Below the pieces are notes generated by a model. It was not told the DNA's origin and made no database searches. It worked only from the letters and a program-made list of their open reading frames with translations. Below, one piece after another: positions 1 to 64,000 of a stretch of DNA of 64,000 nucleotides. The position numbers were made by a program, and so were the translations under genes. Numbering within the stretch: the stretch's first letter is position 1; each line of letters begins with the position of its first letter. Origin of the DNA: Methylobacter sp. (GTDB lineage: Bacteria > Pseudomonadota > Gammaproteobacteria > Methylococcales > Methylomonadaceae); the NCBI GenBank assembly GCA_026399025.1, contig JAPLRU010000111.1, forward strand, positions 61,855 to 125,854. The letters run 5' to 3'.

Positions 1-516
1 CATTTTTTTATCGGCATCGATTTTTTCCACATAAAAAACCAGGTCGCCCTGGCTGTACTCGCTAAATTTTCCGGCGGCAACGCCCCGGATATCGGCCGAT
101 TCCTCATCCTGATGGATGAGTTGATCCATTCTGGCTTCGGCCCAAGGCGAAACATAGAAGGACAAGCCGGTTGACAGCACGCTTAAAGGAAAAATCAGCA
201 GGAATATGGCGCGATACACGGTTCCGGCGCCGCCGCCTGCCGACGCCACGGCCGACATCTCCTGATCCCGGTACATCCGGCCCAAAACCATCAACACCGC
301 CATAAACAAGGCCGCCGGCAAAAACGCGGCGCCGGCGATAATGGTTTTCAAACCCAGAACGGTCAGCAAGGTTTGATTGGACACCTGCCCTTCAACCGCC
401 TTGTCGAGAACCCTGATGAACTGCCGACTGACGATAATAACGACGATAACAGACCAAACCGCCAGTAATGTTTTCAATAAATCCAAGGCGATCATTTTAT
501 CCAGGACGGTGATCAA
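1..516 (-). CDS. lptF: LptF, lipopolysaccharide export permease (N-terminal part, cut by window edge)
   Basis: LptF is one of the two inner-membrane permeases of the LptB2FG transporter, which extracts LPS from the inner membrane for the periplasmic bridge. The visible 170 or so residues contain the first transmembrane helix (KTLLAVWSVIVVIIVSRQFI), the RVLDKAVEG stretch after it, a second helix, the RMYRDQEMSA loop (family version: GRLYRDSEM), and the start of the periplasmic beta-jellyroll (FSEYSQGDLVFYVEKID). The gene runs off the left edge. A TTG at 516 gives MITVLDKMIALDLLKT, which aligns with the usual MxILDRYI start; an ATG at 495 is the alternative. Divergence from pepA is the standard gammaproteobacterial arrangement and supports the call. 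Confidence 0.85.
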   Translation of the reverse strand, partial: MITVLDKMIALDLLKTLLAVWSVIVVIIVSRQFIRVLDKAVEGQVSNQTLLTVLGLKTIIAGAAFLPAALFMAVLMVLGRMYRDQEMSAVASAGGGAGTVYRAIFLLIFPLSVLSTGLSFYVSPWAEARMDQLIHQDEESADIRGVAAGKFSEYSQGDLVFYVEKIDADKKM

Positions 517-757
517 TTGACGCCGCCCCGAGTTGTAGCCTTTGCTCCACTTTGCTTCCAAGCGTGTCTCCCATTAAAACGAATATGTTGTACAACGAAA
601 CCAAAAGGCGCGACGGTCATTAAAGAATATCGACATTCACCTTTAAATGGTAAGTAAAGGAGCATTTTATAGAAACAGTGCGATTAGCAGTAGCTCATTG
701 TGAGTGTCGCGATGTTTGAATAGTTACACCGTGTCTCTTCAATCAATATTTGTGCGG

Positions 758-763
758 TATAAT
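758..763 (+). promoter_or_regulatory. Probable -10 box of the pepA promoter
   Basis: A perfect TATAAT lies about 100 bases before pepA in the lptF-pepA divergent gap. No good -35 is seen 17 bases upstream (CTCTTC), so this is a hexamer match supported only by position. The rest of the 517-864 gap holds no gene. Confidence 0.35.
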
Positions 764-864
764 CACGGCTAAACCGCGCATCTTGTAACGGACGTCTCGA
801 ACAGGCTATTTCCGGCCTACTCAAGATGACACTCTCAATTCAACCCAAATAAGCGAGTTAAGTT

Positions 865-2358
865 ATGGACTATTCAATAGAAACAACACCCTTAGAAGAA
901 TTGCAATGCGATTGTGTCATTGTCGGTGTTTATCAAGACCAGCAACTCAGTCCTTCTGCAACCGTCCTTAATGCCTGCACCCAAGGGCTTATCAAAAATA
1001 TCGTCAACCGCGGCGACCTGAGCGGTAAAAACGGCGAAACCGCATTAATCAATTTTATTCCCGACAGTAAAATCGAGTCTATCTTGTTGGTCGGACTGGG
1101 TGAGAATAAGCCCTTATCCGGTAAAAACTATAAAAAAGCCTTGGTGGCTGCGGTTAACAGCTTGAAAAAGCCGCAGATCAAATCGGTCGTTTGCTGTCTA
1201 GCGGAATGCGACGTTGAAAACCGCGACCGGCAATGGAAATCCAGGCATATCATCGAGGTCTTTAGCGATGCGGTGTATCAATTTACTCATACAAAATCCG
1301 ATAAAGAAACCGAAAGCAAGATTGAAAAAATCGCTATCGCCGCCACCGAAACCGAGCGCGCATTAGCTTATGCCGGTTTGGTGCAGGGCAAGGCTGTTGC
1401 CGAAGGCACCGATTTGACCAAATACTTGGGCGATTTGCCGGGCAACATCTGTACGCCGACTTATCTTGCCGAACAGGCGATTGAGTTGGGCAAAAAATAC
1501 CCCAGTCTGACGGTTAAAGTGCTTGAAGAAGCGGATATGGCGGCGCTGGGTATGGGCGCTTTCCTGTCCGTTTCGCGCGGCAGCCGTCAACCGGCCAAAT
1601 TAATCAGCTTGGATTATCAATGCGGCGAGAAAAACGCCAAGCCTATCGTTCTGATTGGCAAAGGTCTGACTTTTGACGCGGGCGGCATTTCATTAAAACC
1701 GGCCGCCGGTATGGAAGAAATGAAATACGACATGTGCGGCGGCGCAACGGTTTTAGGGGTTTTGCTTGCCGCCGCGCAAATGCAATTGCCGCTGAATATT
1801 ATCGGGCTGATTCCGTCATCGGAAAATATGCCCGACGGCGACGCCAATAAACCGGGCGATATTGTGACCAGCATGTCCGGCAAAACCATTGAAATAATCA
1901 ATACCGATGCCGAAGGCCGTCTGCTGCTGTGCGACGCTTTAACCTATGCGGAACACTATAATCCCGATGTGGTGATCGATATTGCCACGTTGACCGGCGC
2001 GGTTGGCGTGGCTTTGGGGCGCATCACCGTCGGCTTGCTCGGCAACGACGACGCTTTATGTAATGACTTGCTTGCCGCCGGTGAGATCGCTAACGACAGC
2101 GCTTGGCGCTTGCCGCTCTGGGAAGAATATCAGGAACAACTTAAATCCAGCTTCGCCGACATGACCAATTCCGGCGGCAGAGACGCGGGCACGATCACGG
2201 CCGCATGTTTTCTCGGACGCTTTGCCGAAAAATTCCGCTGGGCGCATCTGGACATCGCCGCTACGGCTTGGCGATCCGGCCAAATTAAAGGCGCAACCGG
2301 CCGTCCGGTGTCGTTATTAAGCCAATATCTAATCGGCCGGGCGCATTCCGGAAGCTAA
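865..2358 (+). CDS. pepA: Leucyl aminopeptidase (M17 family)
   Basis: This is a cytosolic two-metal M17 aminopeptidase that removes N-terminal residues; in enterobacteria PepA also acts in Xer recombination and carAB control. The length of 497 residues is normal. The N-terminal alpha/beta domain spans about 1-170. The catalytic domain carries the metal-binding stretch IGKGLTFDAGGISLKP, the YDMCGGATVLG segment and the family signature NTDAEGRLLL, which includes metal ligands and a catalytic arginine. The ATG is the first in frame after the divergent gap. holC starts on the base following its stop codon, so the two are almost certainly co-transcribed. In many gammaproteobacteria pepA-holC-valS is one unit; here valS is about 54 kb away. 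Confidence 0.95.
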   Translation: MDYSIETTPLEELQCDCVIVGVYQDQQLSPSATVLNACTQGLIKNIVNRGDLSGKNGETALINFIPDSKIESILLVGLGENKPLSGKNYKKALVAAVNSLKKPQIKSVVCCLAECDVENRDRQWKSRHIIEVFSDAVYQFTHTKSDKETESKIEKIAIAATETERALAYAGLVQGKAVAEGTDLTKYLGDLPGNICTPTYLAEQAIELGKKYPSLTVKVLEEADMAALGMGAFLSVSRGSRQPAKLISLDYQCGEKNAKPIVLIGKGLTFDAGGISLKPAAGMEEMKYDMCGGATVLGVLLAAAQMQLPLNIIGLIPSSENMPDGDANKPGDIVTSMSGKTIEIINTDAEGRLLLCDALTYAEHYNPDVVIDIATLTGAVGVALGRITVGLLGNDDALCNDLLAAGEIANDSAWRLPLWEEYQEQLKSSFADMTNSGGRDAGTITAACFLGRFAEKFRWAHLDIAATAWRSGQIKGATGRPVSLLSQYLIGRAHSGS

Positions 2359-2808
2359 GTGGCTGAAGTCAGTTTTTACATACTGCCGTCGGAATCGTTA
2401 CGGGACAGGTATCTGTTCGCCTGTAAGCTGATCGAAAAAGCTTACCGTAGCGGTAGTTTTTGTTACGTGCTTACCGATTCCGACCAACAAAGCCAGATCA
2501 TCGACGACCTGCTCTGGACTTTCAGAGCGGGCAGTTTTATTCCGCATCAGCTATATACCGGCGAGTCGGCCGATATCGCGGCCATTGAAAAAGTTGTTTT
2601 GATAGGCTCGTTGAGTGCGCCTCCAAATTGGCAAAAAACAGTGTTCAATCTGTCTTCACATTATCCCGATCCGGGAGCACAAACCGAGCGCATTCTTGAA
2701 ATACTGGATAACAGCGAAACAACTAAAGAAGCGGGCAGAAGCCGCTATCGGCGGTATCAACAGTCAGGCATGACCGTTACCACGCATAATATGGCAAGGA
2801 CAAATTGA
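2359..2808 (+). CDS. holC: DNA polymerase III chi subunit
   Basis: HolC (chi) links the clamp-loader complex, through psi, to single-stranded DNA-binding protein during replication. The N-terminus VSFYILPSES and the core LIEKAYRSG, LTDSDQQSQIIDDLLWTF and SFIPHQL follow the chi fold, including the usual LWTFRAGSFIPH stretch. The length of 149 residues is typical. The start is a GTG that directly abuts the pepA TAA with no gap, implying translational coupling. It ends 22 bases before the converging gmk gene. The last 20 or so residues (RSRYRRYQQSG) are basic and less conserved. Confidence 0.88.
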   Translation: MAEVSFYILPSESLRDRYLFACKLIEKAYRSGSFCYVLTDSDQQSQIIDDLLWTFRAGSFIPHQLYTGESADIAAIEKVVLIGSLSAPPNWQKTVFNLSSHYPDPGAQTERILEILDNSETTKEAGRSRYRRYQQSGMTVTTHNMARTN

Positions 2809-2830
2809 AGCGGTCGATTATAAGAGTTGC

Positions 2831-3445
2831 TTAGGCAAGCAACGACCTTAGTAAAGGCTGAAGACTACCCATCTGCCGTTGCCGGGTTAAGCGATTGGCG
2901 ATGATGATGCTTTTTAATTCAGTCAGCGCCGCTGCAAAAACATCGTTAACCACCAGATAATCAAACTCGTCATAGTGACGCATTTCGGTAACGGCGTCGC
3001 GCATACGGCGGGCGATAATGGGTTCGTCGTCTTGGCCCCGATTTCTGAGACGCTGCAATAGAACGTCCGTCGAGGGCGGCAGGATAAAAATCGACAGACT
3101 GTCGGGCAGCAGTTGTTTAATTTGTTCCGCGCCTTGCCAGTCGATCTCAAGAATCACATCCAAGCCCTGTTTCAACTTGTCTTCTACGGTCTGCTGCGCG
3201 GTGCCGTAAAAATTATCGAAAACTTGGGCATGCTCTAAAAACGCCTGTTTTTCCAGCATGGCCTGAAACTCTGCAACGTTGACAAAATAATAATCCTGCC
3301 CGTGTATTTCGCCGGACCGCATCTGCCGGGTGGTATGGGAGACGGAAACGGTCAGGCCGGCCAAATCGGCAACCAGTTGTTTAACCAGACTGGTTTTGCC
3401 GGCCCCGGACGGAGCGGAAATAATATACAGTTTGCCGATAGTCAT
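2831..3445 (-). CDS. gmk: Guanylate kinase
   Basis: Phosphorylates GMP to GDP with ATP in the cytosol. The P-loop ISAPSGAGKTSL is at residues 9-20, followed by the GMP-binding region SVSHTTRQMRSGEIHGQDYYFV. DVILEIDWQGAEQIK and the lid RLRNRGQDDEPIIARRM are also typical. The length of 204 residues matches the family. It is the last gene of a leftward run that includes trmB, 52 bases upstream. In enterobacteria gmk precedes rpoZ-spoT; here a converging holC follows instead. Confidence 0.96.
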   Translation of the reverse strand: MTIGKLYIISAPSGAGKTSLVKQLVADLAGLTVSVSHTTRQMRSGEIHGQDYYFVNVAEFQAMLEKQAFLEHAQVFDNFYGTAQQTVEDKLKQGLDVILEIDWQGAEQIKQLLPDSLSIFILPPSTDVLLQRLRNRGQDDEPIIARRMRDAVTEMRHYDEFDYLVVNDVFAAALTELKSIIIANRLTRQRQMGSLQPLLRSLLA

Positions 3446-3497
3446 AAGTCATCAAATTGAAAGAGCCAAGATTCAAGCCATACGGCTCAAGTTGTTT

Positions 3498-4187
3498 TTA
3501 GTTTTTTTTAAAAATCAAATCCCAAACGCCGTGGCCTAAGCGCAGGCCGCGCTGCTCAAACCGAGTTAACGGACGATATTCGGGGCGCTCGCAATAAGCG
3601 CCGGTAAGGCTGGCATTGCTGAGGCCGGCACCGGCCGATAATACTTGCAGCATATGTTCCGCGTAATTTTGCCAATCGGTCGCCGCATGAAAATAACCTT
3701 CCGGCTTTAATTTCTTGGTTAATAATTCGATAAAGTCAGGTCTAACGATACGCCGTTTATGATGCTTTTTTTTCGGCCACGGATCGGGGAAAAACAAGTG
3801 CACGCCGCTGAGGCTATGCGCGGCAATTTTGTGGTCGATAATATCCATCGCATCGTGACAATAGATTCTAACGTTGGTCAGCCCTTGTTGATCCAGCAGC
3901 AGCATTAAATGACCGACACCCGGCTTATGCACTTCAATGCCGATATAGTCATTATCGGGGTTAGCCGCTGCCATTTTAGCCAAGCTGTCGCCGGTGCCGA
4001 AACCTATTTCAACAATCAACGGTGCGACGCGACCGAAAACCTGATTAAAATCATAGTCGGCAGTGGGGTCGAGACAATACCGGTTCCAATGATTATCCAA
4101 AGCTAATTGCTGACCTTGGGTAATCCGGCCTTGCCGACGAATAAAGCTGCGGATTCTATGCGCGGGAGTGTTTTCAGAAGAGAGCAT
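3498..4187 (-). CDS. trmB: tRNA (guanine-N7-)-methyltransferase
   Basis: Methylates N7 of G46 in the tRNA variable loop using S-adenosylmethionine. The Rossmann SAM-binding motif VEIGFGTGDSLAKMA is followed by IGIEVHKPGVGHLM, the HDAMDII acidic segment, and the TrmB signature VHLFFPDPWPKKKHHKRR, rich in basic residues for tRNA contact. The C-terminal TRFEQRGLRLGHGVWDL is also diagnostic. The length of 229 residues is normal. It lies 43 bases downstream of thiSG; a short hairpin sits between them. Confidence 0.95.
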   Translation of the reverse strand: MLSSENTPAHRIRSFIRRQGRITQGQQLALDNHWNRYCLDPTADYDFNQVFGRVAPLIVEIGFGTGDSLAKMAAANPDNDYIGIEVHKPGVGHLMLLLDQQGLTNVRIYCHDAMDIIDHKIAAHSLSGVHLFFPDPWPKKKHHKRRIVRPDFIELLTKKLKPEGYFHAATDWQNYAEHMLQVLSAGAGLSNASLTGAYCERPEYRPLTRFEQRGLRLGHGVWDLIFKKN

Positions 4188-4204
4188 GGCGACTAGGAAG
4201 CATA

Positions 4205-4224
4205 AAGGGCGTCTGAGCGCCCTT
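4205..4224 (-). terminator. Hairpin between thiSG and trmB (possible attenuator or weak terminator)
   Basis: AAGGGCG and CGCCCTT form a 7 bp stem with a 6-base loop in the gap between the thiSG stop and the trmB start. No proper U-run follows, so read-through into trmB and gmk is likely. Confidence 0.4.
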
Positions 4225-4230
4225 GTAAAA

Positions 4231-5208
4231 TTAAAAGAACAAGCCGTCTATCGGCGATGAGGCGGAGGCAAAACGCTTTCTCGGCATGCGTCCGGCCAAG
4301 AAGGCTTCCCGGCCGGCTTCGATGCCTTTGCGCATGGCCGAAGCCATCAGGATTGGATTTTTAGCGGCGGCAATCGCGGTATTCATTAACACCCCGTCGC
4401 AACCCAGCTCCATCGCAATGGCCGCATCGGACGCAGTGCCGACACCGGCATCGACCAAAATAGGCACATTGGCGTTTTCAACAATAGTCAGAATATTGTA
4501 GGGATTGCGCACCCCTAAACCCGAACCAATCGGCGCGGCCAACGGCATCACCGCGACGCAACCGATGTCTTCCAGCCTTTTGGCGGCAATCGGGTCGTCA
4601 TTGGTGTAGACCATCACGTCAAAGCCGTCTTTAACCAGCAATTCGGCGGCGACATAGGTTTCCGCGACATCGGGGAACAAGGTCAATTGATCGGCCAATA
4701 CTTCCAGTTTGACCAAGTTATGACCGCCCAGCAATTCCCGGCCCAAACGGCAGGTTCGTACCGCGTCTTCCGCGGTATAACAACCGGCGGTATTGGGCAG
4801 AATGGTGTATTTGTCCGGCGAAATGACGTCCAGCAAATTGGGCTCGCCCGGATTCTGGCCGATATTGGTGCGACGTATCGCTACGGTCACAATTTGCGCA
4901 CCGCTGGCTTCGATAGCCAAGCGGGTTTCTTCCAAGTCCTTATATTTACCGGTGCCGACCAATAATCTTGACTGGTATTTGACCCCGGCAAGCACAAAGG
5001 AATCATCTTGCCCGCCGCCGATAGCATGGACGATTTCCAAACGGTCGCCGGCCTGTAATACTTGGCTATCGTATTGTTGGAACGGCAAGATTTCCTTATT
5101 CAATTCAACCGCAATTTTTTTGCCGTTTAGTCCCAACTCGGCAATCAGATCGGCAACCCGGCTGTTTTCAGCGCAGTCGCGGGTGTCGCCGTTAACATAA
5201 ATCATCAT
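4231..5208 (-). CDS. thiG: ThiS-ThiG fusion: sulfur carrier plus thiazole synthase
   Basis: Residues 1 to about 66 are ThiS ([11 protein letters not shown] ... [13 protein letters not shown]), the ubiquitin-like sulfur carrier whose C-terminal Gly-Gly is normally adenylated and thiocarboxylated. Without a stop the chain continues into a complete ThiG from [20 protein letters not shown] through [20 protein letters not shown], the TIM-barrel synthase that builds the thiazole phosphate of thiamin. The ThiG Schiff-base lysine is most likely the K of NLVKLEV. Total length is 325 residues. Fused ThiS-ThiG proteins are known in databases, but the carrier glycine here would be internal unless cleaved. 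The start ATG overlaps the stop of the DAHP synthase gene (ATGA), indicating coupling. thiC is also in this window, under a TPP riboswitch. Confidence 0.93.
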
Positions 5209-6293
5209 CGACTTAAACTCCGGCTGGTGTCCACGGTTCTGCGTTTTTGCACCGCCAGCGCCAGCTCTTTTAACAACGGGACGGTATCATCCCAGGATAA
5301 ACAAGCATCGGTAATGCTTTGACCGTAGACCAGCGGTTGGCCCTCAACAACTTTTTGATTGCCTGCTTTAAGATGGCTTTCGATCATTACGCCCATGATC
5401 CTATGGTCGCCGTTGGCGATTTGTTGGGCCACATCATCGCCGACAATCAATTGCCGTTGACACTGTTTTAAGCTGTTGGCATGACTGAAATCAATCATGA
5501 TATTTGGCTTTAACTCCGCTTTTACCAGGCCTTCGGCGACTTGCTCCACGCTGACCGCATCATAATTAGGGCGATCGTTGCCGCCTCTTAAAATGATATG
5601 CACGTCTTCATTGCCGGTGGTTGAGAAAATGGCCGAATGCCCGGCTTTATTCAACGAAATAAAGTGATGCGGACTCATCGCCGCGCCTATCGCATCAATG
5701 GCGATTTTTATGGTGCCGTCGGTGGAGTTTTTAAAGCCGATAGGACACGATACGCCCGAAGCCAATTCACGATGTCCCTGACTTTCGGTGGTTCTGGCGC
5801 CGATTGCGCCCCAGGCGATTAAGTCGGAAACATACTGCGGCGTGATCAAATCCAAATATTCGGTTGCGGCCGGGACGCCCGCTTCATTCACATCCAACAG
5901 CAACTGTCTGGCGATGCGCAGGCCTTTGTTGATATTAAAACTGGAATCCAGGTCGGGGTCGTTAATCAGGCCTTTCCAACCGACCGTCGTGCGCGGCTTT
6001 TCAAAATAAACCCGCATCACGATGACTAGATCGTCTTTTAGCTCGTCTTTGGCTATCTTTAAAAGGCGGGCATATTCATGCGCGGCTATCGGATCATGAA
6101 TGGAGCAGGGCCCCACTACCACGACCAAACGATCATCCAGGCCAAACAGTATTTTGTGTATATCCTGTCTGGCCAGCATAGTTGTTTGCGCCGCAGTTTC
6201 GCTAATCGGCATTTCAGTATGAACCTGAACCGGTGCAATGACTTCTTTAGTCGCACAAATTCGGAGGTCATCAGTGTTATATTTTGTTTGCAT
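5205..6293 (-). CDS. 3-deoxy-7-phosphoheptulonate (DAHP) synthase, class I
   Basis: Condenses phosphoenolpyruvate and erythrose 4-phosphate in the first step of the shikimate pathway. The class I (AroF/G/H) hallmarks are present: [66 protein letters not shown] and GVMIESHL. The length of about 362 residues is normal. The ATG at 6293 is preferred; a TTG at 6305 would add four residues. Neither has a clear ribosome-binding site. Which amino acid inhibits it cannot be told from sequence by eye. It is the first gene of the leftward thiSG-trmB-gmk run. Confidence 0.94.
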
Positions 6294-6628
6294 GAAAGCT
6301 ATCAACCCATTGCAGGATTATTGTCGGAGTTTGGCATTTTAACCGATTTTAAAACGCTTTGGTTAGTTCTTGCCGCATCAATTGACCGCCGCTAAATTAT
6401 ACCTATCAGCTGTCGCTTGCTTGGTTTTAAACCGCCATGACTTAAATCGCCACAATTTTAAAAACAACAATATTTTTTACCCCCGCTTGCGCCACTGACC
6501 AAATTGATAAAAAAATTTATATTAATTTTCAGTTGCTTAAATCGTACTGTCTTGGTCTTGTTTAATTACCGGCACTGCTTTTTGCAAGATAAATCCAGAT
6601 CGAATGAGTGATTTTTTTATTTATAGTT

Positions 6629-6658
6629 TTGACACAACGCTGTCTATCATGATAAAAA
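6629..6658 (+). promoter_or_regulatory. Probable sigma-70 promoter for the small membrane protein
   Basis: A perfect TTGACA (6629-6634) is followed after 18 bases by TAAAAA (6653-6658), with TG one base upstream of that hexamer. The predicted start lies near 6665, leaving a leader of about 105 bases that contains two hairpins. Confidence 0.5.
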
Positions 6659-6693
6659 GTACCCTGTCGTTTACTTCTTAATTCGACAAGCAA

Positions 6694-6733
6694 CTCAATA
6701 AGAAGTTATTGAGCGGCCCCTTTGAGGAAAGGG
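6694..6733 (+). other. Two tandem hairpins in the leader of the small membrane protein
   Basis: CTCAATAA-GAAG-TTATTGAG (6694-6713) is a perfect 8 bp hairpin, followed five bases later by CCCTTT-GAGG-AAAGGG (6718-6733), a perfect 6 bp hairpin. Both lie between the promoter and the ribosome-binding site. They could stabilise the mRNA or control translation. Confidence 0.5.
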
Positions 6734-6770
6734 AATAAAACAATTAATATAAACTTTCGAGGATTTTAAA

Positions 6771-6962
6771 ATGGCTGAAGAACAAGAAAAAGATAACACA
6801 TGGTTGATCGCTGGTGTTGCTATTGCTGCTGTTATTGTTTTGGTTGTATTGTTGAAACAAGACGAAACTAAGCATTTACAAAGTGGTGCTGTTGCAGCGA
6901 GTAACGCTGAAGTGTTCTCGAAAATTGATGCGAAAAAAACCAGCAACAAAACTGCACAATAA
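6771..6962 (+). CDS. Small single-helix membrane protein, unknown function
   Basis: A 63-residue protein: an acidic start (MAEEQEKDN), one transmembrane helix (WLIAGVAIAAVIVLVVLL, about residues 11-28), then a hydrophilic tail rich in Ser, Ala and Lys. I do not recognise a family. Reality as a gene is supported by a good ribosome-binding site (CGAGGA about 8 bases before ATG), a consensus-like promoter, a structured leader and a strong intrinsic terminator directly after the stop. Together these define a compact single-gene unit likely to be well expressed. Small membrane proteins of this layout often modulate a larger partner, but nothing here identifies one. Confidence 0.75.
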   Translation: MAEEQEKDNTWLIAGVAIAAVIVLVVLLKQDETKHLQSGAVAASNAEVFSKIDAKKTSNKTAQ

Positions 6963-6982
6963 AATCAAAACGTAGTCGAATG

Positions 6983-7018
6983 AAAAATACCTCCCGTTAA
7001 TTGACGCGAGGTATTTTT
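6983..7018 (+). terminator. Intrinsic terminator of the small membrane protein gene
   Basis: AAAAATACCTC and GAGGTATTTTT form a perfect 11 bp stem around a 14-base loop, ending in a T-run. It begins 21 bases after the stop codon. The following 7019-7373 contains no gene; it holds a TGACCC-AATC-GGGTCA hairpin and short A/T-rich direct and inverted copies of a CGCAGATAACGCGGATGA-like word, related to one near 9610. Confidence 0.85.
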
Positions 7019-7373
7019 CTTCCCGCTTTACCTCCTTTCATAGTTCTTGACCCAATCGGGTCACATAATTCCTTACTACTTTCATCCGCTACGCTTTGGC
7101 ATTAGTACTCAGTCAAAATTTCTTGACCGGGGAAATCAGCTAGTCCTGTCAGCTAACGTGCGTCAAGAATATGCTGTTTTCGGCAAGTTTAAATGCGGCT
7201 GATTTTTTAAATTCAGTAAAGCTTTAGGCAACTCACAGCCAATAAAGCCGGCAAAAAAGAGAACGCAGATAACGCGGATGACATCAATAAACCTTTAAAA
7301 ATCTGCGTTAATCATAACGATTAGCGTCGTCTGCGTTTCATTATGGAAGAGCATTTTTACAAGTGGCCTTAGC

Positions 7374-7856
7374 TTAATCCCTGAAATTCTCAAACTGTAA
7401 GGGCATTTCCAGTTTTTCCTCCCTCAGCATTTTAATTACGCCTTGAAGATCGTCCCGGTTTTTGCCGGTTACTCTGACTTGGTCGCCTTGAATAGCCGCC
7501 TGAACTTTGAGTTTTTTATCTTTAATCAATTTAACGATTTTTTTGGCCAACGCCGAGTCCAGTCCCTGTTTCATGATAATTTCCTGGTGTACCGCTTTGC
7601 CGCCGGGCTTAGGATCGCCAACTTCCATGCAAGCTATATCGACGCCGCGCCGACTGAGTTTGGAGCAGACAATACTGAACATTTGCTGTAACTGAAACGT
7701 CGATCCGGAGGTCATGATCAATTTATCGTCGGTCAATTCAAAGTTGGAATCGGTGCCCTTAAAATCGAAGCGCGTGGTGACTTCTTTATTGGCTTGATCG
7801 ACGGCGTTTTTAATTTCGTGTTTATCAAATTCAGAGATGATGTCAAAAGAGGGCAT
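7374..7856 (-). CDS. yajQ: YajQ family nucleotide-binding protein
   Basis: YajQ is a small cytosolic protein of two ferredoxin-like domains; family members bind cyclic di-GMP or other nucleotides and act as effectors. The start MPSFDIISEFDKHEIKNAVDQANKEV, the segment TRFDFKGTDSNFEL and the end LREEKLEMPLQFENFRD are nearly the family consensus. The length of 160 residues is exact. It stands alone. A c-di-GMP turnover protein is encoded at 46.5 kb, but no link between the two can be claimed. Confidence 0.93.
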   Translation of the reverse strand: MPSFDIISEFDKHEIKNAVDQANKEVTTRFDFKGTDSNFELTDDKLIMTSGSTFQLQQMFSIVCSKLSRRGVDIACMEVGDPKPGGKAVHQEIIMKQGLDSALAKKIVKLIKDKKLKVQAAIQGDQVRVTGKNRDDLQGVIKMLREEKLEMPLQFENFRD

Positions 7857-7974
7857 GGTGGTATTAAACGCGGTAGCAAAAGGAATTTAACTATAATGAT
7901 GTTTCCTACATTATTCAACACCGTTCAGCGCTTGTGCCGAGGGCGTTTATAATGCGATGGCTGACGAAAACGTC

Positions 7975-9576
7975 TTAAGAGCTTTTCTTAATGGTAAAAA
8001 AACTTAATTTACCGACATTCTTTTTAATCACGGCTCTGGTCGGCAAAGTAAAAATAACCGTTACTTTCAAACCGCCGAATTCGGATTCGTCCAAAACCAG
8101 TTCGGCGCCATGTATTGTTGCGATACGTTGAACGATCAAAAAACCAAGACCGGTGCCCTGCGCTTTATTGGCGGTTTCAACGCAACGATGAAAGCGTTTT
8201 AGCGAGTTTTCATATTGGTCGGGCGCTATGCCCGGCCCCGAGTCTTCAACGCACAGCTTTATCTGATGCTCTGTGCCTATCAGCCCAACTTTGACTACGC
8301 CTTGAGCCGGCGTATATTTGATCGCGTTGTCGATAATATTCCTGATTAAAATATTGATCAGCAGCGTATTGGCGACGATGGGCACCGCATTCACTTCATC
8401 GTATTCCATATGAATCCGTTTTTTATGCGCTTCCGGGTCCAATTCGGCGATAATGCGCATGACTTCACGGCTGAGTAAGGTCGTTTCCTTGGCTAAAAAT
8501 TCAGTGCCGGATTCGATGCGCGAGAAGGTCAATAACTGTTGCACCATGTAGGTCATTCGGTTAACCGCTTGTTCAATCCGTTTGAGCGCTTGATGGCGAA
8601 CCGTTTCGTCGCGGGTGCGCATGGCGACCTGAGCCTGAGTCAGCAGCCCCGCCAACGGTGTTCTTAATTCGTGCGAGGCGTCGGCGGTAAAGCGGCGCTC
8701 GTGTTCAAAGGCTTGTTCCAACTGGGCGAACAGGTTATTGATTTCATTGACGACCGGAATGATTTCCTTGGGCAGTTTTTTACTCGATAGCGGCTTTAGA
8801 AAACTCGCTTCCCGCCGGGATAAAGCAATTTCCAGCCGGTTAAGCGGTTTTAATGCATGACCGACGATAATCCAGATAACCAAACCTAAAATCGGCAAGC
8901 CGACCAGAAACTGCATGACCAATTGCGCCGATATTTCATCGGTTAATTCGGCGCGAATTTCTTCTTTTTGACCGACATGAATAATATATTCGCCGTTCGA
9001 GCTGGAAATGCTGAACACATGCCACAAATGCTCGTCGATATCGGTTTCGCTGAAACCATGGGTGGCGGAAGAAAAGGCAAAAGTCGGCGCGCTTTCCGAG
9101 CGCAGTAATAAACCGTCGTTTTTGGACCACAGTTGGAAGGCTACTTTTCTTTCGTATTTATGGCCTAAAGCGCTGGCCTCTAAAAGCCCGTCAAAGACGT
9201 CCCATAATTGATCGTCAATATTTTTTTTACTGAAGCCATGGATCGCGAATTCACCTGAATTTTCGCTACGCTGTAATAAACCATCCCCTTTCGCCCACAG
9301 TTGAAAAGCGCTTTGTCGTTTATTTTTACGTTCGATATAGGGATGCAAACGCTCATCGGTTTGCGTTTGCACCCAATGTTTGGACAGCGAGCCTTCCCGC
9401 ACCAAGCTTTCTACAAACACGTGCAGTACTTTGGCCGATTGCGCCAATTCCGCATCGAACAAACTGGCCACTTCGTCGCGGGTGACTTTATAGCTCATAT
9501 AAGCGGTCACTCCCCAGATCAACATCGATGCGGAAAGCAGACTTAACAACAACAGCTGGCGTAGCGAATAGTTCAT
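7975..9576 (-). CDS. Sensor histidine kinase with duplicated periplasmic motif (QseC/PmrB type)
   Basis: Two transmembrane helices (about 7-27 and 220-245) enclose a periplasmic sensor. The kinase core has the H-box ASHELRTPLA (about residue 300), N-box NIIDNAIKYTP, G1 DSGPGIAPD and G2 GTGLGFLIV. The sensor contains a near-tandem repeat: FQLWAKGDGLLQRSE...IHGFSKKNIDDQLWDVF and FQLWSKNDGLLLRSE...THGFSETDIDEHLWHVF, about 57 residues apart. Single-copy relatives of this FQLW...HGF motif occur in QseC-like sensors. The extra copy makes the protein (533 residues) longer than the usual 450 or so. The partner regulator lies 119 bases upstream on the same strand. Confidence 0.9.
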   Translation of the reverse strand: MNYSLRQLLLLSLLSASMLIWGVTAYMSYKVTRDEVASLFDAELAQSAKVLHVFVESLVREGSLSKHWVQTQTDERLHPYIERKNKRQSAFQLWAKGDGLLQRSENSGEFAIHGFSKKNIDDQLWDVFDGLLEASALGHKYERKVAFQLWSKNDGLLLRSESAPTFAFSSATHGFSETDIDEHLWHVFSISSSNGEYIIHVGQKEEIRAELTDEISAQLVMQFLVGLPILGLVIWIIVGHALKPLNRLEIALSRREASFLKPLSSKKLPKEIIPVVNEINNLFAQLEQAFEHERRFTADASHELRTPLAGLLTQAQVAMRTRDETVRHQALKRIEQAVNRMTYMVQQLLTFSRIESGTEFLAKETTLLSREVMRIIAELDPEAHKKRIHMEYDEVNAVPIVANTLLINILIRNIIDNAIKYTPAQGVVKVGLIGTEHQIKLCVEDSGPGIAPDQYENSLKRFHRCVETANKAQGTGLGFLIVQRIATIHGAELVLDESEFGGLKVTVIFTLPTRAVIKKNVGKLSFFTIKKSS

Positions 9577-9695
9577 TAATTCTCGGTCATGACTTAACGG
9601 TTATAAAACGGAACGCGGATAAGGCGGATGAATATGATGAGCGCAGACTTTTCCGGACATCCAGCGTTGCACGGTAGTGAGTGGCTGAGCCGTTA

Positions 9696-10355
9696 TTAAT
9701 CTTCATCGATAATATAACCCACACCCCTGACGGTACGGATAATAGACGGGTCGAGTTTTTTTCTTAGATGATGAATGTGAACTTCCACGGTATTGCTCTC
9801 TACATCGGAGTCCCAGGAATACAAGCTTTCTTCAAGCCGGGCTCGGGAAATAACCCGGCCGATATTACTCATTAAAAAACTCAGTATCTCGAATTCTTTT
9901 TGCGACAGGTCAACTTTTTCATCGTTCCAGGTCACCTGATGCGAAGCGGGGTCCAAAACAATGCCTTTATACTCAATATTAGGCGCACTACGGCCCTCGT
10001 TCCTTCTTGCCAATGCTCTTAACCGTGCGCAAACCTCATCCAGTTCAAACGGTTTAATCACAAAATCATCGGCTCCGCTATCCAAACCCAGCACCCGATC
10101 GGGGACGGTATCCTTGGCGGTCAACACCATGACCGGGGTTTCGTCCTTACGCGCTCTTAACGCTTTTAAAATATCCAACCCTTCCATATCCGGCAAGTTC
10201 AGATCCAGTACGATCAACTCATAACTGTTGACTTTTAACGCCTCATCGGCAAGTTTGCCGTTGGTGAGCCAGTCAACCGCATAGCCTTCCATTTTTAAAC
10301 CTTCGACCAGTCCTTCGCCGAGTATTTCGTCATCTTCAACCAGTAACAGTCGCAT
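9696..10355 (-). CDS. OmpR-family response regulator (QseB/PmrA type)
   Basis: Receiver domain (1-115) with acidic pocket EDDE, phospho-acceptor in LIVLDLNLPD (about D51), LTAKD and VIKPFE lysine; C-terminal winged helix (125-219) with QKEFEILSFL, RVISRARLEESLYSWD, NTVEVHIHHLRKKL and RTVRGVGYII. The length of 219 residues is typical. It is the first gene of a leftward pair with the sensor kinase. The 119-base gap between them carries a short GCGGATAAGGCGGATGA word resembling one in the 7.25 kb gap. Confidence 0.94.
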   Translation of the reverse strand: MRLLLVEDDEILGEGLVEGLKMEGYAVDWLTNGKLADEALKVNSYELIVLDLNLPDMEGLDILKALRARKDETPVMVLTAKDTVPDRVLGLDSGADDFVIKPFELDEVCARLRALARRNEGRSAPNIEYKGIVLDPASHQVTWNDEKVDLSQKEFEILSFLMSNIGRVISRARLEESLYSWDSDVESNTVEVHIHHLRKKLDPSIIRTVRGVGYIIDED

Positions 10356-10597
10356 ATGCCCTCACTTTAAAGTAATCAGTCATTAACAAAAAGGCCTCCG
10401 CCTCAGGCGAGGTAACGAGCCAGGCTCAAGCTTAAACCGTTCGATTGTAAGTTGAAGCCAAAAAGGCATCAGCGTAATCGAGCAAAGTTAAGTCCCACTT
10501 AAATGTGTTGCCGACTTGAAAGTCGGCGGCGCCTTATTGATTAGAGACCATCAATGATAAACTGACCGCTATCTTAAACCATCGGGTAAAAAATCTC

Positions 10598-11731
10598 TTG
10601 CCGCCGCTTAGTCTCTACATCCATATTCCTTGGTGCATCCAAAAATGTCCTTATTGCGATTTTAATTCCCACGCGATTAAATCCGATACGCCTGAAGCCG
10701 CTTATATCACTGCGTTGCTGAATGATTTGGCGGTCGATATCCGGCGCTATAACATTACTCGGCCGATCGGCAGCATTTTTATCGGCGGCGGCACGCCCAG
10801 TTTGTTTTCGCCGGAATCGATTAATCGTTTGCTGCGCGGCATAGAACAACAGGTAGTACTTGAAGAGGGCTTGGAAATTACCCTTGAAGCCAATCCCGGC
10901 ACTTTTGAGAGCCATAAATTTGCCGAATTCAGGGCCTTGGGCATCAATCGTTTATCGATCGGCATACAAAGCTTTAACGACGGCTTATTAAAAAAATTGG
11001 GCCGTGTTCATTCGGCGCAAGAAGCCGTCCATGCGGCCGAGATTGCGCACCGGTCGGGTTTCGACAATTTTAACCTGGATTTGATGTTCGGCCTGCCGGG
11101 CGCAAGTCCCGACAGCAGTAAAACGGATATAGAAACGGCGATCGGCCTCGAACCCAGTCATATTTCTTTTTACCAGTTAACGCTGGAACCTAATACTTGG
11201 TTTCATAAATTTCCGCCCAAACTGCCGGATGACGAAACCATCTTCCGCAGCCAAAAACAATGTCAAACCCTATTGGCCGATCACGGCTATCAACAATATG
11301 AGGTCTCCGCTTACAGCAAACAAGGCCGACAGTGCCGACATAATCTAAATTATTGGCGATTTGGCGATTATTTGGGCATCGGCGCGGGCGCGCACGGAAA
11401 AATCAGCCAAAATTTACCGCAAACGATTATCCGCAGTTTTAAGCCCAAAAGTCCGGAACAGTATTTAAACAACCCGGATAAAAACGGCGGCGCCGACGTT
11501 ATTGAGGTGGCGGAACTGCCTTTGGAATTCATCATGAATCATTTGCGCCTGAAACAGGGCTTTAGCCTGGAAGCCTATCAAGCCGCCACAGGCCTTGAGA
11601 TAGTCACATTGGAGCCGGCCTTATCGGCTTGCGTGAAACAAAACTTGCTTATCCGGCAAAACAATCACTATCATTGTTCGGAACAAGGCTGGAACTTCCT
11701 CGATAATATTTTAGAAAAATTCATTCCTTAA
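10598..11731 (+). CDS. hemW: HemW-like radical SAM heme chaperone
   Basis: Radical SAM protein formerly called oxygen-independent coproporphyrinogen oxidase-like; HemW is now regarded as a heme chaperone for respiratory enzymes. The N-terminal LSLYIHIPWCIQKCPYCDFNSH holds the CxxxCxxC cluster motif (the family adds a further Cys as CxxxCxxCxC; here the fourth position is F). Other landmarks are FIGGGTPSLFSP, TLEANPGTFE, NRLSIGIQSFND, NLDLMFGLPGA and YEVSAYSKQGRQCRHNLNYW. The length of 377 residues is normal. A TTG is the only reasonable start; ATG is absent in frame between the upstream stop and the conserved region. pyrE follows after 29 bases. The gap 10356-10597 holds a 7 bp hairpin (10510-10527) and no gene. 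Confidence 0.9.
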   Translation: MPPLSLYIHIPWCIQKCPYCDFNSHAIKSDTPEAAYITALLNDLAVDIRRYNITRPIGSIFIGGGTPSLFSPESINRLLRGIEQQVVLEEGLEITLEANPGTFESHKFAEFRALGINRLSIGIQSFNDGLLKKLGRVHSAQEAVHAAEIAHRSGFDNFNLDLMFGLPGASPDSSKTDIETAIGLEPSHISFYQLTLEPNTWFHKFPPKLPDDETIFRSQKQCQTLLADHGYQQYEVSAYSKQGRQCRHNLNYWRFGDYLGIGAGAHGKISQNLPQTIIRSFKPKSPEQYLNNPDKNGGADVIEVAELPLEFIMNHLRLKQGFSLEAYQAATGLEIVTLEPALSACVKQNLLIRQNNHYHCSEQGWNFLDNILEKFIP

Positions 11732-11760
11732 TCCCTGTAAACTTAACTTCCGTTATTATC

Positions 11761-12405
11761 ATGCTTGATTATCAAAAAGACTTTATTGCTTACGCGCTGG
11801 AGTGCGGCGTTCTAAAATTCGGCACATTCCAACTAAAATCCGGCCGAACCAGTCCTTATTTCTTTAATACCGGCTTGTTCAATACCGGCGCTCAACTGGG
11901 CAAGCTGGGCCAGTTTTACGCCCAGGCATTGATTGAATCCGGCCTTAAACCGGATATTTTGTATGGTCCCGCCTACAAAGGCATCCCCTTGGTCAGCGCC
12001 ACATCCATCGCTTATGCTAGCCTTAGCGGTGAAGATATTCCGTTTGCGTTCAACCGCAAAGAAGCAAAGGACCATGGCGAAGGCGGCAATCTGGTCGGTG
12101 CGCCGCTACAGGGCCAAGTACTCATTCTTGACGATGTCATTACCGCCGGCACCTCGGTCAGAGAATCCGTGGACATCATAAAACATGCCCAGGCAACACC
12201 GGCGGGCGTATTGATCGCTCTGGACAGGCAGGAAAAGGGCCAAAATGACGTTTCCGCAATTTCGGAAGTTAAAGCCCAATTTGCAATGCCGGTGATTGCA
12301 ATTATTACGTTAGCCAATATTGTTGAATTTCTAACGGATGATGTTAACCTGGACGCGTCTTTGTTCAATGAAATAAAAGCCTACCAACATCTTTACGGCA
12401 TCTGA
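11761..12405 (+). CDS. pyrE: Orotate phosphoribosyltransferase
   Basis: Converts orotate and PRPP to orotidine 5'-monophosphate in pyrimidine synthesis. Seen: FGTFQLKSGRTSPYFFNTG near the N-terminus, YGPAYKGIPL, FNRKEAKDHGEGGNLVGAP (flexible catalytic loop with lysines) and the PRPP-binding motif VLILDDVITAGTSVRES. The length of 214 residues matches E. coli PyrE. It sits 29 bases after hemW, so co-transcription is possible. Confidence 0.96.
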   Translation: MLDYQKDFIAYALECGVLKFGTFQLKSGRTSPYFFNTGLFNTGAQLGKLGQFYAQALIESGLKPDILYGPAYKGIPLVSATSIAYASLSGEDIPFAFNRKEAKDHGEGGNLVGAPLQGQVLILDDVITAGTSVRESVDIIKHAQATPAGVLIALDRQEKGQNDVSAISEVKAQFAMPVIAIITLANIVEFLTDDVNLDASLFNEIKAYQHLYGI

Positions 12406-12605
12406 AAACACCCCGGCCGGGCTAAAAATAAAGGCTCTTAAGCTAACAGTTCTTAAGATATAGACTACAATTACCCAAAAAATCACCGTCCCCCGACGAC
12501 TACATGGGTATTTTGCTCCTCGGTAATTGCAATAGGAGCGGCGAAACGATGTACCCACATTTCGACTAACTTATAAAAAATCATGTTAGCAACAAAAGGC
12601 GTGCC

Positions 12606-14546
12606 ATGAGGAATATGGAATTTAAACAGCAAATGCACGAATATTCGCAATGGCGTGCAAAACTGGTTCAAGCTATAGAAATGTATCAGCAATGGCGTAG
12701 CCGCTATGGCATGAACGATCCTCACAGCACTGAAACGATCTTAAATATCCTTAACGGCCTGCAATCGGACAAGATTACGCTGGCTTTCGTTGCTGAATTT
12801 TCCCGTGGTAAAACCGAGCTGATCAATGCCCTGTTTTTTGCCGAAACCGGGGTCAGATTGCTGCCGTCTTCACCGGGGCGCACCACGATGTCGCCCACCG
12901 AACTTTTTCATGACGAAAAAGGCGGCAATTATATCCGTTTGCTGAATATCGAAAGCCGCCTTGAGGACATTCCCTTGTTCGAATTTAAAAAAAAACCGGA
13001 CCGCTGGAATCAAATTGACCTTGACTGCGATTCGCCCACGCAAATGCAGGAGGCGTTTAAGGAATTGGTCGCTACCAAACTGGTTGATCGGGACATTGCC
13101 GACAAGTTGGGCTTATGGAATGAGCGCGAAGCCGCAGAGCAAGGCATCATCAATCCTGAAAAAGTTGAAATTCCCTGTTGGCGTCACGCCTTAATCAGCT
13201 TTCCCCATCCGTTACTCAAAGAAGGCTTATCGATACTCGATACGCCCGGTTTAAATGCGTTGGGTACCGAGCCGGAGCTGACTTTAAGCATGTTGCCCAG
13301 CGCCCAAGCCATTATTTTTGTGCTCGCCGCCGACACCGGCGTAACCAAAAGCGATCTGGAAATGTGGCGCAATCATGTTTGCCATAACCGGGGCGGCAAT
13401 CGACAAGGTTTAGCCGTCGTGATGAATAAAATCGATGCGATGTGGGACGATCTTGCCGACGTCAACAGCTATGACGATTCCATCCGCTCACAGGTAAAAA
13501 CCTCAGCGACTACGTTAAAAGTCAATGAAAACGTTATTTTTCCGGTATCGGCCAAGCAAGCGCTGCTGGCCAAAGTGAAGGCCGATGACGCTTTGCTTGA
13601 AAAAAGCCGTCTGGCTGCATTGGAAACCTATCTTGCCAACGACATCTTAAAGCAACGCAAAAATATTCTGTTGACGACGATTAATCGCGACATTGGTTTT
13701 CTGGTTAGCGAGTCGTTCAGCTTAACCAAGGCCTCATTGGAAGGCGCGATTAAACAGCTTGAGGAATTCAAAAAAATCGACTTTCAAAATCAGGATATGA
13801 CCGGCAAATTAATGGCCGAAACGCGGGATCGACAGAATCTTTACTTGGCGAATGTCGAAAACTTTCAGGCCAGCCGCCGGGTTTTTACCGTTCAAGCCCA
13901 AGCCCTGATTGACTCGTTCGCTAAAGAGAAGGTCGACAGCATCATCAAAACCACCAAGCACGACATGGCGAAGAGCTTGACCACTTACGGCATGAAGCAA
14001 AATATCCGTAAATTATTCGACGAACTGCGCGATTTGCTGCAAGACTCCGTCGACAGCACCAATGAAACCCGGCGTTTGGTCAAAGCGATACATAAAAAAT
14101 TTAAGGACGAATACGGCTTTAAGGAGATCGAGCCCCAGCTGTTTTCGATTAAACAATATCAAATCGAACTGGAACAGATCTTTGACGAAGGCGAAGCCTT
14201 CCGTTCCAGCGCCAAAACCACGATGTCGGAACAAAGCATCGTGATCAACAAGCTTTACAGCACCCTGATCGCCAAGGCCAGAAACATACTCAGACAAGCC
14301 CATGCCGACGCCACAACCTGGAGTAACGGCGTGTTAACGCCTTTAATGCATCAAATTAAAGACCATAAAAAGCAAATTGAAGGCCGCTTGCAAATGCTGA
14401 GAAAAATCAACGAATCCAAAGGCAGCATCGCCGAGAACATTGCCGGCCTTGAAGCGGAGTTGGAGCCGTTGAAACGGCAACGCGACGAATTAACCATTAT
14501 TATTAATGCCATGCGGCTGGATGCCAATATAGACATTAACCATTGA
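12606..14546 (+). CDS. Dynamin-like large GTPase
   Basis: A 646-residue GTPase of the bacterial dynamin-like type. The P-loop is VAEFSRGKTELINALF (about 61-76), which follows the dynamin-family GxxxxGKT pattern only loosely at its first position. G2 is the threonine region PGRTTMSPTE, G3 is ILDTPGLNA, and G4 is VMNKIDAMW. The C-terminal half is long, helical and charged, with predicted coiled coils (for example EENIAGLEAELEPLKRQRDEL near the end), as in stalk regions. There is no obvious transmembrane helix. Bacterial dynamins act in membrane remodelling, stress or phage response. Only one such gene is present here, although many bacterial dynamins come in pairs. Two start codons (12606, 12615) are possible. 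Confidence 0.8.
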   Translation: MRNMEFKQQMHEYSQWRAKLVQAIEMYQQWRSRYGMNDPHSTETILNILNGLQSDKITLAFVAEFSRGKTELINALFFAETGVRLLPSSPGRTTMSPTELFHDEKGGNYIRLLNIESRLEDIPLFEFKKKPDRWNQIDLDCDSPTQMQEAFKELVATKLVDRDIADKLGLWNEREAAEQGIINPEKVEIPCWRHALISFPHPLLKEGLSILDTPGLNALGTEPELTLSMLPSAQAIIFVLAADTGVTKSDLEMWRNHVCHNRGGNRQGLAVVMNKIDAMWDDLADVNSYDDSIRSQVKTSATTLKVNENVIFPVSAKQALLAKVKADDALLEKSRLAALETYLANDILKQRKNILLTTINRDIGFLVSESFSLTKASLEGAIKQLEEFKKIDFQNQDMTGKLMAETRDRQNLYLANVENFQASRRVFTVQAQALIDSFAKEKVDSIIKTTKHDMAKSLTTYGMKQNIRKLFDELRDLLQDSVDSTNETRRLVKAIHKKFKDEYGFKEIEPQLFSIKQYQIELEQIFDEGEAFRSSAKTTMSEQSIVINKLYSTLIAKARNILRQAHADATTWSNGVLTPLMHQIKDHKKQIEGRLQMLRKINESKGSIAENIAGLEAELEPLKRQRDELTIIINAMRLDANIDINH

Positions 14547-14657
14547 CCGGCAAAAACTGTAATTGCTCAAGCCGTAATGGAAAGCCCCACAATGCCTCTT
14601 GTTCATAGGCTTGCTACCGAACAAACCGCAACGAGTCCAACAATCAAGCCTTTTCCC

Positions 14658-15299
14658 ATGATCTTAAACCTCCAAAACATCGGTTTCGGCTTTACGCCCA
14701 AAAAGCCGCTATTCAAAAATCTTTGTTTCGGATTGGAGCCGGGAAAAATCTATGCATTAATGGGCGCGAACGGCGCGGGAAAAACCACCTTATTTAACCT
14801 GATCACCGGCTTTCATCGGCCCGCATCCGGCAGCATCCATTTTCAACAACAACCCATCACCGGGCTTGCGCCTTATAAAATAAACCGGATGGGCATTGGC
14901 AGAACTTTTCAAGACTTACGCCTGATTTCCAAACTCACCGTAAAAGAAAACATCCTGCCGGCAATGCCCGATAATCCTACAGACCACTGGATAAACGCCT
15001 TACTACCCGAAGTAACTTTCAAAAAACAAATACAGCAATTAGAGCGCAACGCGCAAAAAATCATAGGCGATTATTTTTTGCAAGATGTGCAACATGCAAT
15101 GGCCGATGAAATCAGTTTCGGTCAGCAAAAATTATTAAACCTTGCCTGTTGCGTGGCGAACCAAGCACAATTGCTGTTATTGGATGAGCCGGTTGCCGGA
15201 ATCAGCCCACACTATCGCGAACTATGCCCGACGCTCTCAAGCTTCAATCGGATGACGGGTTTCGGGCTTAACCGCCGCCGCTCCATTTTCTGGCGTTAA
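14658..15299 (+). pseudogene. ABC transporter ATPase, LivG-like, 3' end lost
   Basis: From MILNLQNIGFGF the protein follows the branched-chain amino acid or urea transporter ATPase type. Walker A is MGANGAGKTTLFNLITG, then the LivG-type insertion GIGRTFQDLRLISKLTVKENIL, signature ISFGQQKLLNLACC and Walker B LLLLDEPVAGISP. After PHYRE the sequence becomes unrelated (LCPTLSSFNRMTGFG...) and stops, so the D-loop end, the H-loop histidine and the C-terminal helix are missing. No permease or binding-protein gene lies nearby. This points to a broken gene. An ATG at 14577 in the same frame is less likely as start because the extra 27 residues do not resemble the family. Confidence 0.75.
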
Positions 15300-15593
15300 A
15301 ATGTCGGGCAACGAAAAGTGCTGTAGGGCGATTTCGCGACAGCAAACCGCCACAAACACACAATACCGATGACAAACTGCCGAAGTTCCGGCGGATTGCC
15401 TGGCGGCGAATCCCTATCAGCTAAGGCTTGAGGCTTTAGATATAAAGGATGAGCGACTGCTATGCGGGTAAAAACGAACTCCGAAACTTTAGGTCTTTAA
15501 TTATAAAGAACGGCCTCGCTTTCACTCAGAAGGTGGGGCGTTTTTTTATTATACTTTTTTTGACCAAGCATCGATTAGCCGGAGAAATAAATA
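15300..15593. other. Gene-poor gap after the broken ABC ATPase
   Basis: No coding sequence is supported. There is a TGCTGT...ACAGCA hairpin near 15319-15344 and a T-run at 15540-15560. The base composition shifts toward A/T at the right end, where the next gene begins. Confidence 0.5.
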
Positions 15594-16112
15594 ATGAGTG
15601 CAGTAGCAGATGAAATTTGGGAAATTTTGCGTGGGATTGCCCAAGCGCAAAAAGAAACAGACCGCGAAATCAAAGCGGTGAATGCCAGTATTGGACGGCT
15701 AACAAATCGCTTAGGAGAGTTTGTTGAAGAGGCGGTACGCCCTGCGGCAGTGAAGTTGTTTAGAGAACGAGGCATTGATGTTCATGAAGTTCATCAGAAT
15801 ATTACCGCGAAACGTGAAGGTGATGGGTTAGAAATTGATTTACTGGTGGTGAATAATAACGATGTTGTTGCCATTGAATGTAAAAGCAATTTGAGCATTG
15901 ACGACGTAAACGACCACCTTAAGCGCTTAGAAAAAATTAAACGATTGTTGCCTGACCATAAAGAAAAACGTATTTCCGGCGCGGTGGCAGGTAGGGTGAT
16001 CCCAGAAAATGTGGCTATCTATGCCATAAAAAAAGGGCTGTATGTGATTGGTCAAAATGGTGAGCATTTGGAATTACGAAATGATATGAGCTTTACGGCA
16101 AAGATTTGGTAA
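15594..16112 (+). CDS. DUF3782-like protein with PD-(D/E)XK nuclease fold
   Basis: A 172-residue protein. The N-terminal 50 residues form a coiled coil (EILRGIAQAQKETDREIKAVNASIGRLTNRLGEFVE). The C-terminal part has the pattern of a restriction-like fold: a glutamate in the helix before, GLEIDLLVVNNNDVVAIECKSNLS (D, then ExK), and a helix with HLKRLEKIKRL. Proteins of this type are common and often numerous in cyanobacteria and gammaproteobacteria with many repeats; their role is unknown. Base composition is more A/T-rich than neighbours, and it is followed by an antitoxin-like gene 54 bases later, suggesting acquired DNA. Confidence 0.7.
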   Translation: MSAVADEIWEILRGIAQAQKETDREIKAVNASIGRLTNRLGEFVEEAVRPAAVKLFRERGIDVHEVHQNITAKREGDGLEIDLLVVNNNDVVAIECKSNLSIDDVNDHLKRLEKIKRLLPDHKEKRISGAVAGRVIPENVAIYAIKKGLYVIGQNGEHLELRNDMSFTAKIW

Positions 16113-16166
16113 TTTGCGCGGCTATTCGGGTTCTCAATTACCACTGACTGTAAGAGGTGAGACGCT

Positions 16167-16457
16167 ATGTTTCTGAAAACTAAGTCCGGCCGGTTAGTCG
16201 AAGTGCCGACGCCGGAAGAAGAAGCCGTCATCAACGCCGGAATCGCCGCCGACCCGGATACCTACGAGCTGACCGATGAAGAATTCGCCCGTTTGAAGCC
16301 CATGCGGGGCCGCCCTGTTTCCGCCAATCCCAAAGTACATACCGGCCTACGGCTGGATGCCGAGGTGCTGGCCGCATTTAAGGCTGGAGGGCCTGGCTGG
16401 CAGACGCGCATCAACGAGGCGTTAAAAGAATGGCTCAATAGCCACTCGGCGGCATGA
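16167..16457 (+). CDS. BrnA-like antitoxin without adjacent BrnT
   Basis: A 96-residue protein whose second half, RGRPVSANPKVHTGLRLDAEVLAAFKAGGPGWQTRINEALKEWL, follows the BrnA antitoxin DNA-binding domain (ribbon-helix-helix). BrnA normally follows a BrnT ribonuclease; no BrnT reading frame is found within 500 bases on either side, the upstream neighbour being the DUF3782-like gene. It may be an orphan antitoxin or a stand-alone regulator. A distinct BrnT-type pair is at 22.6-23.2 kb. Confidence 0.7.
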   Translation: MFLKTKSGRLVEVPTPEEEAVINAGIAADPDTYELTDEEFARLKPMRGRPVSANPKVHTGLRLDAEVLAAFKAGGPGWQTRINEALKEWLNSHSAA

Positions 16458-16518
16458 AGGCCACCTTGGCCTAAACTTTTTACCTGCTACCGACAAAATT
16501 GCACTGCGGATGAGTCGA

Positions 16519-16624
16519 TAAGGAACGCGCATGAAATAACTTGAGCATTTGATTCTCCTCACCCCAACCCTCTCCAGCAGGAGAGGGAGCCAGTTGCCGA
16601 AGTTATTCCATGCACGTTCCTAAG
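16519..16624 (+). repeat. MITE-like element with ~23 bp inverted ends
   Basis: The ends TAAGGAACGCGCATGAAATA and, inverted, TTCCATGCACGTTCCTA flank a core containing CTCACCCCAACCCTCTCC and GGAGAGGGAGCCAGTTGCC. Arms match at about 20 of 23 positions. A second, truncated copy in the opposite orientation is at 35594-35645. The remaining parts of the gap 16458-16857 hold no gene. Confidence 0.7.
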
Positions 16625-16857
16625 GTCGGTTTGAAGTCGTTTAAGCCCTTGTCTCGGTGTAGGGTTTTCTTTAACCTAATGGCAATAACCCGTTAGATAA
16701 TCGCATGTTTACTCGCCCTTTGTTCGCTTTATCCATTTCGGCTACGATGACGGCTCAGTAGAGTAATGACCAACTACGACGCCTATAAAATCTTATTTTG
16801 ATTTCTTCTTCGTGAATTTCGTGGTTTATTAATGAATTCGTTCAACAGGAGGGCATC

Positions 16858-19800
16858 ATGAGCCGTATCGTCTGGTTATTTCTAAGTGCAATATTATTAA
16901 CGTCGGCTACTCAAGCAAAACCGCTAACCCCGGAACAAGTGCCGGAACCACTCAAGCCTTGGATAGACTGGGTATTGCAGAACAGCATTGAGCCGGTCTG
17001 CCCTTTTGTTTACAACAATTACGAGCAAAAACACTGTAGCTGGCCGACCCTGACCCAGCTCGATTTAACCACCGGAAAAGGTCTTTTTTCAATGAATTGG
17101 CTGGTGTATCAAGACAGCTGGGTTAGTTTGCCGGGCGATGAAAAACACTGGCCGCTTAATGTGACGATTAACAATAAAGCCGCGCTGGTTATGGATAAGG
17201 ACGGCGTTCCCTCAATCAAACTGGCTGCGGGCTCGCCGCAGCAAATTAACGGTGAGTTCTTGTGGAGCGCCATTCCCGATAATTTAAAAATACCCGAGGA
17301 TACCGGCCTGATCGATCTACGCATAAACGGGATGAACATAGCGACTCCGACCATTAAAGACGGACAGCTCTGGTTAAAAGAAAGCGAGATCGGCTTAAAG
17401 AAACCGGAAAACAGCCAAAACAATCTGGACATCCAAGTCTTCAGGAAAATCACCGACGAGGTGCCCACTGAACTTTTAACCCGGCTGGAATTGGACGTTT
17501 CCGGCGAACAACGCGAGATAAAACTGCCGCTGACCATTCCGGACGGCTTTATTCCCCTGAGTTTGCAAAGTCCGTTGCCGGCCCGTCCGGAACCCGACGG
17601 ACAGTTATTAATCCAACTGCGTCCCGGCCACTGGCGGATCGATATACTGGCCCGAAACAGCCAAGAACTGAATAACCTTCCGCTCACGCCCGCCGAGCAA
17701 GACAGCCCATGGCCGGAATCGGAAATCTGGGTATTCGACGCTCGCCCTCACTTGCGCGTGGTTGAAATTGCGCAGCTAAGCGCCGTCGATCCCAACCAAA
17801 CCAATTTGCCTGAGGAATGGAAAAACCTTCCGGCCTATAAAATCAGCCAAGGCCAGTCGATGGTTTTTAAAACCATCCGCCGAGGCGATCCGGATCCGGA
17901 ACCCAACCAACTTAATTTAACCCGAAAACTCTGGCTGGATTTCGACGGCGAAGGCTATACCGTCAATGACAGGATAACCGGCACGATGACCCGCGATTGG
18001 CGACTGAACGGCTTGCCGCAAACGCAATTGGGTAAAGTCACCTTAAACGGCAACGACCGGTTTATTACTCAAGATAAAACCGGCAAGCAAGGCGTCGAAG
18101 TCAGAACCGGCACGATAAGCTTGGATGCCGACAGCCGCGCGCTCGGTTCGGTGAGCTCGCTCAGCGCGGTAGGCTGGGAGCAGGATTTCCATAGCGTCAG
18201 CGCCGAACTGAATTTGCCGCCGGGCTGGCGTCTGTTGGCGGCCGGCGGCGTGGACAATGTGCCTGACAGCTGGATTGCCCGCTGGACATTGCTCGACTTG
18301 TTTGTGGTGTTAATTGCCGCGCTGGCAACAGGCAGGCTGTGGAATCCTTATTGGGGCGGCCTCGCCTTGATAACGCTGGTGTTAATCTGGCATGAACCGG
18401 GTTCGCCGCATTTCGTTTGGTTGAATATTCTGGCCGCGACCGCTTTGCTTAAAGTCTTGCCGCAAGGCCGGTTTTTTAAATTCATGACTTGGTACCGCAA
18501 TGCCTTTTGGTTGGCGTTAATGGCAATGGTCTTGCCTTTTATGCTGGAGCAAGTGCGCACCGGGCTTTATCCGCAATTGGAAAAACCTTGGCAAACCGTC
18601 AATCCGTCGCCTGCCGAAGTGAGCGGCATCGCTGAAATGAGCGCGCCGCTGTCTGAAGCCGTCAGTCAGATGAAAGCCAAGGTATTAAAAAAATCGATGC
18701 GCTCCGACGCTGCCGTAGCGGCCGAGGATTATTCGGAGCCGGCGGTCGATTTTGACCGCATCGATCCCAAAGCCAAAATACAAACCGGCCCCGGTTTGCC
18801 GCAATGGCAATGGAATAAAGTGCAGTTATCCTGGAACGGTGCGGTCGATGCCCGGCAACAGCTGCACTTATGGTATTTAACGCCGACGCTGACCTTGCTG
18901 CTTAACTTCATCCGGGTGATTTTAGTCGCGATGCTGGCCTTGCTGATGTTCGGCGTTGCGGAAAAATTCAAATTTAGAATAGGTCGCGCTTCGGCTCCGT
19001 TAGTGCTGTGGTTGTTACTGGCGCCGATGTTGTTCATGCCGTCGCCCGAAGTCTATGCCGAAATCCCAAACCAAGCCGTCCTGGACGAATTGCGTAGCAA
19101 GTTGGTGGAAAAACCGGTGCCGCCGGACTGTTTACCCAACTGCGCGCACATTCCGCAAATGAAAATAATCATTACCGAAAAAGAATTAAGCATTACTTTG
19201 CAAATTCACGCCCAGCAATCGGTCGCCGTGCCTTTGCCCGCCGAATACGAACACTGGTTTCCGAACCGAATCCTGGTTGACGGTAAAGCGGCATCGGGGC
19301 TTTATCGGGATAACAACGGCTTGTGGATTAACTTAAGCGAAGGCGTGCATCAGGTTGTATTGGATGGCGTCACGCCCTTGTTAACTAAATTCATCTTGCC
19401 TTTGCCGTTAAAACCGAACTGGGTCAGCCTTCAAAATACCGGCTGGGACGTCGTGGGCATCCAGGAAAACAACGAAATCGACGACCAACTGCAATTCATC
19501 CGGACAAATCGAGCCGAGCGGCGGCAAAACGAAGCTAACCTGGAGCCGGGCGCGTTGCCGCCGTTTGTGATCATTGAACGCACCTTGCAACTGGGCTTGG
19601 ATTGGCGGGTCATCACCCGAATCGTCCGGGTTTCACCGGTAAATTCCGCAGTCATCGTAACGGTGCCGTTATTGCCGGGCGAATCGGTCATAACGGCAGG
19701 CATTCGGGTTAAAGACGGCGAAGCCGAAGTCAATATCCCGGCCCAGCAAACCGAGCTGCAATGGGAATCGACGCTGGAAAAATCGGAAACAATCGACTAC

Positions 19801-20916
19801 AGCGCCAGCCAAACCAACCAATGGATCGAAGTATTGAAAGCCGATATCAGCCCTATCTGGCATATCGAAACCGCCGGCATTGCGATGATGCATTGGAATA
19901 ACGACGGCCAATGGCTGCCGGAATGGCATCCTTGGCCGGGCGAAAAAGTCACTCTGCACATCACCCGGCCCGCCGCCGTGGAAGGGCAAACCTTAACCAT
20001 CGACGACAGCCTGTTAAGCCTCAAACCGGGGCAACGCAGCCGGGAAGCCGAATTGAGCATCAGCGTGAGAAGCTCGCAAGGCGCGCAACATACGCTGATT
20101 CTGCCGGAACAAGCCGAGTTGCAAGCCGTCGCTATCGACGGACAAAGCCAGCCGATCAGGCAAGAAGGCCGAAAGCTCACCGTGCCGGTTCATCCCGGCA
20201 AGCAGCGCATTTCGATAAACTGGCGGGAAGCGACCGGCATCGGCAGCATCATGGCTACGCCGCAGGTCGACTTGGGAGTGGCGAGTGTCAATGCCAACCT
20301 GAATATCGGCCTGGGTCAAGATCGCTGGGTATTATTCGCGCTTGGCCCGAAACTGGGGCCTGCGGTTTTATTTTGGGGCGTGCTGATCGTTATTTTCATA
20401 GTGTCGCCGGGCTTGGGCAAAATTCCACTGACGCCCTTAAAAACCCGGCACTGGTTGTTACTGTTGATCGGGCTTAGCCAGATCCCGTTGCCCTACGCAG
20501 GCATTGTGATTGCGTGGCTAATGTTGTTAGGCTGGCGCAAAAATCAATCGCCAGGCTTGCGTTATTTTAATATGTTGCAAATTGCCATCGGCGGATTGAC
20601 CCTGTTATCGCTGGGCATGTTGTTTTTAGCGGTAGAGCAAGGTTTATTGGGCTCGCCCGATATGCAAATCATCGGCAACCAGTCCTCGGCATTCAATTTA
20701 AACTGGTATCAGGATAGAAGCCCCGCGATATTGCCGACAGCGACGTTGATCTCGGTGCCGCTGATCGTGTATCGGCTATTGATGCTGGCTTGGTCGTTAT
20801 GGTTGGCGGTTTCGTTATTGAATTGGCTGAAATGGGGCTGGGCGTGTTTTTCAAGCGATGGGCTTTGGCATAAAGCCGTCGCTAAAAAGAAAGCCGTTGA
20901 AGCGGCAGGAAAATAA
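16858..20916 (+). CDS. Very large exported membrane protein, unknown function (1352 residues)
   Basis: I do not recognise a named family. A Sec signal peptide is clear (WLFLSAILLTSATQA, cleavage before KPL, residue about 21). A long periplasmic, beta-rich region follows (about 21-475), then a cluster of helices (about 476-570: LLDLFVVLIAALATGRLW, WLNILAATALLKVL, AFWLALMAMVLPFML). A short loop and two more helices (about 676-730) come next. A second long beta-rich region (about 735-1160) follows, and finally 4-5 helices (about 1168-1330). The two-fold layout of periplasmic domain plus helices suggests internal duplication or a scaffold in the envelope. The ribosome-binding site AGGAGG lies 5-6 bases before ATG. 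It stands alone between a repeat-filled gap and trmN6. Confidence 0.85.
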   Translation: MSRIVWLFLSAILLTSATQAKPLTPEQVPEPLKPWIDWVLQNSIEPVCPFVYNNYEQKHCSWPTLTQLDLTTGKGLFSMNWLVYQDSWVSLPGDEKHWPLNVTINNKAALVMDKDGVPSIKLAAGSPQQINGEFLWSAIPDNLKIPEDTGLIDLRINGMNIATPTIKDGQLWLKESEIGLKKPENSQNNLDIQVFRKITDEVPTELLTRLELDVSGEQREIKLPLTIPDGFIPLSLQSPLPARPEPDGQLLIQLRPGHWRIDILARNSQELNNLPLTPAEQDSPWPESEIWVFDARPHLRVVEIAQLSAVDPNQTNLPEEWKNLPAYKISQGQSMVFKTIRRGDPDPEPNQLNLTRKLWLDFDGEGYTVNDRITGTMTRDWRLNGLPQTQLGKVTLNGNDRFITQDKTGKQGVEVRTGTISLDADSRALGSVSSLSAVGWEQDFHSVSAELNLPPGWRLLAAGGVDNVPDSWIARWTLLDLFVVLIAALATGRLWNPYWGGLALITLVLIWHEPGSPHFVWLNILAATALLKVLPQGRFFKFMTWYRNAFWLALMAMVLPFMLEQVRTGLYPQLEKPWQTVNPSPAEVSGIAEMSAPLSEAVSQMKAKVLKKSMRSDAAVAAEDYSEPAVDFDRIDPKAKIQTGPGLPQWQWNKVQLSWNGAVDARQQLHLWYLTPTLTLLLNFIRVILVAMLALLMFGVAEKFKFRIGRASAPLVLWLLLAPMLFMPSPEVYAEIPNQAVLDELRSKLVEKPVPPDCLPNCAHIPQMKIIITEKELSITLQIHAQQSVAVPLPAEYEHWFPNRILVDGKAASGLYRDNNGLWINLSEGVHQVVLDGVTPLLTKFILPLPLKPNWVSLQNTGWDVVGIQENNEIDDQLQFIRTNRAERRQNEANLEPGALPPFVIIERTLQLGLDWRVITRIVRVSPVNSAVIVTVPLLPGESVITAGIRVKDGEAEVNIPAQQTELQWESTLEKSETIDYSASQTNQWIEVLKADISPIWHIETAGIAMMHWNNDGQWLPEWHPWPGEKVTLHITRPAAVEGQTLTIDDSLLSLKPGQRSREAELSISVRSSQGAQHTLILPEQAELQAVAIDGQSQPIRQEGRKLTVPVHPGKQRISINWREATGIGSIMATPQVDLGVASVNANLNIGLGQDRWVLFALGPKLGPAVLFWGVLIVIFIVSPGLGKIPLTPLKTRHWLLLLIGLSQIPLPYAGIVIAWLMLLGWRKNQSPGLRYFNMLQIAIGGLTLLSLGMLFLAVEQGLLGSPDMQIIGNQSSAFNLNWYQDRSPAILPTATLISVPLIVYRLLMLAWSLWLAVSLLNWLKWGWACFSSDGLWHKAVAKKKAVEAAGK

Positions 20917-20950
20917 TTCGCCTCGAAGGACATGAGTTTTTATTTCACTG

Positions 20951-20990
20951 TCTTCGTGTCCTTCGTGTCCTTCGTGTCTTCGTGGTGAAT
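20951..20990 (+). repeat. Dispersed TTCGTGTCCTTCGTG-type repeat
   Basis: Three reiterations of TTCGTGTC(C) ending CTTCGTGGTGAAT. The same word family recurs near 28140, 32850, 54970 and 56265, elsewhere usually facing an inverted partner (ATTCACCACGAAGGCACGAA). Confidence 0.7.
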
Positions 20991-21031
20991 AACCAAACTG
21001 CTTACATTATTTTTTGCCCAATAAAACCATC

Positions 21032-21751
21032 ATGTCCACCTTCCACTTCCAGCAGTTTTCGGTACTACAACAACACTCCGGCATGAAAATCTGCACCGAT
21101 GCCGTGTTATTCGGCGCGATGGCTCCGGTCAAACCCGGCGACCATGTGCTGGACATCGGCACCGGTACCGGAGTACTCGCGCTAATGGCCGCTCAGCGGG
21201 GCGCGGCGAAAGTCACCGCCGTGGAATTAACGCAACAGGCCCATCAAGAAGCCGACATTAATTTCAACAACAGCCCGTGGGCGGAACGGCTTGAAGCGGT
21301 GCATCGGGATATTCAGAGCTTTGCCTTAACCGCCGACCGGCAATACGACCTCATCATCAGCAATCCGCCGTTTTTTGAAAATCACAGCAAAACCGCCGAT
21401 AGCCTTAGGAATACTGCCCGGCATACCGACCAACTGCCCTTTGCCGATTTAATCGCCGTTGCCGGACAATTATTATCCCCGCAAGGTTTGTTTTATCTGT
21501 TGATTCCGCTTCATGCGGTAGAAAAATTTTCCGGCCAGGCTTTAACGGCCGGATTTTATTTGATCGATCGAACCGACTTTCGCGGCTATGCGCATAACGA
21601 AGCCAAAGTATCCGCGCTGACATTCAGCCGGACAAAGACTGTGTTTACGGCAAGGCTGTTGACGATTTATGCGTCCCATAATGTTTACAGTCCGGATAGT
21701 GAAGCTTATTTAGCGGAGTTTTTGTTGCGTTTTGCTAAAAACTTAGAGTAA
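21032..21751 (+). CDS. trmN6: tRNA1(Val) adenine-37 N6-methyltransferase
   Basis: SAM-dependent N6-adenine methyltransferase of the YfiC/TrmN6 family. The N-terminal FHFQQFSVLQQHSGMKICTDAVLFGA is the family hallmark. Motif I is VLDIGTGTGVLALMAAQR; the catalytic NPPF tetrad occurs in YDLIISNPPFFENH. The ATG at 21032 is preferred; a TTG at 21014 in the same frame would add six residues with no benefit. The length of 239 residues agrees with E. coli YfiC. Confidence 0.92.
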   Translation: MSTFHFQQFSVLQQHSGMKICTDAVLFGAMAPVKPGDHVLDIGTGTGVLALMAAQRGAAKVTAVELTQQAHQEADINFNNSPWAERLEAVHRDIQSFALTADRQYDLIISNPPFFENHSKTADSLRNTARHTDQLPFADLIAVAGQLLSPQGLFYLLIPLHAVEKFSGQALTAGFYLIDRTDFRGYAHNEAKVSALTFSRTKTVFTARLLTIYASHNVYSPDSEAYLAEFLLRFAKNLE

Positions 21752-21778
21752 TGATTCAACTGAGGGCCGTGCGATGAA

Positions 21779-21797
21779 GAACGAACCGCACCGTTCG
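21779..21797 (+). repeat. 19 bp direct repeat flanking the DUF4160/DUF2442 pair (left copy)
   Basis: GAACGAACCGCACCGTTCG, containing the palindrome CGAAC-CGCACC-GTTCG. An identical copy lies at 22437-22455, on the other side of the gene pair. Confidence 0.75.
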
Positions 21798-21887
21798 GAC
21801 TGTCAGAAACAAGGGAGCGCAGATGGCTAGGGTGAACCCTGATAATCAGCCTAAAATGACGATAAACGGATCACAACGCTCGGCTCA

Positions 21888-22148
21888 TTAGGAGGCTCTT
21901 TTCTTCCATTGCACTGGAGAATGCGAGATGCCCAGTAAGCCGTCAATGGATATATCTTCATCGATTAGCGGCCAGTAAATGCCATAGCCGGAAGGTGAAA
22001 TTTCATAATGGCTCAGCTCTTTCCGGCTGGCCTTGGCTAATATAGGCGATATTTCAGTCAAGGCTTTGCGGATTAATTGATCGTCTACTTTCGCAGAGAA
22101 CATTCCGTCTTCTATCTTGATCTCATCAACTTTATGGTAAGCGTTCAT
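21888..22148 (-). CDS. DUF2442 protein (second gene of a DUF4160/DUF2442 pair)
   Basis: An 86-residue protein starting MNAYHKVDEIKIEDGMFSAKVDDQLI and ending in the DUF2442-type GYGIYWPLIDEDISIDGLLG. DUF2442 proteins are small and commonly pair with DUF4160 partners; such pairs are suspected toxin-antitoxin modules, without proof of mechanism that I can cite from sequence. The start at 22148 is fixed by an AGGAG 7 bases upstream and by the ATGA overlap with the preceding gene; an upstream in-frame start at 22178 is not favoured. Confidence 0.8.
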   Translation of the reverse strand: MNAYHKVDEIKIEDGMFSAKVDDQLIRKALTEISPILAKASRKELSHYEISPSGYGIYWPLIDEDISIDGLLGISHSPVQWKKRAS

Positions 22149-22402
22149 GGGTATCTCCTGTTTTGGAATTCTTGCCACTGGTCTACGATATAGTCAAAAT
22201 GTTCGAATATTATCTTTCGGATTTGCCTTTTATCACGTGGCGACAGATTTAAGGCAAAAGCTTCTTGAATGTCAAAGTTTTCAATATCTATCCAAAACTT
22301 ACATTCCTTATCTCCATTTTTACAATGGATATGTATGGGCTCATTTCCTTCGTTTGCATAAAAAAACAATCTCCAGCCAAGAAGAACAAGTACGGTCGGC
22401 AT
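22145..22402 (-). CDS. DUF4160 protein (first gene of the pair)
   Basis: An 85-residue protein beginning MPTVLVLLGWRLFFYANEGNEPIHIHCKNGD, the DUF4160 pattern (family consensus near GxxxxxYxxDHxPPHxHV). A C-terminal helical segment is LSPRDKRQIRKIIFEHFDYIVDQWQEF. Its stop overlaps the DUF2442 start by four bases. The pair is flanked by a 19 bp direct repeat, suggesting it moved as a unit. The flanking stretch 22403-22621 contains no convincing gene. Confidence 0.82.
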   Translation of the reverse strand: MPTVLVLLGWRLFFYANEGNEPIHIHCKNGDKECKFWIDIENFDIQEAFALNLSPRDKRQIRKIIFEHFDYIVDQWQEFQNRRYP

Positions 22403-22436
22403 CTGCTGAATTCCTCTCCAGTTATAAAAGGGTGAG

Positions 22437-22455
22437 GAACGAACCGCACCGTTCG
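22437..22455 (+). repeat. 19 bp direct repeat flanking the DUF4160/DUF2442 pair (right copy)
   Basis: Identical to 21779-21797 (GAACGAACCGCACCGTTCG). The two copies lie 658 bases apart and enclose both genes. Confidence 0.75.
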
Positions 22456-22621
22456 CACTGCGTTCACCACATCCTTATTGTCTTGTCTAATATTTTAACG
22501 AAAATAGGGGCGTGTTATTAATTGCGAGTTGCTTTAACTCAAGCAGATGAACAACATTTTGGCGGCATCTGGACTTATGCGTTTATGGGTAAATATTGCG
22601 CTTTGCTACTGTTTCTTAGGT

Positions 22622-22900
22622 TTAAGCCGCTTCACGCACCGCCTCTTCAATAACGCTATCGGGTACGCCGAGTTTTTTTAATGCCGCAATTAACTTAGCT
22701 TCTTTGCTCAACGCAAATTGCGCTTCGTCGCGGCGCAAACACTCGCTAATGTACGACTTTAATAAGGCCTGATAGCCGGAAAAGCCTTTGCAGGGCGCAA
22801 TCACTTTCATGGATTCCACGACATCGACCGGAATACGCAGAGTGATTGACGTCATCGGGCGATCTTTAGTTAAACGTTTTTTTAGTGTGTCAGAAATCAT
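22622..22900 (-). CDS. CopG/BrnA-like antitoxin
   Basis: A 92-residue protein with a ribbon-helix-helix-like stretch (RPMTSITLRIPVDVVESM) followed by helices (GYQALLKSYISECLRRDEAQ) and an acidic C-terminal tail (LGVPDSVIEEAVREAA). It overlaps the 3' end of the BrnT-type toxin by 11 bases, the standard toxin-first order. It probably neutralises the toxin and represses the shared promoter. Confidence 0.78.
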   Translation of the reverse strand: MISDTLKKRLTKDRPMTSITLRIPVDVVESMKVIAPCKGFSGYQALLKSYISECLRRDEAQFALSKEAKLIAALKKLGVPDSVIEEAVREAA

Positions 22901-23186
22901 AATTATTGCGCTCCGTTAGCGTGGCCTTGCGGGCCGAAATAAGCCGGATAAACTCACCTTCAATCTCAATATGTACAACAAACAGCAAGCGGCCTTGTTC
23001 ATCGTAGCCGATAACCGCATCGCGCGATTCATCATTGCGGTCAGCATCGACCAGCTTTAAAAACGGGTCGAAGAAAGCTTCGGCCGCTTGATCGAAACTA
23101 ATCCCGTCATGTTTGATCGTATTTGCCGCAGCTTTGCGGGCATTCCAAACAAAGCTGACGCCGTTTTTCTCGTAGTGAATATCCAT
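22890..23186 (-). CDS. brnT: BrnT-type ribonuclease toxin
   Basis: A 98-residue protein with the BrnT pattern: VSFVWNARKAAANTIKHDGISFDQAAEAFFDP, then DESRDAVIGYDEQGRLLFVVHIEIEGEFIRLISARKATLTERNNY. The family reads FxWDExKxxxNxxKHGVSFEEA ... RISARKATxxERxxY. Family toxins are RelE-fold ribonucleases whose basic SARKA and early lysine residues serve catalysis. The ATG at 23186 fits the family start; a longer upstream extension in the same frame has no resemblance. The ribosome-binding site is weak. Confidence 0.85.
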   Translation of the reverse strand: MDIHYEKNGVSFVWNARKAAANTIKHDGISFDQAAEAFFDPFLKLVDADRNDESRDAVIGYDEQGRLLFVVHIEIEGEFIRLISARKATLTERNNYDF

Positions 23187-23382
23187 ATGAGCAAGATTAA
23201 TGTAATGTATTGGCTTTGTAAATACGAATGGTGGCGGCACGCTTGATTTTCTACGTTGTGGTGATACTTTGCGTTTTGTTATTTTACATCGCCCGATGCA
23301 GTAATTTGGGACGATATAAAGTCTAGCTGATTTACAGTTATGGCATAATCCGCGCATTCGTAAATAACCTTTACTTGAAGTC

Positions 23383-24747
23383 ATGTCCAATCTTCCACTT
23401 AGCCACAATGATACCGCCAAAGCCGATGATGTCTTTCAACAGCAAGCATTTATTGATCAGGTTTGTGAACTGATCAAGAACTGTCAGCCACCTAAAGGCA
23501 TAGGTATTAATGGCTATTGGGGAACAGGCAAGACCAGCGCCTTGATGCAGATTCATAAAACGCTGACCGGAGCTGCGCCGCATGACTACAAAAAATCCAA
23601 CGACCAAAATATTGTTCCAGTCTGGTTTGAAGCTTGGCGGTATCAGTCCGAAACGATACCCATTGTAGCCTTGCTGCAAGAAATTCGGGCGCAACTTGGA
23701 ATGTGGCAGAAGCTAGTCCATAAGGGTAAAAAACTTACTGAGATTGCCGTAATGGGGGTGTTGGGAGCCTTTGACGCTACTTTAAAAACGGCCAGCGGCG
23801 GCATTATGGCTCCGAACTTAGGCAAAATTCCCGAATTGGGCAAACAATGGGAAACAGAGCATCGGGAAACTCCGCTGGCTAGCCAAGACTTGTTGAAACT
23901 ATTGGAACAGGCAATTGATCAGGCGTTAAACAAGAAAGAAGGAGACACCGCCAAACGATTGGTGATTTTCATTGACGACCTGGATCGCTGCCTGCCCAAA
24001 GTTGCCTTGCAACTGCTTGAAGGCATTAAGGTGTATTTGAATTTGAGCAACTGCGTACTGGTGTTTGGCATGGACCAGCGCCAGATTGAAGAAGCCTTAA
24101 GCAAAGCGCTAGAGACAAAAGATACCCATCAAGCACGGGAGTATCTGGAAAAAATATGTCAGGACATCCATCATTTGCCGATACCCAATAAACAGGTGAA
24201 AGCCGCTTATTTGTTGGGTCTATTGAAAGAACTGGATGTTGATGATCGAAGCCAAACTACTTTAACAGACACTCAAAAGGCAGCGTTAAAAAACAGCCAT
24301 CTAACGGCTATCGAAAATGTCTTACTTGCCTATGATTGTTTACCCGCTAATCCACGTAAAATTAAGGCCTTGAGCAATCGATTAGCTTTACAACTACGCA
24401 AACACTGTATACATAGCCTAGTTTTAATTTCCCAGGAACAGCAAAACCGCCTCTACATGCTGCTGGTTGCAATGGCCATCATTTACAACTTTCATCGGCA
24501 ATTGAATGAGCAATTGGAGAAAAATCCCGAATATATCAATCAAGTGCTTATTTATGCAGAAAATCCTCCAGCAAGCCCTACCGTCATCTTTGAACCGATG
24601 CGTGACATCATTCCCAGCATAGATAGTCAGCAAAAGCTCCCCACGAATCCCAGCGACAGCAATGTTTTCCGTTTGCATGAATTGTTTTTAGGCTTGGGCT
24701 CGGTTACCGTTGACGAACTTACTTGCTTCTTAGACAGCCACTTATGA
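23383..24747 (+). CDS. KAP-family P-loop NTPase
   Basis: A 454-residue STAND-class NTPase. Walker A is GINGYWGTGKTSALMQIH (about 41-58), a tryptophan motif VPVWFEAWRYQSE typical of KAP ATPases follows, and Walker B is LVIFIDDLDRCLP (about 189-201). VFGMDQRQIEEAL and the sensor-like PANPRKIKALSNRL are also characteristic. KAP NTPases often have a transmembrane insertion after Walker A; the matching region here (about 115-140) is only mildly hydrophobic. The stop overlaps the start of the NACHT-LRR gene (ATGA), so the two are translated together and likely form one system. The C-terminal 90 residues have no recognised domain. Confidence 0.85.
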   Translation: MSNLPLSHNDTAKADDVFQQQAFIDQVCELIKNCQPPKGIGINGYWGTGKTSALMQIHKTLTGAAPHDYKKSNDQNIVPVWFEAWRYQSETIPIVALLQEIRAQLGMWQKLVHKGKKLTEIAVMGVLGAFDATLKTASGGIMAPNLGKIPELGKQWETEHRETPLASQDLLKLLEQAIDQALNKKEGDTAKRLVIFIDDLDRCLPKVALQLLEGIKVYLNLSNCVLVFGMDQRQIEEALSKALETKDTHQAREYLEKICQDIHHLPIPNKQVKAAYLLGLLKELDVDDRSQTTLTDTQKAALKNSHLTAIENVLLAYDCLPANPRKIKALSNRLALQLRKHCIHSLVLISQEQQNRLYMLLVAMAIIYNFHRQLNEQLEKNPEYINQVLIYAENPPASPTVIFEPMRDIIPSIDSQQKLPTNPSDSNVFRLHELFLGLGSVTVDELTCFLDSHL

Positions 24748-27113
24748 TCTTGCAGCTACCCGCCATCCAAGCCGCCGACAGCCAAAACTTTGTCGATATC
24801 CGCAACAACCACACCTTGCTGCGCTATTTTCAAAACATTGAGCAGCAATTCATGTACGCCAACAACTTCGGCGTCGCCATCGATGACAACGACAACGCCG
24901 AAAACGGGGCCAAAGCCGTTTTTTTGCGCGATTTATTAGTCCGCCCCAACTTAAGTAAATATCACGTCACCCCTGAACAAATGGTCAGCGGCGATGCCGT
25001 CGCTGAACTGGGCATTGCCGACCTATTAGCCGAACACCAACGCCTGTTTGTGCTCGGCGACCCCGGCACCGGCAAAACCACGTTGATTAACTCGCTGATG
25101 CTGGCCTTTAGCTATTATGGCGATAACCTGACCAAACTGGCCTTAGGCAAGCGGGTGCCGTTCCCGTTAATTTTGCGTGAATTGCCCTTGGCTAAGGTCG
25201 GCAACTGGGATGACTTATGGCAGACCTTTTTAACCCACAACCACGAACTGCTGACAGCCCCCTTAATTCAGGACACCGACACCGTTAATCGGGTGTTGGA
25301 CAGCGGCCAAGCCTTAATCATGCTCGACGGCCTGGATGAAATCACTCATAGCGGGCAGCGTAAACAACTGGCGGCGGCGCTGCTGGAAGCCATTAATCGC
25401 TATCCACACTGCTTGTTTTTAATCACCTCGCGGATTATCGGCTTTGATCAAGCGGAATGGTTCGGCCTGGAACCCGAGCCGAAAGCGCAAACCGGAGTGC
25501 AGGCTTTGCCTGCCGGCCGCGGCAAACGCGTTAAAATTAAGGCAGGCGAAGCCTGCACTCCGGCTGATGACTTCGACGTTGACGACGAGTTAAAACGCGA
25601 CCCACGCAAGCGCGAACTGCTGCCCGGTTTTTACTTAAGCCCGTTCAACCTGCAACAAGTGCAGCAATTTGTCGGCAACTGGTATCAGTTGTACGTTCCC
25701 AAACAAGTCGATCACCCGCAGCGCATCAACGACCTTAACCAACGCCTACAGGCCAATGACGGCTTAGGGCGCTTGGCGCGTATCCCGGTGTTGTTGAACA
25801 TGATTTGCTTTATCCACGCCCGGCGCGGCCGTCTGCCCGACGGCCGCGCCGAGTTGTACCAGCGTATCGCCGAAACCTACCTAGTCAGCCTGGACAAGGC
25901 GCGCGGCCTTAAATTTAAAGACCGCGAGCTGCGTTTCGATTATTACGACCTGACCGAATGGCTGGCGGAGATTGCTTATACCCTACAGCAACAGCGCACC
26001 GAAGATAACAGCACGATTTTGATGACCGAAACCGAAGTGCAAGCCATCTTGCGCAGCGGCTTGGCCGAACGCGGCCTTGATGGCGAACAGGGCGAAGACG
26101 AATGCCGGTTTATTCTGGAATACTTAAGCCATCGTAGCGGTTTGTTCATACCCCGTGACCGGGAGCTGTATGCCTTTTCCCACTTAAGCTTTTTGGAATA
26201 TTTTGCCGCCTGCCATTTAAAACTACAGGCTCCGCTTTATGCAAAAAAGGACTGGCTGGCCTTACGTCTTAGAACATCGGAAGTCTGGTGGCATGAAACC
26301 TTTGCCCTGTTTTTTGAAAGCCTGGATAACGCTAAATTGGCGGAACGCTACCTGACGCAGTTGTTTCCAGCTAAAGGTTCCGATGAACAACAAAACCTGT
26401 TAGCCGATATTGTGATGGATACCTCGGTGCGATTGCCGATGCAAGCGCGGCAACAGCATATTAAAGCCTTGGCGGCTGTCTGTTTGGGGACAGACAAACC
26501 CCATGAAAAAAGCCATGTCACCTTTCGCCTGTGTACTGAGCTTTATCAAGCTATAGTCCAACTTAAACCGGCCAAAAGGCTCAGTTTTAGCGGCACTCCC
26601 TTTAGCGAATTTGGGTTGTTAGCGCAGCTTACCAACCTGAAAAGCCTGGATCTTGACGGTACGCCCGTAGAAAATCTTGAGCCGGTGCAGGGCTTAACCG
26701 ATTTGCAGTATCTTTATCTAAACTATACTGCCATCACCGACCTCAAGCTCTTGAGTCGGCTGGTGCAATTACAGACTCTTATGCTTATGAGGTGTCCGAC
26801 CACAGATCTTAAGCCGTTGGCGCAGCTAAAACATTTAAGTTCGCTTTATATTAATAGAACCCTCGTAACCGATTTGAGCCCATTAGCGGAATTGACCGGA
26901 TTAACACGCCTTAGTCTTCGTGGTACACCGGTTGCTGATTTAAGCCCATTAGCACAGTTGAATAACTTGGAAATATTGAATCTTGAAGATACCGCGATCA
27001 CCGACCTTAGCCCGCTAATGAGGCTGGAATCATTACGGGAACTCGATATAAGAAACACCGCCTCCAATCCCGAGGTGCTTAGCCATTTGCCGAATCTTCA
27101 GATTTTCCAATAA
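24744..27113 (+). CDS. NACHT NTPase with C-terminal leucine-rich repeats (bacterial NLR-like)
   Basis: A 789-residue protein starting MILQLPAIQAADS at the ATG overlapping the upstream stop. Walker A is FVLGDPGTGKTTLINSL, Walker B with extra acidics is ALIMLDGLDEI, sensor ITSRIIGF, and the NACHT tail includes FSHLSFLEYFAACH. About eight 22-residue LRR units fill the C-terminus, with the consensus LxxLxxLxLxxTxVxDLSPLAx. Bacterial NACHT-LRR proteins are known or suspected antiphage sensors in which LRRs detect and the NTPase oligomerises. A 72-base palindromic repeat is inserted in frame (see separate entry). No effector nuclease or pore domain is obvious at the N-terminus, so the KAP partner may supply or relay the response. 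Confidence 0.87.
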   Translation: MILQLPAIQAADSQNFVDIRNNHTLLRYFQNIEQQFMYANNFGVAIDDNDNAENGAKAVFLRDLLVRPNLSKYHVTPEQMVSGDAVAELGIADLLAEHQRLFVLGDPGTGKTTLINSLMLAFSYYGDNLTKLALGKRVPFPLILRELPLAKVGNWDDLWQTFLTHNHELLTAPLIQDTDTVNRVLDSGQALIMLDGLDEITHSGQRKQLAAALLEAINRYPHCLFLITSRIIGFDQAEWFGLEPEPKAQTGVQALPAGRGKRVKIKAGEACTPADDFDVDDELKRDPRKRELLPGFYLSPFNLQQVQQFVGNWYQLYVPKQVDHPQRINDLNQRLQANDGLGRLARIPVLLNMICFIHARRGRLPDGRAELYQRIAETYLVSLDKARGLKFKDRELRFDYYDLTEWLAEIAYTLQQQRTEDNSTILMTETEVQAILRSGLAERGLDGEQGEDECRFILEYLSHRSGLFIPRDRELYAFSHLSFLEYFAACHLKLQAPLYAKKDWLALRLRTSEVWWHETFALFFESLDNAKLAERYLTQLFPAKGSDEQQNLLADIVMDTSVRLPMQARQQHIKALAAVCLGTDKPHEKSHVTFRLCTELYQAIVQLKPAKRLSFSGTPFSEFGLLAQLTNLKSLDLDGTPVENLEPVQGLTDLQYLYLNYTAITDLKLLSRLVQLQTLMLMRCPTTDLKPLAQLKHLSSLYINRTLVTDLSPLAELTGLTRLSLRGTPVADLSPLAQLNNLEILNLEDTAITDLSPLMRLESLRELDIRNTASNPEVLSHLPNLQIFQ
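25492..25563 (+). repeat. REP pair inserted in frame within the NACHT gene
   Basis: Two 23-base arms (25492-25514 and 25541-25563), each with an inner GCAGGC-GCCTGC palindrome, are inverted with one mismatch around a 26-base centre. The unit is exactly 72 bases, encodes 24 residues (TGVQALPAGRGKRVKIKAGEACTP region) and adds no stop. Confidence 0.85.
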
Positions 27114-27290
27114 ACCGCCGATCCGGCACTGCTTGCGTAGTTGAAACTTTAAGCCGATGTCTACGCGATGCTTAACTTTAAATGAATTGAAAACAGGCCG
27201 TGACTCCCGTACAGTTGTTCTAGCCAAAGCAAGCGCTAATCGGGCAGACATTCGCTCCCCGGCAAAAGCCCCGGCTCTGCCGGATCATTG

Positions 27291-28091
27291 CTATTTTTTA
27301 TTTAAAGCCAGTTTTGCCTTGTTCCATAAAGCATCCAGTTCGGCCAGTTCGCAGTCTTTTAAATTCAGGCCCGCCGCTTCAACTTGTTGTTCTACGTGTT
27401 GAAAGCGCTTGGAGAATTTTTTAGTGCTTTCTTTCAATGCAACCTCGGCATTGACGTTTAAATGGCGCGCCAGGTTAACCGCAACCAGCAATAAATCGCC
27501 GATTTCTTCCTGAATATGCGCTTGATCGCCGGATTGCCAAGCCTCTTTAACTTCATCCAGTTCTTCCAATACTTTATCGAAAACCGGTGGAACATCCGGC
27601 CAATCGAAACCGTAATTGGCCGCGCGGTCCTGTATTTTTTCGCATTCAAGCAAGGCCGGAAGATTGCGGGCTACACCGGATAACACGCTGGAAGGTTCCG
27701 CTGTTTTGTTTTTTTCCTGGCGTTCGTCCGCTTTGGCCTGCTCCCAGGCTTGATGGCGCTCTGCATCGGTATTGAATACCGCATCGGCAAACACATGCGG
27801 ATGCCTGCGGGTCAGTTTGTCGCAAATGCCCGCCGAAACCTGTTCAAAAGTGAACAGCCCTTGTTCTTCGGCAATTTGGGCATGGAACACCACTTGCAAC
27901 AGCAAATCGCCCAACTCCGAGCATAAATCGTCCGGGTCGTTGCGCTCAATCGCATCGATCACTTCGTAGGTTTCTTCAATCGAGTAAGGAATCAAGCTGG
28001 TGGAATTTTGTTTAAGATCCCAGGCACAGCCTTGTTCCGGGTGACGTAGACGGGACATGATGTCCAGCAGATTTTGGGTGTTTTTTAGCAT
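27291..28091 (-). CDS. mazG: Nucleoside triphosphate pyrophosphohydrolase
   Basis: House-cleaning all-alpha NTP pyrophosphatase that hydrolyses NTPs to NMPs and pyrophosphate. The protein has 266 residues and two MazG repeats. Seen: LRHPEQGCAWDLKQNSTSLIPYSIEETYEVIDAIE, then the ExxE...D acidic pattern in LCSELGDLLLQVVFHAQIAEE, and a second copy with YGFDWPDVPPVFDKVLEELDEVKEA and EEIGDLLLVAVNLARHL. The length agrees with E. coli MazG. It is solitary, with a repeat-filled region upstream. Confidence 0.94.
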   Translation of the reverse strand: MLKNTQNLLDIMSRLRHPEQGCAWDLKQNSTSLIPYSIEETYEVIDAIERNDPDDLCSELGDLLLQVVFHAQIAEEQGLFTFEQVSAGICDKLTRRHPHVFADAVFNTDAERHQAWEQAKADERQEKNKTAEPSSVLSGVARNLPALLECEKIQDRAANYGFDWPDVPPVFDKVLEELDEVKEAWQSGDQAHIQEEIGDLLLVAVNLARHLNVNAEVALKESTKKFSKRFQHVEQQVEAAGLNLKDCELAELDALWNKAKLALNKK

Positions 28092-28111
28092 GAATCGCTC
28101 GATAATTATTT

Positions 28112-28176
28112 TTCACCCCTAAAGACACGAAGGGCGCGAAGTTTTATGGCTTCGCGCCCTTCGTCTTTGAGGTGAA
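28112..28176. repeat. Long inverted repeat of the CACGAAGG type
   Basis: TTCACC...CGAAGGGCGCGAAG is mirrored by CTTCGCGCCCTTCG...GGTGAA around an 8-base loop. The hairpin lies just upstream of mazG. It belongs to the dispersed family also seen near 32.8, 54.96 and 56.2 kb. Confidence 0.7.
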
Positions 28177-28274
28177 TAAAAGCCTTTAGTTAAAATAAGA
28201 TTATAGTTGAGTGTGTAATTCGCTATAAAAACAACCCTCTGGCAGGAACTTTTTATCTGCAACCTAGTCGGAAA

Positions 28275-28413
28275 GTCGTCATGCCGGCAGGGATGCCAGC
28301 ATCCAGTCACAAGGATGTGAATCTTTAAATACCATCCGCTGTCATTAAGCACCTGAGACGTCGCAAAGTTACCGTCCATGGCGCTGGGTTCCGGCATCCC
28401 TGCCGGAACGACG
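28275..28413. repeat. Inverted-end repeat with GCCGGCAGGGATGCC-type arms
   Basis: Left arm GTCGTCATGCCGGCAGGGAT... and right arm ...CCGGCATCCCTGCCGGAACGAC are inverted with few mismatches around a centre of about 80 bases. This is a REP/BIME-like design common in proteobacterial intergenic DNA. No gene lies between 28092 and 28499. Confidence 0.7.
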
Positions 28414-28499
28414 AACTTGGAAAATTCGTGGGCATGCCTCAGGGGACATTCCTTCTAGGGTTTTTAGTGAATTAGGAAAATTAACTATAAATTAACCGC

Positions 28500-29432
28500 T
28501 TAAAACGAAGAATCGAAATTCTCGCGGTAGCGTTCTTTGAAATTATCCATATCGATTGAATGGTTCTGGGTGCCGTTATTTTCGATTTTAATGGCGCCCA
28601 TTAATGACGCGATTCTGCCGGTCACTTCCCAACCCAATTCATTCATCAGTCCGTACAACAGTCCGGCACGGTAAGCGTCGCCGCAACCGGTCGGGTCAAG
28701 TATGGCTTTGGGTTTGGCCGCAGGAATGGTGATGCACTCGCCGTGGCTGTAAATTTGAGAGCCCTGACCGCCCAAGGTAATAATCAGCGCTTCAACCCGT
28801 TCCGCCATTTGCTCCAGCGATAAGCCGGTACGTTCCTGCATGAGCTCGGATTCATAGTCGTTCAATGTGACCCAAGTTGCTTGATCTAAAAGCTTTAGCA
28901 GTTCTTCGCCGTTAAACATCGGCATGCCTTGACCCGGATCGAAAATAAAAGGTATCTCCAACTCCGCGAACTGCTCGGCATGTAATTGCATGCCTTCCTT
29001 GCCATCCGGGGACACGATGCCTATGCTGATTTTTTTGTCGGTCGGCACCGAATTTAAATGCGACGAATTCATTGCGCCGGGATGGAAGGCGGTAATCTGG
29101 TTCGCTTCTTCATCGGTGGTGATATAGGCTTGACCGGTATAGCAGCTGTCCAGAATTTGAATATATTCGCTGGACAGCTGGTTTTGGGCCATCCATTGAG
29201 CATAGGGTTCAAAATCATGACCGACGGTCGCCATAATTAACGGCTCTTCGCCCAGCAATTTAAGGTTATAAGCAATATTGCCCGCACAGCCGCCGAATTC
29301 GCGCCGCATCACCGGCACCAGAAATGAGACGTTCAGGATATGGATTTTTTCCGGCAAGATGTGATGTTTAAATTTATCATGAAAAACCATGATGGTATCG
29401 TAAGCCATGGACCCACATATTAATGCGCTCAT
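28500..29432 (-). CDS. PfkB-family kinase, probably adenosine kinase-like
   Basis: A 310-residue ribokinase-fold sugar or nucleoside kinase. The N-terminal substrate region VMRREFGGCAGNIAYNLKLLGEEP contains the GGcAgN motif; ATVGHDFEPYAQWM follows. The C-terminal signature is ILDPTGCGDAYRAGLLYGL, whose GxGD aspartate is the catalytic base. Substrate cannot be fixed by eye; adenosine is a plausible guess from overall resemblance. It is transcribed leftward, about 160 bases downstream of gcvH, with a valS-type palindromic repeat in the gap. Confidence 0.82.
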   Translation of the reverse strand: MSALICGSMAYDTIMVFHDKFKHHILPEKIHILNVSFLVPVMRREFGGCAGNIAYNLKLLGEEPLIMATVGHDFEPYAQWMAQNQLSSEYIQILDSCYTGQAYITTDEEANQITAFHPGAMNSSHLNSVPTDKKISIGIVSPDGKEGMQLHAEQFAELEIPFIFDPGQGMPMFNGEELLKLLDQATWVTLNDYESELMQERTGLSLEQMAERVEALIITLGGQGSQIYSHGECITIPAAKPKAILDPTGCGDAYRAGLLYGLMNELGWEVTGRIASLMGAIKIENNGTQNHSIDMDNFKERYRENFDSSF

Positions 29433-29448
29433 TATGTTCCTCTTTATT

Positions 29449-29495
29449 GCCAGGGATGGTGTGTATGCCGCAAGCCTGTCGGGAACAGGCGCGGC
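29449..29495 (+). repeat. Palindromic element, intergenic copy of the one found twice in valS
   Basis: Begins GCCAGGGATGGTGTGTATGC and continues as GCCGC-AA-GCCTGT-CGGGA-ACAGGC-GCGGC, an interrupted hairpin. Two further copies lie inside valS (about 56499 and 58731) with compensatory stem changes. Confidence 0.85.
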
Positions 29496-29591
29496 GTTAT
29501 AAGTAGTGTGCAGCCGCAGGATTGCTAAAGCAAGCGCGACTGAAATAGTGTTGCCTTCCAGCCAAATCGTCGGTGGGGCCTTTTACTTAAA

Positions 29592-29972
29592 TTAGGATTC
29601 AATGGCTTTTTGATAGGCATCCGCATCCATTAAAGCATCAAGTTCGGTCAGGTTGTCCGCTTTGATGCTAAACAGCCAAGTTCCATAAGCATCGTCATTA
29701 ACTTGCTCGGGTGCATCCGCCAAGGCTTCGTTGACCGCGACGATTTCTCCTGACACCGGACTGAATAAATCGGATGCGGTCTTAACCGATTCGACCACCG
29801 CGCACTGCTCTTGCGCTTTGACCTTACGGCCCAGTTCCGGCAGTTCGATAAAAACCAAATCCCCCAATTCCTGCTGCGCAAAATCGGTGATGCCGACACG
29901 GACGATGCCGTCCTCAAGTTGTGCCCATTCGTGGGTTTTTGCGTACTTTAAGTTATCCGGTATATCGCTCAT
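29592..29972 (-). CDS. gcvH: Glycine cleavage system H protein
   Basis: Lipoylated carrier that shuttles the aminomethyl group between the P, T and L proteins of glycine cleavage. The lipoyl lysine is K64 in [20 protein letters not shown]. The start [15 protein letters not shown] and the end [16 protein letters not shown] are typical. The length of 126 residues is exact. gcvP and gcvT are not in this window. The 29973-30277 gap upstream has no glycine riboswitch that I can see and no gene. Confidence 0.95.
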
Positions 29973-30277
29973 GATAATCTCTCCATAGAGTTAGTGATTT
30001 TGTTTTCAGAAGGATAACCTGCAATTTTTTAAAAACAACAAAAAAATATATTTATGAAGGTAAATCTCAACAAGCAATCAAACGGGTTTGAGATAACGAG
30101 GCTGCTTGTTACTGTTAGGCTAATAGTCGCAGACGAGTTTGAGTTTGTTATAAATCCGCTTTGCAAAAGCGTCCGAGTTTTAAAAACCACTTGTTTTGCA
30201 AGGTGTTTATGCTATGAATGACGCGGCCTGAGCTTGCAATCTGCGACATTATCCTTTAACTTAGAAAAATATCCGTA

Positions 30278-32299
<2,022 letters not shown>

Positions 32300-32469
32300 G
32301 TTTCCTGGGTTTTAAAGCAACGCAGCACATAAAGAACGCCCTTTATGTGCTGCGATTAGCATTGTATAGCGTCCAAAATTAATATAGCCACGCAAAGTTT
32401 GGAGAGAGCCCGCTATCGTTCCCACGCTCCGGCGCTCATCGTTATACACAAGTCTGTTCAAGATGGGAC

Positions 32470-32589
32470 GTAGGCCGGAATAAGCCCACCCGGCGATAGC
32501 CAGGGTGGGCGTTTCCGGCACACCCAAGCCTCGGGATGCCGGAAACGCCGGTCCTGCGCTAAAGCGCGGACCGGCTTATTCCGGCCTAC
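32470..32589. repeat. 120 bp element with perfect 17 bp inverted ends
   Basis: GTAGGCCGGAATAAGCC at the left and its exact reverse complement at the right enclose further hairpins, including GGCGTTTCCGGCA (32508-32520) against TGCCGGAAACGCC (32537-32549). It is non-coding and MITE-like. Confidence 0.8.
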
Positions 32590-32614
32590 ATCGAGATGTG
32601 TATAAAGACGAGCG

Positions 32615-32693
32615 CTCCGGCGTGGGAATGCAGTGAAAGACGCTCCGGCGTCCCGTACCGCTAGAGCGGTATTCCGGCATTCCCACGCCGGAG
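32615..32693. repeat. Inverted repeat with CTCCGGCGTGGGAATGC arms
   Basis: CTCCGGCGTGGGAATGC (32615-32631) is mirrored perfectly at 32677-32693. Related words (TCCCACGCTCCGGCG) occur at 32420, in inverse form at 32925, and at 63838. Confidence 0.75.
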
Positions 32694-32694
32694 A

Positions 32695-32918
32695 GACTGT
32701 GAAAATATTCGTTTTATAACAAAAGCAAAAGCATTCACCACGAAGGCACGAACGACTGCAAGGATGCAGGAGGTAGAGCAACGCAGGAGCAGTTGCCGAG
32801 GACACGAAGTTTTCAATACACTGAATTTATGAATTTAAGTAATTATTTTTCCTTCGTGCTCTTCGTGCCTTCGTGGTGAAGAGTTTTTTAAACCGATTTT
32901 GATAATACTTTCACAGTC
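32695..32918. repeat. 224 bp MITE-like element with GACTGTGAAA ends
   Basis: GACTGTGAAAATATT at the left and AATACTTTCACAGTC at the right are 15 bp inverted ends with one mismatch. Inside are TTCACCACGAAGGCACGAA and its inverse near 32852-32880, plus an inserted GGATGCAGGAG...CAGGAGCAGTTGCCGAGG stretch also found at 35655. A left end of the same element occurs at 56149. Nothing in 32300-33002 codes. Confidence 0.75.
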
Positions 32919-33002
32919 CCCGGAGCGTGGGAACGATGCCATCCACCCTATAAAACGCGACATCAAGCCGCGCCGGCTCTATCCGCCGGCAGTCGCTGAA
33001 AA

Positions 33003-33617
33003 TTAATCGTAAACATCGCCAAACAACTTCAATTGATGCACTTTATTAATCAGCTCCACCAGATTATTAACATGCAGTTTACGCATGATATTTTCCCGAT
33101 GCTTATCCACGGTTTTAGGCGATAACGCGAGTTTATCGGCCACTTCCCTATTTACCAGCCCCGAAAAAATCAGTTTTAATACCTGCAATTCGCGTGTGCT
33201 TAACGGCAAAGCCACCTCGGCAATATGGGTTTTAACCGTATCGGAAAAATAGCTTTTACCCCGCATCACCTGTTGAATGGCAAGCAATAACTCAGCCGAA
33301 GCGCCGTCTTTTAATAACACCGCATCCGCTTTTGCCGCAACCAGCTGTTTTAATATTTGGCCGGATTGCGCGCCGGTCAGCGCGATGATTTTGAGTTCGG
33401 GATAACGCTTTTTACAATAGCCGAGCACGGCCGCCGCATCGCCGCCGGGCATGTGATAGTCTAATATCAACAGATCCGCTTGTTGTTTATTGAGTTCGGT
33501 TTTGAGGTTTTCCAAGTTGTCGATCTCTGCGACAACATCTTGGTCGTGCCGGCTTTGCAACAACAGTTTTAAGCCTTCACGGAAAATAGCATGATCGTCC
33601 GCCAAAATAATACGCAT
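33003..33617 (-). CDS. LuxR/FixJ-type response regulator
   Basis: Receiver domain (about 1-120) with IILADDHAIFREGL, phospho-acceptor D in LLILDYHMPGGDA (about residue 53) and ALTGAQ; LuxR helix-turn-helix (about 140-200) with LSTRELQVLKLIFSGLVNREVADKLALSPKTVDKHRENIMRKL. The length of 204 residues is standard. It diverges from the histidine kinase gene with 26 bases between start codons, so the promoters must overlap each other's coding starts, and the two most likely form one signalling pair. Confidence 0.92.
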   Translation of the reverse strand: MRIILADDHAIFREGLKLLLQSRHDQDVVAEIDNLENLKTELNKQQADLLILDYHMPGGDAAAVLGYCKKRYPELKIIALTGAQSGQILKQLVAAKADAVLLKDGASAELLLAIQQVMRGKSYFSDTVKTHIAEVALPLSTRELQVLKLIFSGLVNREVADKLALSPKTVDKHRENIMRKLHVNNLVELINKVHQLKLFGDVYD

Positions 33618-33643
33618 TGAACTTACTTTAAATCAGGAATGCT

Positions 33644-35572
33644 GTGGAAAATAGCCCATTTAACCGCTTATCGGCAAGCGTGTTTAAGCTGTTGTTGATA
33701 GGACTGTTGCTTATCAGTCGGCCTATTATGGCTCATGACGATGAGGTCTGTCAGTTGCAAACTCAACAGCAGTTTGCGCTACGCCAGTGTATGCAAGTGC
33801 TTGATCCTCATGCCGGACATGCCTTTTCATTGACGCCGGACATTAGCACAAACGCCGGGCTTGCCGATAATCTCAAATCGGCGTCCGGGCTCTGGGTGAA
33901 AATCTCGCTTAACAATACTAACGCAACGGCCCTTAAGCGCTTATTGGCTTTGGGCATTCCCGATGCGTTTTTTCTGTATCTGTTCAAAGCCGATAACGAC
34001 CGCTTGGCAACGCTGTTCAGTCTGGACCAACAAACCACGTTTAGCCAACGCCCGCTAATCAACCGGTTTTTATATGCCGAAGTTGAGCTGGCCGCAAACA
34101 GCACCACGACTTTTTATATTTACTACCGCACCCACGGCAAAACGCCTTTACAGCCGGTTTTGTTAAGCGCTAAAGCACTGGCGCAAGCGGACACCCAAAA
34201 TGACTTGCTTAACGGCATGATTTTTGGCGTGTTAATGGTTTTAGTTTCGGTGGTGATTTTTAATCGGCAAGGACTGCGCCATGCCGACAGCCGTAATTAC
34301 GCACTATTAATTATTTTCAGCTTATTATTCCTCAGCCAAATCCAGGGCTACAACTTTCAGTTTTTATGGCCGGAACAAGCGGTTTGGAACATGCAGGCCC
34401 CCGGCGTTATCAGTATCGGTTTGTTGCTGGCCCACGGCCTGTTCAGCATCGGCTTTTTACAGATGCGGCAGCGGTTTCGACGATTTTTTTACGCCTTCGT
34501 CATCATGATGTGTCTGGCCGTATTCAGCCTACCGTTTGCCGCCCAGCCCTACTTTACCGAGTGGAACTTCATGCTGGCCGTGGTCTATGCCGCCTTTGCC
34601 GCGGCGGTCGGCGTTTTTGCCGTGCGCGGGCAAGTGCCTGCGGCGCCGTTGTATTTATTGGGCGGCATGTCCTTGATCGTTTTTAATGTCATTTTGATGT
34701 CGCTGAGTGTCTTTTGGCGCAACCCTTTTCCGGGGCTGTCGATTTTTACTTACCCGAAAATCGCTTATATGCTGGAACCTGTTTTCTTTATGATCGCGGT
34801 GCTTAATCAACTCCAGCGTTTGAACGAGCAAAAAGCCGAACTTCGCGTTAAACGGCAGGCCGAAACCGAATTGTTGATAAAAGCCGAGCAAGACCGTTTG
34901 GCGGCGCTGGAAGACGCCAAACAACAGCAATTGTTACTGGCCGCGGCCGGCCATGATTTATCGCAACCGTTAGCGTCTATCCGCTTCGCGATGGACGCGC
35001 TACGGGCCAGGGAAGAGCACAATGCGGTCGAGCAACATATCAACACCACCCTGGACTATGCGCAAAGTTTGATTCAGGGCTTAATTCGGCAGGCGCGGCA
35101 AGAGGAAGGCAAGCAATCCGACAGCATTGTCTTATTCGAATTGTTTGATCAACTTCAAAACGAATTTGAAACCGCCGCCGCCAAAAAAGGTTTAAAACTG
35201 AGTCATGTCAGCAACAACATCGAATTAAAAGGTTCGGCCTTAATGCTGCACCGCATGCTCAGCAACCTGTTAAGCAACGCGATTCGTTACAGCCATAAAG
35301 GCCGCGTCGTGTTCGGCGTGCGCCGCCGCTTGCAGCATATTGAAATACAAGTGCTCGATACCGGCGTCGGCTTATTTGAAACCGATTGCCGAATGTTAAC
35401 GGCTCCGTTTCAGCAAGGCCGACACCGCGACAGCGCCGGTTACGGTCTGGGGCTTTTTATTGTGAAAACCTTGTGCAATCAATGCGGCTATGAATTGCAA
35501 GTGGCTTCCGTACTCGGCAAAGGCAGCGTTTTTGCGATTAAAATTCCTGTTCATCATTCGACAGAGCAATGA
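33644..35572 (+). CDS. 7TMR-DISM sensor histidine kinase
   Basis: A 642-residue kinase. A signal-like N-terminal helix (FKLLLIGLLLISRPIMA) leads to a periplasmic 7TMR-DISM extracellular domain (about 30-175; GLWVKISLNNTNAT..., FYIYYRTHGKTPL). Seven hydrophobic segments follow (about 185-385), then a coiled coil (NEQKAELRVKRQAETE). The kinase H-box is AAAGHDLSQPLASIRFAMDALR (about 432-453) of the GHDLxQPL subtype, then NLLSNAIRYSHKG and GYGLGLFIVKTLC. Such kinases sense carbohydrate-like or membrane signals in other bacteria; the ligand here is unknown. The start is GTG; partner is the divergent LuxR regulator. Confidence 0.88.
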   Translation: MENSPFNRLSASVFKLLLIGLLLISRPIMAHDDEVCQLQTQQQFALRQCMQVLDPHAGHAFSLTPDISTNAGLADNLKSASGLWVKISLNNTNATALKRLLALGIPDAFFLYLFKADNDRLATLFSLDQQTTFSQRPLINRFLYAEVELAANSTTTFYIYYRTHGKTPLQPVLLSAKALAQADTQNDLLNGMIFGVLMVLVSVVIFNRQGLRHADSRNYALLIIFSLLFLSQIQGYNFQFLWPEQAVWNMQAPGVISIGLLLAHGLFSIGFLQMRQRFRRFFYAFVIMMCLAVFSLPFAAQPYFTEWNFMLAVVYAAFAAAVGVFAVRGQVPAAPLYLLGGMSLIVFNVILMSLSVFWRNPFPGLSIFTYPKIAYMLEPVFFMIAVLNQLQRLNEQKAELRVKRQAETELLIKAEQDRLAALEDAKQQQLLLAAAGHDLSQPLASIRFAMDALRAREEHNAVEQHINTTLDYAQSLIQGLIRQARQEEGKQSDSIVLFELFDQLQNEFETAAAKKGLKLSHVSNNIELKGSALMLHRMLSNLLSNAIRYSHKGRVVFGVRRRLQHIEIQVLDTGVGLFETDCRMLTAPFQQGRHRDSAGYGLGLFIVKTLCNQCGYELQVASVLGKGSVFAIKIPVHHSTEQ

Positions 35573-35593
35573 TCTGCCGGTTGGTAATTAAAG

Positions 35594-35645
35594 CTTAGGA
35601 ACGCTCATGAAATAACTTCGACAAACTGGCTCCTTCTCCTGCTGG
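35594..35645 (-). repeat. Truncated second copy of the 16.5 kb MITE
   Basis: CTTAGGAACGCTCATGAAAT followed by AACTTCGACAAACTGGCTCC and TCTCCTGCTGG matches the right half of the element at 16519-16624 in inverse orientation. It breaks off at about 35645, where unrelated repeat sequence begins. Confidence 0.65.
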
Positions 35646-35759
35646 ACGATTTGTATGGATGCAGGAGCAGTTGCCGAGGAAGCTCTAACCCAGTCAGCCT
35701 ATCGAGTCCATGTACTATATGACAGGGTGGGGCGGGCAGACATCCTCATGTTTGCTTAA

Positions 35760-36110
35760 TGCCTTGTTCGTGCCAACAAAGGAAGCCTTGGAATTGATGG
35801 GATGAACTTCGCCGACAGATAGACACGTTTTTGTCGAAATTAGCTTAGGAGCTAAAAGACAAGACTTATCATCCAAGGTCGGTACGGCGCGTCATGATAC
35901 CCAAAGCGGATGGCAGCTTGCGTCCCGATTCGCGACCGGTTAGCCCAGAGGGCGGTAAAAGCTGATCATCGGACCGATATTTGAAGCGGATTTCTGACCG
36001 AACTACTCTGGATTTAGACCAAAGAAATCCGCCCACGATGTGATCGATGAAATGTTACATCAAGGTTATACCCCAGTCATTGATGCCGACCTGTCGCTTT
36101 ACTTCGCATT
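35760..36110 (+). pseudogene. Decayed group II intron reverse transcriptase (LtrA-like)
   Basis: Three fragments in three different frames spell RT domains in the right order: CLVRANKGSLGIDGMNFADR (from 35760, then a stop), VMIPKADGSLRP (from 35891), and KLIIGPIFEADF then, past a stop, PNYSGFRPKKSAHDVIDEML followed by HQGYTPVIDADLSLYFA (from 35959). The family reads NKGxxGIDGM, IPKxDGKLRPLGIP, PIFEADFxPxSYGFRPxRSAHDA and VIDxDLxxYFD. The YADD catalytic region and the maturase and endonuclease domains are absent. It abuts the conflict operon's 3' end. Confidence 0.85.
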
Positions 36111-36172
36111 ATTGCGTTTGTCCCGTATTCCATTTCATTCTATACGGGCTACTGCTACTTGCCATGGTAAGT

Positions 36173-39100
36173 TTATTCAGGAGAGATATAAAGGTTAGGA
36201 TATTGTGATCCATCCCCCTCACAATGTAGCTCTAATTTAGCTCGGCTTGGATTATTTGCCTGACTCAACCTTAAATCATATTTTTCTTTTAAAAATTTTA
36301 GATGCTCCACATAACGTAAAGGAAACAGGTTGGTGATGCTGATAAAAGTAATTTCACTCTCCCGTGTTTCATTTTGGAGGATTTCGGGCTGGATATTCCG
36401 GCTACCTTTTAATATGCCATCAAGTTGAGTGACAAAACTGCCCCAATCGCGCGCTATAGGGCGAATAACAGTAAACAACGATAACTTACTGGGTGTTTCC
36501 GAGATCCCCGATCCTCTTTTATTAACCTCCAATGGATTAAAGTTGAGGTAATTACCCGTATAAGTGGAAAGTGCATGGATATAACGGGTGAGTCCTTCTT
36601 CATTGCCGCTAAAATCTTTAGCTAATTTTTCGATGAGGTTGACGTTGAGTTGACGGGGTTGATCTTTTTCAGTAGTGGTGACGGCATTATGAGCCGCTTC
36701 AACGGCCTGCTCACAGCTAATCTCAATCACGTCCATCCATTGTTGTTTTAAAATACGAGCGTTAAGCTGGGTGAAATTAGCGCTTTCGCCTAGTTGGCCC
36801 AGCAAGGCCAGACGTGCTTCTTGCGCTTGATTCCTTTGTATGGCTTTATCTCTAATTAAGCGCTGTGAAAAGTCCCGCACCACGTCCGGCTTGTAAAAAT
36901 AGACCAACAAACGACGCAGGTCATCTTGACCGGTATTTTGACAACGTTCATCAATGCCTTTTTGAAAGTTTTTGTTGATTTCACTTAATAGGCTGAACGA
37001 TTGGTTAACTTCATTGGCAAGTGTTGTCAGTTCCCTAAGAGTTTCGGCTAATAAAACTTTGCTAAATTGCCAAGCCTCCATGTAAGTCAGAGCTTCATAA
37101 CGTGCTTGTAATGATAGCGCTTGGGCATCCAAAATTTTATTGCGTTTGCCGAAAGGGAAAAGGCCGATTTTTGTCCATTCTTTTTGGTTAGATTGTATGC
37201 GCTCTTTTAATGTTTTTTCGGCAATATCCTGATAAGTAACAATCTTGTCGCTGGCTTCTTTTAGGCGCGCATCCAAGCTTTGCAATAATGCCTCTAAAAG
37301 CCGCTTTATTTCGTAGAGTGACTTTGTGCCATTATTCCACTCGGCAAAAAATTCGTTTTCGATACGGCGGCGAATTTCTTTGGCATTTTCAGTATGTGTC
37401 GCTATTTTAATTTCAAAAAATTTGTGAACGCCGTGTTGGCGAAAGGTTTTTTCAAAACGCTCTTGACAGCGATTTTCTAACTCATCTAACCATCGTTCGG
37501 GCTGCGTGGTATCGATAATGAGTTGCTTGGAGTTATTAACAAAGTTTTGCCATTCCATAGAAAAAGGCTGCCAAGTTTTACTGTTAACCTCTTCTAACAG
37601 AATGCCGCGCGACAGTGTTAAGTGCTCATCGGTAATTGCCCAGCGCTCTTTAACTTCTTTTGCATTGACCTCTTGGGAGAATGGAGCGTTTTTAGGTTCG
37701 TCGCGAAATCCCAGCGAATCTGTCCAATTATTGAAGAGCATCTGCAAACCGGCTTGACGGGCGAACTGATAAGTCAGGTATTCTTTAATTTCTACTTCCG
37801 GATAAGCTAAACGTTTTAGACCAAAGGTAAGAAAGCGTTTGCTCCGTTCAGGAGTGCCGGCAATGGCGGATTCAGGTGATCCATCGCCATTTTCGGCGTT
37901 TTCCATTCTAGCAAGGCTTTCCCAGCGCAGTTCGCGTGTTACTACCAATTTTTGAAACAGAAAATCTGCGACAATTTCAGGAATATCTTTTTCTACGTCA
38001 ACCGAAACGCCATTTTCATTTTGATTGAAAAACAAGTAACAACCGTTAAAAGGGTCTTTAAGTAAAAGGCGTTCTTTACTGCCGGTAATGTCATGCGGTT
38101 GCCACGCTCCTACACTAAGTGCATTTAACTCCAATAACGCACTATAGCCATTAGCGTGATAGTTGCCTGTATCCCAATTAGGTTTTGGATGGGTATCGGG
38201 AAGCAAGGTATAAAGAATAATACGATCATAAGGGTACATTTCCCGGATTTGACAAACTGCATCAATAATGGAACCGCTTCCTGTTCCGCCTGCCAAACTA
38301 CAACAAATATGAAAAGTAACCGAGGTGGTGCCGCCTTTTTGTTGGAGATTGCGGGTAAGGCTTTGTACGCGTTCGCGAAAGTCTTTTATTTTACAGGCAA
38401 AAAGAAAGCGGCCTAAACGCCGCTTTTGTCCACCTAACACTTCTCCAACAATGCTGTTAAGAATATCAAGCCATTGGTTTTTATCGCCAATCCAGCCTTG
38501 TATACCAGGATAATTACTCAAGTTTTCTAAGTGTGACGCTAAATCGGCTCCGCGACGAATAAGCAATTGGTTGTGCCTATCTAATTGAACGCTTTTGCCT
38601 AATATTTCCCAGCTCGAGTCATCCAGGGTCATCATCTCGGTACTGGAATCGACGTAGAGATATTCTAAGTTGACGCCTTTAGCTTCTTTTGAATGAAATT
38701 GTTGAAAAACTGATCGTCTAAACGAACGAATAATTTTACCGCCAGTTCCGCCTAGTCCAATGATGAGATGGTTTGAACTCGTTCCCATGTTTTTGCTTGG
38801 GAGTTCGATAGGCAAATCTTCCAGTTTATCAGCCAGCTTTTTATAATTTCTGCCCAATTTCCTCAATATTTTCGCCCCCACTTCCGCAAAAGGTCGCGTA
38901 CTGTCATTTAGCTCAATTCCCTCAGTCAAATGCGGATTCGCCAACAACGCTAAAAAATCCAAACTCTGCCCAAAATGCTGTTCCACAAAATCAGAAACCC
39001 GCGTCAACACAAAAACCGCATCCGCCACAATCACCGAATCTAACAACAACTCCCGCACACCCGCATGAAAATCATATTCCACCCAGGCATGATGCGGTAT

Positions 39101-40465
39101 GCGCTTTAATAATCCCCCTAAAAACACCTCCGCTAAATGCACCTGCTGCGACTGCGGCAACATCAATTTTTGCACCACATTCATCACGGACAAATCCAAC
39201 GGCACAGCCGCTAAATACGCCGCTAATTTCTGCGCGGTGGGCGAGGCAAAACTTTTGAATTGTTTAAGCCGTTGTTCGGCGGTAATTTCAGGCATATTCG
39301 TTTTGGTTGACTGTTCCACAGACGGAATAAAAGCGACTTGATGCTCAAATACCACGCCTTTCAGCCAACCTTCCTTTTTTCCTAACACCAGTTTTGCCCA
39401 GGTTTTCACGATTTCAGGCTCTAGCGTTAACACCGGAATTTTAAAACCTTTTTCTAATTCGCTTATATCATCCATAAACCAAAAATCTTGCCTGTCGAGA
39501 TTTAAAGCTTGATTCAACGCCACTGGCAAGGAAGCGGTAAATCGCGCTTCCTCCGCATAACCTAATGCCGTGCCTTTCCATAATCTAAAGGGCAACATTT
39601 GCATAATACTGACCGGATGCTTGCGACTCCACTGTTGCAATAAGGCAAACACGCCCTGATTGCTATGCCAGGCTTTTGCCACACAATCACTGAATACCAG
39701 GATTAAACGCGTCTGTTGTGGATTAATGATTTCAAAATTCTTTATCACCCGTTGATTGTTTAATACCCGCGCCGTTTCCTGTTCAGTGTCTAATTGATAA
39801 AAATGAATCTTTGTAAACGTGCCTTGCAATTCCAATAATCGGCGGAATTCTTTTAATAAAGGCTGCCAAATCTGCATTGAAATGGCATTGTCTATCAGAA
39901 TAACCAATTCTAACCAGCGTTCCGGTTTACCTTTTAAAATAGGCGCAAAAATCTGAGTTTCAGCAATATAGTGTATGGTTTCTTCTATCGCTAATTCCGT
40001 ATGAAAACGGGAAGGGACAGTTTTACGCAATGGACGAAAGGCGCGATTAAAAGCTAAGGTATTATGTAATAGTGACAATGCGGGCGTTCTAAAAGCTTGC
40101 CCTTTAATGCCGCTGCTATTAATACAGCTATTTTGTTGATGTGGAAAAAGTTGAGATTTTTGTAGTTGTATTGTGGGTTGTGTTTCAGATAGGATGTCTT
40201 GCTTATTTTTAGGAAAATCTTTATTTTTTAACTCCTGTGTATTGTTATTATCGTAAGGGAAATTTTTATTTTCTAAGGCTGATTTATAGTTATTTTCTTG
40301 ATTAGAAATAGTTTCTTCACTAATAATATTTAATTCTTTTTTGTTGACAGATGTATTAATTTGTAATGCTAACCACAATACATCAGCCAATTCTTCTGAG
40401 TCTGGATAAAGCTCAGCTTTATTTAGAACAGAAATAAATCTGCTAATTAAATTTGATTCTTGCAT
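36173..40465 (-). CDS. SAV_2336/vWA-like region fused to a tubulin/FtsZ-like GTPase (1430 residues)
   Basis: The N-terminal 130 residues are low-complexity and Asn/Lys-rich. Residues about 140-340 resemble SAV_2336 N-terminal proteins: AFRPLRKTVPSR, PERWLELVILIDNAISMQIW, ILVFSDCVAKAW, LLQQWSRKHPVSIMQMLPFRLW. The vWA metal motif DxSxS is DNAIS here, so one metal ligand is altered. Residues about 400-550 continue as in those proteins (FASPTAQKLAAYLAAVPL). From about 563 comes a tubulin-like domain: HLIIGLGGTGGKIIRSF, then SLAGGTGSGSIIDAV (the tubulin/FtsZ signature, near 725), and a long helical tail. Proteins with tubulin-like domains of this class occur in conflict-system loci. It is the last of three leftward genes with MoxR and NP-VMAP. 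Confidence 0.82.
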   Translation of the reverse strand: MQESNLISRFISVLNKAELYPDSEELADVLWLALQINTSVNKKELNIISEETISNQENNYKSALENKNFPYDNNNTQELKNKDFPKNKQDILSETQPTIQLQKSQLFPHQQNSCINSSGIKGQAFRTPALSLLHNTLAFNRAFRPLRKTVPSRFHTELAIEETIHYIAETQIFAPILKGKPERWLELVILIDNAISMQIWQPLLKEFRRLLELQGTFTKIHFYQLDTEQETARVLNNQRVIKNFEIINPQQTRLILVFSDCVAKAWHSNQGVFALLQQWSRKHPVSIMQMLPFRLWKGTALGYAEEARFTASLPVALNQALNLDRQDFWFMDDISELEKGFKIPVLTLEPEIVKTWAKLVLGKKEGWLKGVVFEHQVAFIPSVEQSTKTNMPEITAEQRLKQFKSFASPTAQKLAAYLAAVPLDLSVMNVVQKLMLPQSQQVHLAEVFLGGLLKRIPHHAWVEYDFHAGVRELLLDSVIVADAVFVLTRVSDFVEQHFGQSLDFLALLANPHLTEGIELNDSTRPFAEVGAKILRKLGRNYKKLADKLEDLPIELPSKNMGTSSNHLIIGLGGTGGKIIRSFRRSVFQQFHSKEAKGVNLEYLYVDSSTEMMTLDDSSWEILGKSVQLDRHNQLLIRRGADLASHLENLSNYPGIQGWIGDKNQWLDILNSIVGEVLGGQKRRLGRFLFACKIKDFRERVQSLTRNLQQKGGTTSVTFHICCSLAGGTGSGSIIDAVCQIREMYPYDRIILYTLLPDTHPKPNWDTGNYHANGYSALLELNALSVGAWQPHDITGSKERLLLKDPFNGCYLFFNQNENGVSVDVEKDIPEIVADFLFQKLVVTRELRWESLARMENAENGDGSPESAIAGTPERSKRFLTFGLKRLAYPEVEIKEYLTYQFARQAGLQMLFNNWTDSLGFRDEPKNAPFSQEVNAKEVKERWAITDEHLTLSRGILLEEVNSKTWQPFSMEWQNFVNNSKQLIIDTTQPERWLDELENRCQERFEKTFRQHGVHKFFEIKIATHTENAKEIRRRIENEFFAEWNNGTKSLYEIKRLLEALLQSLDARLKEASDKIVTYQDIAEKTLKERIQSNQKEWTKIGLFPFGKRNKILDAQALSLQARYEALTYMEAWQFSKVLLAETLRELTTLANEVNQSFSLLSEINKNFQKGIDERCQNTGQDDLRRLLVYFYKPDVVRDFSQRLIRDKAIQRNQAQEARLALLGQLGESANFTQLNARILKQQWMDVIEISCEQAVEAAHNAVTTTEKDQPRQLNVNLIEKLAKDFSGNEEGLTRYIHALSTYTGNYLNFNPLEVNKRGSGISETPSKLSLFTVIRPIARDWGSFVTQLDGILKGSRNIQPEILQNETRESEITFISITNLFPLRYVEHLKFLKEKYDLRLSQANNPSRAKLELHCEGDGSQYPNLYISPE

Positions 40466-40487
40466 AATAGGTTAAATGAAATATTAT

Positions 40488-40554
40488 GTAGGTTGGGTCA
40501 CACTTATCTTGTTGCACTCCATAAAGTTCACTCCATAAAGTTGACCCAATCTAC
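40488..40554. repeat. Small inverted-end element overlapping the MoxR stop codon
   Basis: GTAGGTTGGGTCA (40488-40500) and TGACCCAATCTAC (40542-40554) are inverted ends with one mismatch, flanking two ACTCCATAAAGTT direct repeats. The right end supplies the stop codon of the MoxR-like gene. Confidence 0.75.
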
Positions 40555-41549
40555 GAATTGGATAGCGATTTCCATAGTGATTCTAGAAGCGACTCTTTAT
40601 CGTCTGATAAATTTATATTTCTTAACGTTAAATGTACGGTATTTAATAATTGGTCATTAGCTAAATCGGTTTTATCGCTACTGTTGATTTTTTTTATAAA
40701 CTCATCAATCAAGTTGTCTATTTGTTGTTTGTATTGAACATAATTTGTATCTGTATGAAAATGTGCCTCTACAATACGTTGTAATTTATCTTTATCAGGC
40801 TGTTGGATTTCCAATCGCAAACAACGGCGTAAAAAAGCCGGTGGAAACTCACGCTCACCATTACTTGTCATAATCACTAACGGAAATTGTTTACAAAGCA
40901 CTCTACCATTTTCAATAGTAATAGCTGTGCCATCATCGCTGGGGAAAATTTCATGTTTACCTTTTAAGCGTTTTAATTCAGGAATTTCAAATTCCCCTTC
41001 TTCAAAAATATGCAGTAAATCATTCGGTAAATCTATATCGCTTTTATCAATTTCATCAATTAATAATACGCGTGGTTTGTTGCTATCATTAGCAAACGCA
41101 GTACCTAATGCGCCTAAACGCAAATATTCGTTTATTTCAGGCGATTTATCACCGTGCAACGATTTATCCTGCAAACGTCCAATAGCATCATATTGATATA
41201 ATCCGTCTTTTAACGTCGTGCGGGTAGTAATTGACCAGCGCAAAACGCCACCCAATTTCAATTCATGTTCAACTGAATAAGCTAACGAAGTTTTACCTGT
41301 CCCCGCTTTTCCTTCCACTAATAAAGGGCGGCGTAAATACAGTGCAGCATTTACTAATTCTATATCTTGATGGTTAGGAATATAACAACTGCCTCTGTCA
41401 TTCTTCTGTTGGTTTTCTTTATTTTGTTTTTTTGCACTAAAGTTTCGCCATGAAGGAGGGGGTGGTAAATCTGAAATCGGTTTTTCACCTCGATAAATAC
41501 ACCATTCTGGAGCTTTTTGTGCTTCTTCTGTACTTTCTGATTTTTCCAT
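40551..41549 (-). CDS. MoxR-type AAA+ ATPase of the conflict operon
   Basis: A 332-residue AAA+ protein. Walker A is LLVEGKAGTGKTSLAYSV (80-87 core), Walker B is VLLIDEIDKSDIDLPNDLL (about 160-178), sensor 1 lies in PLVIMTSNGEREFPPAFLRRCLR, which also includes the arginine finger region. The first 60 residues are a proline-rich and charged tail without a domain (APEWCIYRGEKPISDLPPPP). MoxR ATPases act as chaperones with vWA proteins. It lies 10 bases downstream of NP-VMAP and 85 bases upstream of the vWA/tubulin gene, inside one operon. The last residues may have been set by a repeat element. Confidence 0.88.
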   Translation of the reverse strand: MEKSESTEEAQKAPEWCIYRGEKPISDLPPPPSWRNFSAKKQNKENQQKNDRGSCYIPNHQDIELVNAALYLRRPLLVEGKAGTGKTSLAYSVEHELKLGGVLRWSITTRTTLKDGLYQYDAIGRLQDKSLHGDKSPEINEYLRLGALGTAFANDSNKPRVLLIDEIDKSDIDLPNDLLHIFEEGEFEIPELKRLKGKHEIFPSDDGTAITIENGRVLCKQFPLVIMTSNGEREFPPAFLRRCLRLEIQQPDKDKLQRIVEAHFHTDTNYVQYKQQIDNLIDEFIKKINSSDKTDLANDQLLNTVHLTLRNINLSDDKESLLESLWKSLSNS

Positions 41550-41559
41550 GTTGAAACTC

Positions 41560-43416
41560 CTAACGAAATTCGCTTCCTAAAAAATTTGGTTCTAATTGAG
41601 GTGGCAGTCTATCTGGGTTATCCCAGAATAACGTAATGTATTTTTCTTTATCTCTATGGTGACAGCGAAAATTATAGATACTTTCAGGTAGATTAATAAT
41701 TTGTGTATTTAAGAAATTTGTTATGTCTTTTTCTAAATCAATATCTTTATATTGACAAGACCATAACGCGGCAAAAGCTCCCCACATTATTAGCTCATCT
41801 AAAAATTTTTTTTGGCAAGTTGAAAATTTAAAGTTAAAACCAAAACAACATTTTTTATCTCCTGGCTCGATTTCTGTCATTGATGCTAATATATACTTAT
41901 GTTCTTCTTCTTTTAACCATATTAATTTATCTTTTACTTTCTGATTTAAAGTTTTTTCCTGCAAAATATTTTTCCAATGCTTCTTCCATTTGGGGAAATA
42001 TTTTTTATGCTCTCGTCTATCCAATGCTTGTATAACTAATTGATAGCAGATACCGATTGGATTATTTTCATAACTCTTATTTTCTAATTTATCAAAATGG
42101 TAATACATAAGTTCTTTAGGAAGAATAAACTCTATTAATGGTTCATTTTCCATGCAGATAACTTTTTCTAATAGCCTATCCATTAATGGCTGTAAAGTTT
42201 TTTCATCTTCATTTTTAAGTTCAATATTAGTAATATCATCTGGACAAATATTGATGCCATTTAGCCAAGCCTGTGGAATATATAAACTGTCTTTATCTGT
42301 TTTTAGCTGTATAGTCAAATAACTAGGTTCGTTTTCGTTGCTTTGTTTGATAGAAATATATTTAACAGTCTGTAAGTTTACGTTTAAATTATCAGAATAT
42401 TTTTGTAGCCATTCTATTAGTTTTTTTGCTGCTAAATTTATTATAATGTTTTCTTTTATTAAATGATTAATTACACAAAGTATTGGATATTGACCATTAG
42501 ATAACCATCCTAAGTCAAATAAATAATTCAACGTTTCCAAAAAGCTATTTTGTATACATTCTTGATAAACATATTGCTGACAAATACTATTAAATTTCTT
42601 CAGTTCTTTATCTGATAAATTTTGTGCGATTGGCTTTAGAATTTCTTGCAATTCTTGAAGATTATTGTTTTTATTAAAATCTACAGAAGTTGGTAATAAT
42701 CTTTCTAGCATAGCAAAAGCAAAGGCAGCAGCATGGTGTGCTGCCTTTGGTTGCCAATCGGCATTATCACTTTCTGCTTTATTACTTAATAAATCAGATA
42801 TACCACGAATAACAATACCCTTTACTTGACTATTTGCATGAATTGCAGTTAAAAAACCTATTCCTTCCATTTCTACGGCAATGGCATCACTATATAGTTC
42901 TATTAATTGCTTATAAGTTCGGGAATGCTCAGAAGCTACAACTTTTTCTCCAGCAGCAATAACTCCAATTAATGCTTTTGGTTTAATACCTGTGCTTAAA
43001 TTTTGATTCCAATCAGAGTTATCGGTAATTGCATCGGCTCGTTTAACCAATTTATAGTTAGATTTTCCTACTTCGCTACGTGGCAAAAAAACATTATCTA
43101 CTTCTTTTCCTTTTTCATAACCTTTCATTGTTTCTGCTATAACAACATCACCTAACTTTACATCTTTAATACCACCTGCTACACCCACAAAAAACACATA
43201 GTCAGGATCAAAAAATTGTATTGCCCTTTCTGTTTCCATTGCCGCATTAGCATTACCTTGTCCAGTTTTAGCTAATCCAATTCTCCATCCTTTAAAGCTA
43301 CTTTCTTGATAAATTGTACCTTCATCATGTTCTGTTTCTTTCCAATTTTGGATAAAGCCTTTAACTGCTAGAAACTCGACACTCAAAGCGGTAATGAAAA
43401 CAACAGTTTTGGACAT
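41560..43416 (-). CDS. Nucleoside phosphorylase fused to VMAP-C domain
   Basis: A 618-residue protein. Residues 1 to about 240 form a PNP/MTAN-type nucleoside phosphorylase: ITALSVEFLAVKGF, FVGVAGGIKDVKLGDVVIA, then VEMEGIGFL and VIRGISDLLSNKA, so the acidic residues used by MTA/SAH nucleosidase (MEG glutamate, ISD aspartate) are kept. A helical middle (about 260-370) leads to a VMAP-C-like domain (about 400-600): MENEPLIEFILPKELMYYHFDKL, then NPIGICYQLVIQALDR, a Trp/Lys-rich segment and PESIYNFR. VMAPs are the third component of vWA-MoxR ternary systems, and their N-terminal domain usually carries the effector. The region is strikingly A/T-rich. First gene of the operon. Confidence 0.85.
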   Translation of the reverse strand: MSKTVVFITALSVEFLAVKGFIQNWKETEHDEGTIYQESSFKGWRIGLAKTGQGNANAAMETERAIQFFDPDYVFFVGVAGGIKDVKLGDVVIAETMKGYEKGKEVDNVFLPRSEVGKSNYKLVKRADAITDNSDWNQNLSTGIKPKALIGVIAAGEKVVASEHSRTYKQLIELYSDAIAVEMEGIGFLTAIHANSQVKGIVIRGISDLLSNKAESDNADWQPKAAHHAAAFAFAMLERLLPTSVDFNKNNNLQELQEILKPIAQNLSDKELKKFNSICQQYVYQECIQNSFLETLNYLFDLGWLSNGQYPILCVINHLIKENIIINLAAKKLIEWLQKYSDNLNVNLQTVKYISIKQSNENEPSYLTIQLKTDKDSLYIPQAWLNGINICPDDITNIELKNEDEKTLQPLMDRLLEKVICMENEPLIEFILPKELMYYHFDKLENKSYENNPIGICYQLVIQALDRREHKKYFPKWKKHWKNILQEKTLNQKVKDKLIWLKEEEHKYILASMTEIEPGDKKCCFGFNFKFSTCQKKFLDELIMWGAFAALWSCQYKDIDLEKDITNFLNTQIINLPESIYNFRCHHRDKEKYITLFWDNPDRLPPQLEPNFLGSEFR

Positions 43417-43778
43417 AAACTATCAACCTTTAAAAATAATACAGCAATTCTCATTATGGAAATTAAAATAAAATCAAATAGATACTGATTCGGTTTTTAA
43501 AATTCGAGTGCGTTCTACCGCAATACTTGCAAAGTAATCGAAGAGCCGAATGGGTAACAATATCAACCCCCTTATTCTATAAGGCTTTGCGACACCTATG
43601 AAAAATAGGATTCTGTAAAATTAAAAACAAACTTGGAAATTTAATTTATAACACATTGATTTAAATATATTTTTCATAATTAGAATTGCTGAAAATAATA
43701 TTGCGAGTACAAAAAATTAACTTTACTTGGTATAGTGATTTACATCTAAACTCATGATTTCCACCACTAGAAAAAAGC
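43417..43778. other. A/T-rich upstream region of the conflict operon
   Basis: This 360-base gap precedes the operon on the minus strand and debris on the plus strand. It is very A/T-rich. A TATTAT hexamer on the minus strand at 43436-43441 could be a -10 box, but the spacing to any -35 is poor. No gene, tRNA or clear attachment site is seen. Confidence 0.4.
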
Positions 43779-43952
43779 ATGATAGACCAACAACAAACAA
43801 AACTCGAAATATTATTAAAAGAATACGAAACCGTCAAAGCTGAACAAGAAGCCCGAATTGGCTTTCGTGACAACTTACTCTACGCCATCTCAAAAGAAGG
43901 TGTTTATCTATCCTTCCTGATTCTACCTTGGGTAAGCTTAATCATGGGCTAG
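43779..43952 (+). pseudogene. Truncated small membrane protein (internal deletion)
   Basis: A 57-codon frame: a charged start (MIDQQQTKLEILLKEYETVKAEQEARI), then GFRDNLLYAI and LSFLILPWVSLIMG. The GFRDNLLY and LPWVSLI stretches look like the two ends of longer membrane proteins of defence-associated type, joined after loss of the centre. Only one hydrophobic segment remains. It is probably a remnant rather than a working gene. Confidence 0.5.
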
Positions 43953-43966
43953 ATTATATATAGTCA

Positions 43967-44559
43967 ATGACCGAACCCCAAAACCCCATCGTCATTTTTC
44001 AAACCGAAGACGGTTGCTCACAGGTTGTGGTTAATGTCATTGAGGAGACTGTTTGGCTATCCCAAGCGCAGATGTGCGCATTGTTTGATAAGAATAAGCG
44101 CACGGTTTCCGAGCATATCCGCAATATCTTCAAGGAAGGCGAATTACAGGAACAGGCAGTTGTCCGGAATTTCCGGACAACTGCCGCCGACGGTAAGTCT
44201 TACGAGGTCTATCACTATAATCTGGATGTCATTATCTCCGTCGGCTATCGGGTGAAATCCCGTCGCGGTACCCAATTTCGTATCTGGGCGAACAACATCC
44301 TCAAGCAATACTTAATCCAAGGCTATGCGCTGAATGAACAAAAACTCCAGGCGCAGCAGGAAAAGTTCGCCGATTTGAAACTGGCGATTGCCCTAGGTTT
44401 TTGGAACGTCACCAGTATTTGTATAACGCGGAAGGCGAAAAACGGATTGCCGATAATGCACTCGTGGCGTTTACCTTGCTGATTGCGGAAAGCAAGCCGG
44501 ATGAGCGAGAGACTATTGTTAAGGTAATTATTAATTTGATTAACGATAAAAACGGTTGA
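43967..44559 (+). pseudogene. RhuM-family protein, frameshifted and internally deleted
   Basis: The first 135 residues match RhuM/virulence-protein family sequences: IVIFQTEDG, VWLSQAQMCALFDKNKRTVSEHI, VRNFRTTAADGKSYEVYHYNLDVIISVGYRV and GTQFRIWANNILKQYLIQGY. After KFADLKLAIAL the frame shifts; the family's C-terminal end continues in another frame as FLERHQYLYNAEGEKRIADN, then ALVAFTLLIAESKPDE, to a stop at 44559. Family members are about 330 residues, so roughly 130 residues in the middle are missing. RhuM proteins occur in genomic islands, often next to defence genes. A 103-base dispersed repeat starts two bases after the stop. Confidence 0.8.
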
Positions 44560-44560
44560 T

Positions 44561-44663
44561 TGCCAAAGCGCACCTTTTGAGGCGAAAAAAGGAAACAGGC
44601 GAATAAATTGTTTTCTAGGTTTCTGTCCAAATTACGGAAATCACCTTATTGTTGCAAGCCTTG
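44561..44663 (+). repeat. 103 bp dispersed repeat, copy 1
   Basis: From TGCCAAAGCGCACCTTTTGA to TTATTGTTGCAAGCCTTG. Copy 2 at 62466-62568 differs at six positions. Neither copy codes. Confidence 0.85.
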
Positions 44664-44730
44664 GTTCCCCACCATCGGCTAAAACAAGTTCCAACCAAAT
44701 AACCCCCCCGAACCAAAACAGGATATAAAT

Positions 44731-45126
44731 ATGGACAAGTCAGTTGATTCCGTCATTCGAGAAACTTTCAATAGTTCCAACGACGGCCGCATTCACTTTG
44801 GTCAAGTTATAGGCAACCTAATTGGCATAGGCGTCGAATCATATTGCGTCGATTACCGTGCTTGCCGTGCAACCTACTACATGCCGTGCGGTGAGATACT
44901 CAGCCTCGACATGAAGGCGCCGGAAGTTGATATTGCTAAGGATTTTTCGGCAGCTGCAATCAAATCTGCGATTCTGGGAGCCCAGAGCGGTGAAGTGATG
45001 TACCCTGAATTCAAGAAGCTTTCTCAGGAAGGCGGATGTATTGGTTACACCGTGTGGCTTACCGGACATCATGTGACCTATTACGGGCGGAATGGTGAAA
45101 CCCACGTCGAGAACTTTCCGCACTAA
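44731..45126 (+). CDS. DUF1398 family protein
   Basis: A 131-residue protein with the DUF1398 pattern: FNSSNDGRIHFGQVIGNLIGIGVESYCVDYRA near the start, then TYYMPCGEILSL, and CIGYTVWLTGHHVTYYGRNGETHVENFP at the end. E. coli relatives are of unknown function. No signal peptide or membrane helix. A ribosome-binding site is not strong (GGATAT before ATG). It stands alone between the RhuM remnant and a repeat-like gap (45127-45380) that holds no gene. Confidence 0.75.
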   Translation: MDKSVDSVIRETFNSSNDGRIHFGQVIGNLIGIGVESYCVDYRACRATYYMPCGEILSLDMKAPEVDIAKDFSAAAIKSAILGAQSGEVMYPEFKKLSQEGGCIGYTVWLTGHHVTYYGRNGETHVENFPH

Positions 45127-45380
45127 TCCAAAATGTCTTCGTGCCTCTGCCATGTTAATTAAATCGCTTCTAGGAGGCTGTCCGAGAATAGAACATTCTG
45201 ACGAGCAGCGCCCTCCTCGCAGCCGTGGGGCGCACCGCGCCCCATTCCAGAGCCCAATCGTACCGGCTATTTTGATTATCGAAGTGGCTTGTCCATTAGA
45301 ATGCGTTAAAATTTCAAAGTTATTCCGGCGCATTCGTAAATGCTGCGCAATACGCACTTACATGACTAATGAGATGTAAA

Positions 45381-45725
45381 ATGACAAAAAAATTGATGGT
45401 GGCCGGTGTGTTTTACATAATCTGGGCTGCGCCAGTCTTCGCAGACAAAGACGTGGTGTTCAGTAACTGTTTGCTCAAAGTAAAGGGTGTTACGTATATC
45501 AAGGGATCTTGTGCAGGCTCACTGGGCAGTGAGGGTAGTTTTCAAATCCGGAATAAGCTGTACAACGCGGATATCGATCCCGCAGCCGCAGAACAAGCCA
45601 ATACCGCACTAGGATCTTGGGATGCGCAAGTTGATGAAACCAACGTACATGACGATTTGGGAGAATTGACCCGAGAGGGGGCTTGCTGGAAAAATACACG
45701 GGCCACCGTCTGTGCCTGGAAATGA
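45381..45725 (+). CDS. Small secreted protein with four cysteines, unknown function
   Basis: A 114-residue protein with a Sec signal peptide (MTKKLMVAGVFYIIWAAPVFA, cleavage before DKD). The mature part of about 93 residues has four cysteines (NCLL, SCAG, ACWK, VCAW), likely two disulfides, and ends in CAWK. No family is recognised. It is followed by a REP-like repeat. Confidence 0.65.
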   Translation: MTKKLMVAGVFYIIWAAPVFADKDVVFSNCLLKVKGVTYIKGSCAGSLGSEGSFQIRNKLYNADIDPAAAEQANTALGSWDAQVDETNVHDDLGELTREGACWKNTRATVCAWK

Positions 45726-45786
45726 TCCAAGCAAATGCCCTCCAAGCCGTGTAGGGGGCGTATGCGCGCCTTTCCAATGCGATAAT

Positions 45787-45811
45787 GGTGCGCGGTGCGA
45801 ACCCTACAAGG
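45787..45811. repeat. REP-like GGTGCGCGGTGC...CCCTAC word, copy 1
   Basis: GGTGCGCGGTGCGAACCCTA followed by CAAGG. The same word with two changes recurs at 46442-46466, and both lie around the flagellin-like gene. Upstream GTAGGGGGCG (45750-45760 region) gives an inverted partner. Confidence 0.6.
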
Positions 45812-45854
45812 CTTATAATCGAGAAAATCCGGGGTGGCTGAAGAGTCTTTCTAA

Positions 45855-46265
45855 TCAGGCAAACAAACGCAAAAGCGATTGTTGTTGATTAGCCAAACTT
45901 AATGACTGCGTACCCAGTTGTTGTCTAGTTTGCAACGATACTAAGTTAGCGCCTTCCGCATTTAAATCCGCTAACGTCAGTTTACCCAATCCTTGTGGCA
46001 AAGCATCCGCATTGTTTTTTTCCGCTTGTTGACTGGCTGATTCAGGGTTTACAGCCGCTAATGACAGTTTACCGAGTCCTTGCGGCAAAGCGTGCATACT
46101 GGTTTTTTCCGCGTTAAGGCGAGCCAAAGCCTCAGGACTCACCGAAACCCTATCAGGCACACCGGCAGTGATAGATTTGTTGGAAGATGAGACGGGTGGC
46201 GTTTTTTTTTGAGACAATGCTAACAACGTATTTCTTGATAGGCTGGATAATGCTATGTCGGCCAT
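45855..46265 (-). CDS. Short flagellin-end-like protein with two internal repeats
   Basis: A 136-residue protein. The start MADIALSSLSRNTLLALS resembles the N-terminal helix of flagellins (MADITLTAAMRSNLLSLQ type), and the end ANLVSLQTRQQLGTQSLSLANQQQSLLRLF strongly resembles the flagellin D0 C-terminal helix. The central flagellin domains are absent. Between lie two near-identical units: HALPQGLGKLSLAAVNPESA and DALPQGLGKLTLADLNAEGA, about 38 residues apart. No flagellar gene is nearby. It could be a minor filament or junction protein, or a derived domain reused elsewhere. Confidence 0.7.
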   Translation of the reverse strand: MADIALSSLSRNTLLALSQKKTPPVSSSNKSITAGVPDRVSVSPEALARLNAEKTSMHALPQGLGKLSLAAVNPESASQQAEKNNADALPQGLGKLTLADLNAEGANLVSLQTRQQLGTQSLSLANQQQSLLRLFA

Positions 46266-46441
46266 GGAAATCCCCTTTTTTAATCATCATTAATGGAGGC
46301 TCGATACTATCATTCAAGCGGTTATAGCGCAATAACACAAGAACAGACACAAATCCGCGCCCTAACGCTTTTCCAATGTTTGGGCGGCGTAATTAGCCAT
46401 GGCCCCTTTCCAATATTATTGATATTCTGAAACCCGCAAAG

Positions 46442-46466
46442 GGTGCGCGGTGCTCACCCTACAAGG
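46442..46466. repeat. REP-like GGTGCGCGGTGC...CCCTAC word, copy 2
   Basis: GGTGCGCGGTGCTCACCCTA followed by CAAGG, about 650 bases from copy 1. It lies in the 46266-46498 gap, which has no gene. Confidence 0.6.
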
Positions 46467-46498
46467 TTCCTGATGAGGACTCACGAAGAAAGAACATA

Positions 46499-49400
46499 AT
46501 GACGCCTCCCAACAATTTATCTCGATTTTCGCGCAGTCTCTGGCTGACGCTGGGCATGTTTTTCGTTTTCGCCATTCTCTTTGCCATCTACGTCCGTTCG
46601 GAAAAGCAGATTGATCGCGCCAATGAGGCGCGGCTTCAATCTTACTTGCTGGCTGACGAATTGCGTCAGTCTTCGGACGATCTCACCCGTATGGTGCGGA
46701 GTTATGTCCTCACCGGAAACCCCATTTATAAACAACACTTTCAGCAAATCCTGGACATCCGTGACGGCAAGATGCCCCGCCCGGTCGATTATCACAATGT
46801 CTATTGGGATCTGGTGCTGGCCGACGGCCGCCGGCCAAGGCCGGACAGCGGGCAAAAAATCGCTTTACTGGAGCTGATGCGGCAAGCCGGTTTTAGCGAA
46901 GAAGAATTTGCCAAGTTGGCGGAAGCCAAAACCAATTCGGACGGACTGACCGGCACTGAATTCGCCGCGATGAAGTTGATCGAATCCACCGCGATGCCGA
47001 CCGACGCCAACCGTCTCAAAGCAAGCCTGATGTTGCGCGATGCCGCTTATCTTCAAGCCAAGGCGAATATCATGCGCCCGATCGGCGAATTCTACCAATT
47101 GCTGGATCAACGCACCTTGATAGCCGTCCATACCGCGAAAAATACGGCGATGCTTTTGCGCATAGCGTTCGTCTCATCCGGTTTCCTGTTATTGCTCATG
47201 CTCCGGCGCGTTTACCGGCTCCTGCATATCACCTTGGGCTCTTCGTTAAGCGAGTTGTACGAACGTATTCTCGGCATAGGCCGCGGCGACTTTTTAACCG
47301 CCATTCCGGTCGCCAAAGGCCTGGAAAACAGCGTACTGGGCTGGCTGTCGGAAACGCAGGTCAATCTTGCCCTGATCGATGCCCAGCGCAAAGAAGCCGA
47401 AGCGAAAAATCAGCGCATGACCCAGCTTTATGCCGCTTTAAGCCAGTGTAATCAGGCCATAGTGCGCTGCAATAGCGAAGAGGCGTTGTTTGCGCAAATT
47501 TGCTGTGACGCGGTAACCTTCGGCGGCATGAAAATGACCTGGATAGGCTTGCTGGACGCACACAGCAAACAGCTTAAGCCGGTTGCGTCTTACGGTAGCG
47601 GTACCGACTATCTGGAAGGAATTCAAATTTCCATTGACGAACATGTGGCGGCCGGGCGCGGGCCGACCGGAACCGCTCTGCGCGAAGACCATCCTTTCTG
47701 GTGTCAGGATTTTCAGCATGACCCTGTCACCGCGCCTTGGCACGAGCGCGGCGAAAGCTTCGGCTGGGGGGCTTCCGCGGCGCTACCGCTGCATAGAAAC
47801 GGCGTGGTTATAGGCGTGCTTACGCTATACGCCGCCGAAGCCAATGCTTTTGATCAATTTGCACGCGATCTGCTGATTGAAATGGTGATGGACATCGACT
47901 ATGCGCTGAACAGCTTTGAACGCGAAGCACAGCGTAAGCATGCCGAAAGCGCGCTCGCCGAGTCGCATCATCTGCTGAAAACGATCATCGATACGGCGCC
48001 CATACGTATTTTCTGGAAGGATAAGGACTTACGCTATGCCGGTTGCAATCCCGCTTTTGCCAAGGATGCCGGCGAATTGTTCATAGAGGATGTGATCGGC
48101 AAAGACGATTATCAGTTAGCCTGGAAAGAGCAGGCGGAACAGTATCGGGCTGACGACAGACGCATCATAAATTCAGGTATGCCAAAACTGTCCTATGAAG
48201 AAACGCAGACCACCTTCGACGGTAGTACCATTTGTTTACGCTCATCTAAAGTGCCGCTTAAAAACGAGGCTAATGAAATCATCGGCGTACTCGGCATTTA
48301 CGAAGATATAACCGAGCAAAAACATTTCCAGGAGCGCATTAACTATCTGGCGAATTTCGATCCGTTGACCGGATTGCCGAATTACACGCAACTGAATGAT
48401 CATATTAAATTTGTCCTTAATTTAATCAAGCGTAAAGGCGGACAGCTTGCCTTGATGTTCCTTGATCTCGACCATTTCAAAGATATTAATGATGCACTCG
48501 GCCATAGTATCGGCGATGCCTTATTGGTCAAGTTGGCCGAACGTCTGCGTTTGCTGCTGCGGAAAGAAGATATGGTCTCGCGCCTGGGCGGAGACGAATT
48601 CATTTTCTTGTTGCCGGGAGTGGACGCAACCGGTGCTGCGCAGGTGGCGGAAAAATTACTGGAGACCATTAGCGAGTCCTATTGCATTGAACTTCATGAC
48701 CTGACGCTGACCGCATCAATCGGAGTGGCGCTTTATCCGGAAGACGGCGAAGATTTGGAAACGCTGTCCAAGAGTGCGGATGCCGCGATGTATCGCGCCA
48801 AACTGGAAGGACGCCAATGCTACCGTTTTTTTACCCAGGAAATGCAGTCACGCTCGGAACGCAATCTGCAATTGGTGAATGCGCTGCATCATGCGCTGGA
48901 ATATCAGCAATTACAGGTCTATTACCAGCCGCAAGTCGACATGCACGGTCGGCATATCATCGGAGCGGAGGCCTTGCTACGCTGGCAACATCCCGAATTC
49001 GGTATGGTTTCGCCCGCCGAGTTTATTCCGATTGCAGAATACTGCGGCCTCATTCTGCCGATCGGCGAATGGGTCTTAAGATGCGCCGTGCGCCAAGCAA
49101 AAGCCTGGATTGATGACGGCTACGCCCCGCTGATTATGGCGGTGAACCTGTCCGCCGTGCAGTTTCGTCATCCCGATTTACCCACGCTGGTTACGCGTAT
49201 ACTTGACGAAGAGGGCTTGCCGCCGGAGTATCTGGAGCTGGAGCTGACCGAAGGGCTGGCGATGCACAACCCGCAAGCCGTCATCACCGTAATGAATAAT
49301 TTACACGAACGCGGCATTCGGATGTCGATCGATGATTTCGGTACCGGCTATTCTTCATTGAGTTACCTGAAGAAATTTAAGGTGTACAAACTCAAAATCG

Positions 49401-49636
49401 ACCAGTCCTTTGTCCGCGACATCAGTACCGATCCGGAAGACAAGGCTATCGTCAGCGCCATTATCAACTTGGCGAAAGGGCTGGGCTTGCGAACCATTGC
49501 CGAAGGCGTGGAAACGACAGGCCAATTGGCGTTCCTGCGTGAACAGGGTTGCGATGAGATGCAAGGTTATCTATTCAGCAAACCGGTGCCGGTCGAGCAG
49601 TTTGAGGCATTACTCAAGCAGGGTTTTACCTTTTGA
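46499..49636 (+). CDS. Membrane GAF-PAS-GGDEF-EAL cyclic di-GMP turnover protein
   Basis: A 1045-residue protein. A transmembrane helix (LWLTLGMFFVFAILFAIYV, about 14-32) and a second (about 213-237) enclose a periplasmic sensor region. Then come GAF (about 313-477), PAS (about 488-607; FWKDKDLRYAGCNPAFAKDAG), GGDEF (about 611-777; motif RLGGDEFIF intact, residue about 696) and EAL (about 790-1040; EAL in IIGAEALLRWQHPEFGMVSP intact, with NLSAVQF, ELTE, DDFGTGYSSL, DQSFVRD and EGVE). Both the cyclase and phosphodiesterase signatures look active; the RxxD I-site position (RLLLRKEDMVSRLGGDE) reads RKED, so product inhibition may be partly kept. Confidence 0.93.
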   Translation: MTPPNNLSRFSRSLWLTLGMFFVFAILFAIYVRSEKQIDRANEARLQSYLLADELRQSSDDLTRMVRSYVLTGNPIYKQHFQQILDIRDGKMPRPVDYHNVYWDLVLADGRRPRPDSGQKIALLELMRQAGFSEEEFAKLAEAKTNSDGLTGTEFAAMKLIESTAMPTDANRLKASLMLRDAAYLQAKANIMRPIGEFYQLLDQRTLIAVHTAKNTAMLLRIAFVSSGFLLLLMLRRVYRLLHITLGSSLSELYERILGIGRGDFLTAIPVAKGLENSVLGWLSETQVNLALIDAQRKEAEAKNQRMTQLYAALSQCNQAIVRCNSEEALFAQICCDAVTFGGMKMTWIGLLDAHSKQLKPVASYGSGTDYLEGIQISIDEHVAAGRGPTGTALREDHPFWCQDFQHDPVTAPWHERGESFGWGASAALPLHRNGVVIGVLTLYAAEANAFDQFARDLLIEMVMDIDYALNSFEREAQRKHAESALAESHHLLKTIIDTAPIRIFWKDKDLRYAGCNPAFAKDAGELFIEDVIGKDDYQLAWKEQAEQYRADDRRIINSGMPKLSYEETQTTFDGSTICLRSSKVPLKNEANEIIGVLGIYEDITEQKHFQERINYLANFDPLTGLPNYTQLNDHIKFVLNLIKRKGGQLALMFLDLDHFKDINDALGHSIGDALLVKLAERLRLLLRKEDMVSRLGGDEFIFLLPGVDATGAAQVAEKLLETISESYCIELHDLTLTASIGVALYPEDGEDLETLSKSADAAMYRAKLEGRQCYRFFTQEMQSRSERNLQLVNALHHALEYQQLQVYYQPQVDMHGRHIIGAEALLRWQHPEFGMVSPAEFIPIAEYCGLILPIGEWVLRCAVRQAKAWIDDGYAPLIMAVNLSAVQFRHPDLPTLVTRILDEEGLPPEYLELELTEGLAMHNPQAVITVMNNLHERGIRMSIDDFGTGYSSLSYLKKFKVYKLKIDQSFVRDISTDPEDKAIVSAIINLAKGLGLRTIAEGVETTGQLAFLREQGCDEMQGYLFSKPVPVEQFEALLKQGFTF

Positions 49637-49795
49637 TGAGTTGGCGAAGTTTGATTGTGCTTCGGCTTGCGTTCGGTGTAGCTTTAGCGAGTCAGGTTTT
49701 GCCTTGTGCATTTATCTAAAACTAACGATACAAGACTTGCCTCCCCGCTGTTTTTCCGTTCTTTTATGTGAATTTATTAACTCAAGGTAACTCAA

Positions 49796-50356
49796 ATGAA
49801 TATTAAAAATATTTTACCGCGCGGCTTTAGCATAATGGGCATGATGCTTGTCTATGGAATTTCTATTTCCGCTCAAGCGGCTAGCGTAGCAATTATTCCA
49901 CCCAATCCTACTGACCACGAAGCTGTAATTATGGGTATCTATGGTGTAGAGGGCACCAGCTGCGTTCCCGCGAATGCTCAGGTCTCATTTTCGGAGAATG
50001 TCATCCATGTCGATTTCCCTCCTATTCCTGACGGGACCGGATGCTTTGAAGCCTTTACGCCATGGGGGGAAATGGTGTGGCTCGATCACGAACTGCCTGA
50101 GGGCGCTTATGATGTCATAGTAACCCGAGGAGAAGTTGAACAACTTGCTCGACACTCTTTCAGGGTTCAAAACTCACCCAGTACGTCTACATCGATTAAA
50201 CTGCAACAAGTTGAATGCAAAAACCTGACGACCGGCAAGAAAAAAGTCATTAATAATCCTTCCAGCTCCTGGAACTGTGAAGCGGCGGGTTTAAAGATGC
50301 ATCCGGGAGATAAAATCGAGCAAATCTTGCAGGGGACAGCCAAGAAAAAAAGGTAA
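49796..50356 (+). CDS. Secreted protein, unknown function
   Basis: A 186-residue protein with a signal peptide (IMGMMLVYGISISAQAA, cleavage near residue 29). The mature part has a beta-sandwich-like first half (AIIPPNPTDHEAVIMGIYGVEGTSC, with a proline-rich turn) and a second part with two cysteines (VECKNLTTGKKKV ... SSWNCEAAGL) and a basic end. No family is recognised. It follows the GGDEF-EAL gene by 160 bases. Confidence 0.65.
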   Translation: MNIKNILPRGFSIMGMMLVYGISISAQAASVAIIPPNPTDHEAVIMGIYGVEGTSCVPANAQVSFSENVIHVDFPPIPDGTGCFEAFTPWGEMVWLDHELPEGAYDVIVTRGEVEQLARHSFRVQNSPSTSTSIKLQQVECKNLTTGKKKVINNPSSSWNCEAAGLKMHPGDKIEQILQGTAKKKR

Positions 50357-50477
50357 ATTTGAAAACAAAAGACGGGGGGCAAGTCTTGTATTATGTATTT
50401 TCCTAAAAAAATATTTTCCAGTGCAGGGAAAAAGGAGGACGGTGACATGGCTGACAAAAACTACCTCCTTTTTGTTG

Positions 50478-50798
50478 TTATGCCGAGCGGGTCATTTTAT
50501 CAACGAGCAAAGTGTAGCGATTGAAAAAACGCCCGTTGTTTTTTTGCTCTTTGCCGTGAAAAGTGACGGTGACTAAATCCCCCAACGCGGCGTTATTTTG
50601 TTTCAAGCTATGTATCAAATAACGATTAAGGCCGATGCTCACAAGCGAGCCATTAGCCTTCTGTAAAAGCAGGGTTTTCTGTTCGTCATAAAGTGAATCT
50701 TTACAAGCGCCACTGCCTTGGATGACGCCGGTAATGGTTTCGCCTGCCGTCGGTTGCCAATAGCTAACTTTGTTTGTTGCCGGTAGATTTTCAATCAT
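50478..50798 (-). CDS. Hypothetical protein of 106 residues
   Basis: Soluble, no signal peptide or helix. Its sequence (SYWQPTAGETITGVIQGSGACKDSLYDEQKTLLLQ, then SLVSIGLNRYLIHSLKQNNAALGDLVTVTFHGKEQKNNGRFFNRYTL) resembles a small beta-barrel, similar in style to OB-fold or phage accessory proteins, but I cannot assign it. It converges on the secreted protein gene. AAAAAGGAGG and CCTCCTTTTT (about 50429-50473) may form a shared terminator stem. Confidence 0.6.
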   Translation of the reverse strand: MIENLPATNKVSYWQPTAGETITGVIQGSGACKDSLYDEQKTLLLQKANGSLVSIGLNRYLIHSLKQNNAALGDLVTVTFHGKEQKNNGRFFNRYTLLVDKMTRSA

Positions 50799-50831
50799 TT
50801 TTTATCCTGTTTGTGGGTGGAGCGGTTGGGC

Positions 50832-50849
50832 CACTGCCATTAAGTTAAG
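50832..50849 (+). repeat. CACTGCCATTAAGTTAAG repeat, copy 1
   Basis: An exact 18-base match to 63855-63872, where it forms the left end of another inverted-end element. It lies just upstream of the NCS2 permease. Confidence 0.65.
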
Positions 50850-50937
50850 CATAATGATACCCTTTTGACATTCACTTAATGTCGCAGAAAATGTTTACAA
50901 CAATTTCCGTTTTATTATTTTTGCTTAGGATTTCGCG

Positions 50938-52486
50938 ATGAAATGGTTTGTGCGCGCCGATATTGACGGTTTTTTTGGCTTGGCGCTGGATAATCTGGTG
51001 CAATTATTGGTTATCGTCGGTTTATGCGGTCACGTCTTGGGCTTTTCGGACGACTTGGTTTATCGGCATATTTTGCCCGGCGCGGCGGTTTCATTGCTGG
51101 TCGGTAATGTGTATTACGCTTATCAGGCCAAAAAACTGGCGGATTTTTCCGGGCGCGATGATATTTGCGCCTTGCCTTACGGCATTAATACGGTTTCTTT
51201 ATTTGCTTATATTTTCTTGGTGATGCTGCCCGCCAAGCTGCTGGCCGAAGCCAATGGCGCTGCAAATCCCGAGCATATCGCTTGGCAGGCGGGCTTATTA
51301 GCCTGTTTCGGTTCCGGCCTGATTGAATTAAGCGGCGCCTTCGTGGTCGAAAGATTAAGAAAAGCAACGCCGCGCGCGGCCTTGCTGTCCACTTTATCGG
51401 GTATCGCCTTAACGTTTATTTCCTTGGGTTTTTTGTTTCGAACCTATGCGCATCCGGTCGTCGGCCTGGTCACGCTGGGCGTGATTTTGTTGGTTTATTT
51501 CGGCAAACTACGTTTTCGCGGCAATATTCCGGGCGGCTTGGTTGCAGTAGCATTAGGCGTCTTGTTGTCGTGGTTGATGGGTTTGGCGCCGGTCGGTCCG
51601 ATGCCGACTAACGAGCTGGGCTTATATTTGCCGGTACCGGTATTCGGCGATTTGTTCGAGGTGCTGACTTCGGCCAACAATTTAACTTATCTGTCAGTCA
51701 TCATTCCGATGGGGCTGTTTAATGTGATCGGCTCCTTGCAAAATATCGAATCGGCGGAAGCGGCCGGGGACAGCTATCCGACCCAATCGTCATTAGCGGT
51801 TAACGGTATCGGAACATTGGCGGCCAGCCTGTTCGGCTCCTGTTTTCCGACGACGATTTATATCGGTCATCCGGGCTGGAAAGCGGGGTGCGCGTGCCGG
51901 TTATTCGATTTTAAACGGCGCATTTATTACCTTGGTTTGTTTAACCGGCAGCTTGTCTTATATTGCCTGGGCCGTTCCGATTGATGCCGGTATGGCGATT
52001 GTGTTGTGGATAGGCATTGTGATTGCGGCGCAGGCTTTTCAGGAAACGCCTCGACAACATGCCCCGGCAGTTGTACTGGGACTGCTGCCCGGCATCGCCG
52101 CTTGGGGCGCTTTTATGGCGAAAAGCGGGGTGCGGGCCGCCGACTACGGCGCCGGACCAATGCCCGCGTTTTCAGAGACTATGCTGATGCGTTTTCAACA
52201 ATCGGATATTTGGATTCACGGCGCGTTTGCATTAGAGCAAGGCTTTATTTTTACCGCGATGATTTTGGCCGCGTTAACGGTTGCGATTATCGAGCGTCAT
52301 TTTATCAAAGCCGCGTTATGGAGCGGTTCGGCCAGTTTATTATCGGCCTGCGGCTTGATTCATTCTTATCGCTGGACGCTTAGCGATACCGCCTTGTCCT
52401 TAACACCGGCGTGGGAATGGGCGATTGCGTATGCGCTGATGGGGTTGATATTTTTAATGGCAAAATGGCTATGCGTTGAGGATTGA
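50938..52486 (+). pseudogene. NCS2-type permease, single frameshift
   Basis: A purine/xanthine-uracil type NCS2 permease of about 515 codons when joined. The start MKWFVRADIDGFFGLALDNL, NVYYAYQAKKLA, DICALPYGINTVSLFAYIFL and the motif NVIGSLQNIESAEAAGDSYPTQSSL belong to a conserved NCS2 branch. At about 51885-51889 (AAAGCGGGGTGCG) the frame is lost: the expected GARAGYSILNGAFITLVCLTGSLSYIAW continues in the next frame to 52486. Two bases of an expected codon (for example CTG) appear missing, or one G is extra. The rest is intact, so it is either a recent mutation or a sequencing error. Confidence 0.85.
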
Positions 52487-52488
52487 TC

Positions 52489-53213
52489 ATGCTCGATAAA
52501 CTAATTACTGAAAAAACGCTCGAAAATCTGGCCGGTGCCGGATCTTTCCAACGCGGTAACGCGTATTTTTCCGCCGGCTCGGTAGGGCCGTTGCGCGATA
52601 CCGGCAAAAAAGTCAGCGCTCGCGTTGATTTGGTGACGGCCTATCTGCAACGCCGACGCAATGATGAAGCCTTGCAATTGACCTGGGTGCAGTTCGAAGA
52701 AAGGCCCTCGCTGGAGCAATACAAAAAACTGCACACCGTCGCCGAGCCGCTGGGCGTTTGGCCCGAGCAGCGCGAACGCGCTTTGGCGCGGGTCGCTGAA
52801 GTTATTGCCGGTCAAGCCGCTTTCACCTTGCCCCGGCAGTCGAAACCTGCAACGCCCGATTATTCTTTGCGGCTTGAAATTGCTTTGTGGGAGAATGATC
52901 TTGATACTGCTTGGACGGCGGTACATGCAGGTACTTGCATTCAGAAGCTGTTGGTTGCATTGGCGGGTCAATTGGAGCCGACGCGTCCGAACGACGCGCT
53001 GATCCTTTATAAGCGGATGATTCCGTCGATCGTCGATCAAACCAACAATACGGCTTACGCGGTGCGGTGAGGCTCATTGGTAAGGTTGGGGAGATCATGA
53101 CTGCCCAAAAGCGCAACCGTGAGTTTGGCGATTATGTGACCGAGTTGCGCGCCTGCTTTAAAGCCAAGCGGAATTTCATCAAATTTTTGAATGAAGTGGG
53201 CAATCCTGCGTAA
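52489..53213 (+). pseudogene. SWIM zinc-finger family gene, internally deleted and frameshifted
   Basis: The N-terminal 45 residues (LDKLITEKTLENLAGAGSFQRGNAYFSAGSVGPLR) match the start of large SWIM zinc-finger proteins. From DLVTAYLQRRRNDEAL the sequence jumps to a C-terminal helical part (HTVAEPLGVWPEQRERAL, NNTAYAV). Near 53067 the frame shifts and the family end continues as IGKVGEIMTAQKRNREFGDY then VTELRACFKAKRNFIKFLNE to a stop at 53211-53213. The CxCxnHxC SWIM finger is missing. It directly follows the broken permease. The ATG at 52489 has GAGG upstream. Confidence 0.7.
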
Positions 53214-53317
53214 GCTCAAAAACTCTGACTAACCCTTAACAGGCTATGTTGTTATCATGGCCGCCGGCGTTTCGAAATACCCGTCAACTTTGTTAAAAAC
53301 CGATAGCCAAATAACGC

Positions 53318-54151
53318 ATGAAGCACTATTTAGAACTACTCGAAAAAATCATCACCGAAGGCACTCCGAAAGGCGATAGAACCGGCAGCGGTACGCTGTC
53401 CGTTTTCGGCCATCAAATGCGTTTTCCGTTGGCGCAAGGCTTTCCTCTGGTCACCACCAAAAAAATTCACTTAAAATCGATTATTTATGAATTAATTTGG
53501 TTTTTAAAAGGCGACACCAACCTGGACTTTTTACATCAACATAAGGTCAATATTTGGAATGAATGGGCCGATGCAAACGGCGAGTTGGGGCCTGTGTACG
53601 GCCATCAATGGCGTTCATGGCCGACCCCCGACGGTCGGCATATCGACCAGATTCAGCAAGTTATCGAACAGCTTAAAACGACGCCCAACAGTCGCCGGAT
53701 TATCGTTTCGGCTTGGAATGTTGCGGATTTACCGGATGAAAGCATCAGCCCGCAACAAAATGTTGCGCAAGGCAAAATGGCTTTAGCGCCTTGTCATGCG
53801 TTTTTTCAATTTTACGTAGCCGACGGCAAGCTGTCTTGCCAGCTCTACCAGCGCAGTTGCGACACGTTTTTGGGTTTGCCGTTTAACATAGCCAGTTATG
53901 CGCTGTTGACGCATATGGTCGCCCAACAATGCGAGCTGGCGGTCGGCGATTTCATCTGGACCGGCGGCGACGTGCATCTTTACCTGAATCATCGGCAGCA
54001 GGCTAATTTGCAGCTAACCCGTGAGCCTTACCCGCTGCCGACGTTAACAATAAAGCGCAAGCCGGAATCGATATTCGATTATCGCTATGACGATTTTGAA
54101 GTCGTCGATTATCAGGCGCATGAACATATCAAAGCGCCGATTTCTGTTTAA
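53318..54151 (+). CDS. thyA: Thymidylate synthase
   Basis: Methylates dUMP to dTMP with methylenetetrahydrofolate. Seen: the phosphate loop [33 protein letters not shown], the catalytic cysteine in [13 protein letters not shown] (about C159), [27 protein letters not shown] and DIHLY-type GDVHLYLNH. The end [21 protein letters not shown] is typical. At 277 residues it is slightly longer than E. coli ThyA because of a short loop ([17 protein letters not shown]) that other gammaproteobacteria share. Confidence 0.96.
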
Positions 54152-54273
54152 CGACCTCATCTTTTAATGAGCATGGACGCCTAAACTAAACGCCTCTAGG
54201 CAACGCGGATTTAATCGATATTTATTCCCTTCTATTTTCCGAAAAATTTATTGAGAAAAATTAACCATCATTT

Positions 54274-54888
54274 ATGAATATACAATACAAAGCGCATCCT
54301 TGGCACGGCATCAGTCCGGGCAACCATACACCGGACGTTGTGACGGCCTTTATTGAAATAGTCCCGTCGGATACCGTTAAGTATGAAATCGACAAAGAAA
54401 CCGGCTACCTTAAAATCGACCGCCCGCAAAAATTTTCCAACACGGTTCCCACCCTTTACGGCTTTATTCCACAAACTTACTGTGCGGACAGGGTTGCCGA
54501 ATATGCCTCATTAAAATCGGGCAAACCGGTTGCCAAAGGCGATGGCGATCCATTGGATATTTGTGTGTTAAGCGAGCGCAGTGTGACCCACGGCGATATT
54601 CTGTTGCAGGCGATACCGATTGGCGGCTTTCGTTTGCTGGACGGCGGGGATGCCGACGACAAGATCATTGCGGTCATGAAAGGCGACGAGTTTTATCGGC
54701 AATGGAGTGATGTATCGGATTGTCCCGAGTCTTATATCAACCGGCTGAAACATTATTTTTTGACTTATAAACAATTGCCGAGCGAGAAAAGTTCTTGTGA
54801 AATCACCAACGTTTATGGACGGGAAGAAGCGCATGAAGTGATCAGGCGCGCGATGGACGATTATCAGGATCACTTTATTGCTGAATGA
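54274..54888 (+). CDS. ppa: Inorganic pyrophosphatase (family I)
   Basis: Hydrolyses pyrophosphate. Family I signature DGDPLDICVL is present, with the lysine-bearing EIDKETGYLKIDRPQKFSNTVPTLYGFIPQTYC upstream and DDKIIAV downstream, which include metal-binding acids. The length of 204 residues is longer than the 176 of E. coli, with an N-terminal extension (HPWHGISPGNHTPDVVTAF) seen in a subset of family I enzymes. Starts after a 120-base gap from thyA. Confidence 0.9.
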   Translation: MNIQYKAHPWHGISPGNHTPDVVTAFIEIVPSDTVKYEIDKETGYLKIDRPQKFSNTVPTLYGFIPQTYCADRVAEYASLKSGKPVAKGDGDPLDICVLSERSVTHGDILLQAIPIGGFRLLDGGDADDKIIAVMKGDEFYRQWSDVSDCPESYINRLKHYFLTYKQLPSEKSSCEITNVYGREEAHEVIRRAMDDYQDHFIAE

Positions 54889-54940
54889 TGGTTGCGTGGG
54901 CAGATGCTCTGTTTGGTAAGTATTAACTAAAAATATAAGG

Positions 54941-54984
54941 CCGCGAAGACACGACGCTTATTTCTTCGTGTCTTCGTGGCGAAT
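54941..54984. repeat. Hairpin of the TTCGTG family between converging genes
   Basis: CCGCGAAGACACGA pairs with TTCGTGTCTTCGTGG around a short A/T-rich centre. It lies between the ends of ppa and the asparaginase gene and could serve as a shared terminator. Confidence 0.6.
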
Positions 54985-55011
54985 GCTTTTTAAAGTTGGC
55001 GATCAGTGTAA

Positions 55012-56022
55012 TTAAAGGTGTTCCCCGGCAAGATCCGCGTTAATAAAATCCCGTATTTCCCGCTTATCGTCAAAATTCCCATAAGCCAGCAGTAGCTTTA
55101 CATAAGCCGCTTCAATCGACATATTCCAGATCATTTCAGCGCCTTGCTCGATTAACGCTTGGGTGCTTTGATAGGCATCGGCCGATTTAATCGCCGGCGC
55201 CAGATAAACGCTAATATCTTGTTGCCCGCAACGTTTAATGAATTCAAGCAACGAATAGTTTTCTCCCCATTGCAGCGACGCACATGCGGTACCGGAATGA
55301 TATAAATCATGCACTACCGCATCGACGCCGTCCAGGTTAAAGCGGGTGTAATCCAGTCCGGGATAGGGTTTTATCATGACGATGCGTTCGGAGAACACGG
55401 CTTTTAACGGAAGTCTGGGGCTTGGTTGTGCCGATGAAGTCAATGGCGAAAACTGCCGATTTGCAAAGTGCAGATAACTTTTGCCCTGCACACTGAAAAA
55501 ATCGCCGCTTAATTGCAGCGAACAGGCTAAACGCGCGCCTTGGTGTACTTGTATTATCTGCTGCTGATTTCGATAAGGTACAAAAACGCCGGCTTGGTTG
55601 ATTTGCCGGATAAACTCAATCGCGCAGATGAAATTCTCCAGGCCGTTGGCTTTAGGGTGATTCAGCGGATAATCGCTGGAAACCAGCAGCATCGGGATTT
55701 TTGCCGCATTAAAATAAAAGCTCAAGGCGCAAGCGCTATACGCCAAAGTATCGGTGCCGTGAGTCACGATAATGCCGTCGTACTGTTCGGGCCGCGCGGC
55801 TTCTATGGCGGCGATGAGGATTTTCCAAGCATCGGGGGCAAGGTTTTCGCTTAAAATCCGGAGCGGCCGGATCGTATCAAAATGGATTTGCCGATGGTTT
55901 TGATCGTGTTGCCGGAACAAGCGGATCAATTCGAACGAGGCGCTGTCTTCGGTGTCGATGGTGCCGCCGGCGGCAAGGGAACCGATAGTGCCGCCGGTAA
56001 ATACAACCAGAATATTTTTCAT
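55012..56022 (-). CDS. L-asparaginase (type I-like)
   Basis: Hydrolyses asparagine to aspartate and ammonia. Both asparaginase signatures are present: LVVFTGGTIGSLAAGG at the start, with the nucleophile threonine, and GIIVTHGTDTLAYSACALSF. SDYPLNHPKANGLENF follows. There is no signal peptide, indicating a cytosolic enzyme. The length of 336 residues is typical of type I. It converges with ppa. Substrate could include glutamine or other amides; exact preference cannot be told. Confidence 0.88.
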   Translation of the reverse strand: MKNILVVFTGGTIGSLAAGGTIDTEDSASFELIRLFRQHDQNHRQIHFDTIRPLRILSENLAPDAWKILIAAIEAARPEQYDGIIVTHGTDTLAYSACALSFYFNAAKIPMLLVSSDYPLNHPKANGLENFICAIEFIRQINQAGVFVPYRNQQQIIQVHQGARLACSLQLSGDFFSVQGKSYLHFANRQFSPLTSSAQPSPRLPLKAVFSERIVMIKPYPGLDYTRFNLDGVDAVVHDLYHSGTACASLQWGENYSLLEFIKRCGQQDISVYLAPAIKSADAYQSTQALIEQGAEMIWNMSIEAAYVKLLLAYGNFDDKREIRDFINADLAGEHL

Positions 56023-56148
56023 AATGGGACGTTTGGGTAGAATTTAATGACTGGGAGTCTGTCTGACTTGTATGATTTTACAAACATTGTCTTCAAAAAA
56101 CACTATCACCACGAAGGACTGGAAGGCTGCTCCTTCCCAAGCTCCGAA

Positions 56149-56280
56149 GACTGTGAAAGTATTTGTTTTAGAACAAAAGCAAAAGCATTCACCACGAAGG
56201 CACGAAGTTCACGAAGGAAAAATAATTGTTTAAACCTAATATATTGAAAACTTCGTGTCCTTCGTGCCTTCGTGGTGAAT
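56149..56280. repeat. Partial copy of the 32.7 kb MITE
   Basis: GACTGTGAAAGTATT at the left, then the shared ACAAAAGCAAAAGCATTCAC, and a TTCACCACGAAGGCACGAA / TTCGTGCCTTCGTGGTGAA inverted pair ending at 56280. The GACTGTGAAA right end is absent. Located upstream of valS. Confidence 0.7.
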
Positions 56281-56423
56281 TTTTTAGGATTTTTAATCAA
56301 ACGAGAATTTTCTGACCCCCACGATTTACCTCAAGCCACCCCGGCAAAATAATCATTACCGCCCCACGTCCCCTTCTTAATCCTGCTAAAATAGATATTT
56401 TTCACGAAAACAATAACGCATCC

Positions 56424-59321
56424 ATGGAAAAAACATACGCTCCTCATTCAATCGAACAACGCTGGTATCAAACCTGGGAAGAAAAAGGCTACTTTACCGC
56501 CAAGGATGGTGGGTATGCCGCAAACCAGTCAGGAACTGGTGCGGCAGCGGCCAAGCCGGAAGGCGAATCTTATTGCATCATGATTCCACCGCCTAACGTC
56601 ACCGGCAGTTTGCATATGGGCCATGCGTTTCAGGATACCATCATGGATGCACTGACCCGTTATCACCGGATGAAAGGCTACAGCACGTTGTGGCAAGCGG
56701 GCACCGACCACGCGGGCATTGCCACGCAAATGGTGGTTGAACGGCTGTGTAATGCCGAAGGTCTTACCCGTCACGATCTCGGCCGTGAAAAGTTCCTGGA
56801 AAAAGTCTGGGAATGGAAGGAGGAATCGGGCGGCACCATTACCCGGCAATTGCGGCGCATGGGCTCTTCGCTGGATTGGAACCGGGAGCGGTTCACCATG
56901 GATCAAGGCATGTCCGATGCGGTGCAGGAAGTGTTTATTCGGCTTTATGAAGAAGGCTTGATTTATCGCGGCAAGCGCTTGGTCAATTGGGACCCGGTTC
57001 TGCATACCGCGGTGTCCGACCTGGAAGTGTTGTCCGAAGAAGAAAACGGCTTCATGTGGCATCTGCGTTATCCGCTGTCGAACGGTCAGGGGCATTTGAT
57101 CGTCGCCACCACGCGTCCCGAAACCATGCTCGGCGATGCCGCGGTAGCGATTCATCCCAATGACGAGCGCTATAAACATTTGCTAGGCGAGTTTGTGGAG
57201 CTGCCGTTAACCGGCCGCCTGATTCCGATTATTGCCGACGATTATGTCGATCCCGAATTCGGCACCGGCTGCGTCAAAATTACTCCGGCCCATGATTTTA
57301 ACGATTACGAAGTTTGGACGCGTCACCGCCATACTTCGTCTATTCAGGATTTACCGCATGGCGGCTTGATTAACATTTTAACGATCGACGCGAGCATTTG
57401 CGCCGATGACTTAGTCCCTGTTCAATACCGCAGCCTGGACCGCTTTGAAGCGCGCAAACAAATCGTCGCCGATCTTGAGGCGGCGGGTTTGCTGGAAAAA
57501 ATCGTCGACCATAAATTAATGGTGCCGCGCGGCGACCGTACTAACAGTGTTATCGAACCGCTGTTGACCGACCAATGGTATGTCAAAGTCGCGCCGCTGG
57601 CCGAACCTGCGATTGCCGCGGTCGAAAACGGCGACATCAAGTTCGTACCGGACAATTGGAAAAACACTTATTTTGACTGGATGCGCAATATTCAGGACTG
57701 GTGCATCTCCCGGCAAATTTGGTGGGGCCATCGCATTCCGGCCTGGTATGACACTATGGGCAACGTTTATGTCGGCAATTCGGAGCAAGACATCCGCGCC
57801 AAGCATAAGCTGCCCGCCGATTATGCGCTGAAGCAGGACGAGGATGTGCTGGATACCTGGTTTTCATCGGCGCTATGGCCTTTTTCGACGCTGGGTTGGC
57901 CGGAACAAACGCCGGAATTGGCCAAGCATTATCCGACCAGCGTATTGGTGACCGGCTTCGACATCATTTTCTTCTGGGTCGCCCGAATGATTATGATGGG
58001 TCTTAAATTCCAAGGCGAAGTGCCGTTTAAAGAGGTGTACATCCACGGCTTGGTGCGCGATGCGGAAGGACAAAAAATGTCCAAATCCAAAGGCAATGTG
58101 CTCGACCCGATTGACATCATCGACGGCATAGAACTCGAAGCTTTGGTGGCAAAACGCATTTCCGGCATGATGCAGCCGCATTTAGCCAAAAAAATCGAAC
58201 AAGATACCCGCAAACAGTTTCCGGACGGCATTCGCTCTTACGGTACCGATGCGTTGCGGTTTACCTTTGCGTCGCTGGCATCGACCGGCCGCGATATTCG
58301 TTTCGATTTGGCCCGCACCGAAGGTTACCGGAACTTTTGTAACAAGCTGTGGAATGCCGCGCGTTTTGTGCTGATGAATACCGAAGATCAGGATAACGGC
58401 CTATCCGGCGAGCTTTGCAGATACAGTCAAGTGGATCGCTGGATTACGTCCCGTCTGCATCAGGTCACGGCGGTAACCGGTAATGCTATCGAACATTACC
58501 GTTTCGACTTGGCGGCGCAGGCCATTTATGACTTTACCTGGAATGAATACTGCGATTGGTATCTGGAACTGGCGAAAATATCGCTGCAATCCAGCGATAA
58601 AGCCTTGCAACGCGGCACCCGTAAAACCTTGCTGACGGTTTTGGAATCGATTTTACGTTTGGCGCATCCGATCATCCCGTTTATCACCGAAGAAATTTGG
58701 CAGCGCGTTGCGCCTCTGGCCGGGATTATCGCCAGGGATGGTGTGTATGCCGCAAGCCAGCCGGGAGCTGGCGCGGCGCAAGCCGGTACCATTATGTTGC
58801 AGCCTTATCCGGTAGCGGATGAAAGCTTGATCGATAACAAGGCTATCGCCGAAACTAACTGGGTCATGAATTTCATTCTGGGTGTGCGTCGTATCCGCGG
58901 CGAAATGAATATCGCCCCCGGTAAACCGCTGCCGGTATTACTGCAAAACGGCACCTATATTGACCAGCAAAGTTTGGACAACAATCTGAATTACCTGAGA
59001 AAAATGGCTAAGCTGGAATCGATCATCTGGTTAAACAGCACCGAATCCGCGCCGGAATCGGCGATGGCCTTAGTCGGCGACTTGAGAATCCTGATTCCGA
59101 TGGCCGGTTTGATCGACAAGGAAGCGGAACTGGCGCGGCTGGACAAGGAAATACAAAAAATCAATAACGATCTGCCCAGAATCGAAGGCAAGTTAAATAA
59201 CCCGGCGTTTGTCGATAAAGCGCCGCCGGAAGTCATCGATAAAGAAAAAGCCAAGCTGGCCGACTTGCGCTCGACCTTAAACAACCTTGAACAGCAACAG
59301 CATAAAATTCGGGCCTTATAA
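56424..59321 (+). CDS. valS: Valyl-tRNA synthetase carrying two in-frame palindromic insertions
   Basis: Class I synthetase charging tRNA-Val. HIGH is [22 protein letters not shown] is [17 protein letters not shown], editing domain includes [20 protein letters not shown], and a C-terminal coiled coil ([19 protein letters not shown]) is kept. The 965 residues are longer than usual for two reasons: residues about 26-43 ([18 protein letters not shown]) and about 770-787 ([18 protein letters not shown]) are alike and absent from other ValRS proteins, where YFTAKPEGE-like and GI-ADTIMLQP-like sequences are continuous. Both are translated copies of one palindromic DNA element. They lie near the N-terminal surface and just before the anticodon-arm region, so folding is presumably tolerated. 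Confidence 0.95.
56499..56549 (+). repeat. In-frame palindromic element in valS, N-terminal copy
   Basis: GCCAAGGATGGTGGGTATGC then GCCGC-AA-ACCAGT-CAGGA-ACTGGT-GCGGC. The unit is bracketed by GCCAAG (56499-56504 and 56550-56555), 51 bases apart. Removing one unit restores [11 protein letters not shown]. Confidence 0.88.
58731..58778 (+). repeat. In-frame palindromic element in valS, C-terminal copy
   Basis: GCCAGGGATGGTGTGTATGC then GCCGC-AA-GCCAGC-CGGGA-GCTGGC-GCGGC. Same reading frame and coding product type as the N-terminal copy. Position is accurate to about one base. Confidence 0.88.
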
Positions 59322-59412
59322 ATCAGGGAATGCAAGGCTACAGGGAGGCAATCCCTTTAGCCTCGCTCTTTCACCTATATTTGCGTAAACCACTGACACA
59401 GCAAATCATCTT

Positions 59413-61125
59413 ATGAGTAGCGTACCCACAGATATACAATTTAGCGGCCTGACCCGGTGTTTAATTGAAAAAGGCTTGCTAACGGAGAGCGACGCACAAA
59501 TTCATAACCAAGAAGCGCAAAAAAATCAAATCCCGCTAATCCGCTATCTGGTTACCCATAAACTCATTAACAGCAAAGCCTTGGCAACCGAAGCTTCACG
59601 AGAATTCGGCGTGCCGTTTTTCGATCTGGATGCGATTGACTGCCGTCGACTTCCGGTCAACCTTGTCGGCGAAAAACTGATCCGCAAGTGTCATGCGCTA
59701 CCGCTGTTTAGCCGCGGCAAAACGTTGTTTGTCGCGGTATCCGATCCGACCGACTTCCGCGCGCTGGATGACTTCAAATTTCACAGCCGCCTTAATCCGG
59801 AAGCTATTCTGGTTGAGGAAGACAAACTTCTCAAAGCCATCGAAGTGTCTTTAGAAGCCGCCGATACCTCTATGGCTGACATGCTGGATGAGGATTTGAG
59901 CAATCTGGATATCACCGGCGGCGAAGAAGACACCACTAAAGTCGATGTCAACTCAGACGTCGATGACGCGCCCATTGTCCGTTACGTCAACAAGATATTG
60001 CTGGACTCGATAAAACAAGGGGTCTCCGACATCCATATGGAGCCCTACGAGAAAATTTTCCGCATTCGCTATCGGTCGGACGGCATCCTGCGTCAGGTTG
60101 CCACGCCGCCCGCCAGCATTGCCGGTCGACTGGTGTCCCGTCTTAAGGTCATGTCTAAAATGGATATTGCCGAACGTCGGGTACCGCAGGACGGTCGGAT
60201 CAAAATGACCTTATCCAAGAATCGGGCCATTGATTTTCGAGTCAATACCTGCCCGACCTTGTTCGGCGAAAAAGTTGTTTTGCGTATTTTAGATCCGACC
60301 AGCGCTCAGTTGGGTATCGAAAAGCTGGGTTTTGAGCCGGAACAGCAACGGATTTTCCTGGAAGCGATTAACAAACCTTACGGTTTAGTGCTGGTAACGG
60401 GGCCCACCGGTAGCGGTAAAACGGTGACGCTCTATACCGGTTTAAATATTCTCAACACCATAGAACGAAACATTTCCACGGCCGAAGACCCGGTGGAAAT
60501 TACCGTGGAAGGCATCAATCAGGTCAATATGAATCCGAAAGCGGGCCTGACTTTCGCCAGTGCTTTACGCGCCTTTTTGCGGCAAGATCCCGACATCATC
60601 ATGGTCGGCGAAATCCGTGATTTGGAAACCGCCGAAATCGCCGTTAAAGCCGCTCAAACCGGGCATTTAGTGCTGTCGACCCTGCATACCAACGACGCGC
60701 CGCAAACCTTAAACCGCTTGTTGCAAATGGGCATACCGCCGTTCAACATTGTCGCCTCGGTTAATTTGATTATGGCGCAACGCTTGGGCCGGCGGCTTTG
60801 CGAACATTGCAAGGTGCCCGCCGACTTTCCCGACAAAGTGCTGCTCGGTGCCGGTTTTAAACAGGAAGAGTTGCGCGATCTTAAAATATTCAGCCCGGTG
60901 GGCTGCGATCATTGCAACAATGGCTATAAAGGCCGGGTCGGCGTCTATCAAGTTCTGACCCTGACTGACAAAATGCGTACATTGATATTAAACGGCGGCA
61001 ATACCGATCAACTCGCGGAGTGCGCTTTGGCCGAAGGTTTTAATGACCTGCGTCGGTCCGGCTTAAACAAAGTGCGCATGGGCATCACCAGCCTCGAAGA
61101 AATTGACCGGATCACCAAGGAATAA
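59413..61125 (+). CDS. pilB: Type IV pilus assembly ATPase PilB
   Basis: Hexameric motor that powers pilin polymerisation at the inner membrane. The N-terminal N1/N2 domain (about 1-150) includes GVPFFDLDAIDCRRLP. The motor has DIHMEPYE, Walker A LVTGPTGSGKTVTLYTGL, the Asp box, Walker B region PDIIMVGEIRDLETAEIAVKAAQTGHLVLSTLHTNDA with the His box, and the tetracysteine zinc motif CEHCKVP ... CDHCNNGYKGRVGVY. The length of 570 residues is normal. pilC starts two bases after its stop. Confidence 0.96.
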   Translation: MSSVPTDIQFSGLTRCLIEKGLLTESDAQIHNQEAQKNQIPLIRYLVTHKLINSKALATEASREFGVPFFDLDAIDCRRLPVNLVGEKLIRKCHALPLFSRGKTLFVAVSDPTDFRALDDFKFHSRLNPEAILVEEDKLLKAIEVSLEAADTSMADMLDEDLSNLDITGGEEDTTKVDVNSDVDDAPIVRYVNKILLDSIKQGVSDIHMEPYEKIFRIRYRSDGILRQVATPPASIAGRLVSRLKVMSKMDIAERRVPQDGRIKMTLSKNRAIDFRVNTCPTLFGEKVVLRILDPTSAQLGIEKLGFEPEQQRIFLEAINKPYGLVLVTGPTGSGKTVTLYTGLNILNTIERNISTAEDPVEITVEGINQVNMNPKAGLTFASALRAFLRQDPDIIMVGEIRDLETAEIAVKAAQTGHLVLSTLHTNDAPQTLNRLLQMGIPPFNIVASVNLIMAQRLGRRLCEHCKVPADFPDKVLLGAGFKQEELRDLKIFSPVGCDHCNNGYKGRVGVYQVLTLTDKMRTLILNGGNTDQLAECALAEGFNDLRRSGLNKVRMGITSLEEIDRITKE

Positions 61126-61127
61126 AC

Positions 61128-62348
61128 ATGGCTGAACAAACTGAACAAATCGACTTCATCTGGTCCGGAACCGACAAAAATAAACACAAAGCCGGCGGTA
61201 TCATTTCCGCAAGAAGCGAAGTCATTGCCAAAACCGAGCTGCGGCGGCAGGGTTATCGCGTAATTAAGTTCAAGAAGAAACCTAAGCCGTTATTCTCCAA
61301 AAAAGTCCAAGCGATCACGCCTGCCGATATTGCTATTTTTGCGAGGCAATTGGCCACCATGCTTAAAGCGGGCGTACCTTTGGTGCAATCGTTCGATATT
61401 GTCGGCAAAGGCCACGACAATGCCAGCATGGAAGCGTTGTTAATGGGCATCAAAGGCGATATTGAAGGCGGCGATACCTTGGCCCAGGCACTTAAAAAAA
61501 GACCGCTGTATTTTGATGAATTGACCTGTAACTTGGTTGACGCGGGCGAACAGGCCGGGGTATTGGAAACATTGCTGGAGAAAATCGCGACTTACAAAGA
61601 AAAAACCGAGTCGATGAAGAAAAAGATCAAAAAGGCGCTGACTTATCCGATCGCTGTGGTTGTCGTCGCCTTTATTGTGACCACTATTTTGCTGATTTTC
61701 GTGGTTCCGGTATTTTCCGACATGTTCAAAAGCTTCGGCGCCGACTTGCCGGCCTTCACTAAAATGGTGGTGTCCATGTCGGAATGGATGCAGGCTTGGT
61801 GGTATGTGGTTGTCGGCATTGTGGTCAGTCTCGTTTATACCTTCGGTTACTTTAAAAAACGTTCAAAAGCGTTTAACCATTTTCTCGATAGAACGATGCT
61901 GAAACTACCGGTCGTCGGTCTCATTTTAAATAAGTCCGCCATCGCCCGCTTTGCCAGGACCTTGGCCACCATGTCCGCAGCCGGGGTGCCTTTGGTGGAA
62001 GCGCTGGAGTCCGTTGCCGGCGCCTGCGGCAATATTGTGTATAGCGAAGCCGTTCTAAAAATGCGCGATGAAGTATCAACCGGGCAGCGGCTGCAATTTG
62101 CGATGCAGCAGGCCAACTTATGGCCCAACATGGTGATACAGATGGTCGCTATCGGCGAAGAGTCCGGCGCCATGGATTCCATGCTGTTAAAAGTCGCCGA
62201 TTTTTTCGATGAAGAAGTCGATAACCTGGTTGATAACCTGAGCAGCTTAATGGAGCCTATTATTATGGTCATTTTGGGTATTTTGGTCGGCGGCCTGATT
62301 GTGGCGATGTATTTACCGATCTTTAAAATGGGTTCGGCGATCAAGTAA
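61128..62348 (+). CDS. pilC: Type IV pilus inner-membrane platform protein PilC
   Basis: Polytopic protein of the T2SF family that couples PilB to the growing pilus. Seen: two T2SF domains, LATMLKAGVPLVQSFDIV and a repeat-like LATMSAAGVPLVEALESV, three or so transmembrane helices (AVVVVAFIVTTILLIFVVPVF, WWYVVVGIVVSLVYTFG, PIIMVILGILVGGLIVAMYLPIF). The length of 406 residues is exact. The usual third gene pilD does not follow; instead there is a dispersed repeat and an oxidoreductase. Confidence 0.96.
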   Translation: MAEQTEQIDFIWSGTDKNKHKAGGIISARSEVIAKTELRRQGYRVIKFKKKPKPLFSKKVQAITPADIAIFARQLATMLKAGVPLVQSFDIVGKGHDNASMEALLMGIKGDIEGGDTLAQALKKRPLYFDELTCNLVDAGEQAGVLETLLEKIATYKEKTESMKKKIKKALTYPIAVVVVAFIVTTILLIFVVPVFSDMFKSFGADLPAFTKMVVSMSEWMQAWWYVVVGIVVSLVYTFGYFKKRSKAFNHFLDRTMLKLPVVGLILNKSAIARFARTLATMSAAGVPLVEALESVAGACGNIVYSEAVLKMRDEVSTGQRLQFAMQQANLWPNMVIQMVAIGEESGAMDSMLLKVADFFDEEVDNLVDNLSSLMEPIIMVILGILVGGLIVAMYLPIFKMGSAIK

Positions 62349-62465
62349 ACCTGACAAGCCAAGAACTGTTCTGTTGTGTAATGTTGACAGCGTGATTGCA
62401 GTTCAACCATATCGCTTTCGCTCGGAAGAGTATGACAAGGCGTATTGTCGTATTTCTAGCTATTT

Positions 62466-62568
62466 TGCCAAAGCGCATCTTTTGATGCGAAAAAAGGCAA
62501 CAGGCGAATAAATTGTTTTCTAGGTTTCCATCCAAATTACGGACATCACCTTATTGTTGCAAGCCTTG
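62466..62568 (+). repeat. 103 bp dispersed repeat, copy 2
   Basis: 94% identical by eye to 44561-44663. It includes CGCATC-TTTT-GATGCG, a perfect hairpin in this copy but imperfect in copy 1. Confidence 0.85.
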
Positions 62569-62616
62569 CCGACTTTTACACTGAAGCCCTGGTTATTTCA
62601 ATGATTTGGGGGTTTT

Positions 62617-63792
62617 ATGTGGGCAAGCTGGTTAGCAAGTTTATGGCGTATTGCAATGATGTTGGGCGATTATCGCGGCTGGTATCGCCGCTTATCGGGA
62701 CAAGCGCAAATTGATGTGGCGATTATTACCAACATCCGCGATGACGCCGAAGGCCGGGTGTTTTGGGGTAACAAACTGCCGAAATCGGGCCATTCCAATG
62801 GCGCGCGCATTTACCTGAACGGCGTATCGGGCCAGGTGCGGGGCATCTGTATTACCGCCGAGGAACTGATGACCAAAAGCGGCCGAGTCCGCGCCAAAAA
62901 ATATTTTATCGACGCGGTCGTTTGGGCGCAAAAACGCGGCGCTAAAGTGGTGCTGTTGGCTGCGTCAACCAAGCGCTTATTCGGCCGGGACGGGCACGAA
63001 TTAAAACAGCTGTTTCCCGACATACTGTTTACTATCGGCGATAACGGCACCGCTACGCTGTTATGCCTGGACATCGACCGCGCCTTGGCAAGAACCCGCT
63101 TGAACCGAGGCAATCCCAGAATTTTAGTGCTGGGTCCTTACGGTATTTTAGGCACGGCGGTGACCGAGCATTTATTGGCTAAGCGGTTTGAATTAATAGG
63201 CTTCGGCGCCAACCAAAAAGCCTTGGCGCAAATGGCGGAAGACTATGCGATAAAAGTCGCAACCGATATTGACGCCATCGGCAAAGTCGATGCGGTGATT
63301 GCCTGCACCCACAACGCCAATACCCGCTTAAACAGCGACAGCATCGAACGTTTAAGAAAACATAACCGTAAATTATTGGTCATCGATGTCGCCGAACCGG
63401 CCAATTTGGATGAATCCACCTACCAGCTGTGCCGGGACCGGGTTATTCGCCAGGACGCCGGTAATGCCTATTCGCCGTTGCTGCATTATGTGTTGGGCGG
63501 CATTTCCTCCGGCATGTTGAATTTATTGCCCAATGTGGCGTTCGGCTGTTTTGCCGAATCGCTGACTTTGTACCACGCCATTTATCATGAGCATAACCAT
63601 GTGCTGCTGAATCAGGATTGGTTTCAGGTCAATCCGGCTAACCGCGCATTGATCAAAGACGCCTTTGACTCGGTGTCGGTCGCCAGTCCCAAGCAGACGT
63701 GCTTTAACAAACCGGTCACTTCATTCGAGTTGGACTATTGCGGGCGGGCACATCCTCATGAAACCTCAAAATGGGTTAGAGTAAATAGCTGA
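62617..63792 (+). CDS. Rossmann-fold oxidoreductase, possibly aldehyde or acyl reductase-like
   Basis: A 391-residue protein. The dinucleotide-binding motif is ILVLGPYGILGTAVTEHLLAKRFELIGFGAN (about 168-198), then VDAVIACTHNANTRL and LVIDVAEPANLDE, as in glutamyl-tRNA reductase or shikimate-type dehydrogenases and in cyanobacterial acyl-ACP reductases. The N-terminal part includes GNKLPKSGHSNGARIYLNGVSGQVRGICITAEEL and RAKKYFIDAVVWAQKRGAKVVLLA. The family is not certain. The last 20 residues (RAHPHETSKWVRVNS) may come from repeat sequence. It may be transcribed from its own promoter, 270 bases after pilC. Confidence 0.6.
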   Translation: MWASWLASLWRIAMMLGDYRGWYRRLSGQAQIDVAIITNIRDDAEGRVFWGNKLPKSGHSNGARIYLNGVSGQVRGICITAEELMTKSGRVRAKKYFIDAVVWAQKRGAKVVLLAASTKRLFGRDGHELKQLFPDILFTIGDNGTATLLCLDIDRALARTRLNRGNPRILVLGPYGILGTAVTEHLLAKRFELIGFGANQKALAQMAEDYAIKVATDIDAIGKVDAVIACTHNANTRLNSDSIERLRKHNRKLLVIDVAEPANLDESTYQLCRDRVIRQDAGNAYSPLLHYVLGGISSGMLNLLPNVAFGCFAESLTLYHAIYHEHNHVLLNQDWFQVNPANRALIKDAFDSVSVASPKQTCFNKPVTSFELDYCGRAHPHETSKWVRVNS

Positions 63793-63854
63793 ATGCCTGA
63801 TGGCCCAAACTACTGCGCGCCTTTTATAGTTTTATAGTTCCCACGCTCCGGCGT

Positions 63855-64000
63855 CACTGCCATTAAGTTAAGAAAAAAGCTCCCTCTCCTGCTGGAGAGG
63901 GTTGGGGTGAGGAGAATAAAAATAAGGAAAAAAGCCTTATTTGATCCCCTCATCCTAACCTTCTCCCGGAGGGAGAAGGGACTGTCCAGCCTTAACTTAA
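63855..64000. repeat. Inverted-end element at the right window edge
   Basis: TTAAGTTAAG (63863-63872) is mirrored exactly by CTTAACTTAA (63991-64000), enclosing CTCCCTCTCCTGCTGGAGAG and related GGAGAGGG/CCCTCTCC blocks. The left end is preceded by CACTGCCA, identical to 50832-50849. The element probably extends a few bases beyond the window. Confidence 0.7.

Follow-up and report, generated by a model that had tools for sequence, protein, structure and literature searches.

Three leftward genes in a 64,000-nucleotide stretch of Methylobacter sp. DNA (the window) make up what, by family matches and gene order, is a VMAP ternary conflict system of the kind described in 2020, and likely an antiviral one. 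In the reading that we prefer, with a probability of roughly 45%, the vWA slot of this system holds an apparently captured tubulin-like domain and the trio would serve abortive-infection defence via the nucleosidase borne by the VMAP protein. The features of the locus are as follows.

41560..43416, minus strand: gene 1, PNP–VMAP-C protein, 618 aa (PF01048 and PF20028 over cut-off)
40551..41549, minus strand: gene 2, MoxR-type AAA+ ATPase, 332 aa (AAA_5, AAA_2 and AAA over cut-off)
36173..40465, minus strand: gene 3, in-frame fusion of a vWA/SAV_2336 core and Tubulin_2, 1430 aa (NF041121, PF13809)
38777..40465, minus strand: SAV_2336 (vWA) portion of gene 3, taken here as residues 1-563
38777..38821, minus strand: junction linker of gene 3 from vWA core to tubulin, residues 549-563
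36176..38776, minus strand: Tubulin_2 part of gene 3, residues 564-1430
35849..36111, plus strand: decayed reverse transcriptase of a group II intron, frames broken, beside the truncated tubulin end (TIGR04416)
43967..44482, plus strand: partial RhuM gene at the island border (PF13310 positions 1-71 of 252)

The trio is assigned to the VMAP ternary systems because VMAP-C (PF20028) passes its Pfam cut-off in the 618-aa protein (residues 412-601, 49.2 bits, cut-off 27) and because plasmid loci share the gene order. We surveyed 12 of 57 plasmid records, picked for variety from 40 listed; the MoxR gene was directly upstream of SAV_2336 in all 12 loci, and VMAP-C was upstream of MoxR in 10, where the three genes thus occur together in the order VMAP, MoxR, vWA read from the ORF list of the window. 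The ternary conflict system proposed in the original prediction is borne out by these observations, and neither of the two outcomes named there as refuting it (no VMAP-C match; the three families rarely together) was seen. The positions, the leftward direction, the lengths and the two gaps of 10 and 85 bases were all confirmed. A literature search found no experiment on any VMAP system.

We rejected a general presence of the trio in the group: VMAP-C exceeded the cut-off in one of 237 family genomes and one of 369 class genomes, and so did SAV_2336. Among 14 control genomes, VMAP-C was found in none and SAV_2336 in one, below cut-off. One of the alignments made (A2) included P0041 twice.

The available text of Kaur et al. 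2020 (PMC7159879) describes VMAP ternary systems with PNP-VMAPs and with rare vWA–FtsZ/tubulin fusions. The arrangement in the window had been called unusual; this holds for the rarity of the FtsZ/tubulin–vWA fusion, but PNP-VMAP and tubulin–vWA proteins were both already reported there. The window shares with those systems the VMAP-MoxR-vWA operon, the N-terminal enzyme on the VMAP protein and the exchangeable C-terminal module of the vWA protein. Unlike in the systems covered by that text, a PNP-VMAP is paired here with a long Tubulin_2 module traceable to a stand-alone clade, no EAD domain was found in the PNP–VMAP-C protein (Pfam, E up to 1), and no DGR was seen beside the trio among the ORFs and families scanned.

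The 618-aa protein consists of a PNP/MTAN-type nucleosidase domain (PF01048 at residues 5-237, 83.5 bits, cut-off 25.1), a helical middle and VMAP-C. Of the proteins with solved structures, MTAN is the closest to the PNP domain by sequence. The structural model of the protein also matches MTAN structures (best 4x24, TM 0.81 by target); its mean pLDDT over the whole is 59.5, with the VMAP half poor and the model unreliable beyond about residue 240. Residues E14 and E184 are present in 120 of 120 aligned PNP domains and D208 in 119; the window keeps all three, which we take to be E12, E174 and D197 of E. coli MTAN (matched by eye). Two PADLOC models that come without given cut-offs match the domain: ‘Effector, PN-superfamily’ (50.4 bits) and PDC-M60C (57.7 bits). 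With catalytic-type positions kept and effector models matched, the suggestion that the nucleoside-cleaving domain is the effector appears plausible.

Among 120 listed of 1661 matches, the PNP domain occurs in fusions with TIR, NB-ARC, EAD and FGE modules, and 3 of 120 listed vWA relatives (of 223) carry it on the vWA protein; given such varied fusions, it therefore acts like a portable effector. Rousset et al. 2023 reportedly described PNP-domain effectors that degrade (d)ATP. According to the available text of two papers (PMC10952713; also PMC9966839), PF01048 domains in CBASS, Detocs and NLR-like systems degrade (d)ATP with cell death. The window domain is like the portable immune effectors of the former paper in being a PF01048 domain; unlike them, it is fused to VMAP-C and has MTANs as its closest solved structures.

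The second gene encodes a 332-aa protein with an AAA_5 match of 30.8 bits (cut-off 22); AAA_2 and AAA are likewise over theirs. Compared with 12 MoxR/AAA proteins of the plasmid loci, it differs at five conserved positions; one of these departures, P82A, falls within Walker A, where the glycines and the lysine remain (motif names by eye). The bpMoxR model of beta-propeller systems scored 12.4 against a cut-off of 27, and the MadB equivalog model of MADS (NF047784) gave 67.5 bits against a cut-off of 475.

In the third protein, NF041121 (SAV_2336_NTERM) matches residues 22-500 over the whole length of the profile (385.9 bits, cut-off 200), and a MIDAS-like motif, D192-N-A-I-S196, is present. 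Pfam vWA models gave no match to the SAV_2336 half at E up to 5, and PADLOC gave nothing on the 1430-aa protein; the segment of NF041121 around the MIDAS-like motif weakly matches ORFs in 61 other class genomes, and the three scanned were VWA_CoxE. The vWA label for this core thus rests on the NF041121 and MIDAS-like matches together with gene order, and should be taken as putative. One of 35 conserved columns departs in the vWA part.

The conserved vWA core ends at residues 548-550, where BLAST alignments of 93 of 120 listed relatives end. What follows in the relatives is an exchangeable C-terminal slot filled by RRM-ATPase, Roc-COR-TIR, FGE-sulfatase, caspase, TPR and other modules; Roc-COR-TIR, effector-like in look, is carried by the close relative P0245. 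A tubulin was seen in none of the 120 listed of 223. The tubulin had been thought to stand in place of a plain vWA protein; we saw instead a complete SAV_2336/vWA core, with the tubulin added in its C-terminal module slot.

Tubulin_2 (PF13809), which we take to be FtsZ-like family 1, matches residues 567-905 with 209.1 bits (cut-off 27). All 120 listed of 1055 tubulin relatives have stand-alone length, the best being 92% identical. Stand-alone 1000-aa Tubulin_2 proteins of Methylococcales, 83% (L002) and 72% (L003) identical to the module, extend about 130 residues further at the C-terminus and are encoded immediately downstream of a membrane protein gene. The fusion point lies where the vWA core has ended and the tubulin sequence sets in at codons 2-3 of the stand-alone gene. 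The module was apparently captured from such a gene and is a chimaeric addition. We considered whether translation might start separately at residue 560 (ATG); by eye, no ribosome-binding site was evident there. A search for the missing tail gave a match that extends 33 residues beyond the stop and crosses four stop codons; it was taken as chance. None of the pattern matches in viral contigs was confirmed (21 for tubulin, 90 for vWA). In the available text of Makarova and Koonin 2010 (PMC2875224), operons of FtsZ-like family 1 likewise have a tubulin-superfamily gene, often with vWA and membrane proteins; the tubulin has a gene of its own there, whereas in the window it is part of a fusion with a SAV_2336 core inside a VMAP operon.

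The sequence itself gives the domains, the gene order, the kept enzyme motifs, the position of the fusion and an apparent loss of the tubulin tail and membrane partner; the course of events proposed here is conditional. The tubulin-like module would be the recognition or bait part, gripped by an invader protein or perturbed in its assembly. ATP hydrolysis by MoxR could then remodel the vWA–VMAP contact and couple recognition to the nucleosidase. The MTAN-like domain, released or clustered, would cleave the N-glycosidic bond of an adenine nucleotide or nucleoside; our favoured guess is ATP, by analogy with the PNP-domain effectors of CBASS and Detocs. The cell would halt before the invader multiplies.

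A similar polarity was proposed for DGR-linked VMAP systems (Doré et al. 2024, PMC10907252, available text), where the hypermutated C-terminal module of the vWA protein is the proposed sensor and the VMAP N-terminus the effector; the module is exchangeable there as here, but is C-lectin there and tubulin here, where no DGR was seen. Counted for the tubulin as sensor were the exchange of this vWA slot among relatives and the decoy-type domains proposed for VMAP systems in PMC7159879 (available text). Counted against it were the polarity of the PMC7159879 authors (the reverse of our proposal), the Roc-COR-TIR of P0245 and the PNP domain on the vWA protein of three relatives.

The original prediction had the tubulin-like GTPase polymerise as a threshold switch; such a polymer, as switch or scaffold, would cluster the complex and turn on the phosphorylase. 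We regard this as unlikely. The tubulin core was modelled at high confidence with a CetZ/tubulin-like fold, which would allow it; the module combines that fold with a glycine-rich nucleotide loop (GGTGSG, kept), and the available text of PMC7159879 proposes multimerising effectors for VMAP systems. However, the fused tubulin stops 125-138 residues earlier than every one of 53 aligned relatives, so that, judged from this alignment, it has lost about 130 C-terminal residues present in all of them. Residue 723, next to the nucleotide loop, is serine where at least 97% of relatives have glycine. Also, an adjacent upstream membrane protein gene is found in 9 of 10 stand-alone tubulin loci (one being the query's own), and a search of the window's own genome, run with no positive control, gave no match to this usual partner. 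The cited literature, within its available text, offers no evidence of polymerisation for this tubulin family.

The tubulin may also be a broken passenger, as it is truncated beside intron debris: a deletion or insertion would have joined the vWA and tubulin genes, an intron would then have cut the end, and the module would be idle. We think this improbable. The decayed group II intron on one side of the trio was recovered as two pieces in 35849-36111 (+) matching TIGR04416 (reverse transcriptase/maturase) in different frames, with E of 8.3e-6 and 5.5e-5, both far below the full-length cut-off and searched apart; an Rfam search for intron RNA in this interval (E up to 1) gave nothing. The RhuM debris on the other side was found to be a partial gene. 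Moreover, the fusion was seen in the host only among 237 family genomes. Yet the join is in frame, at a natural module slot and at tubulin codons 2-3, and the 867 tubulin codons contain no stop. Two of 164 conserved tubulin columns depart in the window (median 1 in relatives). Polarised changes, 116 synonymous and 66 nonsynonymous on the window branch versus 131 and 65 on that of L002 (p 0.59), show a synonymous share no different from that of the stand-alone relative, with part of this constraint signal predating the fusion and L002 itself being split by a frameshift. The tubulin core fold and constraint look intact.

Less probable still is the polarity of Kaur et al. (PMC7159879, available text), with sensing in the VMAP protein and effectors on the vWA C-terminus: VMAP would sense, the nucleosidase would make a second messenger and the tubulin effector would assemble, trap or remodel membranes. 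The describers of the family proposed such roles for PNP-VMAPs and for vWA C-terminal domains, and FtsZ-like family 1 proteins have been tied to vWA and membrane remodelling (PMC2875224, available text). On the other hand, no messenger receptor gene was seen beside the trio in a non-exhaustive look through the ORF list of the window; the membrane partner is the one sought without success (and without positive control) above; and the available text of PMC10952713 lists (d)ATP degradation for the PNP domains that other defence systems carry.

An assembler having joined the vWA and tubulin genes is very improbable: the fused protein is indeed absent among the 120 listed tubulin relatives (of 1055) and the 120 listed vWA relatives (of 223), with the PNP-VMAP protein on four contigs (among 120 matches listed of 1661), but gene 3 and a 651-base stretch across the join are each single copy in their own genome, no other copy of the tubulin or its missing tail was found there, and the reading frame is open across the join.

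The trio lies in what had been called an A/T-rich island; its GC of 0.27-0.42 against 0.50-0.53 in three surrounding genes supports this and a foreign origin. The search within the genus for an empty site gave no result: over 20 kb of genome G027, the alignment stops at window position 35550. The left-flank genes that G027 keeps are response-regulator-like and histidine-kinase-like (named by eye); the other 13 window proteins tried, the trio and right flank included, had no match in those 20 kb. The exact ends of the island are therefore not fixed. The small ORF at 43779-43952 had no match above cut-off.

Two papers, in their available text, assign opposite roles to the parts of VMAP systems (PMC7159879 versus PMC10907252), differing in which side senses and which strikes. 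The window locus keeps these apart: the VMAP protein bears an enzyme whose chemistry is known, and the vWA protein a cytoskeletal module. Stand-alone relatives of the tubulin module are available for swaps. Integrated decoys occur in plant immune receptors. One could speculate, as an unlikely reading, that the locus is an integrated-decoy receptor soon after birth: a tubulin taken from a separate operon, membrane-linked and in distant relatives caspase-linked, would sit in the recognition slot without its partner and tail, and its disturbance by an invader would trip a nucleotide-destroying suicide switch. A decoy role of the module would make it the bacterial equivalent of the plant ones.

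VMAP ternary systems are already known and their modules are known to vary; we assign the following three genes of the window to this class.

Genes of the trio
43416-41560, minus strand: PNP–VMAP-C gene; phosphorylase-superfamily domain, helical middle, then VMAP-C (domains above curated cut-offs)
41549-40551, minus strand: MoxR-type AAA+ ATPase gene (domain score above curated cut-off)
40465-36173, minus strand: fusion gene; SAV_2336 N-terminal domain, then Tubulin_2 (both above curated cut-offs)

The original prediction of three leftward genes, spaced 10 and 85 bases apart, was recovered with the same coordinates and domains, including VMAP-C in the PNP-bearing protein, a profile match above the curated cut-off. 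The name SAV_2336 has no occurrence in the main text of Kaur et al. 2020 (PMC7159879); therefore, the link between SAV_2336 and VMAP was tested on plasmid loci. By tblastn, the vWA part of the window's fusion protein had matches in 57 plasmid records, and 12 of these were surveyed. Directly upstream of SAV_2336 lay a gene for a MoxR or AAA ATPase in 12 of 12 loci, with VMAP-C directly upstream of that gene in 10; thus the predicted co-occurrence of VMAP, MoxR and vWA genes was borne out by the order VMAP-C–MoxR–SAV_2336 in 10/12 loci. In the other two, MoxR was preceded by nothing more than a 354-base ORF in one and by an unmatched 2-kb gene in the other. In 61 other genomes of the class, parts of the SAV_2336 profile (mostly positions 90-280) matched vWA-sized ORFs below cut-off; the three scanned were all CoxE-type vWA proteins. 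Pfam vWA models gave no direct match to the window's fusion protein. We accept the trio as a VMAP ternary system on the basis of VMAP-C, MoxR and gene order, with the vWA label putative.

Above cut-off, VMAP-C and SAV_2336 each occur in a single genome among the 237 of the host's family and the 369 of its class, and that genome is the host itself, probably a methane-oxidising gammaproteobacterium. A tubulin match was present in 12 of the 237; as SAV_2336 is confined to the host within the family, only there could tubulin be joined to it. In same-genus genome G027 the left flank is present and the trio absent. The A/T-rich composition claimed earlier was also seen (GC 0.27-0.42 in the trio versus 0.50-0.53 in three surrounding genes). 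Within the vWA gene, third-position GC is 0.17-0.29 in residues 1-195 (window 39881-40465) and steps up to 0.38-0.59 from there to residue ~650, hinting at an older mosaic. Nearby, a short dispersed repeat (35586-35680; 42 other partial matches in the genome) lies directly 3′ of a histidine-kinase-like gene, and a 57-aa ORF with a hydrophobic stretch at its end (43779-43952) lies upstream of the partial RhuM; profile searches with this ORF gave nothing above a cut-off. An ordinary TPP riboswitch (30274-30389) precedes a gene that is thiC-like by eye.

The apparent capture of a tubulin is unusually legible at this locus. Relatives of the tubulin half (best 120 of 1055) have stand-alone size, 993-1036 aa, the closest being 92% identical; in an unrooted tree of 12 sequences the window tubulin groups with relative P0121 at a support of 97, on branches of 0.054 and 0.029. 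Among the best 120 of 223 vWA-half relatives Tubulin_2 (PF13809) is absent from all; these bear FGE-sulfatase, RRM-ATPase, Roc-COR-TIR, caspase, CHAT and TPR domains, and three bear a PNP domain. BLAST alignments stop at residues 548-550 for 93 of these 120, and protein similarity to the stand-alone tubulin starts at its codon 2 (residue 564), leaving ~15 linker residues between conserved core and tubulin; DNA similarity to L002, a stand-alone Methylococcales locus, starts at tubulin codon 3. Judged from sequence, tubulin appears to have been added to a vWA protein, with the join in the natural slot for exchangeable C-terminal modules. An assembly error, in a fusion gene that is single copy in its genome, ranks below the invader-sensing proposal set out below.

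The phosphorylase domain resembles MTA/SAH nucleosidases in sequence and in fold. When the window's domain is aligned with those of 119 relatives (120 in all), 75 positions are conserved at ≥93%, and the window domain departs at one (G39S); E14, E184 and D208 are kept. Its partners in relatives include, among matches listed, TIR, NB-ARC, EAD, FGE and VMAP-C modules; P0008 and P0041 are further PNP–VMAP-C proteins. A review table (PMC10952713) places PF01048 in CBASS, Detocs, pAgo, DRT8 and NLR-like systems under ‘degradation of (d)ATP/cell death’, and a meeting report (PMC9966839) calls ATP nucleosidases effectors. The substrate of the VMAP-borne nucleosidase may be ATP.

Kaur et al. have VMAP sensing and effectors at the vWA C-terminus, noting the tubulin module as rare, whereas Doré et al. 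2024 (PMC10907252) reverse this, assigning sensing to the C-terminal part of vWA and the effector role to the N-terminal part of VMAP. The latter polarity fits the trio better because here a portable effector-like enzyme sits on VMAP and a cytoskeletal module on vWA. Sequence shows the anatomy of the system and its action is inferred; in the favoured model an invader would bind or disturb the vWA–tubulin protein, MoxR would pass the signal on, the VMAP nucleosidase would become active and the cell would come to a stop. However, TIR-bearing and PNP-bearing vWA relatives, effector-like in the same slot, speak against this model. We rank below it a tubulin acting as polymerising switch, a tubulin that is an inert passenger, and the Kaur et al. 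polarity, in which the vWA C-terminal module strikes.

Literature searches, covering listings and the passages cited, gave no description of PNP-VMAP paired with a vWA–Tubulin_2 protein and no experiments on VMAP systems; a 2023 screen (PMC10910872) mentions, near CRISPR loci, vWA-related systems that include tubulin-domain proteins.

In the host's family Tubulin_2 also occurs in a conserved operon of DUF4384, a 196-aa protein, caspase (PF00656), a membrane protein, a 1059-aa Tubulin_2 and a TPR protein, a candidate caspase–tubulin system; an operon of this kind is absent from the top 12 of 117 papers listed for it.

Loci of the six-gene operon
L085:926-9435, L086, L094, L095, L096, L097 (partial L021; L070)

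Where a locus had enough DNA, all six genes were present (6 of 6, the query's own among them), and a Paraburkholderia plasmid has its caspase, DUF4384, tubulin and TPR genes. On a Meiothermus taiwanensis plasmid (NZ_CP021131.1, locus L069) a tubulin-like gene, with a Swt1-type HEPN protein upstream, has a vWA gene on one side and, on the other, an unnamed gene followed by BrxL, a BREX-like context for Tubulin_2.
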